A stretch of DNA of 64,000 bases from Spirochaetota bacterium. GTDB lineage: Bacteria; Spirochaetota; Spirochaetia; Treponematales; UBA12059. The position numbers and the translations under genes are program-made. Where the stretch lies: NCBI GenBank assembly GCA_018262985.1, contig JADFDI010000008.1, positions 1 to 64,000 of the forward strand, given 5' to 3'. Below are positions 1-64,000 of this stretch, piece after piece (the stretch's first letter is position 1; the number at the start of each line of letters is the position of its first letter). The notes under the pieces were generated by a model. That model did no database searches and was not told where the DNA came from. It was given only the letters and a program-made list of their open reading frames with translations.

Positions 1-102
1 AGGAGCGCCCTGTCGACGGCGGGCATGAAGGCATGGCTCAAGCTGTTCCCGACGCCGGGCACCGACTGGATCGGCCGTGTCCCGGCCTTCGCCCTTGACT
101 AG
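1..102 (+). CDS. C-terminal end of an unidentified protein (5' truncated)
   Basis: An open frame runs from the first base of the window to a TAG at 100-102 and encodes 33 residues ending in GRVPAFALD. The start lies outside the window, and the fragment is too short to assign to a family. It is convergent with the SPOR-domain gene, which ends 31 nt further on. The reading frame is supported only by its GC-rich third positions and by where it stops, so the call is tentative. Confidence 0.4.
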   Translation, partial: RSALSTAGMKAWLKLFPTPGTDWIGRVPAFALD

Positions 103-133
103 TGCTTTTCCCCAAGCTTCGTGACACTGCTTG

Positions 134-2527
134 TCAGGTGCCTTTCTTGAGGAAGGCGTCGCGGAAGCCGAGCGACTTGGCCCTGAGCAGGGCCACGCCG
201 CTCTCGTCGCGGCCGAGCGGTCCGAGCACGAGCCGCCAGGTGGTTTTGCCGTCCTTGCCGGCGATGCGCTCCGCGAGCACGGTTCCCAGGTCCATGACGC
301 GCGCCGCGGCCGACTCGAGCGCGGAGAGGTCCGCGTAGGCTCCCAGCTGGATGTAGAAAGCGCCTTTCTCGAGGCCCGCCACCACGGTCACCTTGCCCGG
401 GGCCGCGGCGGGCGACGGGGCGGGCGCGGCGGCGACGACGGGAAGCGTCCCGGCCGGCGCCGCGCTAGGCGGGCGCGGCGAGGTGGGTTCCACCGAGACG
501 GCGACCGGCCCGGTCGCCGCGGATGGCGGCGCGACCGCGGCCGCGGCGGCATCCTTCGGGAGCGGGGCGGCGACAGGGGCCGCGGCGACAGGAGCCGCGG
601 CGACAGGGGTTGCGGCAGCCGCGGGCTTCGCGCCCGGATCGGCCAGGGCGGCCGTGGCGGCGCTCGCGGCGGGAGCCGGGATGCGCGCGGCGGCCTCGGG
701 ATTTTCCAGCGACGGATCCGTCAGGACGACGGACGCCTCGGTGCCGGTCGGGGCCGCCAGGCGGGGTTCGCCGTCGGGACTCTCGAGCGCCGGATCGGCC
801 AGCGCGGCGTCGAAGGCGGCGCCGTATGGACGAATGGACGGCGAGCTCGCCTCGGGGTCGACGAGGTCCGGTTCCGAGAGGCTCGCCTCTGCGAAGGCCG
901 GGAAAGGATGGAGGACGCGCCCGGAGGCCGCGGAGGGGGTTTCCTTGCCGGCCGGCTCGGGATCGTGCAGGGCGAAATCGCCGGGCCAGAGCTCCGCGGA
1001 CGGAGGAGCGTCGTAGTCGTGGAGGCCGGCGAACTCTCCTTCCTCGATGCGGATCACGCCCTCGTCGAGCGCGAGCTCGGGGATGGCCATGGCCAGGGCC
1101 GGAGCGGCCACGATATCGTGGACGCCGGGAATCTCGCCCGGAGCCAGGCCCGGCTCCGAGAGCAGGGCTGACACCTCGGGCGAGAGCGGCTCGGGCGCTT
1201 CGATGCCGTAGGCGAGCGCCCGCTCGACGCCCGGGGCCGACGGATCGTGGAGGAAGACCGCGGCCGGACCTTCCTCGCGTCCGGCGCGGAGGAGCTCGTG
1301 CGCGAAGGCCAGCTCTCCGGGGCTCAGGTCGTACGGGGGATCGTAGAGCGAGGCCGACGCGACGAAGGACTCGAGGCCGGGGCGCTCGAGGGCCATGACG
1401 AGGGCGAGCTCCTCGGGGGTGAGCTGGAAGCGGGCGTCCATCAGTTCCGCGGAGACGGAAACGCCTTCCTTGCGGGCCCGTTCGAGCGCGAGGAGGAAGG
1501 CCCGATCCTCGGGGACGAGGACGGGCGCGGCGGGGGGAGCCGGCGGTCTGGGTTCGGCCCAGGCGTCGGGGGGCGAGGCCGCGGCCATTCCGGGCCACGG
1601 CAGCCCCGCGAACACGGATGGAAGCTCGGGAGGCGCGACCGGCTCGACCAAGGTCGAGCGGACGAGCGAAGCCCCCGCGGAAGGTATCTTCGGGGTCTGG
1701 AACACCTCGGGAGGACGCGGAGCCTCCGCGACGGGAGTCGGGGCGGGTGCTGCGACCGGCTTGGCCGGCGCGGGGACCGGCGCCGGCAGGGGACCCGTGG
1801 CGGGTTTCGTCGAGACGGCCTCGGGGACGGGGTCGGCCGCCACCAGCTCGGGCGGCCTGGGGGAGGTCGGCGCGGTCGAGGGGACGGCCGTGACGGGGGC
1901 GGTCGTGACGGGGGCGGTCGTGACGGGGGCGGTCGTGACAGGGGCGGTCGCCACGGGAGCGGTCGCCACGGGAGCGGTCGCTGCGGGCGCGGTCGCCGCG
2001 GGCGCCGCTTCGACCGGCGCGGTCGCCACGGGCGCGGTCGCGACGGGGGCGGTCGCCACGGGCGCGGTTGCCGCGGGCGCCGTGGTAACGGGCGCGGGCG
2101 CGACGCCGCGAGCCGCGGCTTCCGCCGCGGCTTTGCGCGCCAACAACGACGGGTTGAAATCCGGGTCGCTCGTGTCCCCGCGCGAGGCCGGGGATCCGAT
2201 GTCGGCCACGGACCTGGGCTCGGAGACCGCCACCCGGGCGACGACGCCCGAGTCGATGCCGAGCGCGAGCGCCGCCTCGGGCGACAACACCATGAAGATG
2301 CCGGCGCTCGACAGTCCCTTGGTCACGATGACGGTGACCGCGCGATCGTTTTCGATGTTGCGGACCTCGACGGCGGTGTTCCGCTCGAACGAGTTGCAGG
2401 CCGCGAAGAGCCCCGTGGCGGGGAACTCCCCGTAGGCGCCCATCATCGCGGTGCCTTCCCAGGAGGACGAGGAAAGGGCCGTCGCCGCGGCGAGGACCAG
2501 GAGAAGCGAGGAAGCGATGCGTTTCAC
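134..2527 (-). CDS. Secreted RlpA-like protein with repeat linker and C-terminal SPOR domain
   Basis: The 797-residue product has a signal peptide (VKRIASSLLLVLAAATALSS) and an RlpA-like double-psi barrel region at about residues 20-105 (WEGTAMMGAYGEF). A very long Ala/Pro/Thr/Val-rich linker follows, and a SPOR domain fills about the last 75 residues (AFYIQLGAYADL...WRLVLGPLG). SPOR domains bind denuded septal peptidoglycan, so the protein probably acts in the periplasm at division sites. The NDRGPF-type catalytic stretch of RlpA lytic transglycosylases is replaced by TKGLSSAGIF, so enzymatic activity is doubtful. I chose the GTG at 2527: it follows a GGGAGGGA ribosome site and overlaps the upstream stop as GTGA. 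An ATG-type start 15 codons earlier is less likely. The repeat linker dominates composition and makes homology calls outside the two domains unreliable. Confidence 0.75.
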   Translation of the reverse strand: MKRIASSLLLVLAAATALSSSSWEGTAMMGAYGEFPATGLFAACNSFERNTAVEVRNIENDRAVTVIVTKGLSSAGIFMVLSPEAALALGIDSGVVARVAVSEPRSVADIGSPASRGDTSDPDFNPSLLARKAAAEAAARGVAPAPVTTAPAATAPVATAPVATAPVATAPVEAAPAATAPAATAPVATAPVATAPVTTAPVTTAPVTTAPVTAVPSTAPTSPRPPELVAADPVPEAVSTKPATGPLPAPVPAPAKPVAAPAPTPVAEAPRPPEVFQTPKIPSAGASLVRSTLVEPVAPPELPSVFAGLPWPGMAAASPPDAWAEPRPPAPPAAPVLVPEDRAFLLALERARKEGVSVSAELMDARFQLTPEELALVMALERPGLESFVASASLYDPPYDLSPGELAFAHELLRAGREEGPAAVFLHDPSAPGVERALAYGIEAPEPLSPEVSALLSEPGLAPGEIPGVHDIVAAPALAMAIPELALDEGVIRIEEGEFAGLHDYDAPPSAELWPGDFALHDPEPAGKETPSAASGRVLHPFPAFAEASLSEPDLVDPEASSPSIRPYGAAFDAALADPALESPDGEPRLAAPTGTEASVVLTDPSLENPEAAARIPAPAASAATAALADPGAKPAAAATPVAAAPVAAAPVAAPLPKDAAAAAVAPPSAATGPVAVSVEPTSPRPPSAAPAGTLPVVAAAPAPSPAAAPGKVTVVAGLEKGAFYIQLGAYADLSALESAAARVMDLGTVLAERIAGKDGKTTWRLVLGPLGRDESGVALLRAKSLGFRDAFLKKGT
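1888..2098. repeat. 15-bp minisatellite coding for ATAPV-type pentapeptides
   Basis: About fourteen imperfect copies of a 15-bp unit (GTGACGGGGGCGGTC and variants) lie head to tail inside the SPOR-domain gene. On the coding strand they give pentapeptides such as ATAPV, TTAPV and EAAPA. The unit is a multiple of three, so copy-number changes would keep the frame. The encoded segment is probably an extended periplasmic spacer between the barrel and SPOR domains. Confidence 0.8.
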
Positions 2528-3054
2528 GGTTTCCCTCCCGGAGTTCGGAACGGGTCGATCTGTGCGAGGCACGAGCGCGCGGCGGCGGCGCCGAGCGCCT
2601 TCGAGCGGACCGCGAGTCCTGCGAGGAGATCCGGAGCGTCGGGGGGGCCCGCGATCGAGCCGCTCCCGAGCAGGGCTCCGTCGGCCACGCGCACGAGGCG
2701 CCAGGAGAGCGAAGCGGGTATCGCCACGGCCTTCCCGGGCGCGCCTCCCCTATAGCTTACGAACAGGAGGACGAGGAAATCCACCCACCCTTCGCGCGCC
2801 GCGGAAAGGGCGAACGCCGGATCGGCCCAGGCTTCCCTCGCGCCGCGTACGGTCGGCGAACCGATCGCGATCTGCCCCGCGTCGAACAGGGCGTCGAGCG
2901 CCCCCGAAGCGAGGCCCTCGGACGCGGTCGCGCTGTCGACGAGGGCGAGGAGCGGCGAGTCCTCCTCGACCAGCACGACGCCCACGGTGTGGGCGCCGAC
3001 GGCCAGGCTGAGGACGAGCGAGCTTGCGACGGCCATGGCTGCGCGTTTCGACAC
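2524..3054 (-). CDS. Exported hypothetical protein, partner of the SPOR-domain protein
   Basis: The 176-residue protein has a hydrophobic N-terminal stretch (AVASSLVLSLAVGAHTVGVVLV) that reads as a signal peptide or anchor. The rest is Ala/Leu-rich with no motif I recognise. It is the first gene of a two-gene minus-strand unit; its TGA overlaps the GTG start of the SPOR gene by 4 bp, which implies translational coupling and a related envelope role. I placed the start at the GTG at 3054, 9 nt after AGGA. A start 8 codons upstream at 3078 is possible, but it coincides with the AAGGAGGG purine run itself. The function is unknown. Confidence 0.6.
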   Translation of the reverse strand: MSKRAAMAVASSLVLSLAVGAHTVGVVLVEEDSPLLALVDSATASEGLASGALDALFDAGQIAIGSPTVRGAREAWADPAFALSAAREGWVDFLVLLFVSYRGGAPGKAVAIPASLSWRLVRVADGALLGSGSIAGPPDAPDLLAGLAVRSKALGAAAARSCLAQIDPFRTPGGKP

Positions 3055-3176
3055 TACGGTATTCCTTCCCTCCTTCACCTATCGGCCCGCGGACGCGCCG
3101 GGATTAGCCCCGGCGAGCGAACCCGGCGAAGTCCGGTCCGGCGCGCCGTCGCCCCGCTTTGCCGGCCGACCCCGCT

Positions 3177-3205
3177 TCCGGCCCCCGTCCCCCGCGTGGT
3201 ATACT
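3177..3205 (+). promoter_or_regulatory. Putative sigma-70 promoter of the loaP operon
   Basis: TATACT at 3200-3205 lies 17 bp after a weak -35 (TTCCGG, 3177-3182). It predicts transcription from about 3212 and a roughly 20-nt leader carrying the GGAGG at 3216-3220. The -10 is good and the -35 poor. Confidence 0.5.
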
Positions 3206-3230
3206 CGAAGCCTCCGGAGGATACAGCCAC

Positions 3231-3782
3231 ATGGTCTATTACGCCGCCCAGGTCCGGACCGGCAAGGAGAACGAGGTCGGGAACCTCATCGGCCGCCGCG
3301 TCGATCCGGGCCTCGCGGGAGCCTTCGTTCCGACCCGGGTGCTTTCGATCCGGAAGGGCGGCAAGACGAAGAAGGAGGAGCGTCCCGTCTTTCCCGGTTA
3401 CGTCTTCATCGGCGCGACGGGAGACGAGCTCCCGGCCGACGCCTACTGGATCATCAAGCGGATCGACGGCTTCGGCCGCTTCCTGCCGAGCAACATCGAC
3501 CGCAAGCCCCTGTTCGGCAGGGACCTCGACCTGCTCTCCCACTTCATGTCCTTCGGTCGCCGCGCCGATATATCGAAGGTGAGCTTCGACGAGGACGACC
3601 GCATCGTCGTCCTCGAAGGGCCCCTCAAGGGGCTCGAGGGCTCGATCGTCAGGGTCGACAGGCGCAAGGGCCGCGTCAAGGTGCGCCTGGCCATGTGCGC
3701 CGATTCCTTCGCCGTCGACCTCGGCGCCGAGTTCGTCGAACGCCTCCCGAGGGGTTCGGATGACCAACATGGAAGCGCGTGA
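3231..3782 (+). CDS. loaP: LoaP/NusG-family transcription antiterminator
   Basis: The 183-residue protein has a NusG N-terminal domain (about 1-110; YYAAQVRTGKENEVG at the start, RPVFPGYVFI in the core) and a C-terminal KOW motif (about 120-150; VVLEGPLKGLEGSIVRVDRRKG). This is the architecture of NusG and its specialised paralogue LoaP. LoaP factors ride RNA polymerase and suppress termination across long polysaccharide or secondary-metabolite operons. Its position as first gene ahead of a sugar-nucleotide enzyme and a DegT aminotransferase favours LoaP over housekeeping NusG, which normally sits beside secE/rplK. The start is the ATG 10 nt after GGAGG; the upstream in-frame extension is rejected. 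Its end overlaps the next gene by 23 bp. Confidence 0.75.
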   Translation: MVYYAAQVRTGKENEVGNLIGRRVDPGLAGAFVPTRVLSIRKGGKTKKEERPVFPGYVFIGATGDELPADAYWIIKRIDGFGRFLPSNIDRKPLFGRDLDLLSHFMSFGRRADISKVSFDEDDRIVVLEGPLKGLEGSIVRVDRRKGRVKVRLAMCADSFAVDLGAEFVERLPRGSDDQHGSA

Positions 3783-5256
3783 GGAAAGCCGCATCTACGT
3801 GATCGGGGCCGGGTTCGCTGGCAGGGCCATCGCGCGCGAGATCGCGCGGAAGCGAGTCCTCGGCAGCGTCGTGGCCTTCCTCGACGACGATCCCGGCAAG
3901 ATCGGGCGCCGCGTCGAGGGCATCCCCGTGCTCGGTCCCATCCGCGACGTGCTCAGCCTCATCTCGCTCACACCCGCCGACGAGGCGATCATCGCCATCC
4001 CGAGCGCCTCGCGCGAGCTCCTGCGCAGCCTCCACGCCCTGCTCGCGGCCGCGGGCTTCGCGCGCATCCGGATCATCCCGGGCGTCGCGCAGATCCTCGA
4101 AGGCGACCCCCACATCATCCAGGCGCGCGAGATCGACCCGCAGGACCTGCTCGGCCGCGATCCGGTCAAGGTCGGCCTCAGGGAGAGCCTGTCCTGGCTC
4201 CGCGGCAAGCGCGTGCTCGTCACCGGCGCGGGCGGCTCCATCGGCTCCGAACTGGCGGGACAGCTCCTCTCCGCCGGCGTCGAGCGCCTCTACCTCTTCG
4301 GCCACGGCGAGAATTCGATCTACCGCGTCGACCGCGACCTGCGCCTGCTGCAGGAGGAAGGGGTCGGCGAGCGCACCTCCATCGTTCCCGTGATCGGGGA
4401 GCTCAAGGACCGGGACTACGTCCGCTTCATCCTGAAGCGACTCAAGGCCCAGGTGGTCTTCCACGCGGCGGCGTACAAGCACGTCCCCATGATGGAGGAG
4501 AACCCGGTGGCCGCGGTCGAGAACAACGTGTTCGGCACGCTCAACCTGACCGACGCGGCGCTCGAGGCGGGCGTCGAGCGCTTCGTCCTGATCTCCACCG
4601 ACAAGGCGGTCGAGCCGGTTTCGGTCTACGGCGTCTCGAAGCGGCTGTCGGAGTCCATAGTCCGGCGCGCCGGGTCTCGGGCCGAGGGCCGATCCGCCTT
4701 CATGGTGGTGCGCTTCGGGAACGTGCTCGGCTCGCGCGGCTCGATAATCCCCCTCTTCGCGGCCCAGATCGACAAGGGCGGACCGGTGACCGTGACGGCG
4801 CCCGAGGCGACGCGCTTCTTCATGACCATACCCGAGGCCTGCTCGCTCGTGCTCAAGGCCGGCGGCGTCGGATCCGCGGGGAAGACCTACATCCTCGACA
4901 TGGGCGACCCGGTCAACATCCGCGAGCTCGCCGAGCAGATGATACGCTTCCGCGGCCTCGAGCCGGGCCGCGACATCCCGATCCGCTACATCGGCCTCCG
5001 CCGCGGCGAACGCCTCCACGAGAAGCTCGCGGCCAGCGACGAGCGCATCGTCCCGACCCCCTACCCCCGCCTCAACGTCCTCGAGCGGGACGGCGAGGAG
5101 GGCGGGGAGCTGGACCGGCTCCTCGCCGAACTCCGCCCGGTCTGTACCTTCGACGGGAACCGACCGGGCGAATACCGCAACCGCCGCCGCCTGCGCGAGA
5201 TACTCCGCGCCGCGAATCCCGACCTCGAGGTGCCCGAGCATGAAAACGAATTCTGA
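3760..5256 (+). CDS. CapD/FlaA1-type nucleotide-sugar dehydratase/epimerase
   Basis: The 498-residue protein has two Rossmann units. The first is a CoA-binding-like fold (about 12-130; IGAGFAGRAIA). The second is an extended short-chain-dehydrogenase domain with VTGAGGSIGSE near residue 153, STDKA, and the active-site pair in VYGVSK. The family converts UDP-N-acetyl sugars in capsule, O-antigen or glycan biosynthesis (4,6-dehydration or C5 epimerisation). The four N-terminal membrane helices of full-length WbpM/PglF proteins are absent, so this is a soluble form. It overlaps loaP by 23 bp and the aminotransferase by 17 bp. A dehydratase followed by a DegT enzyme is the usual pair for making an amino-deoxysugar nucleotide. 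Exact substrate unknown. Confidence 0.85.
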   Translation: MTNMEAREESRIYVIGAGFAGRAIAREIARKRVLGSVVAFLDDDPGKIGRRVEGIPVLGPIRDVLSLISLTPADEAIIAIPSASRELLRSLHALLAAAGFARIRIIPGVAQILEGDPHIIQAREIDPQDLLGRDPVKVGLRESLSWLRGKRVLVTGAGGSIGSELAGQLLSAGVERLYLFGHGENSIYRVDRDLRLLQEEGVGERTSIVPVIGELKDRDYVRFILKRLKAQVVFHAAAYKHVPMMEENPVAAVENNVFGTLNLTDAALEAGVERFVLISTDKAVEPVSVYGVSKRLSESIVRRAGSRAEGRSAFMVVRFGNVLGSRGSIIPLFAAQIDKGGPVTVTAPEATRFFMTIPEACSLVLKAGGVGSAGKTYILDMGDPVNIRELAEQMIRFRGLEPGRDIPIRYIGLRRGERLHEKLAASDERIVPTPYPRLNVLERDGEEGGELDRLLAELRPVCTFDGNRPGEYRNRRRLREILRAANPDLEVPEHENEF

Positions 5257-6406
5257 CTTCATCCCCTTCGCCCAGCCTTCGATAGGGCCGGAGGAGGAAG
5301 CGGCCGTCCTCGAGGTGCTGCGCTCCGGCTGGCTGACCACCGGCAAGGTCGCCCTCGCCTTCGAGCAGGAATTCGCCGCCTTCCTGGGCGTCGACCGCGC
5401 CCTCGCGGTGAATTCGGCCACCTCCGGTCTCCACCTGGCGCTCGAGGCGCTCGGGGTCGGCCCCGGCGACGTCGTGGCGACCAGTCCCTACACCTTCGCC
5501 TCGACGGCGGCCGTGGCCAGGCAGCTCGGCGCGGAAGTGGCCTTCTGCGATATCGAGGAGGGAAGCTTCAACCTCGATCCGGAGGCGCTCGGCAAACTGC
5601 TCGAGCGCACGCCGAAGGTCAAGGCGGTCGTCGCGGTCCACGTCGGGGGCCTGCCGTGCAGGCTCGACCTCATCGCGCCGCTCTGCGAGCGCCACGGGGT
5701 CGCCCTGGTCGAAGACGCGGCCCACGCCTTCCCCTCCAGGCTGCCCGGAGGCTACGCGGGCACGATCGGCGACGTCGGCGTGTACTCGTTCTACGCCACC
5801 AAGACCATCACCACGGGAGAAGGCGGCATGGTGGTCGCCCGCGATCCCCGCGTGGCGGACCGCGTCTCGCTCATGCGCACGCACGGCATCGACCGCGCGG
5901 TCTGGGACCGCTACACCGCCAAGACCGCGGCCTGGAGCTACGCGGTGGTCGAGGCCGGCTACAAGTGCAACCTGCCCGACCTGCTCGCGGCCATCGGCAG
6001 GGTCCAGCTGGCCAAGGCGGAGCGCTTCCTCGCCGAGCGCGAGGCCGTCGCCGCCCGCTACGACGAGGCCTTCGCGGGCCTCCCCGGCCTCGGCCTGCCG
6101 CCGCGGGGGCCGGGGCACGCCTGGCACCTGTACGCGCTCTCGGTCGACGAAGGCCGCCTCGGGATCGGCCGCGACGAGTTCATCGAACGGCTTCGCGCGG
6201 AGGGCGTCGGCGCCTCCGTCCACTTCATCCCCCTGCACCTCATGCCCTACTGGGCCGGGCGCTACGGCCTCGAGCCCGGGTCCTTCCCCCGGGCCCTCGC
6301 CGCCTTCCGGGCGGAAATCTCCCTGCCCGCCTCGCAGGGCCTCGACCCGGAGGCCGTCGAGAAGGTGGCCGCCGCGGTCCGGAGGATCGCGGGAGCGGGA
6401 GCCTGA
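5240..6406 (+). CDS. DegT/DnrJ/EryC1/StrS-family PLP aminotransferase
   Basis: The 388-residue protein is of the sugar-aminotransferase family. It opens with IPFAQPSIGPEEEAAVLEVL, has the SATSGLHLAL cofactor-phosphate loop and VEDAAHAF, and carries the Schiff-base lysine K188 in FYATKTITTGEGG. Such enzymes transaminate 4-keto nucleotide sugars made by a dehydratase like the preceding gene. The two genes overlap by 17 bp and probably act in sequence to form a UDP-4-amino-sugar for a surface glycan. The length is normal for the family. Its last base is shared with the start of the molybdenum-hydroxylase gene (TGATG). Confidence 0.9.
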   Translation: MKTNSDFIPFAQPSIGPEEEAAVLEVLRSGWLTTGKVALAFEQEFAAFLGVDRALAVNSATSGLHLALEALGVGPGDVVATSPYTFASTAAVARQLGAEVAFCDIEEGSFNLDPEALGKLLERTPKVKAVVAVHVGGLPCRLDLIAPLCERHGVALVEDAAHAFPSRLPGGYAGTIGDVGVYSFYATKTITTGEGGMVVARDPRVADRVSLMRTHGIDRAVWDRYTAKTAAWSYAVVEAGYKCNLPDLLAAIGRVQLAKAERFLAEREAVAARYDEAFAGLPGLGLPPRGPGHAWHLYALSVDEGRLGIGRDEFIERLRAEGVGASVHFIPLHLMPYWAGRYGLEPGSFPRALAAFRAEISLPASQGLDPEAVEKVAAAVRRIAGAGA

Positions 6407-8493
6407 TGCCCGCTTCCAAGCTCGCCGACGCCGCGACCACTCCCCTCTCCGAGCTTCGCGTCCCGGGCATGCTGCACGTCGTGGCCGTGCGTTCGCCCGT
6501 CCCGAGGGGCGCGCTGCTCGGCGTGGAGCTGCCGCGCCTGGGCAAGGATTGCCGCGCCGTCCTCGCGTCCGACATACCGGGACGCAACCAGGTCAGCTCC
6601 TTCGGGGTGGCCGTCCCCCTGCTCGCGTCGAACCGCGTGCGCTATCGCGGCGAGGCGGTGGCCCTCCTCGTCGGCCCCGACCTTGAGGCCCTCGAGGAGC
6701 TGCGCGACCGGACCAGCGTCCTCGTCGAGGAGGAAGCGCCCTTCCTCGATTTCGGGCGCTTCTCCTCCGACCAGGTGCTCGCGCGGAGGGCCCTGAGGCT
6801 CGGCGACAGCGAGCTGGCGTTCTCGGTGGCGTCCCGCATCGTCGAGGGCGACTTCGAGGTCGGCTCCCAGGAACACTGGTACGCCGAGCCCCAGGGCGCC
6901 TTCGCCGGCTTCGACTACGACAAGCTCCTGGTCGTGTGCGGCACGCAATGGCCCTATCACGTCCGCGACACCGTCGCGGGAGCCCTCGGCGTGCCGCCGG
7001 CCGAGATCATCGTGCGACCCGGTCCCGCCGGTCCCCACCTCGACGGCAGGATCTGGTATCCTTCGCTGATGGCCGCCCAGGCCGCCCTGGCCGCCTGGCT
7101 ATCCCGCCGCACCGTGCGCTTCATCCTGCCGCGGGAGGAGGATTTCCGCGTCAGCCCCAAGCGCGCCCGCTATCGGGCCTCGTACCGCGCGGCCCTCGAC
7201 GGCGAGTCGAACCTCTCCGCGCTCGAGGTTTCGCTGGCGCTCAACGTGGGCGCCTACGGTCCCCTGGCCGAGGAGCTCGTCGCCAGGGCGTGCCTCGGCG
7301 CGCAGGGCGTCTACGCGTGCCCGAATCTCTCGGTCAAGGGCTACGCGGTCTCCACGGACACCCCTCCCCTCGGCTCGCTCGCGGGGCTCGGCGACGCCCA
7401 GTCGAACTTCGCCATGGAGCGCATCGCGGAACGGGCGGCCGCCGCCTCGGGCTCCGACCCGGTCGAATGGCGCGCCCGCAACCTGCTCCGCAAGGGCTCG
7501 GCGACCCCCACCGGGACGCCCTTCGGCCAAACCTGGCCCTTCGACGAACTCGCGGCGGCCCTGCGGCGCATGAGCGACTTCGACCGCAAGCGCGCGAGCT
7601 TCAGCCTCGCGGACCGCGCGGGCGGCGCCGAAGGTCCCTGGCGAGGAATCGGCATCGCCTTCGCGCGCCAGCTGTCCGGCGCCTTCGTCGGCGGTTCCGT
7701 GCCGAACTCCTATTCGGTGGAGGTCGAGCTCGACAAGGAGCTGAGCCTCTCGATCCGCTCGAGCGCCGTGCCCGGCAGCGCTTCGGTCGAGCGGATCTGG
7801 CGCGAGAGCGCCGCGGCCATGCTCGCCCTCGATCCTTCCGACGTGACGCTCGAGCCGCCCGCCACGGGGGACGCCCCGAATTCGGGCCCCTCGGTGCTCT
7901 CCCGGAACGTGACCATCGTGGCCTCGCTCATCGAACGGGCCTGCGCCACCGTCAAGCGCCGCCGCTTCCGCGAACCCCTGCCCATCGTGGCCCGCAGCAC
8001 GGCGCGGGTGGCCAATCCGGTGACCTGGACGTCCGACGGCGCCGAAGGCGCTCCCTTCGAGGACGCGGCGCTCGGCGGGGCCGTGGTGGAGATCGAGCTC
8101 GACGCGTGGAGCCTCGAGCCGCGGGCCACGGGCATCTGGCTCGCGGTCGCCCCCGGCAGGCTCCACGACGAACGCCACGCCCGGCGCTCGCTCGAGAACG
8201 CGGCAGTCCTCGCCCTTTCCCAGTGCGCCTGGGAAAGGCTGGATCCCGCGCCGGAGGGTCTCGGCGTCGAGGCGTACGCGGGTTACCGCTTGATGCCGCT
8301 CACCGCGGTTCCGCCTATAGGCATCGAATTCATCCCCGAGGGCAGGCGGGCCCCGGCCCGCGGCATCGGCGAGCTCCCCTTCGACTGCGTCCCGGCGGCT
8401 TTCGCCAACGCGGTCTCGCTCGCCGCCGGCATCGACATCGACGCGCTCCCGGTGGAGGGCGAGCTGGTGGCGGAAAGGATACGCCCGACATGA
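6406..8493 (+). CDS. Molybdopterin-binding subunit of a xanthine dehydrogenase/aldehyde oxidase-type hydroxylase
   Basis: The 695-residue protein matches the large subunit of molybdenum hydroxylases. It has an N-terminal a/b-hammerhead region (about 15-120) followed by cofactor-binding halves. Near the C-terminus RGIGELPF carries E656, equivalent to the base glutamate of xanthine dehydrogenase. It is somewhat shorter than the usual 730-780 residues. With the next two genes it makes a complete Mo / 2x[2Fe-2S] / FAD enzyme. The substrate (purine, aldehyde or N-heterocycle) cannot be told from sequence. I chose the ATG at 6406, which overlaps the previous stop; the frame is open 250 codons further upstream, but there it is antisense-like shadow over the aminotransferase gene. 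Confidence 0.85.
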   Translation: MPASKLADAATTPLSELRVPGMLHVVAVRSPVPRGALLGVELPRLGKDCRAVLASDIPGRNQVSSFGVAVPLLASNRVRYRGEAVALLVGPDLEALEELRDRTSVLVEEEAPFLDFGRFSSDQVLARRALRLGDSELAFSVASRIVEGDFEVGSQEHWYAEPQGAFAGFDYDKLLVVCGTQWPYHVRDTVAGALGVPPAEIIVRPGPAGPHLDGRIWYPSLMAAQAALAAWLSRRTVRFILPREEDFRVSPKRARYRASYRAALDGESNLSALEVSLALNVGAYGPLAEELVARACLGAQGVYACPNLSVKGYAVSTDTPPLGSLAGLGDAQSNFAMERIAERAAAASGSDPVEWRARNLLRKGSATPTGTPFGQTWPFDELAAALRRMSDFDRKRASFSLADRAGGAEGPWRGIGIAFARQLSGAFVGGSVPNSYSVEVELDKELSLSIRSSAVPGSASVERIWRESAAAMLALDPSDVTLEPPATGDAPNSGPSVLSRNVTIVASLIERACATVKRRRFREPLPIVARSTARVANPVTWTSDGAEGAPFEDAALGGAVVEIELDAWSLEPRATGIWLAVAPGRLHDERHARRSLENAAVLALSQCAWERLDPAPEGLGVEAYAGYRLMPLTAVPPIGIEFIPEGRRAPARGIGELPFDCVPAAFANAVSLAAGIDIDALPVEGELVAERIRPT

Positions 8494-8975
8494 CCATCGA
8501 CTTCATCCTCGACGGCGCCGACGTCTCGTGCCGGGCGCGCGCGACCGACCGGCTCTCGGACGTGCTGGCCCAGGAATTCCCCAAGGCCTGCGTCGGTTCC
8601 GACTGCAGGGCCGGGCGATGCGGACGCTGCGTGGTGCTCATGGACGGCAAGCTCGCGCTCGCCTGCCTGGTCCCCGCCTTCCGCGTACGCGGAGCCGAGA
8701 TAGTCAGCCCCCGCGCCTACGCCCGCACCGAGGAAGGCGAGTCCGTGGCCGCGGGCTTCGAGCGCGCCGGCGTGGCCACCTGCGAATTCTGCACGCCCCA
8801 GCGCATCCTCATCGCGGGCCTCCTCCTCGAGGAGGCCGCGGGCGCCGACGACCGGCGCATCCTGGAGGCGATGCAGACCGTGCAGTGCCGTTGCGTCGAG
8901 CCGTCGGCCCTGGTCGAGGGCGTACGCGCCGCCGTCGAGCTGCGCTCCGCCAGGAAGTGGCCGCATGCGCGTTAG
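8490..8975 (+). CDS. [2Fe-2S] subunit of the molybdenum hydroxylase
   Basis: The 161-residue protein has the two cluster domains of XdhC/CoxS-type subunits. The plant-ferredoxin-like half has CVGSDCRAGRCGRCVV plus a later Cys (ACLVP). The helical half has CEFCTP and QCRC. Electrons would pass from the Mo centre through both clusters to FAD. The ATG overlaps the upstream TGA as ATGA, and the 3' end overlaps the FAD gene by 11 bp. Length and Cys spacing are normal apart from extra residues in the first loop. Confidence 0.9.
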   Translation: MTIDFILDGADVSCRARATDRLSDVLAQEFPKACVGSDCRAGRCGRCVVLMDGKLALACLVPAFRVRGAEIVSPRAYARTEEGESVAAGFERAGVATCEFCTPQRILIAGLLLEEAAGADDRRILEAMQTVQCRCVEPSALVEGVRAAVELRSARKWPHAR

Positions 8976-9810
8976 CGAGATCTTCACCCCGACCAGCCTG
9001 ATCGAAACCCTCGGCCTGCTCCGCAAGCACGAGGACGCCCTGCTATGGGCGGGAGGCACCGAGATACTGCGGCTCCGCGTGGCGCGGCGCCCCGAGCTGC
9101 CGCCCACCATCGTCTCGCTCGACAAGGTGCCCGAGCTCCGCGCCATCGGGCGCTCCGACCGCGCGCTCGACCTGGGCGCCATGTCGAGCCTCGCGCAGCT
9201 GTCCGCGCTCGGCGAAGGCGCCGTTCCCGAGGCGCTGGCCGAGGCCGCGGCCGGCGTCGGCACCGAGGGACTCAGGAACCTGGCGACCCTCGGCGGCAAC
9301 CTGCTCGGCCGGGAGCGCTTCGGCGACCTCTTCCCCGCCCTCGCCTGCCTCGACGCCATCGCCGAATTCCGGAGCGCCTCGGGTTCGCGCTGGATGGCCG
9401 TCGGACGCCTCGCGGGAAGGGACCGCAAGCCCTTGATCCCGACCGGGGAGATACTCGTCCGCGTCCGGGTTCCCTTCGATCCCTGGGACCTTTCGCTCGT
9501 GCGGAAAATAGGCTATCCGCTCTGGCCGGCCGCCGATTCGGGACTCTTCACCTGCCTGGCCCGGGCCGCGAAGGGCTCTCTGTACGAATTCCGCGCCGCG
9601 CTCGGGGGGCCGCTCTTCCTCCGGGACCGGGAGACCGAGACGGAACTCATCGGCAAGCGACTTCCCCTGCAGCGGCGCGATATCGAGTCCGCGCGGGCAT
9701 CGTGGCGGAACCGCTTCGAGGAGGACGGCGTCGGCGCGCCCTGGATAGAGCGCTTCCTCGCGGCCGTCGACGAGTCCTTCGACGCCCTCCGCGCGGGAGC
9801 CTCCCGTTGA
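8965..9810 (+). CDS. FAD-binding subunit of the molybdenum hydroxylase
   Basis: The 281-residue protein has the two flavin loops of the CO-dehydrogenase flavoprotein family: LLWAGGTEIL (about residues 27-36) and ATLGGNLLGR (about 108-117). A smaller C-terminal domain follows. It completes the Mo-FeS-FAD set and would pass electrons to NAD+ or another acceptor. The gene starts inside the end of the Fe-S gene. The typical family length is 270-300 residues. Confidence 0.88.
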   Translation: MRVSEIFTPTSLIETLGLLRKHEDALLWAGGTEILRLRVARRPELPPTIVSLDKVPELRAIGRSDRALDLGAMSSLAQLSALGEGAVPEALAEAAAGVGTEGLRNLATLGGNLLGRERFGDLFPALACLDAIAEFRSASGSRWMAVGRLAGRDRKPLIPTGEILVRVRVPFDPWDLSLVRKIGYPLWPAADSGLFTCLARAAKGSLYEFRAALGGPLFLRDRETETELIGKRLPLQRRDIESARASWRNRFEEDGVGAPWIERFLAAVDESFDALRAGASR

Positions 9811-10526
9811 AGGCGTCCCCGGCCCGCGGCGCCCTCCACCTGGTCCCGACGCCGATCGGCGGGGAACCCGCGCGGGTGCTCGCCCCCGCGCTGGTCGACG
9901 CCGTCCGCGGGATCCGGTATTTCGTCGTGGAGAACGAAAAGAGCGCCTGGCGCTTCCTCTCGCGGCTCCTGGACCGGGCCGCGCTCGACGCGGTCCGGAT
10001 GGCGGTGCTCGACGAGCACACCGAGGACGGCGAGGTCCCATCCCTGCTAGAGCCCCTGCTCTCGGGCGAGGACGGAGCCATCGTCTCGGAGGCCGGGCTC
10101 CCCTGCGTCGCGGATCCGGGGTCGAAGCTCGTCGCGCTGGCGCACCGCTCCGGCGTGAGGGTCGTCCCCTGGCCGGGCCCCTCGGCCCTCCTCATGGCCC
10201 TGATGGCCTCGGGCTTCGACGGCCAGCGTTTCGAGTTCCGGGGCTACCTGCCCGCGGAGCGCTCGGCCCGCGAGAAGGCGCTGCTCGACGTGGAACGCGC
10301 CGCCCGCTCCCGCGGCGTGCCCCAGCTCTTCATCGAGACCCCGTACCGCAACAAGGTCCTGCTCGCCGACGCGCTCCGCGTCCTCAAGCCGGATACCCGC
10401 CTGGCCCTCGCCTTCGCCCTGATGACCGAGGAGGAGCGGGTGGTCTCCGAACCCGTCGCCGCCTGGCGCGCGCGGGGCTGGGAACCTGGCAAGGAACCGG
10501 CCGTCTTCATCGTGTCCGCGCCCTGA
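9807..10526 (+). CDS. RsmI-like SAM methyltransferase (tetrapyrrole methylase family)
   Basis: The 239-residue protein resembles RsmI (16S rRNA 2'-O-methyltransferase): LHLVPTPIGG at the N-terminus, a GAIVSEAGLPCVADPG loop and VVPWPGPSALLMALMASG. The usual ATPIGNLxDI is altered to PTPIGGEPARVL, and the EDTR segment reads VENEK. It may therefore be a paralogue with another substrate, and no gene symbol is given. The start is the TTG at 9807 overlapping the previous stop (TTGA), with GGGAG upstream. It is the last gene of the loaP transcription unit. Confidence 0.75.
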   Translation: MKASPARGALHLVPTPIGGEPARVLAPALVDAVRGIRYFVVENEKSAWRFLSRLLDRAALDAVRMAVLDEHTEDGEVPSLLEPLLSGEDGAIVSEAGLPCVADPGSKLVALAHRSGVRVVPWPGPSALLMALMASGFDGQRFEFRGYLPAERSAREKALLDVERAARSRGVPQLFIETPYRNKVLLADALRVLKPDTRLALAFALMTEEERVVSEPVAAWRARGWEPGKEPAVFIVSAP

Positions 10527-10608
10527 CATCCCGCCGCCCCCCGTCCGGGCGCGCCCGGGCGCGAGGCGCGAGCTTGACGCGGGGGTGATACGGAGCGAAA
10601 ACTGTCGT

Positions 10609-11421
10609 ATGCAGAAGACTCAGGCAGAGGACGCGCTCCAGCGATACGCGGACGAGCTCATCGCCATGGGGCCCTTCGCCTCGCTCAAGCTCGGCATCGA
10701 CCCCTCGCAGACCGTCCTCCGGCTGGATACCTACAACCTCGCCTGCGCGCCCTTCCGCCTCGGCCTCAAGCGGGCCGTACTCCTGTGCTTCCTCTCGCGG
10801 GACGAGCTCGCGTTCTTCCAGCGCTATACAGGCTCGCTCGGGGGCCTCGCGCTCTCCATGCAGCCGGCGGACAGCCAGAAGCCCCTCAAGATCTTCGCGC
10901 GCTGCACCGTGGTTTCCATCGCGCCGATGAAGGGACGGGACAACGTGGGCCTCGTGGCCGTCGGCTGGAAGCCCTGCCCGCCCGACCTCGCGGCCGCCTT
11001 CGTCGACTACTTCGCCCTCATCGAGCGGCTCAAGGCCGAGTACGACGAGTACCGCTCGCCAGCGATCCCCATGAACGCGGAGACCTCCAAGGGCATGGGC
11101 TACAACAGCTACGCCACCATCGCCGCGGGCGGGGAGCCCTTCAAGGCGGCCCTCTTCCAGCTCACGAGCGCGCGCCTCGACTTCCTCCTGCCCATGCAGG
11201 CGCCGGAGCTGGAACCCAAGGCGACGGTGCAGGTCAAGCTCTTCTTCCGGAAATACCAGTTCACCGTGGCGGGCGCCGTCGCGGTCGTGGAAAAGCTGCC
11301 CTCGGGCGTGCGGAAGGCGGGCGTCGACGCGCAGTTCTCGCCCGAGCTGGTGGAGCTCATCGCCGACTGGCGCTTCACCGCGCGCCTGGCCGCGCGGCAG
11401 GAGCCGGCCCCGTCCGCCTGA
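10609..11421 (+). CDS. Conserved hypothetical protein, possibly PilZ-related
   Basis: The 270-residue soluble protein has no signal peptide or membrane segment. Its C-terminal half (about 165-260) looks like a small beta-barrel, but I do not see the RxxxR and D/NxSxxG motifs needed for cyclic-di-GMP binding, so the PilZ link is weak. The ATG at 10609 is preferred over a GTG at 10585: TTGACG at 10574-10579 with an AAAACT -10 at 10598-10603 would start transcription next to that ATG. No other function can be suggested from sequence. Confidence 0.6.
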   Translation: MQKTQAEDALQRYADELIAMGPFASLKLGIDPSQTVLRLDTYNLACAPFRLGLKRAVLLCFLSRDELAFFQRYTGSLGGLALSMQPADSQKPLKIFARCTVVSIAPMKGRDNVGLVAVGWKPCPPDLAAAFVDYFALIERLKAEYDEYRSPAIPMNAETSKGMGYNSYATIAAGGEPFKAALFQLTSARLDFLLPMQAPELEPKATVQVKLFFRKYQFTVAGAVAVVEKLPSGVRKAGVDAQFSPELVELIADWRFTARLAARQEPAPSA

Positions 11422-11475
11422 TAGGACCGTGCCGCCCCTGGCTGGCCGACGGGCCGCGCGGACGCCTTCCCCCCT

Positions 11476-12492
11476 TTACAGGATCAGCATCGCGTCGCCG
11501 TAGCTGAAGAAGCGGTAGCGCTGCCTCACGGCCTCCGCGTACGCGGCCAGGATCCGCTCCCGTCCCGCGAAGGCCGAGACCAGCATGAGCAGGGTCGAGC
11601 CGGGCGTGTGGAAGTTGGTGAAGAGCCGATCCACAGCCTTGAAGCGGTAGCCGGGGTAGATGAAGATGCTCGTCGCGCCGTCCCCGACGCGCAGCTCTCC
11701 GTCGGTCCAGGCCGACTCCAGGGTGCGGACGCTCGTGGTGCCCACCGCCACGACGGGACGTCCTTCGGCCCGCGCGCGCGCGAAGGCGGCGGCGGTTTCC
11801 GCGGACACGGTGTACTCCTCCTCGTGCATGCGGTGGTCCTCGAGCTCCTCGACGCGCACGGGGAGGAAGGTGCCGAGCCCGACGTGGAGCGTGACGCGCG
11901 CGAGCTCGCAGCCCCTCGCGCGTATCGCGTCGAGCAGGGCGGGAGTGAAGTGGAGGCCCGCGGTCGGCGCCGCGACCGAGCCGGGCGTCGCGGCGAGCAC
12001 GGTCTGGTAGCGCTCGGCGTCGAAGGCGCCGTCCTCGCGCTTGACATAGGGCGGCAGCGGGATGTGGCCGTTCCGCTCGATCCAGTCCTCGTCGAGCCCG
12101 GGCTCGAACGAGAGGACGCGGAGCTCGCCGTCCTCCCGGACCACCGTGCCGACGCGTCCTTCCGGAAAGCGGTAGCGGGAACCGGGAACGCGCTTCTTCG
12201 CCTTGACGGCCATGCAGGACCAGAGCCCGTCGGGCAGTTTCCGCACCAGCAGGAACTCGGCCTTGCCCCCCGCCTCGGTCTCGCCGTAGATCCGGGCCTT
12301 CCGGACCTTGGAGTCGTTGAAGACGAGCAGGGCGCCCTCGGGGAGGTAGGCGGGAAGCTCCGACACCCGCGAGTGGGTCGTCGCGCCCGAGGCGCGCTCG
12401 AGCACGAGGAGGCGGCTTCCGCCGCGCTCGGGCGTCGGGTACTGGGCGATGAGCTCGTCGGGCAGCTCGAAGTCGAAATCGCTGGTCTTCAT
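11476..12492 (-). CDS. queA: S-adenosylmethionine:tRNA ribosyltransferase-isomerase
   Basis: The 338-residue protein is full-length QueA, which transfers the ribosyl part of SAM onto preQ1 in tRNA to make epoxyqueuosine. Recognisable segments are FDFELPDELIAQYP, LLVFNDSKVRKARI, GSVAAPTAGLHFT and the C-terminal GSTLLMLVSAFAGRE. It lies 88 bp after ruvB in the classic yebC-ruvCAB-queA order. The ATG at 12492 is followed by MKTSDFDFE, the normal N-terminus. The stop lies 54 bp from the convergent upstream gene. Confidence 0.96.
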   Translation of the reverse strand: MKTSDFDFELPDELIAQYPTPERGGSRLLVLERASGATTHSRVSELPAYLPEGALLVFNDSKVRKARIYGETEAGGKAEFLLVRKLPDGLWSCMAVKAKKRVPGSRYRFPEGRVGTVVREDGELRVLSFEPGLDEDWIERNGHIPLPPYVKREDGAFDAERYQTVLAATPGSVAAPTAGLHFTPALLDAIRARGCELARVTLHVGLGTFLPVRVEELEDHRMHEEEYTVSAETAAAFARARAEGRPVVAVGTTSVRTLESAWTDGELRVGDGATSIFIYPGYRFKAVDRLFTNFHTPGSTLLMLVSAFAGRERILAAYAEAVRQRYRFFSYGDAMLIL

Positions 12493-12580
12493 GGAAGGCT
12501 CCGGTAGGGCGCTCCGTCGCGCCCGAGTCTGATGGAGGGGAACGGCGACGCCGGTCCGGGCGCACGCTCCGGTCGGCGCC

Positions 12581-13606
12581 TCAGAACGGCAGGGCGCCGG
12601 GCGCCTCGGGCGGCTTGAACCCGAGGTGCGTCCAGGCCAGCCTGGTGGCGACCCTGCCCCGGGGCGTGCGCTGCAGGAAGCCCGCCTGTATCAGGTAGGG
12701 TTCGACGTAGTCCTCGAGGGTCTCGATCGATTCGCCCACCGAGATGGCGAGCGTCTCGGCGCCGACGGGACCTCCCGCGTACTTGCCGATGATGGCCTCG
12801 AGGACGTCGCGGTCGTGGCGCTCGAGCCCGTAGGCGTCCACCTCGAGGCGCGCGAGCCCCTCCTCCACCACCGCGAGCGTGACGCGGCCGTCGCCGAGGA
12901 CCTGGGCGTAGTCGCGCATGCGCCGGAGCAGGCGGTTCACCACGCGCGGGGTCCCGCGGGACGAGGCGGCCAGGCGCGCGGCGGCGTCGGGATCGACCTC
13001 GGCGCCGAGGATGCGCGAGCTCCGCCTGACGATGGCGACGAGCTCCTCGGTCCCGTAGAAGCCGAAGCGCAGGTTGATGCCGAAGCGGCTCGAGAGCGGG
13101 CTCGATACCATGCCCGCCTTGGTGGTGGCCCCGATCAGGGTGAAGGGCGGCACGGGTATGCGGATGGTGCGCGCGCTCGCCCCCTGCCCGATGATCCAGT
13201 CGAGCTCGAAGTCCTCCATCGCGGTGTAGAGCATTTCTTCGATCACGGGCTTGAGCCGGTGGATCTCGTCGATGAAGAAGACCGAGCGCTCGGTGACGGT
13301 GGAGAGTATGCCCGCCAGGTCCTTCGGCTTGTCGAGGGCCGGCGCGCTCGTCGCCTTGAAGTCGACGCCGAGCTCGTGGGCGATGACGCCCGCGAGCGTG
13401 GTCTTGCCGAGGCCGGGAGGACCCATGAGGAAGACGTGGTCGAGGGCGTCCGAGCGTTCGCGCGCCGCCCTCACGAAGACCGATAGGTTCTCCTTGAGGC
13501 GTTCCTGCCCGAGGAAATCCGCGAGCGCCCGCGGCCTGAGCCGCGGCTCTTCGGAGTCGTCGCCGGGTATCCAGGCGGGGTCGGTCGCGCCGCGTCCCTC
13601 GTCCAT
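12581..13606 (-). CDS. ruvB: Holliday junction branch-migration helicase RuvB
   Basis: The product is an AAA+ motor that drives branch migration with RuvA. Visible motifs are [12 protein letters not shown], Walker [13 protein letters not shown], Walker B FIDEIHR, the sensor segment GATTKAGM, and a C-terminal winged helix ([11 protein letters not shown]). I prefer the ATG at 13606, preceded by GGAG at 6-nt spacing (341 residues). The GTG at 13618 would add four residues (MEQG) but has a poor ribosome site. It begins about 19 bp after the ruvA stop, so the two are co-transcribed. Confidence 0.95.
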
Positions 13607-13625
13607 GCCCTGCTCCACGCCGGGC

Positions 13626-14219
13626 CTACGCGCTCAGGGCCACGAGGGCCCTGCGGAAGAGCTCCTGCTCGAGGGCCTGCCCGGAGAGCGCGCCCGCCTC
13701 CCTGGCGGCCTCCTTGACCGCGGCGGCCGTGGCCTTCCGCTCGAAGCCCATTTCGACGAGGGCGCGGACTATGTCCTCGTGCGGTCCCGCCTTGGCCGGG
13801 GAGGCGCCCGCCGCGCCCGAAACCAGCTTGCCCTTGAGGGCCAGCACCAGCTTCTGGCTGGTCTTGTGGCCCAGGCCCGGCACGCGCTCGAGCCGGGCCA
13901 GGTCCTCGGTCTCGAGGGCGAGCGCCAGCTCGGCGTGCGGGATGCCGGTCAGTATCTTCAGGGCGGCCTTCGGTCCGATGCCGTCCACCTTGATCAGCTG
14001 GAGGAAGACCTCGCGCTCGGCCTCGGTCGGGAAGCCGAAGAGCCGCATGTCCTTGTCGGTATGGAGCAGCCAGGCGAACACGCGCGCGGTCCCGCCCACG
14101 GCGCCGAAGGCGTCGATGGAGCGGCCGCTCACGAGGAATTCCCATTCGACGCCGCCGGTGTCGACGCGGAGGCGGTCGAAGCGCTTCTCGGTGATCTCGC
14201 CCCGGACTGAGTTGAGCAT
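13626..14219 (-). CDS. ruvA: Holliday junction DNA helicase subunit RuvA
   Basis: The 197-residue protein has the three RuvA domains: an OB fold ([17 protein letters not shown]), a tetrameric helix-hairpin-helix core ([16 protein letters not shown] and [16 protein letters not shown]) and a C-terminal RuvB-binding domain ([16 protein letters not shown]). It grips the four-way junction and positions RuvB. It starts 8 bp after the ruvC stop. Length is normal. Confidence 0.96.
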
Positions 14220-14227
14220 GGGCCGGA

Positions 14228-14713
14228 TTATAGCCGCCGGACGAGACGCGGATCAACGGCCCGGGCGTGGCAATGGCAGACGGCCGCGGCCAGGGCGTCG
14301 GCGGCGTGGTCGGGTTTCGGAATCCGGTCCAGCCCGAGCACGAGCGCCACGAATTTCTGCATCTCGGCCTTCTCCGCCCGGGCCGAGCCGACCAGCGCCT
14401 TCTTGAGCTCGTCCGGCCGGTACTCGACCAGGGCCAGGGAGCGGTCGCCGCAGGCCAGGCGTATGACTCCCTTGGCCTCGGCCACGAGCAGGCCGCTCGT
14501 CACGTTCTTCGAGAAGTACAGCGCTTCCATGGCCCCCTCGTCGGGCGCGAATTCCTCGAGCACGGCGACGACGCCGTCCCGGATGGCGGCCAGCCGCTTT
14601 TCCAGGGGCAGGTCGGCGGCGGTGGCGATGTGCCCGTAGCCGAGGCAGCGCAGTCGCGCGCCGCCCTCGACGACGCCCCAGCCGACCGAGGCGAGCCCGG
14701 GATCGATGCCCAA
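14228..14713 (-). CDS. ruvC: Holliday junction endonuclease RuvC
   Basis: The 161-residue resolvase has the RNase-H-like acidic residues in GIDPG (N-terminus), EALYFSKN and DHAADALAAAVCH (C-terminus). It cuts RuvAB-bound junctions. The only workable start is the TTG at 14713, giving MGIDPG, two or three residues shorter than the usual MRILGIDPG. There is no ribosome binding site: an 11-bp perfect hairpin (14719-14751) ends five bases before the TTG. See findings. Confidence 0.92.
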   Translation of the reverse strand: MGIDPGLASVGWGVVEGGARLRCLGYGHIATAADLPLEKRLAAIRDGVVAVLEEFAPDEGAMEALYFSKNVTSGLLVAEAKGVIRLACGDRSLALVEYRPDELKKALVGSARAEKAEMQKFVALVLGLDRIPKPDHAADALAAAVCHCHARAVDPRLVRRL

Positions 14714-14718
14714 TACGC

Positions 14719-14751
14719 GAAAGGCCGGCCCCCGCTGGGTGCCGGCCTTTC
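14719..14751 (-). terminator. Strong hairpin between yebC and ruvC (terminator or attenuator)
   Basis: An 11-bp perfect inverted repeat (GAAAGGCCGGC / GCCGGCCTTTC) with an 11-nt loop lies downstream of yebC and directly against the ruvC start codon. There is no long T-tract (only CTTTC inside the stem), so termination may be partial. It would also mask any ruvC ribosome site. Confidence 0.6.
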
Positions 14752-14786
14752 GGAGGGCGGACGCGCCGAGGCCGTCCGGCTCGGGC

Positions 14787-15524
14787 TTACTCGTCGATAT
14801 CCTCGGGGATGTTGGCGTTGTGGTAGACGTTCTGGACGTCGTCGTTCTCCTCGAGCTTGTCGATGAGCTTCTGGAGCTTGCCGCCCGAGTCCTTGTCCAC
14901 GTCGACCCAGGTCGCGGGCACCATGGAAACCTCGGCGCCGTCCGTCTCCATGCCCTTCGCGTTGATGGCGTTGAGCACGGCCTCGAAGGCGTCGGGGGCG
15001 GTGTAGACGACGATCTCGCCGTCCTCGTTCTGGATGTCGTCGGCGCCGGCCTCGAGGGCGACCTCCATGACGGCGTCCTCGCCGTACTTCTCGCCGTCGA
15101 GCGAGATGACGCCCTTGCGCTCGAAGAGGCGCAGCACGGCGTTGGAGGTGGCCAGGGAGCCGCCGGCCCGGGTGAGCAGGTTGCGGACTTCCGCGGCGGC
15201 GCGGTTCTTGTTGTCGGTCAGGACTTCGATGAGGAAAGCGACCCCGCCGGGGGCGTAGGCTTCGTAGACGAGCTCCTCGTAGACGGCCGCGCCGAGCTCG
15301 CCCGTGCCCTTCTTGATGGCCCGGTCGATATTGTCCTTCGGCATGTTGGACGAGCGCGCCTTGAGGATGGCGGTGCGGAGACGGGCGTTGGTATCCGGGT
15401 CGCCGCCGCCCATGCGCGCCGCGATCGAGATTTCCTTGATCAGCTTGGTGAACATCTGGCCGCGCTTCGCGTCGGCAGCGCCCTTCTTGTGCTTGATCGT
15501 CGCCCATTTACTGTGGCCGGACAT
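14787..15524 (-). CDS. yebC: YebC/TACO1-family protein
   Basis: The 245-residue protein opens with the family signature MSGHSKWATIKHKKG and contains IEVLTDNKNRAAAEVR. YebC proteins were long listed as DNA-binding regulators and are now also linked to translation of proline-rich stretches. It precedes ruvC as in many bacteria. The ATG at 15524 follows AAGGAG at good spacing; the 67-codon upstream extension of the frame is not expected to be translated. It has its own promoter about 130 bp upstream. Confidence 0.95.
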   Translation of the reverse strand: MSGHSKWATIKHKKGAADAKRGQMFTKLIKEISIAARMGGGDPDTNARLRTAILKARSSNMPKDNIDRAIKKGTGELGAAVYEELVYEAYAPGGVAFLIEVLTDNKNRAAAEVRNLLTRAGGSLATSNAVLRLFERKGVISLDGEKYGEDAVMEVALEAGADDIQNEDGEIVVYTAPDAFEAVLNAINAKGMETDGAEVSMVPATWVDVDKDSGGKLQKLIDKLEENDDVQNVYHNANIPEDIDE

Positions 15525-15652
15525 CGTAGCTCCTTCTCTCGTGACGGGAATGTTCGGATTGGAACGAAAGCTCCGCTCGGCGTAGCCCGTACGGTTCGGT
15601 CTGGAGGGTTCCACGCGGGCGGATGACGCGGCCGAAGGCGGCCCGTCCGCGA

Positions 15653-15682
15653 AGCCTAGCACGCGTCCGCGAAAAGTGTCAA
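15653..15682 (-). promoter_or_regulatory. Sigma-70 promoter of yebC
   Basis: On the minus strand TTGACA (15682-15677) is followed after 18 bp by TAGGCT (15658-15653). This predicts a transcript start near 15646 and a leader of about 120 nt for yebC and the ruv genes. The rest of the 276-bp gap up to the zinc-ribbon gene holds no gene I can support. Confidence 0.6.
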
Positions 15683-15800
15683 CGGACTCGGGAAAACCAC
15701 GGTCCGGCGCGTCGCACCGTCGCACCGGGCGAGGGGACGCCCGGGCGCGGCAGCGGGAACCGCCCGGCGCTTGGCGCTGCAGGGCGATCCCCGGGGCGAC

Positions 15801-16043
15801 CTAGCGGCCCGCCTTCGCCTCGATCTTCTTCCGGGCGATCCCGGCCTTGATGGTGTCGAGCACGAGGGAATCGTACCAGCCCGAATCGAACGGCTTCTTC
15901 GTGCGGACGGTATACTTCATGGCCTTCTCGAGGTCGTCGCGGCAATCCTCGCAGAGGTCGTACTGGGCCTGGAAGAAGAACGAGCGCCCCGGAATCGGGT
16001 CGGCGACCTCGCGCCGGCAGACGTCGCAAATGAGCTGCTTCAT
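15801..16043 (-). CDS. Small zinc-ribbon protein
   Basis: The 80-residue protein has two CxxC knuckles (C6-x2-C9 and C31-x2-C34) typical of a treble-clef or ribbon zinc site, followed by a basic helical tail (GIARKKIEAKAGR). The start ATG at 16043 is preceded by GGAGTCCTCA. It is transcribed from its own TATAAT promoter. Size and metal knuckle suggest a nucleic-acid or protein adaptor, but I do not recognise the family. Confidence 0.7.
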   Translation of the reverse strand: MKQLICDVCRREVADPIPGRSFFFQAQYDLCEDCRDDLEKAMKYTVRTKKPFDSGWYDSLVLDTIKAGIARKKIEAKAGR

Positions 16044-16082
16044 TGAGGACTCCTTGGGTTTCCTTTCGGTCGAGCGTATTCT

Positions 16083-16088
16083 ATTATA
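16083..16088 (-). promoter_or_regulatory. -10 element of the zinc-ribbon gene
   Basis: A perfect TATAAT on the minus strand (16088-16083) lies about 40 nt upstream of the zinc-ribbon ATG. No clear -35 was found at 16-18 bp spacing. In this GC-rich sequence a consensus -10 is unlikely to be chance. Confidence 0.5.
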
Positions 16089-16137
16089 GCCCGGGGCGCT
16101 TGTCGAGCGCATCGGAAAAAACGCGAGGTGGCGACGA

Positions 16138-17250
16138 ATGGACGAGGCCGTTTTCCGTTTCCCCGGGCTCGCCGCGGACCGGGTCCTCACGATCGCGGAG
16201 ATCGGCACCGCCCACTCCGGCGACCCGGGCAAGGCCCGGGCCCTGGTCGAGGCCGCCTCCCGCGCGGGCGCCGACGTCGTCAAATTCCAGCACGTCTACG
16301 CGGACGAGATCATCCACCCCCGCACCGGCCTCGTACCGCTGCCGGGCGGCCCGGTTCCCCTGTACGACCGTTTCCGCGCCCTCGAAACCGGCCCCGCCTT
16401 CCTCGCCGCCTGCAAGGCCGCCGCGGAGGAAGCCGGACTCGCCTTCCTCTGCACGCCCTTCGGCCTCCGGAGCGCGCGCGAGCTCCGCGAGCTCGGGGTC
16501 CGCGCCATGAAGGTCGCGAGCCCGGAACTGAATCACGCGCCGCTCCTCGCCGAGCTCGCCTCGTACGGCCTCCCGATCGTCGTGTCGAGCGGGGTGTCCA
16601 CCCTCGGGGACGTCGAGCGCGCGCTCGCGGCGCTCGTCGGCTGCCCGGCGGCCCTGCTCCATTGCGTCACGGCCTATCCCGCGCCGCCCGGCGACTACAA
16701 CCTCGCGCTGCTCGCGCCGCTCGCGGTCCTGCTCGGCGTACCGGTGGGCGTTTCCGACCATTCGGCGGATCCCGTCCTCGTGCCGGCGCTCGCGGTCGCG
16801 CGCGGGGCGCGCATCGTCGAGAAGCACATCTGCCTCTCCCGCGACGATCCGGGTCTCGACGACCCGATAGCGCTGCCGCCCGACGAGTTCGCGCGCATGG
16901 TCCGGGCCGTCCGGGAGGCCGAATCCGAAGGAGCCGAGGCCACCGAGCGCGAGCTCTCCGCGCGCTACGGATCCGAGCTCGTCCGCGCGACGATCGGCGA
17001 CGGCAGGAAGCGCCTAGCGCCGAGCGAGGCGGCCAATTACGGCCGCACCAACCGCTCGATCCACGCGCTCGGGGCCATCGAGGCGGGCGAGGCTTTCACG
17101 ATGGAAAACCTGGCCGCGCTCCGCACCGAGAAAGTGCTCCGCCCCGGCCTCGACCCCTTCCTGCTGCCCGCCATCCTCGGCCGACGCGCCGCCCGGGACA
17201 TCCCCGACGGCGAGGGCGTCGAGTGGCCCGACCTGGGCGCTCCCGCCTGA
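16138..17250 (+). CDS. NeuB-family sialic/nonulosonic acid synthase
   Basis: The 370-residue protein condenses phosphoenolpyruvate with an N-acyl hexosamine to give a nonulosonic acid. The TIM-barrel domain (about 10-265) shows IAEIGTAHSGD, VVKFQHVYADEII, KVASPELNH, GVSTLGDVERAL, GVSDHS and VEKHICLSRDDPGLDDP. The C-terminal antifreeze-like SAF domain (about 300-365) begins RTNRSIHALGAI. No cytidylyltransferase or epimerase lies beside it, so sialic, legionaminic or pseudaminic specificity cannot be assigned. It stands alone, divergent from the zinc-ribbon gene. Confidence 0.88.
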   Translation: MDEAVFRFPGLAADRVLTIAEIGTAHSGDPGKARALVEAASRAGADVVKFQHVYADEIIHPRTGLVPLPGGPVPLYDRFRALETGPAFLAACKAAAEEAGLAFLCTPFGLRSARELRELGVRAMKVASPELNHAPLLAELASYGLPIVVSSGVSTLGDVERALAALVGCPAALLHCVTAYPAPPGDYNLALLAPLAVLLGVPVGVSDHSADPVLVPALAVARGARIVEKHICLSRDDPGLDDPIALPPDEFARMVRAVREAESEGAEATERELSARYGSELVRATIGDGRKRLAPSEAANYGRTNRSIHALGAIEAGEAFTMENLAALRTEKVLRPGLDPFLLPAILGRRAARDIPDGEGVEWPDLGAPA

Positions 17251-17306
17251 CGGAACGGACCCTCCCGGGCTCGCTCGCCTGACGAGGCGGGCCCGGTCCG
17301 GCGGCC

Positions 17307-19652
17307 TCACTTCAGCCTGACGATGGTCTTGCCGAAGCCGCCCTCCTCGGGGCGAGCGAAGTGGTAGTCGGCCACGGCGGGGTGCTTCTTCAAGAGGCCG
17401 TGGATGCCCTTGCCGAGCACGCCCTCGCCGGTGCCGTGGATGATCGAGAAGAGCGAGAGGCTCGCGAGCGCGGCGGCCTCCACCTGCTTCTCGGTCGCGG
17501 CCAGGGCTTCCGCCAGGCGGTAGCCGCGGAGGTCGAGCTCGAAGGCCGGCTTCGCGGACGAGCCGAGCGAGGCGTCGACGAAGACGCGCGGAGCGGCTCC
17601 CTTCTCCTCCGGCGCGGGCTCGAGGTCGCTCTCGGGGAGGGTCAGGCGGAGCGATTCGGTCTCGACGAGCCAGTGGCCCTTCTTGGCCCTGCGCACGAGG
17701 GTGCCCTTCTTCTTGGTGGAACGCACCGTGACGGCCATGCCCTCGGCGAAGTCCACCGGGCCGCGCGAGGCCGCCTCGTTGGCCTCGAAGCGCGCGTCGA
17801 AGGCTTCCTCCTCGGCGGCCACCTTGTCCTCGAAGTCCTTGATGAACTCCTTGACGGCCTTGGTCTTCTCGGGCGTCAGCTCGCCTTCGCGCAGGGTGCG
17901 CACCAGGTTCTCGAGCCCGGCGCGGCTCTCGGAGAGCAGGCGCTTGAGCTCGCCGATGCCCTGCCTGCGGAGCTCCTCCTCGCGCTGCCTGAGGCGCAGC
18001 TCCTTGAGGTCGGCCTTGCGCTGTTCCTCCATGGCGTCGCGGAGCCGGCTCTTGCGCTCGTCCTCGAGGGCGTCGAGCTCGCGGTGCTTCTCCGAGAGAC
18101 CCCGGATGAGGGCCGCCACGTCGGTGCGCTCCTCGTCCAGGTACTTCCGCGCGCCCTCGACCACGGGAACCGGGACGCCGTTCCGCTTCGCGATGTCGAG
18201 CGCGCGGCTCTCGCCGGGAATGCCCATGAGGATGCGGTAGGTCGGCGAGAGGGTGCGGAGGTCGAACTCCATGCTGGCGTTGAGCACGCCCGCGCGCGTG
18301 TAGCCGTAGTTCTTGAGGATGCCGTGGTGGGTGGTGACCACGCAGAGCGAGCCGCGCGCGATGAACTCGTCGAGGAGGCTCATGGCGATGGCGCAGCCCT
18401 CCTCGGGGTCGGTGCCCGAGCCGAGCTCGTCGAGGAGGACGAGGGAGCGCGCCGTGGCGCCCGAAAGGATCTCCCCGATGGTGCGCATGTGGCCCGAGAA
18501 GGTCGAGAGCGACTGGTCGATGCTCTGCTCGTCGCCGATGTCGGCGTAGACGCCGTCGAAGACCGGCAGCGCGCTGCCCTCGGCGGCCGGGATGGCGAGC
18601 CCGAACTGGTTCATGAGCGCGAGGAGGCCGACCGTCTTGAGGCCGACCGTCTTGCCGCCCGTGTTCGGCCCCGTGATGATGAGGGTGCGCGCGTCCTCCG
18701 GCAGCTCGAGGGCGATGGGGACGGCCGAGCGGCCGAGCATGGGATGGCGCGCCTCGCGGAGGATCAGCCCCGCGGACGCCGGCCGCGCGAAGGCGCCGCG
18801 GCTCAGGGACGCGTGGCGCGCGCGGGCGTAGAGGCCGTCGACGGCGGCGCAGGCGGCACGGGCCGCGACGAGGTCCTCTTTCATGGAAGAGATGCGGGCG
18901 GTGACCTCGCGGAGTATGCGCGCGAGCTCCTGCCTGAACTTCGCCTCCTCCTCCACGAGCTCGTTGTTCTTGCGCACGAGCTCGTCCGGCTCGATGAAGA
19001 CCGTCTGGCCGGTCTGCGACACCTCGTGGACGATGCCCTTCACCCTGCCCCGGTAATTGGACTTGACCGCGAGCACGGTGCGCCCGTCCCGGATGGTGGG
19101 CACCTCGTTCTGCAGCATCGCGCGGAAGCCTTCTTCCTTGAAGAAGCCCGCGGTGATGCGCTCGATGTCGATGTTCGCCCGGCGGATGCGCGCCCGGATC
19201 TCGCGGAGGCCGGGCAGGTCCTTGACCGTCCCGTCGCGCTCGAGGACGCCGAAGACGGCGCCGGCCACGCCTGACAGGTCCGGGCTCGCCTCGGCCTCCG
19301 CCCTGAGGCCTTCGTGCGGGGAGGCGGCCGCGAAGGCGCGGAGCGAGGCCCATGCTTCGGACCAGATGCCGAGGGCGTAGAGCTCCTCCACGTCGAGGGC
19401 GGCGCCGGCCTTCCCGAGCACGCGCATGGCCTCGGCGACGGGCGGGAAGACCCCGTCCGGCAGGGCCGCGCCGTCGTCCATGGGCTTGCGGAGCGACTCG
19501 ACGCGGGCCTTGAGCTCCTCGACCGCCTCCGCGTCGTCAAGGGGCAGGGAGGCGACGAGGGCTTCGCGGCCCTCGTCGGAGCGGCAATACGCGGCCACGT
19601 CCTCGCGGACGCGACCGAATTCGAGCAGGGCGAGGGCGTGGGCGTTCGTCAT
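17307..19652 (-). CDS. mutS2: Endonuclease MutS2 (ribosome rescue / recombination ATPase)
   Basis: The 781-residue protein has the MutS core and ATPase without the mismatch-recognition domain. It shows Walker A TGPNTGGKTVGLKTVG, ATPase segments SLSTFSGHM and LLDELGSGTDPEEG, a long coiled coil (about 520-620), a KOW-like patch, and a C-terminal Smr domain (LDLRGYRLAEALAATE, IIHGTGEGVLGKGI). MutS2 suppresses recombination and, in Bacillus, splits collided ribosomes. It is last in a minus-strand operon, 12 bp after rsgA. Confidence 0.95.
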   Translation of the reverse strand: MTNAHALALLEFGRVREDVAAYCRSDEGREALVASLPLDDAEAVEELKARVESLRKPMDDGAALPDGVFPPVAEAMRVLGKAGAALDVEELYALGIWSEAWASLRAFAAASPHEGLRAEAEASPDLSGVAGAVFGVLERDGTVKDLPGLREIRARIRRANIDIERITAGFFKEEGFRAMLQNEVPTIRDGRTVLAVKSNYRGRVKGIVHEVSQTGQTVFIEPDELVRKNNELVEEEAKFRQELARILREVTARISSMKEDLVAARAACAAVDGLYARARHASLSRGAFARPASAGLILREARHPMLGRSAVPIALELPEDARTLIITGPNTGGKTVGLKTVGLLALMNQFGLAIPAAEGSALPVFDGVYADIGDEQSIDQSLSTFSGHMRTIGEILSGATARSLVLLDELGSGTDPEEGCAIAMSLLDEFIARGSLCVVTTHHGILKNYGYTRAGVLNASMEFDLRTLSPTYRILMGIPGESRALDIAKRNGVPVPVVEGARKYLDEERTDVAALIRGLSEKHRELDALEDERKSRLRDAMEEQRKADLKELRLRQREEELRRQGIGELKRLLSESRAGLENLVRTLREGELTPEKTKAVKEFIKDFEDKVAAEEEAFDARFEANEAASRGPVDFAEGMAVTVRSTKKKGTLVRRAKKGHWLVETESLRLTLPESDLEPAPEEKGAAPRVFVDASLGSSAKPAFELDLRGYRLAEALAATEKQVEAAALASLSLFSIIHGTGEGVLGKGIHGLLKKHPAVADYHFARPEEGGFGKTIVRLK

Positions 19653-19664
19653 TTGGCGTCCGTC

Positions 19665-20650
<986 letters not shown>

Positions 20651-20651
<1 letters not shown>

Positions 20652-21463
20652 CAGGCGTCCAGATCGCCGAAGGACGGCCCGCACTCGAGGCCGAAGCGCT
20701 CCGCGAAGCGGGCCATGGTCGCGTCGGGCTCGGGGCCCGTGACGCGGAGCCGGCCCCGCGCGGCTTCGCCCGCTCCGGCCAGGGCCTCGCGCTCCCGGAG
20801 GAGGAATTCCACGCGGCGCGCCACGCCTACCCGCGAGTCGACCGTCTCGACGCCTTTTCCCGCGGCCTCGGCCAGGTCGGCGGCCACGTGGAGGAAGTGC
20901 GTGCAGGCCAGCACGATCCGGTCCGCCCCCGCCGCCACGAGCGGGGCCACCGCCTCGGCGCAGACCGCGCGGCGCTCGTCCTCCGTCGCGTCGAAGAGGC
21001 GCTTCTCGACGAAGGCCACGAGCTCCTGCGCGCCCTTCCGGACGACCCGCGCGCCGGACGCGTGCCGTTCGACGAGTTCGTCGAGGTAGGGGTCCTTGAC
21101 GGCGGCGGCCGTGGCCAGCACTCCGATGACGCGCGTCAGCGAGGTTTCGGCGGCGGGCTTAATGGCGGGCACCGTACCCACGATGGGCAGGTCCGGATGG
21201 TCCGCGCGGAGCGCGGCCAGGGCCGCCTGGCTCGCCGTGTTGCAGGCGACGACCACGAGCTTCGGGCGGAGCTCGGCGATCGCGCGGCCGACGACGAGCC
21301 TGACGACCCGCTCGACCTCCTTGCGGGTCTTGAGTCCGTAGGGGAAGTGCCCGGAATCGGCGAGGTACTCGAGCCGCTCGGAGGGCAGCAAGGAGCGGAT
21401 GGCCTCGAGGTACGGGAGCCCCCCGACGCCGGAATCGAAAACGAGCACGGGAGAACGGTTCAT
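20651..21463 (-). CDS. murI: Glutamate racemase
   Basis: The 270-residue enzyme makes D-glutamate for peptidoglycan. The two catalytic cysteines lie in VACNTAS and LACTHF. The N-terminal FDSGVGGLPYLEAIR and YLADSGHFPYG match the family. It is coupled to rsgA by a one-base stop/start overlap and follows the zinc-ribbon gene by one base. Confidence 0.94.
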
Positions 21464-21464
21464 G

Positions 21465-21758
21465 CTACCCCTTGAACAGGTCTTCGAAGGCCGAACGGGC
21501 CGAGGCCTCTTTCCCGGCCGCTCCGGACGCCCGGCCTTTCACGAGGAAGCGCGGATCGGCGACGAACCACTCGCAGAGGTTCGAGCGGTCCTTCTCCAGC
21601 ACCTGCTCGGAGACGGTTTCGAGGCAGTCCCAGTGGGCGCCGGCCTTGTGGAAGCGGCAGTGGAGGCAGGTATGGAGCTCGCGCCCGCACTTCGGGCAGG
21701 TTTCCCGGAACCCCACCTTGCCCTCGCGGGGCAGGGGCTCTCCGCAGTTCGCGCACAT
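21465..21758 (-). CDS. Small multi-CxxC zinc-ribbon protein
   Basis: The 97-residue protein is packed with metal knuckles in its first half (MCANCGEPL, CPKCGREL, CLHC, later a single Cys in HWDCLE) and has an acidic/basic helical tail. It heads the murI-rsgA-mutS2 unit, with one base separating its TAG from the murI ATG. No function is known to me. Its place ahead of ribosome-assembly and cell-wall genes is not diagnostic. Confidence 0.65.
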   Translation of the reverse strand: MCANCGEPLPREGKVGFRETCPKCGRELHTCLHCRFHKAGAHWDCLETVSEQVLEKDRSNLCEWFVADPRFLVKGRASGAAGKEASARSAFEDLFKG

Positions 21759-21850
21759 GGGCTCCGATACTATACCGGCCCCCGCCCTTGGGCAAGGGCG
21801 GCGCGGCCGCCCCGGGGCGAAGCGGTAGGCGCGCGCCGGCCGGGCCGCAC

Positions 21851-21880
21851 TTGCGGACCGGCCGCGCTTCCGGCTATCGT
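21851..21880 (+). promoter_or_regulatory. Promoter placing the transcript start at the pentapeptide-gene ATG
   Basis: TTGCGG (21851-21856), an 18-bp spacer and TATCGT (21875-21880) end 6 nt before the ATG at 21887. The mRNA is predicted to be leaderless, which agrees with the lack of a Shine-Dalgarno sequence. Confidence 0.55.
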
Positions 21881-21886
21881 GGTTCC

Positions 21887-22489
21887 ATGTTCCCCTTCGC
21901 CACCTGCGCCGAACCGGGCTGCTCAGCCCTGGCGCTGTCCGGCTCCGGACGCTGCGCCGCCCACCTGGCCGACCGCGCCGCCTTCACGGCCGCGCGCGTC
22001 GCCGACCTGGCCTCCGGAGCGGAGCCGATCGAGGACCTGGACCTGTCGGGCCTCGAGTTCGTGGGGCTCTCCCTCGAGGGTCGGAGTTTCCGGGGCTGCC
22101 GCTTCGCCGGCTCGACCTTCCGCAACTCGAGCTTCGCGGGAGCGGTGCTGCGCCTCTGCTTCTTCGACTTCGCCTCATTCGACTCCTGCGACCTTTCCGG
22201 CCTCGACGCCCAGTACTGCAGCTTCGCGGGCTCGACCTTCCACGACGTCAGCTTCGAGAACTCCGAGCTCGTCCACAACAATTTCGACGGCATCTCGACG
22301 CAGTCCTGCACTTTCAACTACTCCAACCTCTACAACTCCCGCTTCGTCAGGGCCCGCTTCGCCCGCACCGACTTCGTCGACTGCAACCTCAAGAAGGCGT
22401 ATTTCCTCCTCACCAGCGAGGAGGAGGTCTCGTGGAAGTACTCGAACACGCAGGAAGCCGTCCGCGACCCGGACCGGGTGGTCTCGTGA
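21887..22489 (+). CDS. Pentapeptide-repeat protein
   Basis: The 200-residue protein begins with a short Cys-rich segment (CAEPGCSALALSGSGRCAAH) that may bind metal. From about residue 50 to 175 it has pentapeptide repeats of the A(D/N)Lxx type (LDLSGLEFVGLSLEG, CRFAGSTFRNSSFAGA, FTRTDFVDCNL-like). These fold as a right-handed beta-helix; some mimic DNA, but most have no assigned role. The ATG at 21887 lacks a ribosome site and sits just after a -10 box. It overlaps the next gene by 4 bp (GTGA). Confidence 0.85.
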   Translation: MFPFATCAEPGCSALALSGSGRCAAHLADRAAFTAARVADLASGAEPIEDLDLSGLEFVGLSLEGRSFRGCRFAGSTFRNSSFAGAVLRLCFFDFASFDSCDLSGLDAQYCSFAGSTFHDVSFENSELVHNNFDGISTQSCTFNYSNLYNSRFVRARFARTDFVDCNLKKAYFLLTSEEEVSWKYSNTQEAVRDPDRVVS

Positions 22490-23091
22490 AGATCCACTTC
22501 CACTACTCGCTGCACGGCTTCTCGAACGTCTACCTCGTGGGGAACGAGCTGACGGGCGACGCCTTCGTGGTCGACCCGGCCGACTTCACCCGCGACGTCC
22601 TGGTGGCCGTCGAGGAGAACGGCTGGTATATCCGCGCCGTGCTCGTGACGCACAACCACGAGCACCACGTGCGCGGCCTTTCGACCTTGCGTTCCATCTA
22701 CGACGCGACGGTGTTCGCGGCCAACGCCTCGGTCGGCAGCCAGGCCTGCCGGGTGGTCCGGGACGGCGAGCGCTTCGAGGTCTGCGGCATGCAGGCCGAG
22801 GCTCTCTCGGTGCCCGGCCACTCCTCCGATTCCATCGTGTACCGCGTCGACCGCGTGCTCTTCACGGGGGACACCCTCGAGGCGGGCGCCATCGGCTCCA
22901 CGCTCTCGCGCTACGGCGGCAACCTGCTCAGGCAGGGCCTGGCGCAGAAGGTGCTCTCGCAGGACGAGTCCTGCGTCATCCTGCCCGGCCACGGCCCCCC
23001 GTCCACGGTGCTGGCGGAGCGGCGCTTCAACCTCGGCTTCGACCCGGCCCTGAAGCGCAAGGAAACCGGACGCTACGACTTCTTCGTTTGA
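22486..23091 (+). CDS. Metallo-beta-lactamase-fold hydrolase with altered metal motif
   Basis: The 201-residue protein has the glyoxalase-II-like fold. The metal loop reads THNHEHH where the family has THxHxDH, so the Asp is replaced by His. Later ligands are present in VPGHSSDS, FTGDTLEAG and LPGHGP. Substrate unknown; thiol-ester or peroxide-type chemistry is usual for short members. The GTG at 22486 overlaps the pentapeptide gene stop, so the two are co-translated. A 20-bp inverted repeat begins immediately after its stop. Confidence 0.8.
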   Translation: MKIHFHYSLHGFSNVYLVGNELTGDAFVVDPADFTRDVLVAVEENGWYIRAVLVTHNHEHHVRGLSTLRSIYDATVFAANASVGSQACRVVRDGERFEVCGMQAEALSVPGHSSDSIVYRVDRVLFTGDTLEAGAIGSTLSRYGGNLLRQGLAQKVLSQDESCVILPGHGPPSTVLAERRFNLGFDPALKRKETGRYDFFV

Positions 23092-23182
23092 CTGGGGAAG
23101 AACCCCTTTCGTTTCGAGCGAAAGGGGTTCTTCCCCAGACCCCTGTTCCCCAAAGCACGACCAGGGGGGAGTACCCCCCTGG
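23092..23182. repeat. Two-hairpin intergenic element
   Basis: A perfect 20-bp inverted repeat (arms 23092-23111 and 23119-23138, 7-nt loop) is followed by a perfect 9-bp inverted repeat with an AGTA loop (23161-23182). The first starts at the base after the upstream stop codon. It could end that transcript, though there is no T-tract. The compact palindromic layout resembles a REP/BIME-type dispersed element. Nothing else was seen up to the promoter at 23261. Confidence 0.7.
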
Positions 23183-23260
23183 ACCCCGTGGTTTTCCGGC
23201 ATTGGGCTGCCCCCGTACGCTCGAGTCCAGCTTGCCGGACTTCCTCGAATGCTCGGAACC

Positions 23261-23289
23261 TTTACGGGAAGGGGCGGGGCGCCTATACT
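23261..23289 (+). promoter_or_regulatory. Promoter of the DUF2147 gene
   Basis: TTTACG (23261-23266), a 17-bp spacer and TATACT (23284-23289) predict a start near 23296 and a leader of about 47 nt with AAGGAG before the ATG. Confidence 0.6.
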
Positions 23290-23342
23290 CTGGGCCGCGG
23301 CGCCGCCCGCGACGACGGGACGGCAGCCTGAAAGGAGCATCC

Positions 23343-23876
23343 ATGTCCATCCGACGCCCCATGTTCACCCTCGCCCTCGTCGCGTTCCTGGCCGCGCTCG
23401 CGGTTCCGGCCTTCGCCGCGGACAACGTGCTCGGCCTCTGGAAGACCATCTCCGACAAGACCGGCAAGGCACAGTCCATCGCCGTCCTCTACATGAACGG
23501 CGGCAAGATGTACGGCCGCATCATCGTCACCTACGAAGACGACGGCGTCACCGTCAAGGACAGCCTGGTCCTCAAGAAGACGCGCGCCGACGCGCTCGCG
23601 GGCGATCCGCTCACCTGCGGGCTGGACTTCGTGTACGGCATGGTCGACAAGGGCAAGGACTGGCAGGGCCTCATCATGGATCCCGAGGACGGATCCGAGT
23701 ACAACTGCCGCATCTGGAAGGAAGGCGAGAAGCTGATCGTCCGCGGCCAGCTCAAGGGCCTCGGCTTCCTCGGCCGCAACCAGACCTGGATGCCCGCGAA
23801 GGTTTCGGAGCTTCCCGCCGGCGTGGCCATGCCGGACACCAAGACCTGGGTGCCCGTCATCCCCAGGAAGAAGTAG
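23343..23876 (+). CDS. Exported DUF2147-family protein
   Basis: The 177-residue protein has a signal peptide ending AVPAFA|ADN and a mature domain starting VLGLWKTISDKTGKAQSIAVLY, the DUF2147 pattern (GxWxTxDdxTGkxxs...). It also has NCRIWKEGEKLIVRGQLKGLGFLGRNQTW. The fold is lipocalin/FABP-like and the function is unknown. The ATG follows AAGGAG and has a clear promoter; it is a single-gene unit. Confidence 0.85.
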   Translation: MSIRRPMFTLALVAFLAALAVPAFAADNVLGLWKTISDKTGKAQSIAVLYMNGGKMYGRIIVTYEDDGVTVKDSLVLKKTRADALAGDPLTCGLDFVYGMVDKGKDWQGLIMDPEDGSEYNCRIWKEGEKLIVRGQLKGLGFLGRNQTWMPAKVSELPAGVAMPDTKTWVPVIPRKK

Positions 23877-23883
23877 ACAGTAC

Positions 23884-23919
23884 GGTCGTACGGGCGCGGG
23901 TAATCCGCGCGCCCGACCG
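23884..23919. terminator. Convergent hairpin between the DUF2147 gene and pdxY
   Basis: The dyad ACGGTCG...CGACCGT encloses an inner GGGCGCG/CGCGCCC stem in the 43-bp gap between converging genes. No T-tract follows on either strand, so its strength as a terminator is uncertain. Confidence 0.4.
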
Positions 23920-24780
23920 TCATGCCCCGAGCGGGACGGCCCCGAAACGACGGCCGGGGCGCTCGAGCGCGTCCTTGGACTGCACCAGGCGCAGCTCGCG
24001 CGTCCCGTCCCGCTTCGTCCGCTCCAGCACCGAGAAGACCGAATCCGTCACCAGCTCGAGCGCCTCCACCGGATCCCGCGATCGGAGCCAGTGCGCCAGG
24101 AAAAGGGCGGACACGAGGTCGCCCGTCCCGTTCGGTTGCGTCGGGAAGCCGAGTTCCGGGGTCTCGACGCGCCACGCGCCCTCCCTCGTCGAGAGCAGCA
24201 TGCAGATCGAGCCGGGCTTCCGCGCCGCCGGCTTGTAGCTCGTCACGAGGACGAGGCCCGGTCCGGCCTTCCTTATGGCCGCGCAGGCAGCGAGCGCGCT
24301 CTCGTCGTCGCGGATCGCGAGCCCCGAGAGGGCTTCCGCCTCGAACTGGTTGGGCGTCACGATGTCGGCGACCGGCAGGAAGCGCTCGCGGATCTGCTCG
24401 GGGATGCCGGAGCGCACGTAGAAACCGGGTTCCGAGTCGCCCATGACCGGGTCGCAGCACCAGAGGGCCCGCGGGTTCGCGGCCTTCACCGCGGCCACCG
24501 CGCGGAGGACCGAGTCGCCGAGGGCGGGGAAGCCCAGGTAGCCCGTCAGCACCGCCTCGCAGGAAGCCAGGACGCCGCGCTCGGCGATGCCCTCGACCAC
24601 CGCGTCCACGTGCTCAGCCCCGAAGGCTTCGCCCTTCCAGGAGCCGTAGCCGGTGTGGTTCGAGAATTGCACGGTGTTGACCATCCAGACGTCGTGCCCG
24701 AGCAGCTCGAGGGGGAAGGCGGCGGAACGGTTCCCCACGTAGCCGTAGGCCACGTGCGACTGGATCGAAAGGATGCCCAT
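23920..24780 (-). CDS. pdxY: Pyridoxal kinase (PdxY/PdxK type)
   Basis: The 286-residue ribokinase-fold enzyme phosphorylates pyridoxal and related B6 vitamers. It shows LSIQSHVAYGYVGNRSA, VNTVQFSNHTGYG, CCDPVMGDSEPGFY, DIVTPNQFEAE and the catalytic FPTQPNGTGDL, whose GTGD holds the base aspartate. It starts 2 bp after hemW and is last in the lepB-hemW-pdxY unit. PdxY versus PdxK is not resolved by eye. Confidence 0.9.
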   Translation of the reverse strand: MGILSIQSHVAYGYVGNRSAAFPLELLGHDVWMVNTVQFSNHTGYGSWKGEAFGAEHVDAVVEGIAERGVLASCEAVLTGYLGFPALGDSVLRAVAAVKAANPRALWCCDPVMGDSEPGFYVRSGIPEQIRERFLPVADIVTPNQFEAEALSGLAIRDDESALAACAAIRKAGPGLVLVTSYKPAARKPGSICMLLSTREGAWRVETPELGFPTQPNGTGDLVSALFLAHWLRSRDPVEALELVTDSVFSVLERTKRDGTRELRLVQSKDALERPGRRFGAVPLGA

Positions 24781-24782
24781 CC

Positions 24783-26018
24783 CTAGGCTCCCGCCGCGGC
24801 CGTCCCGGGACCGACCGGGAAGCGGCGCTCGACGAGCTCGCCGAGCGCGACGAGCACGGGGTTGAGGATGTCCATGCCGCGGGAGGTCGGCGCGATGGCG
24901 CCGCCCGCGAACGCGAGGGCGTCCGGCCTCGAGGCGGCGAAATCGAGGGCGAGCCGCGCGGCCGGCGCGCCGAAGCGTTCCTCGAGACCTCGCAGGTCGA
25001 CGCCCCGGACGGTTCGCAATCCGAGCATCAGCGCCTCGAAAAAGGCGTCGCGCGGCGATACGAGCTCGACGGTCTCGCCGTCCGCCGGATCCGCCAGGAA
25101 ACGGTCGATCGAGGCGGGCGCCGAGCGTCGGCGGACCCCGCCGCCGGGGAGCCGCTTCTGGCCCGCGGCCGAGGGACCGGCGCCGACCCACTCTCCCGCG
25201 GCCCAGTAGTTCAGGTTGTGCAGGCATTCCGAACCGCGAGAGGCCCAGTTGGACACCTCGTAGCGGAAGAGGGCGGCACCCGCGAGAACGGCCTCCACCG
25301 CCGCGTGGGTCTCGCCTCGCAGCCCGTCGTCGGGCAGGCTGACCGTCCCGGCGCCGACCGCGCGCGCGAGGGGCGTCGCCTCTTCCAGGGTGAGCTCGTA
25401 CAGCGAGACGTGCCTCGCCCCGGCCGCGAGGGCCTCGCGGGCCGAAAGCGCCAGTCCCTCGGGCGTGCCCCCCGGCAAGCCCGACATGAGATCGACGGAG
25501 AGCGCCCCCTTCCAGCGGGCGGCGAGCAGTCCGAGCGCCTTCCGGGCGTCGGCGGCGCTCGCCCTTCTTCCGGCCGCGGCGAGCGCCGCGTCCTCCAGGG
25601 ACTGCGCGCCGAGCGAGAGGCGGGTCGCGCCCGAAACCTCCAGGACCGCGAGCCGCTCGCGGTCGAGGCTCTCCGGATTGGCCTCCACCGTGATTTCCTC
25701 CGCGCCGGGCGCGAGGGCGCGCAGGCCCTCGATGAGCCGTCCGAGCAGGGGCGGCGCGAGCAGGGTGGGAGTCCCGCCCCCGACGTAGACCGTGGCGAAG
25801 GGTCCTATGCCTTCCTCGCGCGCCAGGTCGCGGGCGCGCCGGAGCACCGAGTCGACGAAGCGCTCGTGGCGCCCTCCGGCGACGGAGTCGGCGCTCCCCG
25901 AAGGGACGCTCGCGAAATCGCAATAGCCGCACTTGGCGGCGCAGAAGGGCACGTGGACGTAGAGGCCCGGTCCGGCGGGACGGCGGCCCGACCCTCCCGC
26001 GCCCGAGGAGGCGGGCAT
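24783..26018 (-). CDS. hemW: HemW-like radical SAM protein
   Basis: The 411-residue radical SAM protein has its cluster motif CAAKCGYCDF near residue 27, then FATVYVGGGTPTLL, EANPESLD and SLGAQSLEDAAL. The motif is CxxxCxxC followed by Asp-Phe, without the extra Cys of coproporphyrinogen dehydrogenase HemN. It is therefore assigned to HemW, a haem chaperone, and not to an enzyme of haem synthesis. The C-terminal HemN-type domain is present. Its ATG shares a base with the lepB stop. Confidence 0.85.
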   Translation of the reverse strand: MPASSGAGGSGRRPAGPGLYVHVPFCAAKCGYCDFASVPSGSADSVAGGRHERFVDSVLRRARDLAREEGIGPFATVYVGGGTPTLLAPPLLGRLIEGLRALAPGAEEITVEANPESLDRERLAVLEVSGATRLSLGAQSLEDAALAAAGRRASAADARKALGLLAARWKGALSVDLMSGLPGGTPEGLALSAREALAAGARHVSLYELTLEEATPLARAVGAGTVSLPDDGLRGETHAAVEAVLAGAALFRYEVSNWASRGSECLHNLNYWAAGEWVGAGPSAAGQKRLPGGGVRRRSAPASIDRFLADPADGETVELVSPRDAFFEALMLGLRTVRGVDLRGLEERFGAPAARLALDFAASRPDALAFAGGAIAPTSRGMDILNPVLVALGELVERRFPVGPGTAAAGA

Positions 26019-26749
26019 CAGGGGCGCCCGAAGCGGTCGAAGGGCCAGTACCGGAAGCTCACGCGTCCGAGGAGTCGCTCGCGGCCCACCGGCCCCCAGA
26101 CGCGCGAATCAGCGCTCGCGGCGCGGTCGTCGCCCACCAGGAAGTACTCGTCGGGACCGAGGGTGATCTCCGGATAGGAATCCGATAGCGGCAGCTCGTC
26201 GGACCAGCCTTCGGGGGCCGACGTCGCGCCGAGCTCGTACACCCGGCCCGAGACCTCGAACTCCGTCAGGAAATGCCCGGCCCCGGGCACCTTGACGTAG
26301 AAGACCCCGTCCTCCGCGTAGAGGCGGTCTCCCGGCAGCGCGATGATCCGCTTGAGCGCGCGGTCGGCCACGCCCGCCGAGCGCCCCGTCAGGCTGACGC
26401 GCTGGAAGGTGACCAGGCGGAGCAGGGCGTCGGCGGCGAGGGTGAGCGTGGAAGGCCGTTCGCTCCAGGGGGCTTCGACGAGCGCGATGTCGCCGCGCCC
26501 GGGCTCCCGGGCGCCCGGCAGCCGCAGGCCGAGCGGTTCGAGCCGTCCGCCGTAGGCCAGCGTCGACACCAGCACGAGGTCGCCGGGCTCTAGCCCCGGG
26601 GCCATCGACCGGGAGGCGACGGCCAGCGGCGCGACGAGCGCGCCTGACACCAGTTCGTAGGCGAGGAGGAGGATGAAGGCGAGGCCGATCGCGTTGAGGA
26701 GCCTGCGCCGACGCTCGCGTTGCTCGGAAAAGGAACCGCGCCGTCTCAT
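26018..26749 (-). CDS. lepB: Signal peptidase I
   Basis: The 243-residue type I signal peptidase has one N-terminal membrane segment (about 17-38; NAIGLAFILLLAYELVSGAL). The nucleophile Ser is in ASRSMAPGLEPGD, the general-base Lys in ALKRIIALPGD, and the C-terminal box reads GDDRAASADSRVWGPV (the usual GDN is GDD). It cleaves exported preproteins. It is the first gene of the lepB-hemW-pdxY unit and diverges from smpB. Confidence 0.93.
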   Translation of the reverse strand: MRRRGSFSEQRERRRRLLNAIGLAFILLLAYELVSGALVAPLAVASRSMAPGLEPGDLVLVSTLAYGGRLEPLGLRLPGAREPGRGDIALVEAPWSERPSTLTLAADALLRLVTFQRVSLTGRSAGVADRALKRIIALPGDRLYAEDGVFYVKVPGAGHFLTEFEVSGRVYELGATSAPEGWSDELPLSDSYPEITLGPDEYFLVGDDRAASADSRVWGPVGRERLLGRVSFRYWPFDRFGRP

Positions 26750-26801
26750 GTAGCCGCCCCGGGGTGTGTCACGGCGCGGAGGTTAGCATCTTTCCCTCGC
26801 G

Positions 26802-26831
26802 TTGACAAGCTTGAGCGTCCTTTCCTATAGT
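26802..26831 (+). promoter_or_regulatory. Strong sigma-70 promoter of smpB-rsmD
   Basis: A consensus TTGACA (26802-26807), an 18-bp spacer and TATAGT (26826-26831) predict a start near 26838 and a 78-nt leader. Confidence 0.75.
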
Positions 26832-26915
26832 CGATCCTCGGGCCGGCCGGATCCGGGCGCGGAACGCGCCGGAAGACCGCGAGGCCATCCACCGTACACA
26901 GCAGGAGCCGGGAGC

Positions 26916-27380
26916 ATGCGCGAGGAAGGCGTCAAGACGATCGCGGTCAACCGCAGGGCGCGCTTCGACTACGAGGTCGAGGAGACCTTCGAGTGCGGCA
27001 TCGAGCTCCAGGGCTCCGAGGTGAAGAGCTTCAGGCTCGGCAAGGTCTCCTTTCCCGACGGCTTCGCCGCGATCGAGGGCGGACAGGTTTGGCTCCGCCA
27101 GGTGCACGTCGCCGAATACGCCTGGTCGAGCGTCTTCAACCACGATCCCGACCGGGTCAGGCGCCTCCTCCTCCACAAGGACGAGATCAAGCGCCTCAGG
27201 CGCAAGGTCGACGAACGCGGCTACACATTGATCCCGCTTTCGTTCTACTTCAAGAAGGGCCGCGTGAAGGTCGAGCTCGGGCTCTGCAAGGGCAAGAAGC
27301 AGGCGGACAAGCGCGCGTCCATCAAGGAGCGCGACCTGGACATGGACATGCGCCGCGAGATCCGCGAGCGGAACCGCTAG
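26916..27380 (+). CDS. smpB: SsrA-binding protein SmpB
   Basis: The 154-residue tmRNA partner acts in trans-translation. It shows AVNRRARFDYEVEETFECGIELQGSEVKS at the N-terminus (cited in part), LHKDEIKRL, TLIPLSFYFKKGRVKVELGLCKGKK and a basic tail ending in REIRERNR. The ATG at 26916 follows GGAGCCGGGAG. No tmRNA gene is visible in the flanks. rsmD follows with no gap. Confidence 0.96.
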   Translation: MREEGVKTIAVNRRARFDYEVEETFECGIELQGSEVKSFRLGKVSFPDGFAAIEGGQVWLRQVHVAEYAWSSVFNHDPDRVRRLLLHKDEIKRLRRKVDERGYTLIPLSFYFKKGRVKVELGLCKGKKQADKRASIKERDLDMDMRREIRERNR

Positions 27381-27962
27381 GTGCGCGTCACCGGCGGCCG
27401 TCTGTCCGGCAGGATCCTCAAGGTTCCCAAGGGACCTCTCGACATACGTCCCGCCATGGACCGCATGCGCGAAAGCGTCTTCGCGGTGCTCGGCGACCTT
27501 TCCGGCACGAGCTTCCTCGACCTGTTCGCCGGATCCGGCATACTCGGCATGGAGGCCGCAAGCCGCGGCGCCTCGCGCGTCGTGTGCGTCGAGAAGGACC
27601 GCGCCAAATTCCCCGTCCTGCTCGAAAACGCCGCGCTCGGCGGGGAAGTCGTGGAGTGCCGCTGCGTGCCGGCGGAGCGCTTCATCCTGCGCGCGAAGGA
27701 GCGCTTCGACGTCGTCTTCCTCGACCCGCCCTTCCCCTACGCATGGAAGCTCGAGCTCCTCGAATCGGTCGCGAAGGCGGGGCTCGCGAAGGACGGCGGC
27801 CTCGTGCTCATGCACTTTCCCGAGGAGGATCCCCTCCCGGACGAGCTCGGCCCCCTCGCGCGCGTGGACGAGCGCCGCTACGGAAGGTCGGTGGTCAGGT
27901 TCTGGCGGATGTCGGACGAGGGGTCGGATCCACGCGGGCGGGAGCGCGACGATCCCGCCTGA
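27381..27962 (+). CDS. rsmD: 16S rRNA (guanine-N2)-methyltransferase RsmD
   Basis: The 193-residue methyltransferase has MRVTGGRLSGRILKVPKG, IRPAMDRMRESVF, the SAM loop FLDLFAGSGILGMEAASRGA and catalytic DPPF (VVFLDPPFPY). It methylates G966 of 16S rRNA (E. coli numbering). The GTG start follows the smpB TAG directly. A short Arg/Asp-rich tail is poorly conserved. Confidence 0.92.
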   Translation: MRVTGGRLSGRILKVPKGPLDIRPAMDRMRESVFAVLGDLSGTSFLDLFAGSGILGMEAASRGASRVVCVEKDRAKFPVLLENAALGGEVVECRCVPAERFILRAKERFDVVFLDPPFPYAWKLELLESVAKAGLAKDGGLVLMHFPEEDPLPDELGPLARVDERRYGRSVVRFWRMSDEGSDPRGRERDDPA

Positions 27963-27964
27963 TG

Positions 27965-28138
27965 CTAGCGGTCCACCTTCGAAAGCCAGGCGGCCAGGCG
28001 CGCCTCGACGTCCTCGACGTCCCGGTCGCGCCCGTCATCGGGAAGCGGGGCCGGCTCGCGGGCGAGGAAGCCCGGGAAGGAGGCTTCCGCCTCCGACCGC
28101 ACCGTAAGCATCGTCCGGACCTCGCGTCGCCCTTCCAT
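27965..28138 (-). CDS. Possible small protein of 57 residues
   Basis: The frame begins at the ATG at 28138, preceded by AAGGGGGCACCTAT, and ends 2 bp from the convergent rsmD stop. The peptide is charged, with a predicted C-terminal helix (DRDVEDVEARLAAWLSKVDR). No motif is recognised. Tight convergent packing and a plausible ribosome site favour a real gene, but it could be chance. Confidence 0.4.
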   Translation of the reverse strand: MEGRREVRTMLTVRSEAEASFPGFLAREPAPLPDDGRDRDVEDVEARLAAWLSKVDR

Positions 28139-28258
28139 ATAGGTGCCCCCTTCGCCGCGCTGTCGCGGTAACGACACGCACTTATTGAAGCTAGCGCGCC
28201 CGTTCGCCCTTTTCAGGGACGCCTCTCCCCCTCCGGGCGTAACTTTCGATCATAGATA

Positions 28259-28287
28259 TTGATTATTTTAGAGAACGATCCTATAGT
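28259..28287 (+). promoter_or_regulatory. Promoter of the TPR-rlmN unit
   Basis: TTGATT (28259-28264), exactly 17 bp, then TATAGT (28282-28287), set in an unusually AT-rich island (about 28240-28290). The predicted start is near 28294, with a 20-nt leader before the ATG at 28316. The 180-bp gap before it holds nothing else. Confidence 0.7.
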
Positions 28288-28315
28288 TTTATCAGGGTTG
28301 ACGGAACCATAAACC

Positions 28316-28657
28316 ATGGACGCAAACATTTTCGACAAGTTCCCGGCGGGGGGCCTCATCAAGACCGGCGACGAGCCGGCGACGGATTTGCCGTCCGACC
28401 GCAAGGCCCTGCTCAACCGCACGGGAAACCAGCTCTTCAACTCAGGCAAGTTCGAGGAAGCGCGCAGGATCTTCCAGACCACCGGTTACTCCGACGGCCT
28501 CGTGCGCGTCGGCGACCGTTACCTGGCCGACGGCAGGAGCGTCGACGCGCTGAAGATGTACCAGCTGGCCCATGAACGCGGCAAAAGCGACGAGCTCATC
28601 CGGCGGATGGCTCTGACGATACAAAAAATCCTGCAGGAAGAAGAGGAAACGGCATGA
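28316..28657 (+). CDS. Small helical protein upstream of TPR protein
   Basis: The 113-residue soluble protein is mostly helical. Residues about 30-105 look like one or two degenerate TPR-type helix pairs (LLNRTGNQLFNSGKFEEARRIF, VGDRYLADGRSVDALKMYQLA). Its stop overlaps the start of the TPR gene (ATGA), so the two are translated together and probably act as partners. I associate this small gene/large TPR gene arrangement with spirochaetes, but give no function. Confidence 0.7.
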   Translation: MDANIFDKFPAGGLIKTGDEPATDLPSDRKALLNRTGNQLFNSGKFEEARRIFQTTGYSDGLVRVGDRYLADGRSVDALKMYQLAHERGKSDELIRRMALTIQKILQEEEETA

Positions 28658-29799
28658 GCGACCACAACCACGGTCACGAACGCGAACCGGCCCCGCCCCG
28701 CGACGGCGACGAGGGACAGGCTCCCGAGCTCGTGGAAATCTCCGAGCTCTCCAAGAAGGGCTACCAGTACCTCAAGGAGAACCGGATCCGGGACGCGGAG
28801 CAGTCCTTCGCGAGGATCCTCGAGACGGATCCGGAGAACAACTATGCCTTGGTAGGCCTCGGCGACGCGGCCCGCAAGCGCGGCGCGCACCGGGACGCCA
28901 TCGACTACTACAAGAAGTGCCTCGTCTACCATCCGGGCAACAACTACGCCCTGTTCGGCCTGGCGGACTGCTTCAAGGCGCTCAACCAGTACCAGAAGGC
29001 CATCGAGATCTGGGAGCAGTACCTGCTCCACGACAACCGGAACATCACGGTGCTGACGCGCGTGGCCGACGCCTATCGCAAGGTCCGCGACTTCCGCAAG
29101 TCGAAGGCAATCTACCTGCGCGTCCTCGAGATGGAGGAGAGCAACCCCTACGCCCTCATCGGCCTCGGGCACCTCCACTACGACTTCAAGGAATACCGCG
29201 AGGCGCTCGGCTTCTGGCAGCGCATGGTGGACATGCAGGGCGAGGGCGTGGACATCCGCGTGCTGACCTCGATCGGCAACTGCCACCGCAAGCTCAAGCA
29301 GTTCGAGCAGGGCGTGGAGTACTTCGAGAAGGCCCTCAAGAAGGAGCCCGACAACTTCTACGCGCTCTTCGGGCTCGCGGACTGCTACCGCGGCATCGGC
29401 CAATCCGGCCGCTCGCTCGACTACTGGAACGGCATCCTGGCCCAGGACCCCAAGAACAAGGTCATCCTGACGCGCGCGGGCGACGCCTACCGCGCCATGA
29501 ACGACTACGAGATGGCCACCGATTATTACGAACGGGCGCTGAACATCGAGTTCGACGTCTACGCGGTGCTCGGGCTGGCCGTCATCGCGCGCATGCAGGG
29601 GCGCGTGGGCGAGGCGATCGAGAGCCTCCGCCGCCTCATCCAGAACGACCCCAAGAACTACCGCCTCTCGCTCGAGCTGGCCCACTGCTACCTGGCCCAG
29701 AACGAGCGGCAGAAGGCCATCGACGCCCTCCAGGACTTCCAGCGGCTCGGCATACGCAACTCGTACGTCCAGGAGCTGCTCACGAAGATCCAACGCTAG
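28654..29799 (+). CDS. Multi-TPR repeat protein
   Basis: The 381-residue protein has roughly ten tetratricopeptide repeats from about residue 30 to the end. Clear units are NYALVGLGDAARKRGAHRDA, NYALFGLADCFKALNQYQKA, NPYALIGLGHLHYDFKEYREA and NFYALFGLADCYRGIGQSGR. No signal peptide or membrane segment is present, so it is a cytoplasmic scaffold for protein-protein contacts. A short acidic N-terminus precedes the repeats. The partner is unknown; translational coupling to the 113-residue gene and the 6-bp gap to rlmN suggest one mRNA. Confidence 0.9.
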   Translation: MSDHNHGHEREPAPPRDGDEGQAPELVEISELSKKGYQYLKENRIRDAEQSFARILETDPENNYALVGLGDAARKRGAHRDAIDYYKKCLVYHPGNNYALFGLADCFKALNQYQKAIEIWEQYLLHDNRNITVLTRVADAYRKVRDFRKSKAIYLRVLEMEESNPYALIGLGHLHYDFKEYREALGFWQRMVDMQGEGVDIRVLTSIGNCHRKLKQFEQGVEYFEKALKKEPDNFYALFGLADCYRGIGQSGRSLDYWNGILAQDPKNKVILTRAGDAYRAMNDYEMATDYYERALNIEFDVYAVLGLAVIARMQGRVGEAIESLRRLIQNDPKNYRLSLELAHCYLAQNERQKAIDALQDFQRLGIRNSYVQELLTKIQR

Positions 29800-29805
29800 A
29801 CGGAC

Positions 29806-30864
29806 GTGCGCGTACCCCTCACGGGCATGGAGGGCGCGGAGATCGCCGAAGCCGCCGGCTTCGACAAGGGTTTCCGCGCCCTCCAGGTTTTCAGGTGGAT
29901 CGCCCGCGGCGCCGCGGCCTTCGCCGACATGAGCGACCTGTCGCTTCCCGAGCGCGAACGGCTCGAGCGGGAATTCGGGCCGCTCTACGGCACCCGCGTC
30001 GACGCCTCGCTCGAGGACGGCGACGGCACGGTCAAGCTCCGCGTGCGGCTCGAGGACGGCGCCGCGGTCGAGTGCGTGCTGCTGACCGACATCGAGGGCC
30101 GCATGACCGCGTGCATCTCGACCCAGGTCGGCTGCCCCATGGCTTGCGCGTTCTGCAAGACCGGGACCCTCGGCTTCCTCCGCAACCTCGAGGCCTACGA
30201 GATCGTCGAGCAGTACCTCCACCTCGCCAAGCGCTACGGTCGCCCCTCCAATCTCGTCTTCATGGGCATGGGCGAACCCCTGCTCAACCTCGGGGCCGTG
30301 CGGAAGGCCGTCGCGGTGCTCTCCAGCCCCGACGGCTTCGACCTCTCCTACCGGAAGATCACCATCTCCACCTGCGGCATCGTGCCGGGCGTGCTCGACC
30401 TCGCCGCGAACGGCCCCCACGTGCGGCTCGCCGTCTCCCTGACCGCCGCCGACGACGCGCTCCGCTCGGAGCTCATGCCGGTGAACAAGCGCTGGCCCCT
30501 CGCGGAGCTCAGGTCCGCCCTCCTCGAATACCAGAAGGCGACGGGCGACCGGATCACGCTCGAGGCGGCCCTCATGGGCGACCGCAACTGCGGCCCCGGC
30601 GAGGCCGAGAAGCTCGCCCGCTTCATCGGCCGCATGAAGGCGCAGGTGAACCTGATTCCCTGGAACCCGGTCGACGGGCTCCCGTTCAAGGAACCGTCCC
30701 GAGCCCAGGTCGAGGCGATGGAAAGGCGGCTCGAGGAACTCGGCGTCACGGTCAACCGGCGCATGAAGCGCGGCCGCGGCGTCTCGGGCGCCTGCGGCCA
30801 GCTCGGCGACACCGGCGAGCTGGCCCCGAAGCGCTGCGCCGCCGACGTCCGGGAAGGCGACTGA
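29806..30864 (+). CDS. rlmN: Dual-specificity RNA methyltransferase RlmN
   Basis: The 352-residue radical SAM enzyme methylates C2 of A2503 in 23S rRNA and A37 in some tRNAs. It shows CISTQVGCPMACAFCKTG (cluster CxxxCxxC), FMGMGEPLLNL, ISTCGIVPG, LAVSLTAADD, NLIPWNPV, and the C-terminal catalytic Cys in SGACGQLG. The GTG start at 29806 lies 6 bp after the TPR gene; length is normal. Confidence 0.95.
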   Translation: MRVPLTGMEGAEIAEAAGFDKGFRALQVFRWIARGAAAFADMSDLSLPERERLEREFGPLYGTRVDASLEDGDGTVKLRVRLEDGAAVECVLLTDIEGRMTACISTQVGCPMACAFCKTGTLGFLRNLEAYEIVEQYLHLAKRYGRPSNLVFMGMGEPLLNLGAVRKAVAVLSSPDGFDLSYRKITISTCGIVPGVLDLAANGPHVRLAVSLTAADDALRSELMPVNKRWPLAELRSALLEYQKATGDRITLEAALMGDRNCGPGEAEKLARFIGRMKAQVNLIPWNPVDGLPFKEPSRAQVEAMERRLEELGVTVNRRMKRGRGVSGACGQLGDTGELAPKRCAADVREGD

Positions 30865-30865
30865 G

Positions 30866-30894
30866 CGGGAAGGCAAGCTGCGCTTTCCTTCCCG
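30866..30894. terminator. Hairpin between rlmN and ftcD
   Basis: CGGGAAGG / CCTTCCCG enclose an inner AAGC/GCTT stem (30866-30894) in the 61-bp gap of two converging genes. No T-tract follows. Confidence 0.45.
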
Positions 30895-30925
30895 GCCCCA
30901 TCCTTCCCCCGCCCGATTCCAGACC

Positions 30926-32605
30926 CTAGCGGCCTATGTGCGCCCCCACGACGGCGAGGACTTCCTTGCAGGCCGAGTCGGCTTTCCTGACCAGCTCCTC
31001 GGCGCGCGCGCGCCGGTCGGCCTTGAAGGCCTCGTCGGCGATGGAGCCCAGGTTGGTGATCACGTTGAGGGCGGCGCCTTCGCAGCCCGCGCGCGCGAGC
31101 AGGGCGCCGACGCCCGCGTCGCTCGCGGAGGCCTTGTTGCCGAGCCGCGCCGCGTCGGCGCAGAAGCCGATGGCCTCGAGGCAGGCTTCGGCGGTGGCGA
31201 GCGGCACGTCGGCGGCGGCCTTGTTGGCCTCCTCGACCGCGGCGTTCCGCGCGGCCTCCTGACCGGCCGAGGCCTTGGGGAGCTTCATGGCCGCCATGAC
31301 GGCGTCGAAGGCCCGCGTGTCCTCGTCGACCGCGCGCATGAGCGCGTCCTTGAGGGCTTGCGCCTTCACGGCCATGGCCGAGAGTTCGCCCCAGCCTTTC
31401 TCGTAGCCCTTCTTGCCCACGGTGAGGTTCGCGACCATGGCCGCGAGGGCGGCCGCGAGCGAGCCCGCGAGCGCCGAGACGGAACCGCCGCCGGGCGCGG
31501 GGGAGTCGGCGGAGACTTCGTCGCAGAAGTCCTTCACCGTCATGGCGGCGAGCGGCGCCGCCTCGGCCACCGCGTACTCGACGACCTTCTTCGAGCTCTC
31601 GAAGGGCGCCACGTCGTCGAGGCCGAGCGAACGCACGGCGGTCTCCACGAGCAAGGATTCGGGCGCGCCTTCGCTCTTGCCCATGCGCGCGAGGTAGTAC
31701 CGGCCCGCCTCGACGAGCGGGCCGAGAGGCACGAGGCCCACGATCTCCGAGCCCGTCGCCACGAGTCCGAGCTTGGCGGCCTCCTCCTTGACGGTCTCGT
31801 AGACCGAGTGGAGGCTCGTGGCGCGCCAGTCGGTCAGGTTGATCGAGACCTGGGCCCGCTTGTAGCCGTCGATGTACCAGCCGATGGCTCGCACGTTGTT
31901 GAGCCGGCCCGGCACCTTCACGGTGTTTCCCGCGGCGTCCTTGACGATGTTGCCGTCCGCGTCGCGGGCCGCGCGGCCGCCTTCGCGCACGGTCAGCGCG
32001 ATCTCGTTGGCCAACTTGCGGTCGCGGGTATTGAGGTCGACGTTGTAGGCCACGAGGAACTCGCGCGCGCCGACCACGCAGGCGCCTGAGCGCGGGACGA
32101 AGTCGGCGGGACCGAAATCGGGTGCCCACTCGGGCTTGGCGAGCTTCTCCTCGAGGGCCTCGTACTCGCCCGAGCGGATGTCCGCGAGGCTCTTCCGCTC
32201 GGGGCGGGACGCGGCCGCCTCGTAGAGGTAGACGGGCACGCCGAGCTCGAGCCCGATGCGCGCGCCGAGCGTCCGGGCCAGCTCCGCGCATTCCTCCATC
32301 GAGACGCCGGAGACCGGCACGAAGGGGCACACGTCCATGGCGCCCATGCGGGGATGCGCGCCGGAGTGCTTCGACATGTCGATGAGCTCGAAACCCGCGC
32401 GCGCGGCGCGGAAAGCGGCCTCGAGGACCGCCTCGGGCGGTCCCGCGAAGGTGAAGACGGTGCGGTTGGTGTCCGCCCCGGGATCGACGTCGAGCACCGC
32501 GACGCCCCGCGCCGAGGCCGCGGCCTTGGCTATCGAATCGATGACGGCCCGGTCGCGGCCTTCGGAAAAGTTCGGGACGCACTCGACGATCCTGCGCGCG
32601 TTCAT
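30926..32605 (-). CDS. ftcD: Bifunctional glutamate formimidoyltransferase / formimidoyl-THF cyclodeaminase
   Basis: The 559-residue fusion has an N-terminal formiminotransferase (about 1-330; IVECVPNFSEGRD, HSGAHPRMGAMDVCPFVP, NVRAIGWYIDGYKRAQVSIN). A C-terminal cyclodeaminase follows (about 360-559; SADSPAPGGGSVSALAG, EEANKAAADVPLATAE). It moves the formimino group of histidine degradation onto tetrahydrofolate and releases ammonia. No other hut gene is nearby. An insertion before VPGRLNNVRA (DADGNIVKDAAGNTVK) is unusual. The ATG at 32605 follows AAGGAG; a 6-codon extension is rejected. Confidence 0.92.
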   Translation of the reverse strand: MNARRIVECVPNFSEGRDRAVIDSIAKAAASARGVAVLDVDPGADTNRTVFTFAGPPEAVLEAAFRAARAGFELIDMSKHSGAHPRMGAMDVCPFVPVSGVSMEECAELARTLGARIGLELGVPVYLYEAAASRPERKSLADIRSGEYEALEEKLAKPEWAPDFGPADFVPRSGACVVGAREFLVAYNVDLNTRDRKLANEIALTVREGGRAARDADGNIVKDAAGNTVKVPGRLNNVRAIGWYIDGYKRAQVSINLTDWRATSLHSVYETVKEEAAKLGLVATGSEIVGLVPLGPLVEAGRYYLARMGKSEGAPESLLVETAVRSLGLDDVAPFESSKKVVEYAVAEAAPLAAMTVKDFCDEVSADSPAPGGGSVSALAGSLAAALAAMVANLTVGKKGYEKGWGELSAMAVKAQALKDALMRAVDEDTRAFDAVMAAMKLPKASAGQEAARNAAVEEANKAAADVPLATAEACLEAIGFCADAARLGNKASASDAGVGALLARAGCEGAALNVITNLGSIADEAFKADRRARAEELVRKADSACKEVLAVVGAHIGR

Positions 32606-32640
32606 TGGAGCTCCTTGCGGCATGCGGGGAAGTGGAGGGG

Positions 32641-32646
32641 ATTATA
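32641..32646 (-). promoter_or_regulatory. Extended -10 promoter of ftcD
   Basis: TGG-TATAAT on the minus strand (TATAAT at 32646-32641) gives an extended -10 without an obvious -35. It is back to back with the clc promoter in the 111-bp intergenic region. Confidence 0.55.
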
Positions 32647-32680
32647 CCACGGCTTCGGGCGTCCGGGGGACGCCTCCCGC

Positions 32681-32710
32681 TTGGACAGGAAGACCGTCCG
32701 GCGCTAGGAT
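32681..32710 (+). promoter_or_regulatory. Promoter placing the transcript start at the CLC-gene ATG
   Basis: TTGGAC (32681-32686), an 18-bp spacer and TAGGAT (32705-32710) end 6 nt before the ATG at 32717. A leaderless mRNA is predicted and no Shine-Dalgarno is present. Confidence 0.5.
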
Positions 32711-32716
32711 GAGCCC

Positions 32717-34294
32717 ATGGCATCCGGCATCCTCCCGCGCCCCGTCCCGGGCGGCATCGGCGGCATGGTCACCCACGCGTACCGCTCCCGCCTCGGCATC
32801 TTCCTCCAGAGCGTCCTGATCGGCGTGATCTCCGGCTTCGTCGTGCTCTCCTTCCGGCTGGCGCTCGAAGCGGGAGAGGGACTCCGCGCCTCGATCTACG
32901 AACGCCTTCGCGACGCTCCGGCCTGGCTCGTCGGAGCCTGGGCGCTGGGCCTCGTGGCGCTCGGCCTCTTCCTGGGCTGGATCGCGACGCGCTTCCCCAT
33001 GACGCGCGGCTCGGGCATTCCCCAGATCAAGGGCGCCTTCCAGCGCCGCTTCCGCCTCCAGTGGCTGCCGGAGCTGCCGCTCAAGTGGCTGGCGGCGACG
33101 CTCGGCATCGGCGCGGGGCTCTCGCTCGGGCGCGAAGGGCCCTCGGTCCAGCTCGGCGCGTACGCGGGCAAGGCCGTGCTCGGCGTGCTCAGGCGCCCGG
33201 CCACGGAACGGCGCTACCTCCTCACGAGCGGAGCCGCCGCCGGCCTCGCCGCGGCCTTCAACGCGCCCTTGGCCGGGGTCATCTTCGCGGTCGAGGAGCT
33301 GCACCGCTACTTCTCGCCCCTGCTGCTCGCCTGCGCCATGGGCGCCTCCGTCGCGGGAGACATGGTCGCCGGCCGCGTCTTCGGCCTCAAGCCCTCCTTC
33401 GCGTTTCCTTCAATGGAAGTCCTCTCGCTGGCGCGCATGCCGTGGATCATCCTCTTCGGCATCCTCGCGGCGTTCGGGGCCGACCTGTTCAAGCGCGCGC
33501 TCTACGCGGGCCAGGACTTCTACGCGAGGCTCCGCGTCCCGCCGGTCGCCCGCCCCGTCCTGCCCCTGCTCGTCGCCGTGCCGATCGGCCTGCTCGGCTT
33601 CGACCTTCTGGGCGGCGGCCACCACCTGGTCGAGAGCCTGGCGGCGGAGCGCTTCGCCGTCGGCGCGCTGTTCGCCCTGCTCGCGGGCAAGGTGCTCTTC
33701 ACCGCGCTCTCGTACGGAAGCGGGACGGCCGGCGGCATCTTCCTGCCCCTGCTCGTCGCGGGAGCCCTGCTCGGAACGCTCTACGGCCGCGTCCTCGCGG
33801 CCGCGGGCCTGATTCCCGAGGTGGAAACGCTCAACTTCCTCATCATAGGGATGGCTGCCTTCTTCACGGGCGTCGTGCGCGCCCCCGTGACCGGCGCCGT
33901 GCTGGTCATCGAGATGAGCGGCAACTTCAACCACTTCAGCTCGATCATCGCCGCGTGCCTGGTCGCCTACGTCGTGACGGACCTGATCCGCTCGCGGGCG
34001 GTGTACGACGTGCTTCTCGAACGCATCGACGCCCGCTTCGACCTGGCCAAGGAGGGCTCCGGCCGGACCGTCGTGGAAGCGCACGTGGCTTCCGGCTCGG
34101 CGCTGGCCAACCGCTTCATCCGCAACGTCGCATGGCCCTGCGGGGCGCTCGTCGTCGGGGTCCAGCGCGGCGAGGCCGAGCTGGTGCCGCGCGGCGACAC
34201 GGAGCTCAGGGCCGGCGACGTCATCATCGCGTTGGTGGACGAGGCCAGGGCCGCGGAGGCGCAGGCGAAGCTGGAGGAACTCGGCTCGGGCTGA
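32717..34294 (+). CDS. CLC-family chloride/proton antiporter with C-terminal TrkA-C domain
   Basis: The 525-residue inner-membrane protein has the CLC helices and selectivity loops GSGIPQ, GREGPSVQ and GTAGGIFLP. The gating glutamate is E140. The proton-glutamate pair at E193/E194 (APLAGVIFAVEELHR) is retained, so it should act as a Cl-/H+ exchanger and not as a pure channel. Residues about 445-525 form a TrkA-C (RCK-C) ligand-binding domain (LVPRGDTELRAGDVIIALVD). Likely roles are acid resistance or osmotic and ion balance. It has its own leaderless-type promoter. Confidence 0.92.
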   Translation: MASGILPRPVPGGIGGMVTHAYRSRLGIFLQSVLIGVISGFVVLSFRLALEAGEGLRASIYERLRDAPAWLVGAWALGLVALGLFLGWIATRFPMTRGSGIPQIKGAFQRRFRLQWLPELPLKWLAATLGIGAGLSLGREGPSVQLGAYAGKAVLGVLRRPATERRYLLTSGAAAGLAAAFNAPLAGVIFAVEELHRYFSPLLLACAMGASVAGDMVAGRVFGLKPSFAFPSMEVLSLARMPWIILFGILAAFGADLFKRALYAGQDFYARLRVPPVARPVLPLLVAVPIGLLGFDLLGGGHHLVESLAAERFAVGALFALLAGKVLFTALSYGSGTAGGIFLPLLVAGALLGTLYGRVLAAAGLIPEVETLNFLIIGMAAFFTGVVRAPVTGAVLVIEMSGNFNHFSSIIAACLVAYVVTDLIRSRAVYDVLLERIDARFDLAKEGSGRTVVEAHVASGSALANRFIRNVAWPCGALVVGVQRGEAELVPRGDTELRAGDVIIALVDEARAAEAQAKLEELGSG

Positions 34295-34362
34295 TCCGCG
34301 GCCGCGGAGCGGACGGGCGGAGGATCCCGCCTCGAGGGAGTCCCCGCCCGGGCGCCCGAGTA

Positions 34363-34391
34363 TTGCGCTGGCGCCTCAACGCGAGTATCCT
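34363..34391 (+). promoter_or_regulatory. Promoter placing the transcript start at the PilZ-gene ATG
   Basis: TTGCGC (34363-34368), 17 bp, TATCCT (34386-34391), then 7 nt to the ATG at 34399. It lies in the 104-bp gap after the CLC gene. Confidence 0.55.
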
Positions 34392-34398
34392 CATGCGC

Positions 34399-35166
34399 AT
34401 GACCGGGACCGGCGATTTCGGCAAAAAGGTCTTCTTCCTCCATCCTCCCGGCGTCATCAACGACGTGGCGGGCATCCTCGCCCGCTCCGAGTTCGAGACC
34501 TACCTCGTCAAGGACCATGCGCGCCTCAGGCGCTGGCTCGCGAAGCATCCGGAGAGCATCGTCTTCGTCAACCTCGACGAGGGACTCCCGGAACCGCAGT
34601 GGGAAGCCTGGGTACGCGGCCTGATGGGCGACGAGGCGACGCGCCTCGTGGGCGTCGGCGTGGTGACGCTCACCGGTTCGCCGGAGCTCTCCGAGAAATA
34701 CCTTATCGACATCGGCGTGGCCTGCGGATTCGTGGTGGTCAAGGTAGGGGTCGCGAAGACCGCGGAGATCCTCGTCAAGACGCTCGAGGCCAACGAAGCC
34801 CGCGGGAAGCGGAAATTCGTCCGCGTCCCCTGCGCCGACTCCGGGGTCGAGCTGAACTTTTCCGACGGCGAGAAGTCGGTCAAGGCCGCGGTGCTCGACC
34901 TTTCCGTCGCCGGATTGACGTGCCGGCTCGAGGAGGGCCGGAGGCCCGCGCCGCGCACCCTGCTCCGCGGCATGCACCTTTCCTTGAAGGGCGTGCCCCT
35001 GTTCGCGGACGGCATCTACGTCGGCTCCCGCGAGGAAGCGGGAGCCGCGACGGACCTCGTCATGTTCGACCCGCGCTCGCTCGACGACGACAAGAAGGAC
35101 AAGATCAGGAGCTTCGGCAGGAAGGTCCTCCAGGCCCGGATGGACGAGGAGCTCGCGGCGGTCTAG
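34399..35166 (+). CDS. PilZ-domain cyclic-di-GMP effector with N-terminal receiver-like domain
   Basis: The 255-residue protein has an N-terminal region (about 8-125) like a degenerate response-regulator fold (KKVFFLHPPGVINDVAGIL, SIVFVNLDEG). It has no clear phosphoryl-aspartate pocket. The C-terminal PilZ domain keeps both cyclic-di-GMP motifs: RKFVR (138-142) and DLSVAG (167-172). It probably converts cyclic-di-GMP level into an interaction that affects motility or the envelope. Starts at 34393 (ATG) or 34363 (TTG) are also in frame; 34399 fits the promoter best. Confidence 0.75.
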   Translation: MTGTGDFGKKVFFLHPPGVINDVAGILARSEFETYLVKDHARLRRWLAKHPESIVFVNLDEGLPEPQWEAWVRGLMGDEATRLVGVGVVTLTGSPELSEKYLIDIGVACGFVVVKVGVAKTAEILVKTLEANEARGKRKFVRVPCADSGVELNFSDGEKSVKAAVLDLSVAGLTCRLEEGRRPAPRTLLRGMHLSLKGVPLFADGIYVGSREEAGAATDLVMFDPRSLDDDKKDKIRSFGRKVLQARMDEELAAV

Positions 35167-35230
35167 CCGCCCGAAGCGCGGCGGCGGGCAGCCTACGCTA
35201 CCGCCGCCGAATCAAAGGGGAGGGATTCGC

Positions 35231-35737
35231 ATGGATCACGGCGACGCCGTCAGGGCTGCCATCGGGTACGAGGAACGCATCCGCGAGCTCTACGCCGAGG
35301 CCGCGAGGGACGCCGCGGACGCGTCGGCGAAGGCGCTGTTCACCGCGCTCGGCGCCGACGAGGCTTCGCACGCGGACTACTTGAAGGCGAGGCTCGCGAC
35401 CTGGGAGGCGTCCGGGAAGCTCGAGCTGCCGCCGCTCGGCTCGACGCTGCCCGATCCGAGGCGCATCGAGGCCTCGATCGCCCGCGCGGGCCGGGAAGGC
35501 GTCGGAGAGGCGCTAGGCGGGGAGGCAGGAGCGCTCGCCCGGGCGCTCCGGGCCGAGGAGGAGACGAGCGCCTTCTACCGCGACATGGTCGCCACCCTGC
35601 CCGAGGCCTCGCGGCCGCTCTTCGCGCGCTTCCTCGAGATCGAGGACGGTCATACCCGCATCGTGCGCGCCGAGCTCGACCTCGTGAGCCGCACGGGCCA
35701 CTGGTTCGACGTCCGGGAATTCGACCTCGACGACTAG
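35231..35737 (+). CDS. Rubrerythrin/ferritin-like di-iron protein
   Basis: The 168-residue four-helix-bundle protein has carboxylate/His ligands placed as in ferritin-like domains: EERIRELY (helix 1), ADEASH (E44-x2-H47), EEETSAFYRDM (helix 3) and EIEDGH (helix 4). There is no rubredoxin-like Cys domain, so it is an erythrin-type protein; peroxide reduction or iron handling is likely. GGGGAGGG precedes the ATG. It is followed by a strong terminator. Confidence 0.8.
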   Translation: MDHGDAVRAAIGYEERIRELYAEAARDAADASAKALFTALGADEASHADYLKARLATWEASGKLELPPLGSTLPDPRRIEASIARAGREGVGEALGGEAGALARALRAEEETSAFYRDMVATLPEASRPLFARFLEIEDGHTRIVRAELDLVSRTGHWFDVREFDLDD

Positions 35738-35772
35738 CGGCGCCCCGGGGTAGGCGCGCCGCTCGAAAAGGA

Positions 35773-35800
35773 AAGGCCGCCGGATCCGATCCGGCGGCCT
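35773..35800. terminator. Bidirectional terminator between ferritin-like gene and DEAD-box gene
   Basis: A near-perfect 14-bp inverted repeat (AAGGCCGCCGGATC / GATCCGGCGGCCTT) is centred at 35787. On the minus strand it runs into a T-rich tail (TTTCCTTTTC), making it a good intrinsic terminator for the helicase gene. The plus strand lacks a T-tract. Confidence 0.75.
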
Positions 35801-35821
35801 TCGATTCATGCGTCCGTTCCG

Positions 35822-37738
35822 TCAGGGACGCCGGGCGTCGGCTCCGTCCCGGCGCGGGCCCGGGTAGCGGCGATCGCCGTCGGGACGGGGTCCGTTTGAC
35901 CGGCCCTGGTAACCGCCCTGGCGCGGGCCGCCCGGACGGAAGCCGGGACGGCGCGGGCCGTAGCCGGGCCTCGAGTCGCCGCCGCGGGGCGTCGCCGGAC
36001 GGACCGGGGGCATGCCGCCCTGCCTGCGGGCTTCGGCGATGGCGCGCTCGGCGGCCTCGAAGGGCACGGTCGCGAAGCTGAACGCCTCATACACCTCCAC
36101 GGAGTCCACGAGGCGGTCGGGGATGCCGGCGAGCTTCTTGACGAGGTCGGCCACGTCCTTCCGCTGTACGTTGTCGCGCTTGCCGATGCCGATGAAGAGC
36201 CGCGTCTTCGCGGTGGCGTCCACCGAGACGTTGCGGAGCTCCGCGTAGCGGGTTTCGTCGAGCTCGCCCTCGAAGCCAGCGGCCAGGGCGGCGGCCACCG
36301 CCTCGCGGGGGGAGAGCTTGCCGAGCATGTCGTCGGCGAGCGAGAGCCAGCGCGCGTCGATCGACCGCGCCTCCGCTTCCGGAGCGGCGACGCCGTCCGC
36401 CCGACCGGAGGTGGCGTCGACCTCGGGGGAGACGCCGCCGGCCTCGGCCGAGGGCGCGGCGGCTTCGGCCCCGCCCTCGTGGGCGTTCGTGCCGGGGGCG
36501 GCGACCGCGTCCGCGACGGCTTCCTCGGCGGGCTCCTCGTCGACCGCGATGCCCGCGAGGGCCATGATGCGCGTCCGGATGCGCTCGCGCTTGGCGTCGA
36601 GCACGTCGTCCACCGCGGGCACGGAACCCTTGCGGAGGGCCTTGCCGGCGCTGCGCTGGATGAAGAAGAGGCGGCGGTACTCCTCCGGCGTCACGAAGGT
36701 GAGCGCGGTGCCGGCGTTGCCCGCGCGCCCCGTGCGGCCGATGCGGTGGGTGTAGGACTCGGGGTCGTGAGGCAGGCTGAAGTTGACCACGTGGGTGAGC
36801 TTCTCGACGTCGATGCCGCGGGCGGCCACGTCGGTGGCCGAGAGGATGCGCGTGCGCTTCGTGCGGAAGCGGCCGAGAACCCGTTCCCGCTCCGACTGCG
36901 AGAGGTCGCCGTGCAGGGCTTCCGCCTCGTAGCCGCGCTCGGCGAGGTCGCGCGCCAGGTCGTCGGCGTCCACCTTGGTCGAGCAGAAGACGATGCCGTA
37001 GAAGTCCTCCTCCACGTCGATGACGCGGCGCAGGGCCTCGAGCTTGTCGCGCTCGTGCACCTCGAGCCAGATCTGGTCGGTCAGCGTGGTCTCGAGCGGG
37101 CCGGACTGGTCCTCGATGGTCTCGTACTGGCCGAGGTGGCGCGAGGCGATGCGGAGGATCTCGCGCGGCATGGTCGCGGAGAAGAGGAGCACGCGGCGCT
37201 CGGGGTTCGACTTCTCGAGCACCTTCTCGATGTCCTCGACGAAGCCCATGTCCAGCATCTCGTCGGCCTCGTCGAGCACGAGGTGGGTCAGCGCGGACAG
37301 GTCGAGGGTACCGCGGTCCATGTGGTCGATGACGCGCCCCGGGGTGCCGACGACGATGTCGACGCCTCGCTCGAGGCGGCGGATCTGCTCCCCGTAGGAG
37401 GCGCCGCCGTAGACCGGCGCGATGACCGGCCGGCCGACGCCTCGGTAGGTCGAGATCTCGCCGCAGACCTGCAGCGCGAGCTCGCGGGTCGGCACGAGGA
37501 CGAGGGCCCTGGGCTTGTTGTCGACAGGGGCGTCGCGGAGCAGCTGGATGAGCGGGAGGCCGAAGGCCGCCGTCTTGCCGGTGCCGGTGCGGGCCCGGGC
37601 GACGATGTGGGCGCCGGGCGATAGCAGCCGGGGCACCGCCATCGCCTGGATGGGGGTGGGTTCCTCGAAGCCCTTCTTCTCGAGGGCCGCGAGAATTCCG
37701 GCGTCGAGGCCGAGGGCCGCGAAACCATTGCTTTCCAT
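35822..37738 (-). CDS. deaD: DEAD-box ATP-dependent RNA helicase (DeaD/CsdA type)
   Basis: The 638-residue helicase has a Q-motif (FEEPTPIQAMAVP), motif I ARTGTGKT, Ia PTRELALQ, II VLDEADEML, III FSATMP, V ATDVAARGIDV and VI HRIGRTGRAG. An Ala/Glu-rich insert (about 445-500) is followed by a DbpA-type RNA-binding domain (about 510-580; RLFIGIGKRDNVQRKDVADLV) and an Arg/Gly/Pro-rich tail. It remodels structured RNA in ribosome assembly or cold adaptation. The ATG at 37738 follows GGAAGGACACTCCA; an upstream 96-codon extension is rejected. Confidence 0.94.
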   Translation of the reverse strand: MESNGFAALGLDAGILAALEKKGFEEPTPIQAMAVPRLLSPGAHIVARARTGTGKTAAFGLPLIQLLRDAPVDNKPRALVLVPTRELALQVCGEISTYRGVGRPVIAPVYGGASYGEQIRRLERGVDIVVGTPGRVIDHMDRGTLDLSALTHLVLDEADEMLDMGFVEDIEKVLEKSNPERRVLLFSATMPREILRIASRHLGQYETIEDQSGPLETTLTDQIWLEVHERDKLEALRRVIDVEEDFYGIVFCSTKVDADDLARDLAERGYEAEALHGDLSQSERERVLGRFRTKRTRILSATDVAARGIDVEKLTHVVNFSLPHDPESYTHRIGRTGRAGNAGTALTFVTPEEYRRLFFIQRSAGKALRKGSVPAVDDVLDAKRERIRTRIMALAGIAVDEEPAEEAVADAVAAPGTNAHEGGAEAAAPSAEAGGVSPEVDATSGRADGVAAPEAEARSIDARWLSLADDMLGKLSPREAVAAALAAGFEGELDETRYAELRNVSVDATAKTRLFIGIGKRDNVQRKDVADLVKKLAGIPDRLVDSVEVYEAFSFATVPFEAAERAIAEARRQGGMPPVRPATPRGGDSRPGYGPRRPGFRPGGPRQGGYQGRSNGPRPDGDRRYPGPRRDGADARRP

Positions 37739-37886
37739 TGGAGTGTCCTTCCGGCGCCGTGATGGCGCGTCGGGACCGCGGGCACGCGGGAAGAACCATC
37801 GGGTTCCCCGCCAGGAGCGGATCGAAACGCCGCGGGAGCGCCGCGCGTGGATGAATCGGAATCTCCACTCTATCAAAATCCTTACA

Positions 37887-37892
37887 TCTATA
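37887..37892 (-). promoter_or_regulatory. Possible extended -10 for the DEAD-box gene
   Basis: TGG-TATAGA on the minus strand (TATAGA 37892-37887) lies in an AT-rich island. It would give a leader of about 140 nt, reminiscent of the long leaders of cold-shock helicase genes. The -35 is not clear. Confidence 0.4.
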
Positions 37893-37916
37893 CCAGTCCC
37901 CTGCGCCCGGCCGCGC

Positions 37917-37945
37917 TTGCGATCCCATCGCGTCGGGGCTATCCT
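37917..37945 (+). promoter_or_regulatory. Promoter placing the transcript start at the ltaE ATG
   Basis: TTGCGA (37917-37922), 17 bp, TATCCT (37940-37945), 7 nt, then ATG at 37953. Leaderless transcript predicted. Confidence 0.55.
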
Positions 37946-37952
37946 CGGACCC

Positions 37953-38999
37953 ATGAAGTTCGAACGCGACAACCCGCCCCGCTGGTTCGCCAGCGACAAC
38001 AACGCCTCCGTCCACCCCGCCGTCATGGCCGCCCTCGAACGAGCGAACCGGGGCCACGCGGTCGGCTACGGCGACGATCCCTGGACCGCCCGCGCGGAAA
38101 GCCTCTTCAAGGCGACCTTCGGCCGTGACTCGGAGAGCTTCCTGGTCTGGAACGGCACCGGCGCGAACGTCATGGCCCTGGCAGCGGTGCTCCGGCCCTG
38201 GGAGGCCGTGGCCTGCGCGGAGACCGCCCACATCAACGTCGACGAGACCGGCGCGCCCGAGCGCATCGTCGGGGCGAAGTTGCTCGCCATACCGACCCCG
38301 GACGGCAAGCTCACGCCGGAACTGCTCGCGGAGCGACTCGCCCCCTTCGGCGAGATCCACCACAGCCTGCCGCGCATGGTGTCGATCAGCCAGCCGACGG
38401 AGCTCGGCACGGTCTATGCTCCCGACGAGCTGGAGGCGCTCGGCGCCTTCTGCCGATCGCGCCGGCTCGTGCTCCACGTCGACGGCGCCCGCCTCTCCAA
38501 CGCCGCGGCAGCCCTCGACGCGACCCTGCTCGAGGCCGCGGGCCCCGCCGACCTCCTCTCCTTCGGCGGCACCAAGAACGGCCTCATGTACGGCGAGGCC
38601 CTGGTCTTCCTCGACCCTTCCCTCGCCGCGGGCGCCGGCCACCTCCGGAAGAACGTGCTCCAGCTCGCCTCGAAGCTGCGCTACATCTCCGCCCAGTACG
38701 CCGCCTACCTCGGCGAGGGGCTCTGGAAGGAAAACGCGGTCCGCGCCAACGCCGCCGCGCGGCGCCTCGCCCAGGCGGTCAAGGCGAGCGCCGGCGTCGA
38801 GCCGGCCTTTCCCGTGGACGTCAACGCCGTCTTCGCGCGCATTCCGCCGGACAGCCTCGCTCCGCTTTCCCGCGAGTGGTTCTTCTACCCCTGGGACGAG
38901 AAGGCGGGCCTCGCGCGCTGGATGTGCTCGTGGGACACGGAGGACGAGGAGATCGCGGCCTTCGCCGCGGACCTCGCTCGGCATATGCCGGGAGCCTGA
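37953..38999 (+). CDS. ltaE: Low-specificity L-threonine aldolase
   Basis: The 348-residue fold-type I PLP enzyme is of the threonine-aldolase/beta-eliminating-lyase family. It shows RWFASDNNASVHPAVMAAL, VWNGTGANVMAL, HVDGARLSNAAAAL and the cofactor lysine K208 in SFGGTKNGLMYGEA. It splits L-threonine or L-allo-threonine to glycine and acetaldehyde. It is a single-gene unit divergent from deaD, with no ribosome site and a start codon right behind the promoter. Confidence 0.9.
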   Translation: MKFERDNPPRWFASDNNASVHPAVMAALERANRGHAVGYGDDPWTARAESLFKATFGRDSESFLVWNGTGANVMALAAVLRPWEAVACAETAHINVDETGAPERIVGAKLLAIPTPDGKLTPELLAERLAPFGEIHHSLPRMVSISQPTELGTVYAPDELEALGAFCRSRRLVLHVDGARLSNAAAALDATLLEAAGPADLLSFGGTKNGLMYGEALVFLDPSLAAGAGHLRKNVLQLASKLRYISAQYAAYLGEGLWKENAVRANAAARRLAQAVKASAGVEPAFPVDVNAVFARIPPDSLAPLSREWFFYPWDEKAGLARWMCSWDTEDEEIAAFAADLARHMPGA

Positions 39000-39014
39000 G
39001 GGGGAAGCGGCCGT

Positions 39015-39042
39015 TTGACTCGCCGCGCCGCCCCCCTATACT
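39015..39042 (+). promoter_or_regulatory. Sigma-70 promoter of the chemoreceptor gene
   Basis: TTGACT (39015-39020), 16 bp, TATACT (39037-39042). The predicted start is near 39049, with a leader of about 95 nt ending in GGAGGG before the ATG. Confidence 0.7.
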
Positions 39043-39143
39043 TGACCTCGGGAACGGTTTTTTTCGAGCGCGACCCTCGGACTCGGGCCGCGAGCTTCCC
39101 GACGCTTCCAGCGGCCGCCCCCGAGGGGCGGCACGGAGGGACG

Positions 39144-41276
39144 ATGCGCGGACTTTCGATGATGGCCCGGCTCGTGCTCCTTTCGGGCCTGTTGATCCTC
39201 GTGCTGCTCGGGACGATCTCGATGCTGATCTTCACGACCTTCCGCGCGGATCTGGAAGAGAACCTCGAGAGGCTCTCGTCCGCCACGGCGGGGCTCCTCC
39301 ACGAGGAGCTGCGTTCCTGGATCGAGCCGAAAAGACAGTCCGTCCGCTCGCAGGCGGCCGCCCTGTCGGTGGTCGCCGCGGACGCCCTCGCGGTCAAGGC
39401 GACCGTCTCCGCCATCCTGTCCGAGGATCCGGACCTGATGGAAGTCTACTTCGGCGGAACCGTCCCGTACGCCTCGGGCGGCATGATGATACTCGCCACC
39501 GGCACGCAACTCCCGGCCACCTACGACCAGACCCAGCGCGACTGGTACAAGGCGGCCGCCGCGAGCGGCAAGGTCGAGTTCATCGACCCGTACGTCGACG
39601 CCGGCACCGGCAAGATCGTCGTGAGCCTCGCCTACCGCGTCGGTTCCGCCGGCGCCTCGCCCGGCGTCGCGGGCGTCGACATCGAGGCGGCGCGGGTCGG
39701 CGAGCTCGTCGCCGCCAAGAAAGTGTCCGAGAACGGCAAGTCCATCCTGACGAACCGGGACGGCCTCTACCTGGTCGAGAAGGATCCCGCGAAGATCCTC
39801 AAGGCGTCGCCCTTCGGCATCGAGCTTCCCGCGGAGCTCCAAGCGCCGGTCGTCGGAGGGAAGCTGCCCTTCATGATCGACCGGAAAGCCGGACTCTACC
39901 TCGCTTCGCGCGCGGTACCCGAGTTCGACGCTGTCCTCGTGACGTACGGGCCGCTTTCCGACATTTACGGCGCCCTCGGGGACTTCATCGCGACCCTCGC
40001 CCTCATCTCCGCCGCCGGATTCGCGCTCGCCATGGTCGCGCTCGCCTTCCTGGCGAGGAGCTTCTCGAAGCCCGTGGTGGAGCTCTCCCGCCTCGCCACC
40101 CGGCTCTCCGACGGCGACCTTTCGGCGCGCGTCGGGGCGCGGCTCTCGGGGCGCGGGGACGAGCTCGGAACCCTGTCCTCGGGTTTCGCCGCGATGATCG
40201 ACAAGGTGTCCGGCGTGGTCCGCGAGGTGCAGGACTCGGCCGGGGTGCTGCTGGCGCAGGCGAACGACCTCTCGGACGCCGCCATGCAGCTCTCGCAAGG
40301 CGCCACCGAGCAGGCCGCCAGCACCGAGGAGGTGTCGGCAAGCCTGGAGCAGATGTCGGGCAACATCCGCAACAACGCCGGAAACGCCCGCGAGACCGAG
40401 AAGATCTCGCGCAAGGCCGCCGACGACATGGACTCGGGTTCCGCGACCGTCCTCGAGATGGTCGGCGTCATGAAGGACATCAGCCAGAAGATCCTCATCA
40501 TCGAGGAGATAGCGCGGCAGACCAACCTGTTGGCGCTCAACGCTGCCATCGAGGCCGCGCGGGCGGGAGAGGCGGGAAAGGGCTTCGCCGTGGTCGCCAG
40601 CGAGGTGCGCAAGCTCGCGGAGCGCTCGCAGAAGGCGGCCACCGAGATCGGCGAGCTTTCTGTCCGCTCCGTCGACGTGGCCGAGAAGGCGGCCAGGACC
40701 TTCGACGAGATCGTTCCCGACATCCGGCGCACCAGCCAGCTGGTCGAGGAGATCAGCGCGGCCAGCGCCGAGCAGGACACGGGGGCCGAACAGATCAGCA
40801 AGGCCCTCATGCAGCTGGACAAGGTCGTGCAGGCGAACGCGGCGTCGAGCGAGCAGATGGCGGCCATGACCGGAGAGATGGCGAGGCTCGCGGACGCCCT
40901 GAAGCGGCGGGCGGCCTTCTTCTCGCTCGCGGGCAAGGAGGCCTCCCTGCCACCCCCCGCGAATCCGGCCCGGGCTGCCGGGGGAAGCGGCGCGCCGCCG
41001 CGCGGGCGGCTCCGCGAGGGAGCCGCGCCCAATCCGGGAAGCGCTCCTCGTCCGAACGTCCGAAGGCTGAGTCCGGATGCCGACGCCCGGACCGGTTCGC
41101 CCGCGCGTCCCGCGCCGGCCGGCGTCGCGCCGGGACCTGAAAACGCGCCGCGCCCGGGCGCCGCGAAGCCGGAGAAGGCGTCGCCGGCCCCCGCCGAGGC
41201 CGCGAAGCGGCGGATCGCCGAGCGCGGCATCGCCATCAAGCGCGACGAGCTCGATTCGGAGTTCGAGGAGTTCTAG
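39144..41276 (+). CDS. Methyl-accepting chemotaxis protein, dCache_1 amino-acid-sensor type
   Basis: The 710-residue chemoreceptor has TM1 at about 8-30, a periplasmic dCache domain at about 33-275, TM2 at about 281-303, HAMP at about 304-360 and a signalling domain at about 370-610. The signalling tip is [25 protein letters not shown]. The ligand pocket shows Y127, R132, W134, Y135 and D179, the spacing of the conserved amino-acid-binding motif of PctA-like sensors. A Pro/Ala-rich linker of about 90 residues leads to a C-terminal EFEEF, which fits the relaxed CheR-docking pentapeptide. The start ATG at 39144 follows GGAGGG; 43 upstream codons are rejected. Confidence 0.92.
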
Positions 41277-41336
41277 CGCGGCGGCGTTCTCCGCGCTCGC
41301 GGAAGGGGCCGGCGCCTTCGGACGTCGGCCTTTTCC

Positions 41337-41365
41337 TTGACAGCCCCGGACTCCCGGGCTAGCAT
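41337..41365 (+). promoter_or_regulatory. Promoter of the tungstate/molybdenum-cofactor operon
   Basis: Consensus TTGACA (41337-41342), 17 bp, TAGCAT (41360-41365). The predicted start is near 41372, exactly where the riboswitch-like leader begins. Confidence 0.7.
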
Positions 41366-41372
41366 GCCTCCG

Positions 41373-41541
41373 CGCCTCCCCGGACGGGAGGCGCGAGACA
41401 ATGCCTCCGAACCGCCATGACCTCACCGCGAAGAGCGCTGGTCGGGCGGTCGGCGCCGGAGAACCCGCCCCGAGCGGATCGCCGGCCGAGGGCCCGGGAC
41501 AGGGAAACCGCCGGAGCCTCCCGTATTCGGAAAGGAGCGAC
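41373..41541 (+). ncRNA. Moco/Tuco-type riboswitch in the leader of the tup-moe-moa operon
   Basis: The 170-nt leader contains GACAATGC (41397-41404), AGGGAAACC (41501-41509) and GCCTCCCGTATTCGGAAAGG (41516-41535). From memory these match the conserved core of the Moco RNA motif upstream of E. coli moaA, whose 3' end reads GCCTCCCGTAT-CTGGAAAGG. The AAAGGAG Shine-Dalgarno (41531-41537) lies inside the 3' strand of the closing stem. CGCCTCC at 41373-41379 can pair either with GGAGCG at 41534-41539 or with the nearby GGGAGGCG (41386-41393), a plausible switch. Cofactor binding would be expected to hide the ribosome site. The genes behind it are the known targets of this class. Confidence 0.75.
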
Positions 41542-41542
41542 C

Positions 41543-42409
41543 ATGCACACCTCGTCGAGGCGCCTTCGCGCCGCCCTCGCCGTATTCTGCCTCGTCGCCG
41601 CGACCGCCCCCCTCGCTGCCCTCGGCGCCAAGGAAGCTCCGGCCGTGGGCGCGCCGACGCCCGCGAATCCCCGGATCCGCCTGGCCACCACCACCAGCAC
41701 CGAGAACTCCGGGCTCCTCGCCTACCTCCTGCCTTTCTTCGAGGCGAAAACCGGCTATCGCGTCGAGGTCGTGGCCGTCGGCACGGGCGCCGCCCTCAAG
41801 CTGGGCGAGAACGGAGACGCCGACACGGTCCTGGTCCACGCCCGCGCCCTCGAGGACGCCTTCGTGGCCGCCGGCTTCGGCGTCGACCGTCGCGACGTCA
41901 TGTACAACGACTTCATCATCGTCGGCCCGAAAGCCGACCCGGCCGGCCTTTCGGGCGCTAAGGACGCGATCGAAGCCTTCGGCCGCCTTTCGGGCGGCGC
42001 GGCCGCCTTCGTCTCGCGCGGGGACAGCTCGGGCACCCACGTCATGGAACTGAGCCTCTGGAAGAAAGCCGGCATCGCTCCCTCGGGCGCATGGTACAAG
42101 GAAGCCGGCCAGGGGATGGAACCCGTCATCCTGATGGCGGAGGCCCTGCAGGGCTATGCGCTCGCGGACCGCGCCACCTGGCTCGCGGTCAAGGACAAGA
42201 CCGCGCTCGCCGTCGACTTCGAAGGCGACCCCGTCCTTTTCAACCCCTACGGCGTCATCGCGGTCAATCCCGAACGCTGGCCGCGGGCCAACATCGAAGG
42301 CGCGACGGCTTTCGCCGAGTTCCTGACCTCGAAGGAAGGGCGCGCGCTCATCGCCTCGTTCAAGCTCGGCGGCGAACAGCTCTTCTTCCCGAGCCCGGCG
42401 GCGAAGTGA
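41543..42409 (+). CDS. tupA: Tungstate-type ABC transporter substrate-binding protein
   Basis: The 288-residue exported binding protein has a hydrophobic leader (RLRAALAVFCLVAATAPLAAL) and the TupA/VupA signature IRLATTTSTENSGLLAYLLPFF. It also shows VEVVAVGTGAALKLGENGDADTVLVHA (quoted in part), DFIIVGPKADPAG and SRGDSSGTH. The family binds tungstate, and some members molybdate or vanadate, with very high affinity. The ATG at 41543 follows the riboswitch AAAGGAG. It overlaps tupB by 4 bp. Confidence 0.88.
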   Translation: MHTSSRRLRAALAVFCLVAATAPLAALGAKEAPAVGAPTPANPRIRLATTTSTENSGLLAYLLPFFEAKTGYRVEVVAVGTGAALKLGENGDADTVLVHARALEDAFVAAGFGVDRRDVMYNDFIIVGPKADPAGLSGAKDAIEAFGRLSGGAAAFVSRGDSSGTHVMELSLWKKAGIAPSGAWYKEAGQGMEPVILMAEALQGYALADRATWLAVKDKTALAVDFEGDPVLFNPYGVIAVNPERWPRANIEGATAFAEFLTSKEGRALIASFKLGGEQLFFPSPAAK

Positions 42410-43086
42410 GCCCGTTCCTCGGAGCCTTCGACCTGATCTTCGGCGGCGACGCCGAAACCTGGTCGATCGCCCTCACGACCCTGCGCTTCTCGGCGTGGTC
42501 GACCCTTTTCGCCGCCCTGCCGGGCACGGCCTTAGGCTTCGCCCTCGCGCTCGGGCGCTTCCCCTTCAGGCGGGCCCTGGTCTCGGTCGTCGGCGCGCTG
42601 ACCGCCCTTCCGACCGTCGTCATCGGGCTCGCCGTCTACTCGCTCATCTCGCGCTCGGGCCCGCTCGGGGACCTGGGCTGGCTCTTCGAGCCCGAGGGCG
42701 TCATCCTCGGCCAAGCGGTCCTCGCGCTGCCCGTGGTGGTCTACGCCGCCTACTCGGGACTCTCCAAGCTGGACCCGCGCTTCGGCGAAACCCTGACCAC
42801 GCTCGGCGCGGGACCATGGCGACGCCTCGCCGCCACCGCCTTCGAGTCGCGTCTCGCGCTCGCGAGCGCGGCGGTCGGCGCCTTCGGCCGCGTCACGGGC
42901 GAGGTGGGCGTCTCCATGATGCTCGGCGGGAACATCCGCTTCCACACGCGCACCATGACCACGGCCATCGCCCTCGACGCATCCAAGGGCGATTTCGAGC
43001 GCGCCCTGTCCCTCGGCATGCTCCTCCTGGCCGTCGCGCTCGCGGTGAACGCGGCCGTCCACGCGCTGGTGCGCCGCGATGCTTGA
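42406..43086 (+). CDS. tupB: Tungstate-type ABC transporter permease
   Basis: The 226-residue permease has five or so membrane helices (TTLRFSAWSTLFAALPGTALGFAL, VVGALTALPTVVIGLAVYSLI, MLLLAVALAVNAAVHAL). The EAA-type coupling loop reads TLTTLGAGPWRRLAATAFES, followed by GRVTGEVGVSMMLGGN. It pairs with TupA and the ATPase. The GTG start overlaps the tupA stop (GTGA), and the 3' end overlaps tupC by 8 bp. Confidence 0.88.
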   Translation: MSPFLGAFDLIFGGDAETWSIALTTLRFSAWSTLFAALPGTALGFALALGRFPFRRALVSVVGALTALPTVVIGLAVYSLISRSGPLGDLGWLFEPEGVILGQAVLALPVVVYAAYSGLSKLDPRFGETLTTLGAGPWRRLAATAFESRLALASAAVGAFGRVTGEVGVSMMLGGNIRFHTRTMTTAIALDASKGDFERALSLGMLLLAVALAVNAAVHALVRRDA

Positions 43087-43735
43087 ACCGCTCGTTGATG
43101 CCCGCGGGCTCGAGATCCGCTACGGCGAACGGGTGGCGCTCGCCCTGGATCGCTTCGAAGTCCGGCGCGGCGAGCTCGTGGCCCTGCTCGGGGCCAACGG
43201 CTCCGGGAAGACCACCCTGCTCAAGGCCTTGGGCGGCCTCGTCCCGCTCGCGCGCGGCTCCGTCGAGTTCGACGGCCACCCGCTCTCGGAGGACGCGCCG
43301 CGCCGCGCCCGCCGCGTCTACGTCCACCAGGCGCCCTACCTGCTCGCCGGCTCGGTGTTCCGCAACGTGGCCTTCGGGCTCCGCGCGAGCGCGCGCGATG
43401 GCGGGCGACCCGCCCGCGAGGAGCTGCGAGCGCGGGTCGCGGACGCGCTCAGGGCGGTCGGGCTCGCGGGCTTCGAGCGCCGCGCCGCCCGCGAGCTCTC
43501 GGGCGGCGAATCGCAGCGGGTGGCCCTCGCCCGCGCCCTCGTCCTCGAGCCTGAGCTGCTCCTCCTCGACGAACCGACCGCCGCCGCCGACGCGGCCAGC
43601 CGTCCCCTCGTCCTCGACGCGGTCCGCGCCTCCCGCGCCCGCTCGACCCTCGCCGTCGTCTTCTCGACCCATGACGAGCCGCTCGCGCGCGAGCTCGCCG
43701 ATCGCGTAGTCCGCCTTCCGGAGGCCGCCAAGTGA
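43079..43735 (+). CDS. tupC: Tungstate-type ABC transporter ATP-binding protein
   Basis: The 218-residue ATPase has Walker A LLGANGSGKTTLLKAL, Q-loop YVHQAPYLL, signature LSGGESQRVALARAL, Walker B LLLLDEPTAA and a switch His in VFSTHDEPLA. It is shorter than many because it lacks a regulatory C-terminal domain. It completes a TupABC importer. It is coupled to moeA by a GTGA overlap. Confidence 0.88.
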   Translation: MLEPLVDARGLEIRYGERVALALDRFEVRRGELVALLGANGSGKTTLLKALGGLVPLARGSVEFDGHPLSEDAPRRARRVYVHQAPYLLAGSVFRNVAFGLRASARDGGRPAREELRARVADALRAVGLAGFERRAARELSGGESQRVALARALVLEPELLLLDEPTAAADAASRPLVLDAVRASRARSTLAVVFSTHDEPLARELADRVVRLPEAAK

Positions 43736-44904
43736 TACATCCCGACGCCGCGCTCGCCCTGATCGAAGCCCTCGAACCCGCCGTCGCGACCGAAACCGCG
43801 CCGCTCCCCGAAGCCCTGGGCCGCGTCCTGGCCCGCTCGCTCGAAAGCCCTGTCGACCAGCCGCCTTTCGACAAGTCCGCCATGGACGGCTTCGCCCACG
43901 GCCTTCCGCCGGGCGCGAGCGGCGAATTCCGCGTCGTCGCCACCATCGCGGCCGGCGGCCTTCATTCGCGCCCCCTCGGCGACGGCGAATGCGCCCGCAT
44001 CATGACCGGGGCGCCCCTGCCCCCCGGCGCGGTCTCGGTCCAGCGGGTCGAGTGGACTGAAGAGAGCGGTCCCGGCCTCGTGCGCTTCGCCAAGCCCGAG
44101 AAGGTCGACAACGTCATCCGCCGGGGAGAGAACGTACGCTCGGGCGACGTGATAATGGCGCCGCGCCGGCTCCGGGCCCAGGACCTCGGCATATTGGCCG
44201 CCGCCGGCTACGCGGAACTGCCCGTCGCCCGGAGGCCGGTCGTGGGCGTCATCTCCACCGGCGACGAGCTCCGCTCCGCGGGGGAAGCCCTCGCGCCCGG
44301 CGCCATCTACGACTCCAACGGCCCGCAGCTCGTCGCGATGGCGCTCGCCGCGGGCGCCCGCGCCTCCTTCCACGGCAGGCATCCCGACAGCGAGTCCGCC
44401 CTGGAACGCGCCGCCGCCAATGCCCTCGAGGAATGCGACCTGCTCGTACTCTCCGGCGGCGTCTCGATGGGCGACTACGATTACGTCCCCGCCGTCCTGG
44501 CGAGGCTCGGCGTCGAGCGCATCTTCCACGGCGTCCTCATGAAGCCGGGCAAGCCCACCTGGTTCGGCCGCAAAGGCGCGCGCTTCGTGCTCGGCATGCC
44601 GGGGAACCCCGTCTCCACCTTCGTCAATTTCGAATTCTTCGGGAAGCCCCTTCTCGCGCGGCTCCAGGGCGTCCGGTACGAGCCGCCGGTCCTGACGCTC
44701 CGCCTCGCCGGAGACCTTTCGCGGAAGAACGCCGACCGGGTCGAGTGGTTCCCCGCGCGGCGCGAGGGCTCCGGGGTCCGCGTCCTGCCCTACTCCGGCT
44801 CGTCGATGCTGCAGGCGCTCGAAAACGCCGACTGCATGGTCCGCCTCGAGATCGACGAAAAATTCCGCGAAGCGGGAAGCGAGATCGATGCGCGACTCCT
44901 TTGA
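43732..44904 (+). CDS. moeA: Molybdopterin molybdenumtransferase MoeA
   Basis: The 390-residue protein inserts molybdate or tungstate into adenylylated molybdopterin. It shows PVDQPPFDKSAMDGFA, GECARIMTGAPLPPGA, VVGVISTGDELRSAGE, IYDSNGPQL, LSGGVSMGDYDYVP and KPGKPTWFG...LPGNPVSTFVNF-type segments. Start is the GTG at 43732 overlapping the tupC stop. It overlaps moaA by 17 bp. Located directly after the metal importer, it may select the oxyanion delivered by that importer. Confidence 0.93.
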   Translation: MIHPDAALALIEALEPAVATETAPLPEALGRVLARSLESPVDQPPFDKSAMDGFAHGLPPGASGEFRVVATIAAGGLHSRPLGDGECARIMTGAPLPPGAVSVQRVEWTEESGPGLVRFAKPEKVDNVIRRGENVRSGDVIMAPRRLRAQDLGILAAAGYAELPVARRPVVGVISTGDELRSAGEALAPGAIYDSNGPQLVAMALAAGARASFHGRHPDSESALERAAANALEECDLLVLSGGVSMGDYDYVPAVLARLGVERIFHGVLMKPGKPTWFGRKGARFVLGMPGNPVSTFVNFEFFGKPLLARLQGVRYEPPVLTLRLAGDLSRKNADRVEWFPARREGSGVRVLPYSGSSMLQALENADCMVRLEIDEKFREAGSEIDARLL

Positions 44905-45685
44905 CCGCGAGATCCGCTACCTCCGGATCTCGGTGACGGACCGCTGCAATCTCCGCTGCGTGTACTGCATGCCGGAGGAAGGCGTGCCGTGGATGCCCCG
45001 CCGCAGCGTGGTCGGCTTCGAAGCCATCCGCGACACCGTGGCCGCCGCGGTTTCGCTCGGCTTCGACAAGTTCAGGCTCACGGGCGGCGAGCCGCTCGTC
45101 CGGAAAGGCCTGCCCGCGCTCGTGTCCATGCTCCGCGCGGTGCCGGGCCTCGGGACCCTCGCCATGACGACCAACGGCACCCTGCTCGCGCCCTTCGCGG
45201 CCGACCTGAAATCCCGAGGCCTCGACTCCGTGAACGTCTCGCTCGACACGCTCGACGCGGAACGCTACGCCGCCCTGACCCGCGGCGGCCGGCTTGAGGA
45301 CGCGCTCGAGGGCATCGACGCGGCGATAGCGGCGGGCCTCGCGGTGAAGCTCAACGTCGTCGTCATGGACGACGACGGGGGGCGCGGGCTCGACCTCGTG
45401 CGGGACTACGCCGAAGCCAAGGGGGTCGCCCTCCAGTCCATCGCCCGCTACAGCCTTTCGGAAGCCAAGCGCGACGACCACGGGCACGACCGTCCGCCGC
45501 CCTGCGCGAAATGCGACCGCGTCCGACTCCTGGCCGACGGCACTCTTCGTCCCTGCCTGCGTTCCTCGACCGGCGTCGACCTCGACCGCGCCGATCCGGC
45601 CTCTTCCCTGGCCCGTTGCGTCGCGCTCAAGCCCGCCCTCGGACCGACCTGCGAAGACCTCGTGGTCGGCCAGATCGGCGGCTAG
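44888..45685 (+). CDS. moaA: Short GTP 3',8-cyclase MoaA
   Basis: The 265-residue radical SAM protein catalyses the first step of molybdopterin synthesis. It has the N-terminal cluster C20-x3-C24-x2-C27 (CNLRCVYC), KFRLTGGEPLVRKG, MTTNGTLL and VNVSLDTLD. The second cluster is C206-x2-C209-x13-C223 followed by R211 and R213, and the protein ends in the required double glycine (QIGG). It is about 60 residues shorter than usual MoaA (320-340): the stretch between KLNVVVM and the second cluster is compressed. Essential motifs survive, so it is probably functional. Confidence 0.85.
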   Translation: MRDSFDREIRYLRISVTDRCNLRCVYCMPEEGVPWMPRRSVVGFEAIRDTVAAAVSLGFDKFRLTGGEPLVRKGLPALVSMLRAVPGLGTLAMTTNGTLLAPFAADLKSRGLDSVNVSLDTLDAERYAALTRGGRLEDALEGIDAAIAAGLAVKLNVVVMDDDGGRGLDLVRDYAEAKGVALQSIARYSLSEAKRDDHGHDRPPPCAKCDRVRLLADGTLRPCLRSSTGVDLDRADPASSLARCVALKPALGPTCEDLVVGQIGG

Positions 45686-45738
45686 CCTTTTTGTCGGAAG
45701 TCCGCGGGAACGCGCGTTCCCGCATCGCGAGGTTTTAC

Positions 45739-46197
45739 ATGGAAGGAAAGCTCACCCACGTCGACGAGCGCGGCGCCGCCCGCATGGTCGACGTCTCGGC
45801 CAAGCCGCGCGTCAAGCGCGTCGCCCGCGCCCGCGCCTTCGTCGAGCTCGCGCCGGGGACGGTGGCCCTCGTCCGCGCCAACGCGCTCGAAAAGGGCGAC
45901 GTCCTCGCGGTGGCGCGCGTCGCGGGCATCATGGCCGCCAAGCGGACGGCCGAGCTCATCCCCCTCTGCCACAACATCGAGATCGAGCGGGTCGAGGCGG
46001 AGCTCGAGGTCCGGGACGACGGCATCGCCATCCGGACTCTGGCCGCCTGCACCGACAAGACCGGCATCGAGATGGAGGCCCTCACGGCGGCCTCGGTCGC
46101 GGCGCTCGCGGTGTGGGACATGTGCAAGGCCGTCGACAAGGGCATGCGGATACGCGAGATCGAGCTCGTCGAGAAGACCAAGGAGGTGGCGCCATGA
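45739..46197 (+). CDS. moaC: Cyclic pyranopterin monophosphate synthase MoaC
   Basis: The 152-residue enzyme converts the MoaA product into cyclic pyranopterin monophosphate. It opens LTHVDERGAARMVDVSAK and has GIMAAKRTAELIPLCHNI and EMEALTAASVAALAVWDMCKAVD. ATG 45739 follows CGAGG. The 53-bp gap after moaA is the largest in the operon, with no terminator seen. It overlaps the MOSC gene (ATGA). Confidence 0.95.
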   Translation: MEGKLTHVDERGAARMVDVSAKPRVKRVARARAFVELAPGTVALVRANALEKGDVLAVARVAGIMAAKRTAELIPLCHNIEIERVEAELEVRDDGIAIRTLAACTDKTGIEMEALTAASVAALAVWDMCKAVDKGMRIREIELVEKTKEVAP

Positions 46198-46643
46198 TCG
46201 CCAACGAAGGCGAGTTCACCGTGGAATCCCTCAACGTCTCCACGGCGAAGGGAACGAAGAAGAAGCCCGTCGACGCGGTCGTCCTCAGGGCCGGCTGGGG
46301 CATCGAGGGCGACGCGCACGCGGGCGAGTGGCACCGCCAGGTTTCGCTGCTGGCCGACGAGGACGTGGAGACCATGCGCGCGCTACTCCCGACCATAGCG
46401 CCGGGCGACTTCGCGGAAAACGTCACGACGACGGGCGTCGCGGTCGCGGAGCTTCCCGTCGGGGCGCGCCTCGAGCTCGGAGCGGCCGTGCTCGAGGTGA
46501 CGCAGATCGGCAAGGAATGCCACCATGGTTGCGAGATCCGCGCCATCGTGGGCGACTGCGTCATGCCGCGCAAGGGCATCTTCACCCGGGTGCTCGTCGG
46601 AGGGGAGGTCCGCCGTGGTGATCGCGGTCGTTACCGTTTCTGA
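46194..46643 (+). CDS. MOSC-domain protein
   Basis: The 149-residue stand-alone MOSC domain is related to the C-terminal domain of molybdenum-cofactor sulfurases. It has the conserved Cys in GKECHHGCEIRAIVGDC and the closing MPRKGIFTRVLVGGEVRRGD. It may sulfurate or carry the cofactor for a hydroxylase such as the one encoded at 6.4-9.8 kb. It is translationally coupled to moaC and overlaps mogA by 29 bp. Confidence 0.88.
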   Translation: MIANEGEFTVESLNVSTAKGTKKKPVDAVVLRAGWGIEGDAHAGEWHRQVSLLADEDVETMRALLPTIAPGDFAENVTTTGVAVAELPVGARLELGAAVLEVTQIGKECHHGCEIRAIVGDCVMPRKGIFTRVLVGGEVRRGDRGRYRF

Positions 46644-47082
46644 CCGCGCCTCGGCCGGGATCTACGAGGACCGCTCGGGCCCCGAGCTCGAGCGCCTGCT
46701 CCGCGGGGCCGCGCCCGAAGCGGAAATCCGGCGCGCGCTGGTGCCCGACGAGAAGGACCGCATCCTCCAGGCGCTCCACGCCCACGCCGACGCGGACTGG
46801 ATCCTCACGACGGGCGGCACCGGTCCCGCGCCCCGCGACGTGACGCCGGAAGCCGCGGCCGCCTTCTGCGACCGCGCCGTGCCCGGCATCGCCGAGGCCA
46901 TCAGGGCGAAGAGCCTGCTCGAGACGCCGAACGCGGTTTTCTCGCGCGGATATTCGGGGATGCGCGGCGCCACCTACGTCGTCAACCTGCCCGGCTCGAC
47001 CGCGGCGGTGCGCGCCGCCATGGAGGTGCTCGGCCCCGTCCTCGAGCACGGCCGGAAAATGGCCCGCGGCGAGCCGCACTAG
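46615..47082 (+). CDS. mogA: Molybdopterin adenylyltransferase (MogA/MoaB family)
   Basis: The 155-residue protein activates molybdopterin with ATP before metal insertion. It shows IAVVTVSDRASAGIYEDRSGP, DWILTTGGTGPAPRDVTPEA and a MRGATYVVNLPGST-like substrate loop. The start is one of two adjacent GTG codons (46615 or 46618) after GGGGAGG. MogA and MoaB cannot be told apart by eye. It is the last gene of the operon; a repeat-like element follows directly. Confidence 0.88.
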   Translation: MVIAVVTVSDRASAGIYEDRSGPELERLLRGAAPEAEIRRALVPDEKDRILQALHAHADADWILTTGGTGPAPRDVTPEAAAAFCDRAVPGIAEAIRAKSLLETPNAVFSRGYSGMRGATYVVNLPGSTAAVRAAMEVLGPVLEHGRKMARGEPH

Positions 47083-47089
47083 AAAGCCG

Positions 47090-47320
47090 AACCACGTAGG
47101 CACGGAAGAGAAGCAAGAAAAAAGTGGATGGGAAGGTGGATGGATTCCCTTCCCATTCCTGCTGCCTTCACCTTCCCCCTCGTGCCTTGGTGCCTCCGTG
47201 TGAGAAATATCCCTGAAACCATCCTCACGCCAAGGCACGAAGGCACGACAGGAACAGGACAGATGCACGGATACCTGCCTGTCTTCCATCGTGCCTTTTA
47301 GGCCGTGCTTGTTTCCATGC
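47090..47320. repeat. AT-richer dispersed-repeat-like element with CACGGAGGCAC arms
   Basis: The 239-bp gap between mogA and the ABC-F gene has a composition clearly unlike its neighbours. It carries related motifs on both strands: AACCACGTAGGCACGGAAG (47089-47107), CGTGCCTTGGTGCCTCCGTG (47181-47200) and CCAAGGCACGAAGGCACG (47230-47247). It also has a 9-bp inverted repeat ATGGGAAGG/CCTTCCCAT (about 47128-47155). Motifs of the form CACGGAGGCACCAAGGCACG recur in intergenic repeats of many unrelated environmental bacteria. No ORF is supported. Confidence 0.65.
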
Positions 47321-47321
47321 G

Positions 47322-49220
47322 TCACGCGCCCCATTCGGCGTAGAGCTTTTCCGCGAGGCGGTTCTTCTCCTCGAGCTCGCGGGCCAGGCGGCCCGCCAGG
47401 GCGAAATCGCGCGCGGCGGCGGCCCTGGCCGACTTGCGTTCGAGTTCGACCTTCTCCGCCTCGAGCGCCATTATCCTCCTCTCGAGCTCCGCGTCGCGCG
47501 AGCCCGCCTTCGGCGCGGCCTTCGAGCCCCGCGTCCTGTCGGCCGCCCTCGACTCGAGATCCGCCCCGTTTTTCCCCGCCGGGCGCCGGACGACGCGGCC
47601 GACGCCGAGCCCCGCGCCGAGATCGCGCCAGAATTCGGCGAAGCCCCCCTCGTAGGCGGTGAAGCGCCGGTCCTCCACGAGGAGCACGCGGTCGGCGACG
47701 CGATCGAGCAGCCAGCGGTCGTGCGACACGAGCAGCACGGTGCCGCGGTATTCCTCGAGCGCCTCCTCGAGCGCCTCGCGCGAGGCGACGTCGAGGTGGT
47801 TGGTCGGCTCGTCGAGGAGGAGGAAGTCCGCCTTTATCCAGGCCGCCGCCGCCACGTCGAGCCGCTTCCGCTCGCCGCCCGAGAGCTCCTCGACCGGCCG
47901 GTCGAGCGCGTCGCGGGGGAAGAGGAAGCGGGAAAGGTGCTTCGCGGCCTCGTCCGGCTTCGCTCCGAGCTTTTCGATCCATCCGGACACCGTGACTCCC
48001 CCGGGGGCGCGCTCCGGTTCCTGGGGGCAATAGCCGATGGTCGCGCCGGGACCGGGACGGATGCTGCCCGAGCCGTCGCGCGGCGCGGCCGCCAGGTCGC
48101 GGAGGAAGGTGGTCTTGCCGGAGCCGTTGGGACCGACGATGGCGGCCCGCTCGCCCGGCTCGAGGTCGAAGGCGGCGTCCTCGAAGAGCACCCGCTCGCC
48201 GAAGGCGCGCGAATAGCCGGAGACGCGTAGCGCGAAGTCGGCCTTGCCCTCCTCCACCGCGATGCGGGCGTCCATGCGCCGAGCCTCGCCGGCGGGGCGT
48301 TCGGTCGCGCGTTCCTTCTCGCGCGCGAGCTGGCTGCGGCGCGCGCGCAGCCGCTTGCCCCAGGCCGGGTCGGGGCGCGCCCGGGCGATTTCCGCGAAGC
48401 GCGCGACCAGGGCCTCGAGACGCTCGAGCTTCTTCCGGTCAGCCTGCCAACGCTCGCCCTGCCCCGCCGCGCGCTTGAGCTTTGCCAGCCGGTAGGCCGA
48501 CCAGCCCCCCGTCCAGCTCGAAAGCCGTCCGTCCTCCACCTCCACCACGCGAGTCGCCACGCGGTCGACCATGCGGCGGTCGTGGCTCACGAGCAGCACG
48601 GCCTGCGGCAGCGCGGCGAGGAAGTCCTCGAGCCAGGCGAGTCCCCAGAAATCGAGGTGGTTGCCCGGCTCGTCGAGGACGAGCAGCTCCGGCTCGCCCG
48701 CCATGGCGAGCGCGATGGACAGCACGTTGAGCTCGCCGCCCGAGAGGCTCGCGGCCTCCGTGTCGGCGGCGTGGCCGAGACCGGTCATGGTAAGGAGGCG
48801 CCGCGCGCGGTCCTCCGCCTCGTCCCCGCCCGCGCGCTCGAATTCCTCCCGCGCTTGCGCCCAAGCTTCGAGGAGGGGTCCCTCGCCGCCGGGCCGCGCG
48901 CGCGCGAGCTCCTCCTCGATGCGCGAAAGCCGTTCGCGGGCCGCGCGCGCGGGGCTTTCCACGACCGCGGCGCAACTCAAGCCCGGCTCGGGCCGGAAGG
49001 CCTGGGGGACGTAGCCGATCCTGAGGCCCGGCCGCCTCGCGAGCTTCCCGCGGAAGTCGTCGTCGAGGCCGAGGAGGATGCGGAGCAGCGTGGTCTTGCC
49101 CGAGCCGTTCGCGCCGACCAGGGCGACCTTCTCGCCCGGTTCGATGGAGAAGTCCGCCTGGACGAGGACGGGATTCCCGCCGAAATCGCGCGAGAGCGAA
49201 CTGCATTCTATGAGGGGCAT
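47322..49220 (-). CDS. ABC-F family ATPase (translation factor type)
   Basis: The 632-residue protein has two ABC domains and no membrane segments. Domain 1 shows VGANGSGKTTLLRILLG and a signature changed to LSGGELNVLSIALAM. Domain 2 shows VGPNGSGKTTFLRDL, LSGGERKRLDVAAA and LLLDEPTNHLD. The inter-domain P-site tRNA-interacting linker is at about 245-330, and there is a C-terminal coiled coil (about 560-632; MALEAEKVELERKSARAA). ABC-F proteins bind the ribosomal E site and either help stalled translation or confer resistance to ribosome-targeting antibiotics. The ATG at 49220 follows AGGAGG; a 69-codon extension is rejected. The leader has a small ORF and terminator (see findings). Confidence 0.9.
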   Translation of the reverse strand: MPLIECSSLSRDFGGNPVLVQADFSIEPGEKVALVGANGSGKTTLLRILLGLDDDFRGKLARRPGLRIGYVPQAFRPEPGLSCAAVVESPARAARERLSRIEEELARARPGGEGPLLEAWAQAREEFERAGGDEAEDRARRLLTMTGLGHAADTEAASLSGGELNVLSIALAMAGEPELLVLDEPGNHLDFWGLAWLEDFLAALPQAVLLVSHDRRMVDRVATRVVEVEDGRLSSWTGGWSAYRLAKLKRAAGQGERWQADRKKLERLEALVARFAEIARARPDPAWGKRLRARRSQLAREKERATERPAGEARRMDARIAVEEGKADFALRVSGYSRAFGERVLFEDAAFDLEPGERAAIVGPNGSGKTTFLRDLAAAPRDGSGSIRPGPGATIGYCPQEPERAPGGVTVSGWIEKLGAKPDEAAKHLSRFLFPRDALDRPVEELSGGERKRLDVAAAAWIKADFLLLDEPTNHLDVASREALEEALEEYRGTVLLVSHDRWLLDRVADRVLLVEDRRFTAYEGGFAEFWRDLGAGLGVGRVVRRPAGKNGADLESRAADRTRGSKAAPKAGSRDAELERRIMALEAEKVELERKSARAAAARDFALAGRLARELEEKNRLAEKLYAEWGA

Positions 49221-49313
49221 GACGGGCCTCCTGGAAACGGGTCGATCGCGGGCGGCCTCGCTCGGCCGTCCCTCCCCGACGGGGATGGACCGGCGCGCGC
49301 CGGAGGCCGCCCC

Positions 49314-49340
49314 GTCCCCGGACGCGCGAGGTCCGGGGAC
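49314..49340 (-). other. Second leader hairpin of the ABC-F mRNA
   Basis: A perfect 10-bp inverted repeat (GTCCCCGGAC / GTCCGGGGAC, 7-nt loop) begins at the base after the terminator T-run in the ABC-F leader. It could stabilise read-through RNA or take part in alternative folding. Confidence 0.55.
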
Positions 49341-49372
49341 AAAAAAGCGCGGCCCCCTCGAGGCGGCCGCGC
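49341..49372 (-). terminator. Intrinsic terminator inside the ABC-F leader
   Basis: On the minus strand the 8-bp stem GCGCGGCC/GGCCGCGC, with a further CCT/AGG in the loop, is followed at once by six T (49346-49341). It lies 23 nt after the stop of the small leader ORF and about 120 nt before the ABC-F start. The only minus-strand promoter seen for it is the one at 49511-49539, so it can act only on this leader. Confidence 0.8.
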
Positions 49373-49395
49373 GTCGGTTCCCGGTTCGGATTATC

Positions 49396-49503
49396 TCAAA
49401 AATCTCCAACCGTACCTGCGGGCGCACCTATCCTGTCCGGGGAGCCGCCGCCCTGGGGGCTGCGGAGGAAGGCGAGGAAGTTCTCGCGGGTGCCGGTTGA
49501 CAT
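49396..49503 (-). CDS. 35-residue leader peptide ORF upstream of the ABC-F gene
   Basis: The ORF starts at the ATG at 49503, 7 nt after the -10 box, and encodes a peptide beginning MSTGTRENFLAF with a central PQGGGSPD. It ends with TGA at 49396. There is no Shine-Dalgarno, so it would be translated as a leaderless mRNA. Its position between promoter and terminator suggests that ribosome progress over it controls termination. The Gly codons (GGCGGCGGC) are complementary to GCCGCC in the 5' arm and loop of the terminator. No family is recognised. Confidence 0.6.
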   Translation of the reverse strand: MSTGTRENFLAFLRSPQGGGSPDRIGAPAGTVGDF

Positions 49504-49510
49504 GGAGAGG

Positions 49511-49539
49511 AGACTACCAGCGAATCGGCGGAGGGTCAA
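49511..49539 (-). promoter_or_regulatory. Promoter of the ABC-F leader
   Basis: On the minus strand TTGACC (49539-49534), 17 bp, TAGTCT (49516-49511), then 7 nt to the ATG of the leader ORF. Confidence 0.7.
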
Positions 49540-49549
49540 GAATTTCCGC

Positions 49550-49578
49550 TTGCGCCCACAGCTATACGCCTGTATGGT
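49550..49578 (+). promoter_or_regulatory. Promoter placing the transcript start at the radical-SAM gene ATG
   Basis: TTGCGC (49550-49555), 17 bp, TATGGT (49573-49578), then 6 nt to the ATG at 49585. TATACG repeats at 49563-49568 and 49578-49583 offer alternatives. It is back to back with the leader promoter in 81 bp. Confidence 0.5.
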
Positions 49579-49584
49579 ATACGC

Positions 49585-50949
49585 ATGGAAACCGCGGAGA
49601 AGCTCGCCCTGCTCGCGGCCTCGGCGCGCTACGACGCCTCCTGCGCCTCGAGCGGATCCGCGCGGCGAGGCGCCCTCGGCGCGGCCAACGCCGGAGGAGT
49701 CTGCCACGCCTGGACCGAGGACGGGCGCTGCGTGAGCCTGCTCAAGGTGCTGCTCTCCAACCGCTGCCGCTACGACTGCGCTTATTGCGCCAACCGGGCA
49801 TCGGCCGAAGTTCCGCGCGCCTCCTTCGAAACCGACGAGCTCGTACGCATCGTCGTCTCGTTCTACAGGAGGAACTACATAGAAGGCCTCTTCCTGTCCT
49901 CGGGGGTCTTCGCGGAGCCGGATACGGTCATGGAGCGCATGAACGAAGTCGCCCGGCGCCTCCGGCGCGACGAGGGCTTCGGCGGCTACATCCATCTGAA
50001 GGCCATACCGGGCGCGGGCGAACGGACCCTCGCGGAGGCGGGCTTCCTGGCCGACCGGCTTTCGGCCAACATCGAGCTGCCCACGGCCCGCGCCCTCGCG
50101 TCCCTCGCGCCCGACAAGGACGGCCGGGCCATCGTCGGCATGATGCGCTCGATCGACGGACGCATCCGGGAGGACGCGGACGGCCGTCGCGGCGCCGCTC
50201 GCCGGCCCCGGGCCTGGGCGCCCGCCGGCCAAAGCACCCAGCTCGTGGTCGGCGCCAGCCCCGACTCCGACCGCGAGATCGTGGCGCTCGCCGGCGCGCT
50301 CTACCGCGAAGTACGCCTGCGCCGCGTGTACTACTCGGCCTACCTGCCGGTCTCGACGGATCCGCGCCTGCCCGGCTCGCCGCCGCCCCTGCTCCGCGAG
50401 CACCGCCTCTACCAGGCCGACTGGCTCGTGCGGCGCTACGGTTTCTCGACCGGGGAGATCCTCGAGGACGACGCCGAGAACCTCGACCCGGACTTGGACC
50501 CGAAGAGCGCCTGGGCGCTCCGGCACCTCGACCGCTTTCCCGTCGAACTCGCGAAGGCCCCGTGGGAGGAGCTGCTTCGCGTGCCGGGCATCGGCGCGAC
50601 CGGCGCCCGCCGCATCCTCGAGTCCCGGCGGGCCGGCGGCCTCTCCCTGGAAGCCCTTCCCTCGCTCGGCATAGTCATGAAGCGCGCGCGCTGGTTCGTG
50701 ACCGTCCGCGGCCGCGCCCCGGCCGGAGCGGGGACGGATCTCGCCCTCCCGCGGCTCCGCGCCCTGATCTCGGACCGGCCCGCCCCGCGCGGAGACGACG
50801 CACCCGGATCCGCGCCCGCGGTGGATACGCGATCCCTCGAAGCGCCCCATCCCAGCGCCGTTCATCCCGGTTCCGCGGAGGGCGTCCCGCCGGTCCCCGC
50901 GGCCGATCCCCTGCAACTCGAGCTCGGACTCGGGAAGGGAGCGGCATGA
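49585..50949 (+). CDS. Putative DNA modification/repair radical SAM protein with HhH motif
   Basis: The 454-residue protein is of the family whose partner is a DUF4130/uracil-glycosylase-linked protein. It shows ARYDASCASSG, the cluster CRYDCAYC (about 62-69), NRASAEVPRASF, YIEGLFLSSGV, HLKAIPGA, ANIELPT and YYSAYLPV. A helix-hairpin-helix (LLRVPGIGATGARRILESRR, about 330-350) suggests contact with DNA. Sequence kinship is to spore-photoproduct-lyase-like enzymes, but the reaction is unproven. The last 90 residues are low complexity. Its stop overlaps the next gene (ATGA). Confidence 0.88.
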   Translation: METAEKLALLAASARYDASCASSGSARRGALGAANAGGVCHAWTEDGRCVSLLKVLLSNRCRYDCAYCANRASAEVPRASFETDELVRIVVSFYRRNYIEGLFLSSGVFAEPDTVMERMNEVARRLRRDEGFGGYIHLKAIPGAGERTLAEAGFLADRLSANIELPTARALASLAPDKDGRAIVGMMRSIDGRIREDADGRRGAARRPRAWAPAGQSTQLVVGASPDSDREIVALAGALYREVRLRRVYYSAYLPVSTDPRLPGSPPPLLREHRLYQADWLVRRYGFSTGEILEDDAENLDPDLDPKSAWALRHLDRFPVELAKAPWEELLRVPGIGATGARRILESRRAGGLSLEALPSLGIVMKRARWFVTVRGRAPAGAGTDLALPRLRALISDRPAPRGDDAPGSAPAVDTRSLEAPHPSAVHPGSAEGVPPVPAADPLQLELGLGKGAA

Positions 50950-51905
50950 ACGTCGTCTCGTACGACGGCAGCGCCGCGGGCTTCTGGGCCCTGCTGGGCC
51001 TCGCGCTCGAGGAAGGCTCGTGCCCGGACGCGGTGGAGCGGACGGACCGGCGAAGCCTGTTCGGCTGGCGCGCGGTTCCGCCCGGGCGCTCCGCCCTGCT
51101 CGCCTCGCGGGCTCGCGTGCGGCTCGAGCTCGCGGACCACCGCGCCCCCGAGGAGCTCGAAATGGCCCGCCGCCGCGGCCGTCCCGTCGACCTCGCCTGT
51201 CTGCGCCTGGCGCTCGCCCTCGACCGCGACGGACCGGATGCCTTCGACCGTCACGCCGACCCGGACCGTCGCGCGGTGCGCGCGGCCGCCGACGCCGTGC
51301 GCCGCGAATTCCACCGGCTCGAGGGCCTGCTCCGCTTCAAGCCGGTATCCGGACGCGCCTGGCTCGCGGCCTGCGAACCGGACAACGAGCTCGTCGACCT
51401 GCTGGCCGCGAGGCTCGCGCCCCGTTTCGGCTCCGACCCGGCCGGTCCCGTCCCGTTCGGGGTGCTGGACCTCGGGCGGAACGCGCTCGCCGGCCGCGGT
51501 CCGGACGGCGAGGCCTTCACCGAATCATGCCGCGACGCCGAGGCCGCCGTGGCGCGCCTCGGCCCCCGCCCCGCCGGCATCGCGGCCGCGCCCCCGTCCG
51601 CGATTCGCGCCCCGGCCTCCCTTCGAGCGCCCGGCCCCTTCCCGGAGCCCGGAAACGGAAACGCTCGAACGCCGCCCGAGGCCCCTGACCTCGACGAGGA
51701 TCTGTGGCGCGTCTATTTCGAGGCTGCGACCAATCCTGCCCGCGCCAATCCGGACCTGCAGCGCCGTTTCGTCCCCGAGCGGTACCGTCGGCACCTGACC
51801 GAATTCCGGGTCGCGGAGGCCCGGGCGGACGGAAACCGGAACGGCCGCGCTCCGGAGCCCGCCGACGGCTCCGCATCGGATCGCTCGGGGACGACGACCG
51901 CTTGA
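50946..51905 (+). CDS. DUF4130 protein, probable DNA metabolism partner of the radical SAM protein
   Basis: The 319-residue protein matches the family encoded next to the preceding radical SAM enzyme: VVSYDGSAAGFWALLGLALEE at the start, DAVRREFHRLEGLLRFKPV in the core and the closing RRFVPERYRRHLTEF. In other genomes the domain can be fused to a uracil-DNA glycosylase; here no glycosylase motif (GQDPYH-like) is visible and a Pro-rich linker (about 205-240) separates the two conserved parts. The pair is co-translated. A small terminator follows. Confidence 0.8.
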   Translation: MNVVSYDGSAAGFWALLGLALEEGSCPDAVERTDRRSLFGWRAVPPGRSALLASRARVRLELADHRAPEELEMARRRGRPVDLACLRLALALDRDGPDAFDRHADPDRRAVRAAADAVRREFHRLEGLLRFKPVSGRAWLAACEPDNELVDLLAARLAPRFGSDPAGPVPFGVLDLGRNALAGRGPDGEAFTESCRDAEAAVARLGPRPAGIAAAPPSAIRAPASLRAPGPFPEPGNGNARTPPEAPDLDEDLWRVYFEAATNPARANPDLQRRFVPERYRRHLTEFRVAEARADGNRNGRAPEPADGSASDRSGTTTA

Positions 51906-51922
51906 CGCTTTTCTCCAAAACT

Positions 51923-51938
51923 ATTAGTGTGTGCTAAC
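51923..51938. promoter_or_regulatory. Operator-like palindrome 1 upstream of feoA
   Basis: ATTAGTGTGTGCTAAC contains TTAG-N6-CTAA. It overlaps a possible upstream -10 (TAGTGT at 51925-51930, 17 bp after TTGACG at 51902-51907) and is centred 50 bp from palindrome 2, about five helical turns. Confidence 0.6.
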
Positions 51939-51959
51939 AACGACCGGACAGGTCGTTTT
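51939..51959 (+). terminator. Small terminator after the DUF4130 gene
   Basis: AACGACC/GGTCGTT, a 7-bp stem with a 5-nt loop, runs into TTTT (51956-51959). It would end the radical-SAM/DUF4130 mRNA and separates the two feo operator sites. Confidence 0.55.
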
Positions 51960-51966
51960 CCCGGAG

Positions 51967-51995
51967 TTCATAGTTAGCTCTTGCTAACTTATACC
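51967..51995 (+). promoter_or_regulatory. feo promoter with operator palindrome 2 in the spacer
   Basis: TTCATA (51967-51972), 17 bp, TATACC (51990-51995). The spacer is almost filled by the perfect palindrome GTTAGC-TCTT-GCTAAC (51973-51988), so a bound repressor would block RNA polymerase. An iron- or manganese-responsive DtxR/Fur-type regulator is expected from the genes controlled. Confidence 0.65.
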
Positions 51996-52011
51996 ATGCA
52001 TTGGAGCCTCC

Positions 52012-52374
52012 ATGACCCTGGCAGACTTGCCCGAAGGCGCCGCGTTCACCGTCGGATCGGTCCTCCTCGACAGCGAGGTCGGAAAACGGCTCGCCGACAT
52101 GGGCTTTACCGCCGGCGCCGAAGGCCGCGTCGTAAGGCGCTCCTTCTTCCGCGGCCCCCTGCAGGTGCTCATCCGCGGTTACAGCCTCCTGCTCCGGCGC
52201 TGCGAGGCCGCGGGCATCGCGGTCGAGTCGGACTACGAAAGCCTCGGAGGCGCCCTGCCCGGCGGGCGCGGCTTCGGACGCGGACGCGGCAGGGGGCGAG
52301 GCCGCGGACTCGGCATGGGAGGCCGGACCGGCATCGCCGGGCGCGGTCGCGGTTCCGGAGGGACTTGCCGATGA
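52012..52374 (+). CDS. feoA: FeoA with Arg/Gly-rich tail
   Basis: The 120-residue protein has an SH3-like FeoA core at residues 1-78 (TLADLPEGAAFTVGSVLL, RLADMGFTAGAEGRVVRRSF, LIRGYSLLLRRCEAAGI). A 40-residue tail of Gly/Arg repeats (GRGRGRGRGRG) is not part of typical 75-85 residue FeoA. FeoA assists the FeoB ferrous-iron transporter at the cytoplasmic face. The ATG follows TTGGAGCCTCC; it overlaps feoB by 4 bp. Confidence 0.88.
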   Translation: MTLADLPEGAAFTVGSVLLDSEVGKRLADMGFTAGAEGRVVRRSFFRGPLQVLIRGYSLLLRRCEAAGIAVESDYESLGGALPGGRGFGRGRGRGRGRGLGMGGRTGIAGRGRGSGGTCR

Positions 52375-54515
52375 ACCGAATCCGCGACGAGATCGTCATC
52401 GCGCTGGCTGGCAATCCGAATTCCGGCAAGACCACCCTCTTCAACGCCCTGACCGGGGCGCACCACAAGGTGGGTAACTATCCCGGCGTCACGGTCGAGA
52501 AGCGCGAAGGCGTCCGGAAGCGCGGCGACCGCGTCTACCGCTTCGTGGACCTGCCGGGCATCTACAGCCTCACCGCCTACTCCCTCGACGAGGTGGTCAC
52601 CCGCGACTTCCTGCTCGACAGGAAACCCGACCTGATCATGGACGTGCTCGACTCGACCAACCTCGAGCGCCACCTCTACCTCTGCCTCCAGTTCCAAGAG
52701 CTCGGCATTCCGGTCGTCGGCGCCCTCAACATGAGCGACGAGGCCGAGGCGAAGGGTCTCCGCATCGACGCCGCGGCGCTCTCCTCCGTGCTCGGCATTC
52801 CCCTGGCCCGGACGGTCGGCACGGTCGGCGCCGGCATCGACGGCCTGCTCGACCTGGTCGACTCGGTGGTCGAGGGGAGCGTCCCGGCCGAGCGCCTGCC
52901 CGACTACGGCGACGAGCTCGAGGGGCGGCTTGAGCCCCTGACGGCGGCCATAGCGTCGGATCCCGCGTTCTCGGCCGCCTTCCCCCCCCGCTGGATGGCG
53001 GTCAAGCTGCTCGAGAAGGACGCGGACGCCCGCGCGCGGCTCGGCTCCCACGCGCGGGCCGCCGAGACGCTCGAGCTCGCCGCTTCGGCCATAGCCTGGG
53101 TCGAGAGGCATTTCGGAAAGGACGCCGAGATCGTCGTCTCGGAGCAACGCTACGCGTACATCCACGGAGCGGTCAAGGAATCCGTCAAGCTCGCCCGTAC
53201 TCCGGATTTCTCCGTGACCGAGGCGATCGACCGCGTGGTCATGCACCCGGTGCTGGCCCTGCCGCTGTTCGTCGGCGTCCTCTGGGCGGTGTTCCAGCTC
53301 ACCTTCGCCCTCGGCGAGTACCCGATGGCGTGGCTGGAGACCCTGTTCGCCTGGCTTTCGGCGAGCCTCTCGGCCGCGCTCCCCGAGGGGCTGTTCAAGT
53401 CGCTCGTCGTGGACGGCATGATCGGCGGCGTCGGAGGGGTGCTTTCCTTCGTGCCGCTCATCATCATCCTCTTCTTCCTGCTCTCGATCCTCGAAGACTC
53501 CGGATACATGTCGCGCGCCGCCTTCGCCACCGACAAGATACTCCATACGTTCGGGCTTCACGGCCAGTCGATCTTCCCCCTGATGCTCGGTTTCGGCTGC
53601 TCGGTCCCGGCCATCATGGCCGCGCGGACGCTCAAGAGCCCGCGCGACCGCATCGTCACCATCCTCGTCATACCCTTCATGAGCTGCGGCGCGAAGCTGC
53701 CGGTCCACGTGCTCCTGTCCGCGGCCTTCTTCCCGGACCGCGCCGCGGCCGTGGTCATGCTCGTCTACGCCTTCGGCGTCCTCATGGCGCTCGGCTCCGC
53801 CCTCCTGCTCAAGCGGACGGTGCTCAAGGGGCGAGCCACGCCCTTCGTCATGGAGCTGCCGCCCTGGCGCGCGCCCACCCTGGGCGGCCTCGCCTGGCAC
53901 GTCCGGGAGAAGACCTGGCTCTACGTCAAGAAGGCCGGAACGGTCATCCTGGCCGCCTCCATCCTCATCTGGGCGGTCACCACCTTCCCCGCCCGGGAAG
54001 CGGACGCGGCGGAGCTCGCCGCCATCGAGCGCTCGATCGCGGAGGCGGATCCCGGCCTCGACGACGGGGCGCTCGAGTCGCTCGTCGCGAACGAGCTGTC
54101 CCGTCGGGCCCTCGAGGCGAGCGCCGCGGGACGCATCGGCCGCTTCATGGAGCCGGTCTTCAAGCCCCTCGGCTTCGACTGGAAGATCGGCGTGGCCACC
54201 ATAACGGGTTTCGCCGCCAAGGAGGTCGTCGTCTCGACGCTCGGAGTGCTCTACGCGGCGGGCGGCGAGGAGGAAGGCGCGGACGCGAGCCTCCGCGAGG
54301 CGCTCCGCGCGGATCCCGCCTTCGGTCCCCTGTCCGCCCTGGGGCTCATGCTCTTCATCCTGCTCATTCCGCCCTGCTTCGCGGCGCTCGGCGCCATCAA
54401 GGCGGAGCTCGGCTGGAAGTGGCTGGGCTTCTCCTTCGCCTTCCTCCTGGCGGCCGGCTGGCTCGTCGCCTTCGCCGTCCGGCAGCTCGGCCTGCTCGCG
54501 GGGTACGGCGGGTGA
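52371..54515 (+). CDS. feoB: Ferrous iron transporter FeoB
   Basis: The 714-residue protein has an N-terminal G domain: G1 AGNPNSGKTTLFNAL, switch I HKVGNYPGVTVEKREG, G3 VDLPGIYSLTAYS and G4 NMSD. A helical GDI region follows, and then the membrane core with gate motifs (LGFGCSVPAIMAARTL, FMSCGAKLPVH, GFAAKEVVVSTLGVLY). It imports Fe2+ across the inner membrane. The ATG at 52371 overlaps the feoA stop; a 130-codon extension is rejected. It is coupled to the small gene that follows (GTGA). Confidence 0.96.
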   Translation: MNRIRDEIVIALAGNPNSGKTTLFNALTGAHHKVGNYPGVTVEKREGVRKRGDRVYRFVDLPGIYSLTAYSLDEVVTRDFLLDRKPDLIMDVLDSTNLERHLYLCLQFQELGIPVVGALNMSDEAEAKGLRIDAAALSSVLGIPLARTVGTVGAGIDGLLDLVDSVVEGSVPAERLPDYGDELEGRLEPLTAAIASDPAFSAAFPPRWMAVKLLEKDADARARLGSHARAAETLELAASAIAWVERHFGKDAEIVVSEQRYAYIHGAVKESVKLARTPDFSVTEAIDRVVMHPVLALPLFVGVLWAVFQLTFALGEYPMAWLETLFAWLSASLSAALPEGLFKSLVVDGMIGGVGGVLSFVPLIIILFFLLSILEDSGYMSRAAFATDKILHTFGLHGQSIFPLMLGFGCSVPAIMAARTLKSPRDRIVTILVIPFMSCGAKLPVHVLLSAAFFPDRAAAVVMLVYAFGVLMALGSALLLKRTVLKGRATPFVMELPPWRAPTLGGLAWHVREKTWLYVKKAGTVILAASILIWAVTTFPAREADAAELAAIERSIAEADPGLDDGALESLVANELSRRALEASAAGRIGRFMEPVFKPLGFDWKIGVATITGFAAKEVVVSTLGVLYAAGGEEEGADASLREALRADPAFGPLSALGLMLFILLIPPCFAALGAIKAELGWKWLGFSFAFLLAAGWLVAFAVRQLGLLAGYGG

Positions 54516-54730
54516 GCGGCGCGCTCGACCTCGCGGCCGTCCTGCTCGCGGTCGGGGGGGCCTCGGGCTTCGTCGCCTTCCGCGCGCTCCGCGCCTTCAA
54601 GGGCCGGCGCCCGGCCTGCTGCGGCGGCTCTCCGGACCCGGGACCGCGGGACGCGCCTCCGGCCCCGGGCGACCGCCCGGCTGGCGGGAGCGCGTGCGCG
54701 GGTTGCGCCTTCGCCGATAGTTGCCGCTGA
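54512..54730 (+). CDS. FeoB-associated Cys-rich membrane protein
   Basis: The 72-residue protein has one N-terminal membrane helix (ALDLAAVLLAVGGASGFVAF) and two cysteine groups, PACCGGS and CAGCAFADSC at the C-terminus. This is the layout of the small FeoB-associated Cys-rich proteins that take the place of FeoC in many lineages. The cysteines may bind iron or sense redox state. The GTG start overlaps the feoB stop. Confidence 0.8.
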   Translation: MSGALDLAAVLLAVGGASGFVAFRALRAFKGRRPACCGGSPDPGPRDAPPAPGDRPAGGSACAGCAFADSCR

Positions 54731-54799
54731 ACGCCGCGCGTCGGGAAAAGGGACCGGTCCCCGTCCGCCCCGGACCTCCACGACCCCGACGGTTCGGTC

Positions 54800-54805
54800 T
54801 ATACT
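54800..54805 (+). promoter_or_regulatory. -10 element placing the transcript start at the phosphoribosyltransferase-like gene ATG
   Basis: TATACT ends 6 nt before the ATG at 54812. No good -35 at 16-18 bp. Leaderless mRNA predicted. Confidence 0.45.
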
Positions 54806-54811
54806 CGTCGC

Positions 54812-55669
54812 ATGATCGACGCCCACCTGGTTACCGGCTGGGACGAGCCGTCGCCCGCCATGGTCTTCGAGGAGACCTTCGCGGACGTCCTCGGGGCGGT
54901 GGCCCGGCACGCGGCCCTGCTCTCATCGCCTGGCGCGATCGACGAGCCGGGCAGGATCGCGGCGGCCCTCGGCCTCTACGTCCGCGCGCCCGCCTTGGTC
55001 AACGTCACCCTCAACCACAAGATCTGCGTCGAGCACGGCCTGCCCCTCCACCCGACGGTCTACTACGAGCTGGTGGAGGCGCGGCGCTATCGGCTCCGCC
55101 GCAACCCTGCGGAGCTCGAGGCCGCCAACGCCCTGTACCGCGCCTCCATCGGGCTCGCGCGCGCCGCCTTCCGCCTTGACCCCTCCTTCCCCTCGCGGCT
55201 CGCCGCTTTCCGCGAGTCGATGCCGCCCGGCCTGGCGGACTTCGTCTACTCGGGCGGAGGCGACAGGTATACCTGGATGGGCGCCGAACCGGCCCTGCTG
55301 CGGGCGTTGGCGGACAAGGTCCTCCGCGATTGGCGACCGGCCCTCCTCGTCGGGGCGGCGCACGGCGCGATCATGCCGGCCTTGCTGCTCGCCGAGTACC
55401 TGGACTGCCCGCTCTACTTCGTCAGGCTGTCCATGTTCAAGCGGCGCGACGAGGAGCCCGTGGTGTCCCTGGCGGACGAAGCCTGGCTCTCGACCTGGCG
55501 CGCGGGGCCGGTCCTGCTTTTCGACGAGGACGTCGCGGGCGGCACGACGCTCGCCCGCTTCAGCGCCCGGCTCGGCCCCCTCTTCGCGGAGTGGAAGTCG
55601 GCGGCGGTCCTCCGCCACGGCTCGGCGGCCTTCAGGCCCGACTACGTCGCGCGGAGCTGGTGGGATTGA
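54812..55669 (+). CDS. Phosphoribosyltransferase-like protein
   Basis: The 285-residue soluble protein has a PRPP-loop-like motif in the last third (PVLLFDEDVAGGTTLARF), matching the type I phosphoribosyltransferase pattern of hydrophobic residues, two acidic residues and a Gly/Thr turn. An upstream LVGAAHGAIMPALLLAEYL resembles the family PPi loop. The N-terminal 150 residues are helical and unfamiliar. A substrate cannot be named. It is a single-gene unit without a ribosome site, converging on the antiporter gene. Confidence 0.65.
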   Translation: MIDAHLVTGWDEPSPAMVFEETFADVLGAVARHAALLSSPGAIDEPGRIAAALGLYVRAPALVNVTLNHKICVEHGLPLHPTVYYELVEARRYRLRRNPAELEAANALYRASIGLARAAFRLDPSFPSRLAAFRESMPPGLADFVYSGGGDRYTWMGAEPALLRALADKVLRDWRPALLVGAAHGAIMPALLLAEYLDCPLYFVRLSMFKRRDEEPVVSLADEAWLSTWRAGPVLLFDEDVAGGTTLARFSARLGPLFAEWKSAAVLRHGSAAFRPDYVARSWWD

Positions 55670-55689
55670 GGGTTGGTCCGTCCCTCCCG

Positions 55690-55711
55690 GGGCGCCCGGT
55701 TCCGGGCGCCC
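55690..55711. terminator. Hairpin between convergent genes
   Basis: A perfect 10-bp inverted repeat GGGCGCCCGG/CCGGGCGCCC with a 2-nt centre lies in the 51-bp gap of the converging genes. No T-tract on either side. Confidence 0.45.
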
Positions 55712-55720
55712 GGAAGGCGA

Positions 55721-57904
55721 TCAGCGAGTCGGATGCTGGAAGAAGCGGGTTCGAGAACTCCCGCCCGTCCTGCGCTCCGGCAGGCCCAGGGCGCGCGCGG
55801 CCTCGTCGACCTCCTCGGAGGCGAGCAGGGCGCTCCTCCGCTCCTCGTCGTTGAGCGTGGCTCCGAGCGCCGCGAGCAACTGCAGATGCGGTTCCGCCGC
55901 CCGCTTCGGCGTGAGGATCAGCGTGACCACGGTGGCCGGCGACCCGTCGTGGCACTGGAAGTCGATGCCGCGCCGCGACACGCCGACGGCGACCACCTGG
56001 CGCTCCACCGCGTCGGTCTTGGCGTGGGGCATGGCGATGCCGCGGGTCATGCCGGTGGACATCGAGCGCTCGCGCTCGAGCACGTCGGCCAGGGCGAGCT
56101 TGCGGTTTTCCAGCTTCCCGCGGGCGTCGAGCCGGTCGATCAGCTCCGCGATGGCCTCTTCCTTGGTTCCGGCCTCGAGGCCGAGCACGATGGAGCCGCG
56201 GTCCACGGCCTCGAGCACGCCAGCGTTGCCGACCTTGGACCCTTCGTCCATGCCGCGGGCCAGCTTCTCCGGCTCGAGCTTGCGCCGGAGCTCCGCGAAG
56301 TTCTGGTAGATCTTGGCGACGCTCTCGAAGAGCGCGGTCCGCACGAAGAGGGCGTCGTCCCGGCCGCTCTGGAAGGACAGGCGCGCGGCGTCCCGCTCGA
56401 GCGAGAAGGCGATGGCGTCCTTCCTGACCTGGCAGATGCCCTCCTCGATGGCCATGGTCTGCACGTAGAAGCCCTCGGCCTGCAGGTCCCGGATGAGCGA
56501 GTCGAGCACGAGCGCCGCGACGTCCTCGTTCGGCAGCTCGTAGTCCTCGTGGACGGTTTCGTCGGCGGCCGACGGTTTGCGGGTTCCCGTTCCGGCCAGC
56601 GCCAGCGTGGCGGAGAGCGCGGGCGGCGCGACCAGGGTGGTCAGCAAGGTCATGAGGACCGCGACCCCGAAGATGGTCGGCTCGAGGAAGCCGGCCGCCG
56701 CGCCGATGCCGGCGACGATGAGGGCCACCTCGCCGCGCGGCACCATGCCCGCGCCGATGCGCATCGCGCCGCGCCCGTTGAAGCCGAGGAAGAGCGCGGG
56801 CAGGCCGCAGCCGAGCACCTTCGAGGCGATCGCCACCAGGGTGAAGGCGAGTCCGGCGAGCAGCACCGAAGGCGAGGCGAGCAGGCGGACGTCGACCAGC
56901 ATGCCCATCACCGCGAAGAAAATCGGAACGAAGAACTCGTAGAGGACGTGGACCTTCTCGATGATGACCTGCGCGATGTCGGTCTTGGACAGCGAAAGCC
57001 CCATGACGTAGGCGCCGATGATCATGGCCAGCCCTTCCTTCTCGAAGAAGCCGGCCAGGAGCAGGGCGCAGCCGAGGGCCACGAAGCTGAACGCCATCGG
57101 CGTGTGGAGCCGCTTCAGCACCTTCGCGAAGGCCTTGGAGGTAGCGAGGCCGAGCGCGGTCACGCCGAGCCAGATGCCGAAGGCGCGCAGGGCGATGAGG
57201 CCGATGCCGCCCCAGTCGAGGCTGCCGGCCTTCAGGCTCACCTCCACCATGCCCATGACCACCGCGAGCGCGACGATGCCGAGCACGTCGTCGAAGACCG
57301 CCGCCGCGAGTATGGTGACGCCCTCGGGGCTGTCCATCCTCCTCCGGTCCGCCAGGATGCGCGCGGTGATGCCCACCGAGGTGGCCGTGGACATGACGCC
57401 GAGGAAGAGGTTCGCCGGGTCGAAGAAGGTGCCGCCGAAGAGGAGGGCGCCCGCGGCCGCCCCGGCGCCGAAGGATATGATGACGCCGCCGAGCCCGACG
57501 ATGCCGCCGCGCACCGAGTAGCGCATGAAGAGCGAAAGGTCGGTCTCGAGCCCCGATACGAAGAGTAGGATGATCGAGGCCACCGTCGAGATGCCGTAGA
57601 GTTCGGTGCTGACCGCTATCGAGCCCATGGAGCCGGCGAAGAGGCCGCGGGGGAAGCCCGGCACGGGGATGGCGCCGAGGGCGTAGGGTCCGACGACCAT
57701 GCCGATGACGAGCTCGCCGAGCACGGCGGGCAGCTTGAGGCGATGCGCGAGGCTGCCGCCGAGCCGGACGGCCAGGAGCAGCGCGCCGAGCTGGATCACC
57801 AGGTTGGTCTCGAGCTCGATCACGCCGTCGCCCGAGGCGAAGAGCAGCGCGGGAAGCGCGAGGGACAGAATGGCGACAAGCAGGCTGCGGAACATCGGCT
57901 TCAT
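55721..57904 (-). CDS. CPA2-type cation/proton antiporter fused to a PTS EIIA domain
   Basis: The 727-residue protein has an N-terminal signal-like helix and about 12 membrane segments (to about residue 425) of the KefB/NapA family, with the ion-binding pair D205/D206 in AAVFDDVLGIVAL. The cytosolic part ends in an EIIA(Ntr/Fru)-like domain (about 585-715) with the phosphorylatable His in GIAMPHAKTD. Na+ or K+/H+ exchange would thus be tied to PTS phosphorylation state or use the domain as a regulator. ATG 57904 follows GGGAGTGCCCC; the 21-codon extension is rejected. It diverges from rex. Confidence 0.88.
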   Translation of the reverse strand: MKPMFRSLLVAILSLALPALLFASGDGVIELETNLVIQLGALLLAVRLGGSLAHRLKLPAVLGELVIGMVVGPYALGAIPVPGFPRGLFAGSMGSIAVSTELYGISTVASIILLFVSGLETDLSLFMRYSVRGGIVGLGGVIISFGAGAAAGALLFGGTFFDPANLFLGVMSTATSVGITARILADRRRMDSPEGVTILAAAVFDDVLGIVALAVVMGMVEVSLKAGSLDWGGIGLIALRAFGIWLGVTALGLATSKAFAKVLKRLHTPMAFSFVALGCALLLAGFFEKEGLAMIIGAYVMGLSLSKTDIAQVIIEKVHVLYEFFVPIFFAVMGMLVDVRLLASPSVLLAGLAFTLVAIASKVLGCGLPALFLGFNGRGAMRIGAGMVPRGEVALIVAGIGAAAGFLEPTIFGVAVLMTLLTTLVAPPALSATLALAGTGTRKPSAADETVHEDYELPNEDVAALVLDSLIRDLQAEGFYVQTMAIEEGICQVRKDAIAFSLERDAARLSFQSGRDDALFVRTALFESVAKIYQNFAELRRKLEPEKLARGMDEGSKVGNAGVLEAVDRGSIVLGLEAGTKEEAIAELIDRLDARGKLENRKLALADVLERERSMSTGMTRGIAMPHAKTDAVERQVVAVGVSRRGIDFQCHDGSPATVVTLILTPKRAAEPHLQLLAALGATLNDEERRSALLASEEVDEAARALGLPERRTGGSSRTRFFQHPTR

Positions 57905-58032
57905 GGGGCACTCCCTGACGCTGCGTGGTGGACTTCCATCATAGGAAGCTCGCGGCGTGCGAGGCAATACCCGCCGGCCACCGTACCGTCGCGGTCTCCC
58001 GCCCCCTTCCGCCGCTTCCGCGTCGCTTTTTA

Positions 58033-58074
58033 TTGACTTTTTTATCGATATATCGCAGTATTTGCGCTTATCCT
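58033..58074 (+). promoter_or_regulatory. AT-rich rex promoter region with CGATATATCG palindrome
   Basis: TTGACT (58033-58038) lies in a T-rich stretch followed by the palindrome CGATATATCG (58046-58055) and possible -10 boxes CAGTAT (58056-58061) or TATCCT (58069-58074). It is not the TTGTGAA-type Rex site, so autoregulation by Rex is not supported; another factor may bind the palindrome. Confidence 0.4.
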
Positions 58075-58092
58075 CTTCCGCACGGAACCAAA

Positions 58093-58737
58093 ATGACGCG
58101 AATCAAGGTATCGAACGCCCCCTCGGTCCGGAGGCTTCCCTCCTACCTCCACATCATCCGGGCCTCGCGCTCCTCCGGCGATTTCTACATCTCGGGCACG
58201 GTCATCGCCCAGGAGCTGAACCTGGAACCGATCCAGGTCCGGAAGGACCTCGCCATCACGGGCATAGTCGGGAAGCCGAAGAAGGGCTATCCGGTCGAGG
58301 CGCTGATCGTCGCGATCGAACGCTACCTGGGTTGGGACAAGCCCACCAACGCGGTGGTCATGGGCGCCGGCAACCTCGGGTCCGCGCTCATGGGCTACCC
58401 CGAGTTCCACCAGAACGGCCTGCGCATCGTGGCGGCCTTCGACGAGAACCCGGACAAGATCGGCAAGACCATCCACGGCGTGCCGGTGCATCCGGTGGCC
58501 GAGCTCGAGCGCCTGTTGCCGGGGCTCGAAGCCCGCACCGCGATCCTGACCGTGCCCTCCGACCACGCGCAGATCTGCGCCGACCGCCTCGTGAAGGCCG
58601 GCATCAACGCCATGTGGAATTTCACCAACCAGAAGCTCAAGCTGCCGCCGGAGGTCGTGGCCCAGCGCGAGGACCTCTCGTCGGGCTTCGCGATGCTTTC
58701 GGTGATGGCCCAGCTGCGCGACGGGCGGAACGCCTAG
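58093..58737 (+). CDS. rex: Redox-sensing transcriptional repressor Rex
   Basis: The 214-residue repressor has an N-terminal winged helix (about 8-80; RRLPSYLHIIR, YISGTVIAQELNLEPIQVRKDLA) and a C-terminal Rossmann domain (MGAGNLGSALMGY, IVAAFDENPDKIGK) that senses NADH/NAD+. High NADH releases it from fermentative and redox genes. The ATG at 58093 (MTRIKVSNAP) is chosen; 56 upstream codons are rejected because they read through the AT-rich promoter. rlmK follows after one base. Confidence 0.95.
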   Translation: MTRIKVSNAPSVRRLPSYLHIIRASRSSGDFYISGTVIAQELNLEPIQVRKDLAITGIVGKPKKGYPVEALIVAIERYLGWDKPTNAVVMGAGNLGSALMGYPEFHQNGLRIVAAFDENPDKIGKTIHGVPVHPVAELERLLPGLEARTAILTVPSDHAQICADRLVKAGINAMWNFTNQKLKLPPEVVAQREDLSSGFAMLSVMAQLRDGRNA

Positions 58738-58738
58738 C

Positions 58739-59698
58739 GTGGAAGCGACGCCTGAGATCCAGGCGGAATACCTGGCCAACCGCCTCCGCAAGCGCGACAG
58801 GCACCTGCGCAAGTGGGCCCGGCGCGAGGGCTTCGAGGCCTTTCGCGTCTATGACCGCGACATCCCCGAGGTGCCGCTCGCGGTCGACCGCTACGGCGAC
58901 GCGGTCCGGCTGTTCCTCTACGAGCGGCCCTACGACAAGCCCGAGGACGAGGAGCGCGCCTGGCTCGAGCTGATGGCCCGGACCGCGGCGGACGCCCTCG
59001 GCGTGGACCCCGCGAAGGTGTTCGCGAAGGTTCGCCGCCGGCAGCGCGGGCTCGCGCAATACGACCGCGAGGAGGAGCGCGCCTTCGAGCTCGAGGTGCG
59101 CGAGGGCCCCTGCCGCTTCATCGTCAACCTCTCGGACTACCTGGATACGGGGCTCTTCCTCGACCACCGGACCACGCGGGCCCTGGTCAGGGAAGAGAGC
59201 GCGGGCAAGCGCGTGCTCAACCTGTTCTGCTATACCGGCGCCTTCACGGTCCACGCCGCCAGAGGCGGCGCGGCGTCCACCACGAGCGTCGACCTGTCGA
59301 ATACCTATCTCGAGTGGACCCGCCGCAACCTCGAGCTGAACGGCTCAGGCTCCGGCGCCCACGAGCTGGTCCGCTCCGACGCCAAGGCCTTCCTCGACGC
59401 GGCCGCCGCGCGGGGACGCAAGTGGGACCTCGCGGTGCTCGACCCGCCGACGCACTCCAACTCCAAGAGGATGGCCGACGACCTCGACCTCGGCCGGGAC
59501 TGGCCGGAGCTGGCCGGAACCGTCCTCCGGGTGCTCGAGCCGGGCGGCGTCCTCTGGTTCTCGACCAACGCGCGCCGCTTCAAATTCGATCCGGCCCTGC
59601 TTCCCGGCGCCGAGGCCGAGGACCTGACCGACGCCACGATACCGCCGGACTTCCGCGGTCGCCCGCACCGCGCGTGGCGCATCGTCAGGCGTTCCTGA
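58739..59698 (+). CDS. Stand-alone RlmK-type 23S rRNA methyltransferase
   Basis: The 319-residue SAM methyltransferase closely resembles the C-terminal half of E. coli RlmKL, which makes m7G2069. It shows FIVNLSDYLDTGLFLDHR, NLFCYTGAFTVHAARGGA, TTSVDLSNTYLEWTRRNL and DPPTHSNSKRM. The RlmL half (THUMP plus N2-guanine methylase) is absent, so it is a single-function form. The GTG start lies one base after rex; the two are co-transcribed. Confidence 0.85.
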   Translation: MEATPEIQAEYLANRLRKRDRHLRKWARREGFEAFRVYDRDIPEVPLAVDRYGDAVRLFLYERPYDKPEDEERAWLELMARTAADALGVDPAKVFAKVRRRQRGLAQYDREEERAFELEVREGPCRFIVNLSDYLDTGLFLDHRTTRALVREESAGKRVLNLFCYTGAFTVHAARGGAASTTSVDLSNTYLEWTRRNLELNGSGSGAHELVRSDAKAFLDAAAARGRKWDLAVLDPPTHSNSKRMADDLDLGRDWPELAGTVLRVLEPGGVLWFSTNARRFKFDPALLPGAEAEDLTDATIPPDFRGRPHRAWRIVRRS

Positions 59699-59756
59699 GG
59701 ACCGGGTCCTCCGGAGGCGCCCCGCGAGGATCGGCACGGCGAAGCGCCGTTCGCGC

Positions 59757-59785
59757 TTGCGCAAGCCGGCGCGAAAGGTTATCGT
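59757..59785 (+). promoter_or_regulatory. Promoter of the Rrf2-type regulator
   Basis: TTGCGC (59757-59762), 17 bp, TATCGT (59780-59785). The start is near 59792; the 27-nt leader contains an imperfect CAT/ATG dyad (AAGCATCATGAATG) that could be an autoregulatory site, and GGAG before the ATG. Confidence 0.55.
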
Positions 59786-59818
59786 GGCGTTAAGCATCAT
59801 GAATGTCGGAGCGCTTGC

Positions 59819-60241
59819 ATGAGGATCACGACCAAGGGCCGCTACGCCCTCCGCGCCGCCCTGGCGCTGGCCAGGCTCAGCCGGGACGGTTCTCCCGTCT
59901 CGATCAAGATCCTCTCGGAGAAGGAAGGCATCTCCCCCGAGTTCCTCGAGCAGATCTTCTTCAAGCTGCGCAAGGCGGGCCTGATACTCTCGGTCCGCGG
60001 ACCGGGGGGCGGCTTCTACTTCGCGCGGCCCCTCGCGGAGATCAGCCTGCTCGAGATCCTCGAAGCCTCGGGCGAAGGGCTCGGCATCGCCCCCTGCATC
60101 TGCGGCAAGGAGGACACCTGCGACCGGGAAGGCTCCTGCGTCGCCTCCGGCGTCTGGCGCGAGCTCGACGACAGGCTCCGCGAGTTCGCCTCCGGCCGGA
60201 CGCTCGCCGATATGGTCGCGGCGGAACCCGGCCGCCGCTGA
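59819..60241 (+). CDS. Rrf2/IscR-family regulator with Cys cluster motif
   Basis: The 140-residue winged-helix protein begins MRITTKGRYALRAALALARL and has VRGPGGGFYFARP (wing). A cysteine group (C93, C95, C101, C107 in CICGKEDTCDREGSC) is placed like the [2Fe-2S] site of IscR. It probably senses iron-sulfur status, NO or redox. No isc/suf genes are adjacent, so its regulon is unknown; nearby feo and rex are thematically linked. Confidence 0.88.
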   Translation: MRITTKGRYALRAALALARLSRDGSPVSIKILSEKEGISPEFLEQIFFKLRKAGLILSVRGPGGGFYFARPLAEISLLEILEASGEGLGIAPCICGKEDTCDREGSCVASGVWRELDDRLREFASGRTLADMVAAEPGRR

Positions 60242-60303
60242 TCCGCGCCCTCCCCCCCCGACAACACTCCGGCTCCGCCGGCTGACTGGTCCCGGCTCCG
60301 CCG

Positions 60304-61821
60304 TCAGGAATCCGCCCAGGCTTCCAAGGCCGCGCGCGACGCGCCGTCGATCATGCCGAGCTCCTCGCAGCGGGCCAGCAGCTCGCCGATGGAGAGGAAG
60401 GCCGAGACGCGGATTCCGGCCTCGGCCAGTTCCCTCCGTCCCGTCGCGCCCCGCTCCAGCAGCACCGCGAGCTCCTCCACGACCAGGCCCTCCGAGCGCA
60501 GGATGTCGGCCGCCTCGATCTTCGAGAGCCCCGTCGTCACCAGGTCGTCGAGCAGGAGGACCCGCTCGCCCGCCCGGAAATCGCCTTCCACCTTCACGCC
60601 CGTGCCGTGGTCCTTGGCCGGCATGCGCGGCCAGACCATGGGCGCCCCGAGCTCCAGGCAGGCGCCGGCGGCCAGCGGAAGGGCGGCCGCGGGGATGCCG
60701 GCCACCCGGTCCCAGCGCAGGCCGCGCGCCAGGCCCGCGTACGCCTTCGACGCGTCGGCGAAGAGCGCGGGGTCCGATACGACGCGCCGCAAGTCCACGT
60801 AGAAGGGGCTCGTGGCCCCGCTCTTGAGCCTGAAAGAGCCCAGCCTGAAGCAACCGGCCCGGATGAGGCCGTCGATGACCCGTCGCTTCAGGTCCGGAGC
60901 CGCGCGGTCCGCCTGCGTCGCCCCGGCCTCGATTCCGGCGCCGCGCTTTTCCGGGGGTTCGAAGCCCGGGAACGCGCCGGCCGTCCCCTCCCGCGCGGCG
61001 TTGACGGCGTCGCGGAGGGCGCGGGCGGCGGCCGCGGGATCCGGGGCTTCCGCCACCGACCTGGACGCCGCCACGAGGAGCCCGAGCCCGTCCGTCCGGG
61101 CGCCGGCGCGGAAAGCCGCGCCCGCGTCGCCGCCCTGGACCCCGATGCCCGGCGCCAGGAACCAGGCTCGCGGCGCGACGGCGCGGACCGCGCGGAGGGC
61201 CGGTTCGTCGTTGCCGGCGACCACGAGTCCGACGCGGTCCGACCAGGAGGCGGCCTCGCGCGCGACGCGCAGGTAGAGGGGTTCGGCGGCGACTGCCCCG
61301 GACCCGACGGAGAGGGCGCCGCTCCGGTCGGCGCCCACCGCTCGCGATCCTTCGCCGACCGCGAGGTCCTGGAAGGTTCCGGCCCGCGGATTGCTCGTGC
61401 GGGCCAGCACGAAGACCCCGCGCCCCTCCCAGGCCAGGAAAGGGTCGACCGAATCGCGGCCCAGGTACGGCGCCAGGGTCACCGCGCCAGCGCCGAGGCG
61501 CCCGAAGGCGGCTTCCGCGTAGGCCGCGGCGGTGGAGTCGATGTCCCCGCGCTTGGCGTCAAGGAGCACCGGTATGCCCGCGGGCACCAGCGCGATGGTC
61601 TCCGCCAGCGCGTCGAGGCCTTCGGGACCGTGGGCTTCGTAGAAGGCGCTGTTGGGCTTGAAGCACGCCGCGTAGGGCGCGCAAGCCTCGACCAGGCGGC
61701 GGTTGGCTTCCACGATGCGCCTGCCCGAGTCCGGACCGGGCGCCACGCGCGGATCGAGCCCCACGCAGACCAGGCTGCCGCACGCCTTCGCGCGCGCCTC
61801 GAGTTCCCCGAAGAAGTCCAT
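60304..61821 (-). CDS. pyrFE: Bifunctional orotidine-5'-phosphate decarboxylase / orotate phosphoribosyltransferase
   Basis: The 505-residue fusion joins PyrF (about 1-275; SLVCVGLDPR, FKPNSAFYE, VLLDAKRGDIDSTAAAYA, TLAPYLGRDSV, LAPGIGVQGGD) to PyrE (about 310-505; GCFRLGSFRLKSGATSPFYVDLR quoted in part, PRMPAKDHGTG, VLLLDDLVTTGLSK). It performs the last two steps of UMP synthesis in one chain, in the order F-E, the reverse of animal UMP synthase. The linker (about 280-305) is Pro/Gly-rich. ATG 61821 follows GGGGAGGAAAGC. Confidence 0.93.
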   Translation of the reverse strand: MDFFGELEARAKACGSLVCVGLDPRVAPGPDSGRRIVEANRRLVEACAPYAACFKPNSAFYEAHGPEGLDALAETIALVPAGIPVLLDAKRGDIDSTAAAYAEAAFGRLGAGAVTLAPYLGRDSVDPFLAWEGRGVFVLARTSNPRAGTFQDLAVGEGSRAVGADRSGALSVGSGAVAAEPLYLRVAREAASWSDRVGLVVAGNDEPALRAVRAVAPRAWFLAPGIGVQGGDAGAAFRAGARTDGLGLLVAASRSVAEAPDPAAAARALRDAVNAAREGTAGAFPGFEPPEKRGAGIEAGATQADRAAPDLKRRVIDGLIRAGCFRLGSFRLKSGATSPFYVDLRRVVSDPALFADASKAYAGLARGLRWDRVAGIPAAALPLAAGACLELGAPMVWPRMPAKDHGTGVKVEGDFRAGERVLLLDDLVTTGLSKIEAADILRSEGLVVEELAVLLERGATGRRELAEAGIRVSAFLSIGELLARCEELGMIDGASRAALEAWADS

Positions 61822-61862
61822 GCTTTCCTCCCCGGCCACGACAGCCCGTCGAAGGCCGCCCG

Positions 61863-61891
61863 ACCCTAGCACGGCCGCGGGCGGCTGTCCA
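61863..61891 (-). promoter_or_regulatory. Promoter of pyrFE
   Basis: On the minus strand TGGACA (61891-61886), 17 bp, TAGGGT (61868-61863). The predicted leader is about 35 nt. Confidence 0.55.
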
Positions 61892-61982
61892 CCGGATCGG
61901 CGCCGGCCGCGGCCCGCGCGATTTCCGCCGCGCAAACCCTCCTCCGCCCGGCATGCCTGATGGAAATGCGCGGGTTTGGCTG

Positions 61983-61988
61983 TATACT
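61983..61988 (+). promoter_or_regulatory. -10 element of the barrel-like surface protein gene
   Basis: TATACT at 61983-61988 predicts a start near 61995 and a leader of about 50 nt that includes AAGGAGG (62033-62039). The -35 is poor. Confidence 0.5.
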
Positions 61989-62045
61989 TGATCCATGCGT
62001 TCGTTTACGATGCGCCATCGGCGTTTCCTTCCAAGGAGGATATGG

Positions 62046-63392
62046 ATGTCCAGGTTCACTGCCTGCGCGCTTCTCGTCGCCCTGCTGGCCGTACCGTCGG
62101 CCCTGGCGGAGGATTCGTCCTTCGATTTCCAGGCGGGTATCAATCTCGGCACCGACGTCATCCCCGACCCGGACAGCCCGACCGGAACCTCGAGCTGGAC
62201 CCGGCTCGGCTTCCAGCCCGACCTGTCCTTCGGCGACTTCGGCATAGGAATCGACCTCTCCGTAAGGTTCAAGCTGTATCCCGACCCGGACACCGCCATC
62301 AGCATCTACCCCGGCGACTGGGTCCCGGACTACCAGAACTCAGGCAAGAGCTTCCTCGACCTCTACCTGCCCAAGTTCATGTACGTCCGCTACCGGGAGA
62401 AGGGCGACCCGCTCTACGCCAAGCTCGGGTCCATCGACGACCTGACCCTCGGCGACGGCTTCATCGTCGGCGGCTACTCGAACATGCTGTTCATGCCCGA
62501 GTACCGGGTCTTCGGCCTCGAGGCGGGAATCGACGGGACGCTGTTCAACTTCCCCTTCGTCGGCTTCGAGTTCCTCACCGGCAACGTGGCCCGCCTCGAC
62601 GTCATCGGCGGCCGCTTCTTCGTCCGACCGCTCGCCGCCTCCGGCATCCCCATCGTCGAGGCCATGCAGGTGGGCCTCACCGGCGTCGTCGACCGCGCGC
62701 CCTACCTCTACGACACGACCCCCGGAACCGTCGACAGCGTCCTCGTCTACGGCGCCGACGTGTTCGCTCCCATCCTCGGCTCCGGCATCCTGAGCCTCGC
62801 GGCCTTCACCGACTTCGTCGTGCAGCCGCAGGGGCGCTGGGGCTACATGCTCGGCGCTGGCGGCAAGCTCCTAGGCCTGTTCACCTACGGCGCGCAGCTC
62901 CGCGTCATGGGGCCCGGCTTCATCCCCGTCTACTTCGACGCCAACTACGACGTGTTCCGCGGCGTCAAGGCCGACGTCATGGCGGCCGTCCCCTCGGGCG
63001 ACGCCTTCGCCGGCTGGTTCGCCACCGTCGGCACCACCCTCCTCGAGGAGAAGATCGTCTTCCGGGCGGCGCTCGACGGCCCCTTCTCCGGCATCCCCGC
63101 CCTCGCCACCGCGAATCCCGCCGACTACCCCCACCTCAAGGGCGCGTTCCGCCTCGCGGAGGGCATCCTCGGCGGCTTCTCCTTCGACGCGAGCTACGAC
63201 AAGTACTTCCTCGGCAGGGCCGGAACCTTCTGGGACGACCTCGTGAGCCCCGAGGACGCCGTCATCGGCGCCGCCGTCAACTACCATACCGGCGCCGCCG
63301 TCATCAGCCTGATCTACAACCTGACCTACAACCCCGAAGCCCCGAACGGCTTCGACATCACCTCGAGCCTTTCGAGCTCGATCAAGTTCTAA
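62046..63392 (+). CDS. Exported protein, probable outer-membrane beta-barrel
   Basis: The 448-residue protein has a signal peptide (MSRFTACALLVALLAVPSALA|EDS). The mature chain alternates aromatic and polar residues in strand-like stretches (FGIGIDLSVRFKLYP, VISLIYNLTYNP) and ends in Phe (SSSIKF), the usual barrel-assembly signal. No cysteine suggests a lipid anchor. Function unknown; porin or adhesin are options. I chose the ATG at 62046, 6 nt after AAGGAGG, over the in-frame ATG at 61995, which coincides with the predicted transcript start. It is 14 bp upstream of the FecR-domain gene. Confidence 0.75.
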   Translation: MSRFTACALLVALLAVPSALAEDSSFDFQAGINLGTDVIPDPDSPTGTSSWTRLGFQPDLSFGDFGIGIDLSVRFKLYPDPDTAISIYPGDWVPDYQNSGKSFLDLYLPKFMYVRYREKGDPLYAKLGSIDDLTLGDGFIVGGYSNMLFMPEYRVFGLEAGIDGTLFNFPFVGFEFLTGNVARLDVIGGRFFVRPLAASGIPIVEAMQVGLTGVVDRAPYLYDTTPGTVDSVLVYGADVFAPILGSGILSLAAFTDFVVQPQGRWGYMLGAGGKLLGLFTYGAQLRVMGPGFIPVYFDANYDVFRGVKADVMAAVPSGDAFAGWFATVGTTLLEEKIVFRAALDGPFSGIPALATANPADYPHLKGAFRLAEGILGGFSFDASYDKYFLGRAGTFWDDLVSPEDAVIGAAVNYHTGAAVISLIYNLTYNPEAPNGFDITSSLSSSIKF

Positions 63393-63406
63393 GGGAGGAT
63401 GCGGAC

Positions 63407-64000
63407 ATGAAACGCGTCATCGCGCTCCTGGCCCTCGCGCTCGCGCTGGCTCCCCTCGGGGCCTTCGCCCAGTCGGGAACGGCCGCCCCGTCCTTCGTCC
63501 TCGAATTCGTGGACGGCTCGACGCTCACCGTCGTGACCCCGGACGGAGTGACGCTCGCCTACGGCACCGGCATACTCGAGGCGGATTCCGTACCGGTCGG
63601 TTCGACCATCAAGACCGGCGCGGACACCACCGCCGAGTTCCGCATGGTGCCGAACAAGACCCTCGTCAAGATCGCGAGGGGAACCACCATCCGGCTCGAG
63701 AAGCTCGGGGCGACCCCGGCCGACCCGAACATCATCGCGCTCGCGGCCGGCAAGATCCGCGCGGTCGCGGCCAAGGGCGGCAAGTACGAGGTCAAGACCC
63801 CGACCACCGTCGCCGGCGTGCGCGGCACGGACTTCACCCTGTCCTTCGAGGACGGGAAGAAGAACGTCCTCACCGTCAAGGAAGGCCTCGTCGACTTCGC
63901 GCGCATAGCCGCGGACGGCTCGCTGATGGATTCCCTCAGCGTCGCCGCCGGCCAGTTCGCCGACGCGTTCGCCGCCACCTTCCAGGCAGCCGCCTTCACC
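63407..64000 (+). CDS. Exported FecR-domain protein (cut by the window end)
   Basis: The first 198 residues are present and the stop lies outside the window. A signal peptide (MKRVIALLALALALAPLGAFA|QSG) is followed by a FecR/LysM-adjacent beta domain: VPVGSTIKTGADTTAEFRM (a threshold-like segment), LVKIARGTTIRLEKL, GKIRAVAAKGGKYEVKTPT and the signature VAGVRGTDFTLSFED. Such domains are common in large spirochaete surface or periplasmic proteins and are not by themselves sigma-factor regulators. The ATG follows GGGAGG. It is probably co-transcribed with the barrel-like gene. Confidence 0.8.
   Translation, partial: MKRVIALLALALALAPLGAFAQSGTAAPSFVLEFVDGSTLTVVTPDGVTLAYGTGILEADSVPVGSTIKTGADTTAEFRMVPNKTLVKIARGTTIRLEKLGATPADPNIIALAAGKIRAVAAKGGKYEVKTPTTVAGVRGTDFTLSFEDGKKNVLTVKEGLVDFARIAADGSLMDSLSVAAGQFADAFAATFQAAAFT

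Follow-up and report, generated by a model that had tools for sequence, protein, structure and literature searches.

The locus considered here raises the question of whether the short stretch of DNA lying ahead of an ABC-F gene, on the minus strand of a 64,000-nucleotide contig segment from a Spirochaetota bacterium (hereafter, the window, meaning the whole stretch analysed), is a ribosome-mediated switch or a layout due to chance. An earlier note on this DNA had described a promoter, a 35-codon ORF, a terminator with six T, a second hairpin, an AGGAGG motif and the ATG of the ABC-F gene, in this order, and the description proved correct to the base. The features of the leader, in the direction of transcription, are the following.

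49534-49539, minus strand: -35 box TTGACC.
49511-49516, minus strand: -10 box TAGTCT, after a 17-nt spacer, with the start of the upstream ORF (uORF) 7 nt on.
49396-49503, minus strand: uORF of 35 codons, starting at 49503, with the leader peptide MSTGTRENFLAFLRSPQGGGSPDRIGAPAGTVGDF (then stop), supported by open-frame and synonymous-codon comparison.
49465-49503, minus strand: R1, the 5' part of the uORF, predicted anti-antiterminator strand (best duplex with the core, 49491-49465).
49450-49464, minus strand: RSPQG codons, by comparison the window form of a conserved in-frame R-x(2,3)-G; proposed stalling region.
49417-49437, minus strand: R2, the conserved core GACAGGATAGGTGCGCCCGCA, strand common to the predicted anti-antiterminator and antiterminator.
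49383-49411, minus strand: P1, a hairpin that straddles the stop of the uORF and separates R2 from the terminator; possible pause hairpin, with a mean z of -2.0 in the 39 leaders.
49362-49372, minus strand: R3, the 5' arm of the terminator, predicted from pairing to form an antiterminator of about 10 bp with R2 (49428-49418).
49341-49372, minus strand: intrinsic terminator, a GC-rich hairpin (49372-49347) followed by U6 (49346-49341), about -24 kcal/mol, present in all leaders.
49314-49340, minus strand: second hairpin (GTCCCCGGAC/GTCCGGGGAC), conserved within the genus only.
49227-49232, minus strand: Shine-Dalgarno AGGAGG of the ABC-F gene, read from the sequence.
47322-49220, minus strand: ABC-F gene (ATG at 49220), 632 aa, ribosomal-protection-like.

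The protein encoded by this gene contains two ABC_tran domains and reaches 436 bits with the ribosomal protection model NF000355, whose curated cut-off is 380, while it falls far below the cut-offs of all the named ABC-F resistance subfamilies listed; among solved relatives, those nearest to it in sequence are EttA, ExpZ (VmlR), YheS, YbiT and Uup. A paralogous ABC-F of the same genome stays just under that cut-off (362 bits). This paralog, on G000 contig 16, is a protein 48% identical to that of the window, and its leader (L028, also L063, at 312190-312301) is a shorter and diverged version in which the uORF contains a perfect hairpin of 9 bp. The divergent neighbour of the ABC-F gene, at 49585-50949 on the plus strand, encodes an rSAM_link_UDG protein (TIGR03916, radical SAM linked to UDG). 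By eye, it may also be leaderless (TTGCGC-17-TATGGT-6-ATG), and a TIGR03916-like protein divergent to leader and ABC-F gene is found in several genomes of family f4. On the plus strand, at 43732-47082, molybdenum cofactor genes converge on the ABC-F gene: moeA, moaA, one whose product has a MoCF_biosynth domain, and probably others.

Taken as a single sequence, the leader is unremarkable. Thus, the folding z of the whole window leader against shuffles is -0.87, and a consensus scan of 10 kb returned as many terminator-like sites as were found in shuffled sequences. Taking into account the weakness of these statistics, it is the comparative evidence that lifts the leader above chance. The earlier note had suggested a search for orthologous loci lacking the small ORF and the terminator. 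Within the same family, an ABC-F ortholog (identity 48% or more) is present in 19 genomes, of which 16 keep both, two clearly lack the leader (L014 and L019), and in the remaining one (L015) the contig is too short to judge. L014 and L019 are close relatives in which the whole leader has been lost, the ABC-F gene standing directly behind a short intergenic stretch.

A first covariance model built from the same-family leaders led to further families of the order and the class, and a second model extended this reach; the window leader is found at an E value of about 1e-19, the window copy being itself among the training sequences. In total, 39 homologous leaders were collected; they all come from a single class, in which they represent no fewer than 8 families (f1, f4, f6, f36, f38, f41, f44 and f46). 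The leader is followed by an ABC-F gene in 36 of them, by the end of the contig in two (L064 and L074), and, in L090 (family f36, E 1e-7), by the gene of an ABC exporter that contains ABC_membrane and ABC_tran domains, which suggests that it controls more than ABC-F genes. At this last locus (about 1380-1650, minus strand), the leader core and terminator precede an MsbA-type exporter and the uORF is led by a Shine-Dalgarno sequence. In four cases (L075, L076, L077 and L078), the stretch from the leader to the ABC-F gene holds a further terminator-like hairpin with a T-run and, after it, a second small ORF that starts MF[TI]G[VFA]II[V]; these are possibly tandem attenuators. Outside the class, the hits obtained in 247 genomes sampled across the phylum were attributable to chance, most of them consisting of a coding end followed by a terminator, and no copies of the leader were found in the phages and plasmids searched. 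In the collection of named genomes, from which near relatives are possibly absent, a scan by pattern gave two matches, both unrelated and due to chance, and Rfam 15 contains no match to the leader at gathering score, its weak matches being at chance level. Judged by comparison of sequences, the leader in front of ABC-F genes is real and conserved across the class, and is not a chance layout.

The next question is whether the small ORF is translated. The earlier note had inferred its translation from a leaderless mRNA, and the placement of the ORF at the expected 5' end of the transcript, or within a nucleotide or two of it, is conserved across the class. In a promoter scan, the distance from the -10 box to the uORF start was 6-8 nt in 35/39 leaders, with a mean best promoter score of 8.74, against 5.82 (sd 1.0) in shuffled upstream sequences, where the best site fell at 5-8 nt in just 21%. 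The clear exceptions are L018 and L090, with a Shine-Dalgarno sequence before the uORF; in L018, the 7-nt promoter site that was counted is too poor to be a real promoter. Since the start is held at this distance in nearly all leaders, leaderless translation of the uORF looks ancestral in the class. In the window, a rough look at 49 long ORFs gave three candidate leaderless starts within eight well-scored promoters, so that such starts occur, although they are not the rule.

The reading frame of the uORF, 24-37 codons long across the leaders, is open up to the core in 39/39, whereas stops interrupt the other frames in 33/39 (the +1 frame) and 9/39, a count somewhat biased because the starts were chosen with promoter and open frame in view. 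Moreover, at position -33 from the core an Arg codon, spelled CGC, CGA, CGG or CGT, is present in 26 of the 29 leaders that share the same frame (in the genus of the window it stands one codon earlier), and at -24 a Gly codon with a free third base is present in 24 of the 29. The resulting R-x-x-G motif is found in the uORF frame in 36/39 leaders, and it stays in that frame when the core falls in another one, the exceptions being L028 and L064 (paralog's shortened leader). Because the Arg and Gly codons vary synonymously and the motif follows the frame of the uORF, conservation operates at the level of amino acids; the comparative evidence thus indicates that the small ORF upstream of the ABC-F gene is translated.

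The core, GACGGGAGAGGTSTGYCYG (in the window GACAGGATAGGTGCGCCCG, from 49437), behaves differently: it is conserved at the RNA level and falls in all three reading frames. This, together with a P1 hairpin whose conservation reaches beyond the ORF, could be taken to indicate a ligand- or protein-binding RNA, similar to a riboswitch, in which the ORF is incidental. Such an explanation is considered unlikely, as it is opposed by the tight spacing between -10 box and start codon, by a frame that is always open beside a +1 frame that is mostly closed, and by Arg and Gly residues kept in frame with synonymous codons even where the core shifts frame.

For a ribosome-mediated attenuator, the core has two predicted partners: R1, in the early codons of the uORF, giving an anti-antiterminator, or R3, in the 5' arm of the terminator, giving an antiterminator. 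A test in which duplex strands were swapped among species gave a significant result for R1:R2, at about 0.1% of shuffles, whereas swapping R3 did not significantly lower the stability of R2:R3; therefore, the nascent transcript was folded up to the end of R3, with R1 free or blocked, and the results were averaged over 19 groups with shuffled and swapped controls. The p values that follow are optimistic, because the 19 groups are phylogenetically related. The expected number of R1:R2 pairs was 8.5 in native leaders, against 2.9 when R1 was shuffled (p = 0.0005) and 3.4 when it was swapped. R2:R3 pairs rose from 2.95 with R1 free to 6.43 with R1 blocked, this last value being reduced to 4.53 when R2 was shuffled (p = 0.018). 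Furthermore, the 2.95 pairs allowed by native R1 became 6.27 with shuffled R1, the suppression being observed in 19/19 groups (p = 4e-6). Three of the 39 leaders run counter to the expected direction.

Individual leaders offer examples of covariation. Thus, in L054 the diverged core GGGAAGTC is matched by an R1 with GACTTTCCC and by an R3 with GGCTTCC, in L022 AGGTCTGT pairs with ACAGACCT, and in L090 GTCTGCGG pairs with CCGCAGAC. Formal covariation counts in one clade were not clearly above those of shuffles, and RNAalifold on the raw alignment recovered the terminator and nothing else. For the leader family as a whole, an anti-antiterminator that contains the uORF is predicted, mutually exclusive with an antiterminator that uses R3. 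In one clade, 100% of cells retain the helix of P1. A further hairpin inside the uORF, P0, seems universal by eye, but it was rejected as a class-wide element because shuffles do not support it (mean z -0.5 across leaders). The earlier note had proposed that the Gly codons of the window leader (GGCGGCGGC) act as antiterminator by pairing with GCCGCC of the terminator. These codons belong to the local and unconserved stem P0, and this part of the proposal is not supported; it is the core AGGTNYGYYC, some 24 nt further downstream, that is conserved as the antiterminator strand.

The window copy (L005) is a weak representative of its family. Its R1:R2 helix is weak, R2:R3 forms with R1 free, and blocking R1 gives no rise, for which reason the window, considered in isolation, would be weak proof of the switch. 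Its two congeners, L006 and L035, show better switch behaviour, and the copy in the window may be a drifting or leakier one.

Taken together, the conserved leaderless uORF, core and terminator, the mutually exclusive R1:R2 and R2:R3 pairings beyond controls, and the linkage to ABC-F genes make it probable, from sequence comparison, that the leader is a ribosome-mediated transcription attenuator of the ABC-F gene, as had been suggested for this locus on the basis of features that now appear conserved across the class. According to this proposal, transcription would begin at or beside the start codon of the uORF, and ribosomes would load on the leaderless end. In unstressed cells, R1 would pair with R2, the terminator R3:R4 would form, and RNA polymerase would stop at about 49341. 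When a drug that targets the ribosome stalls it in the uORF, presumably up to or around the R-x-x-G codons, R1 would be covered, R2 would pair with R3 across P1, which is a possible pause hairpin, and, with no terminator, the ABC-F gene would be transcribed. Its product would then free or protect drug-stalled ribosomes. A ribosome covering R1 and leaving R2 exposed would agree with the near-constant distance between R-x-x-G and the core.

The conservation of Arg and Gly codons, and the existence in the same class of similar-looking leaders that have runs of Ala and precede an aminotransferase-like gene, could also be accommodated if the uORF sensed the supply of an amino acid or its tRNA, as in a classical Arg or Gly attenuator, rather than an antibiotic. 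This is very unlikely: there are one or two Arg codons and no run of them, synonymous codons vary, and the downstream gene encodes an ABC-F protein or an ABC exporter and not a biosynthetic enzyme. Finally, it is most improbable that an ordinary terminator ends a short orphan transcript while the ABC-F gene has an independent promoter and no switch exists. The stretch 49340-49221 of the window could accommodate a further promoter, but the order of promoter, uORF, core and terminator before ABC-F genes is kept class-wide, and several relatives have a gap of no more than about 46-53 nt between the T-run and the start of the ABC-F gene, which leaves little room for one. A sigma-70 consensus scan of 10 kb with a simple tool found no site, a result that says little either way because the promoter of the uORF was missed too.

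Attenuation by a stalled ribosome being the preferred reading, a more specific version of it can be put forward tentatively: the leaders would constitute a class-wide family, not named before, whose leaderless uORF holds R-x-x-G as a conserved arrest motif, its distance from the antiterminator core being almost constant. This motif would stall the ribosome upon exposure to a class of drugs, or under a state of translation, to which the very short uORFs of known ABC-F leaders do not respond, and the family would also drive an ABC exporter. If the switch operates as proposed, drug-responsive ABC-F attenuation would be extended to a whole bacterial class in which no earlier description has been found; in a literature search of partial coverage, no ABC-F attenuator was found in spirochaetes. 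The sequence family is now searchable by covariance model, and the role of the peptide becomes directly testable, with R-x-x-G in frame and at a near-fixed distance from the shared RNA strand. A leaderless sensor ORF also raises the question of whether translation of such ORFs continues when ordinary initiation is prevented, a property that would be useful in sensing damage to ribosomes.

The use of a leaderless ORF as the sensor of an attenuator had been thought new, but there are precedents. In Sinorhizobium, this function belongs to the leaderless small ORF trpL of rnTrpL (PMC7298713), and in mycobacteria it is performed, as far as the account of Canestrari 2020 given in PMC13236596 goes, by leaderless polycysteine ORFs. 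As these systems are described there, they sense Trp and Cys, respectively, and not the state of the ribosome, and the genes that they control are not ABC-F genes. In other families of the class studied here, L089, L091, L092 and L094 (about 1380-1650) code for different leader peptides, in which Ala codons occur in runs (MKHTNLSSQHLHLAAAAAAATMVGPL, MSGITCSCTLFSTAAAAAARRGAAV, MNKISELFTVCNLSAAAAAAPSEGIAG) and which start close behind a -10-like box, followed by a terminator and an aminotransferase-like gene (named by eye from the sequence); each is probably an alanine attenuator, also leaderless.

Among the systems that control ABC-F genes, the leader of msrD (PMC10314930) resembles the one proposed here in that ribosome stalling on a leader peptide controls an ABC-F gene. 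Stalling is macrolide-dependent there, a specificity shown for msrD, and peptide and sequence differ. The leaders of cplR, vmlR2, lsaA and lmo0919 also combine a uORF and premature termination upstream of ABC-F resistance genes (PMC10201436), a likeness that, for the leader studied here, would include induction. The uORFs of cplR, vmlR2 and lsaA have very short consensuses (MR[I/M], MK[L/Q] and MAGN, respectively), and stalling on them is considered to follow initiation and to need little sequence context (PMC10201436), whereas here stalling would take place well inside a longer peptide.

The closest likeness in architecture is to vmlR of Bacillus subtilis, where drug stalling on the uORF prevents the formation of an anti-antiterminator and expression is subjected to both transcription and translation attenuation (PMC9226507). 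RNA polymerase pausing and an SD-sequestering hairpin, perhaps not essential, also take part in that system; in the window, the fold of 49346-49190 offers no convincing case of SD sequestration. Both leaders contain a uORF, an anti-antiterminator hairpin that includes it, an intrinsic terminator, an alternative antiterminator, and a downstream ABC-F gene, these elements being predicted from sequence in the present case, where P1 may correspond to the pause hairpin of vmlR. By contrast, the two sequences are unrelated and probably belong to different bacterial phyla, and the uORF of vmlR is SD-led with the consensus MIN (PMC10201436), while the one described here is leaderless, spans 24-37 codons and bears R-x-x-G. 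Thus, the architecture itself is known, and what appears to be new with respect to the vmlR type is an unrelated sequence with a longer, motif-bearing and leaderless uORF.
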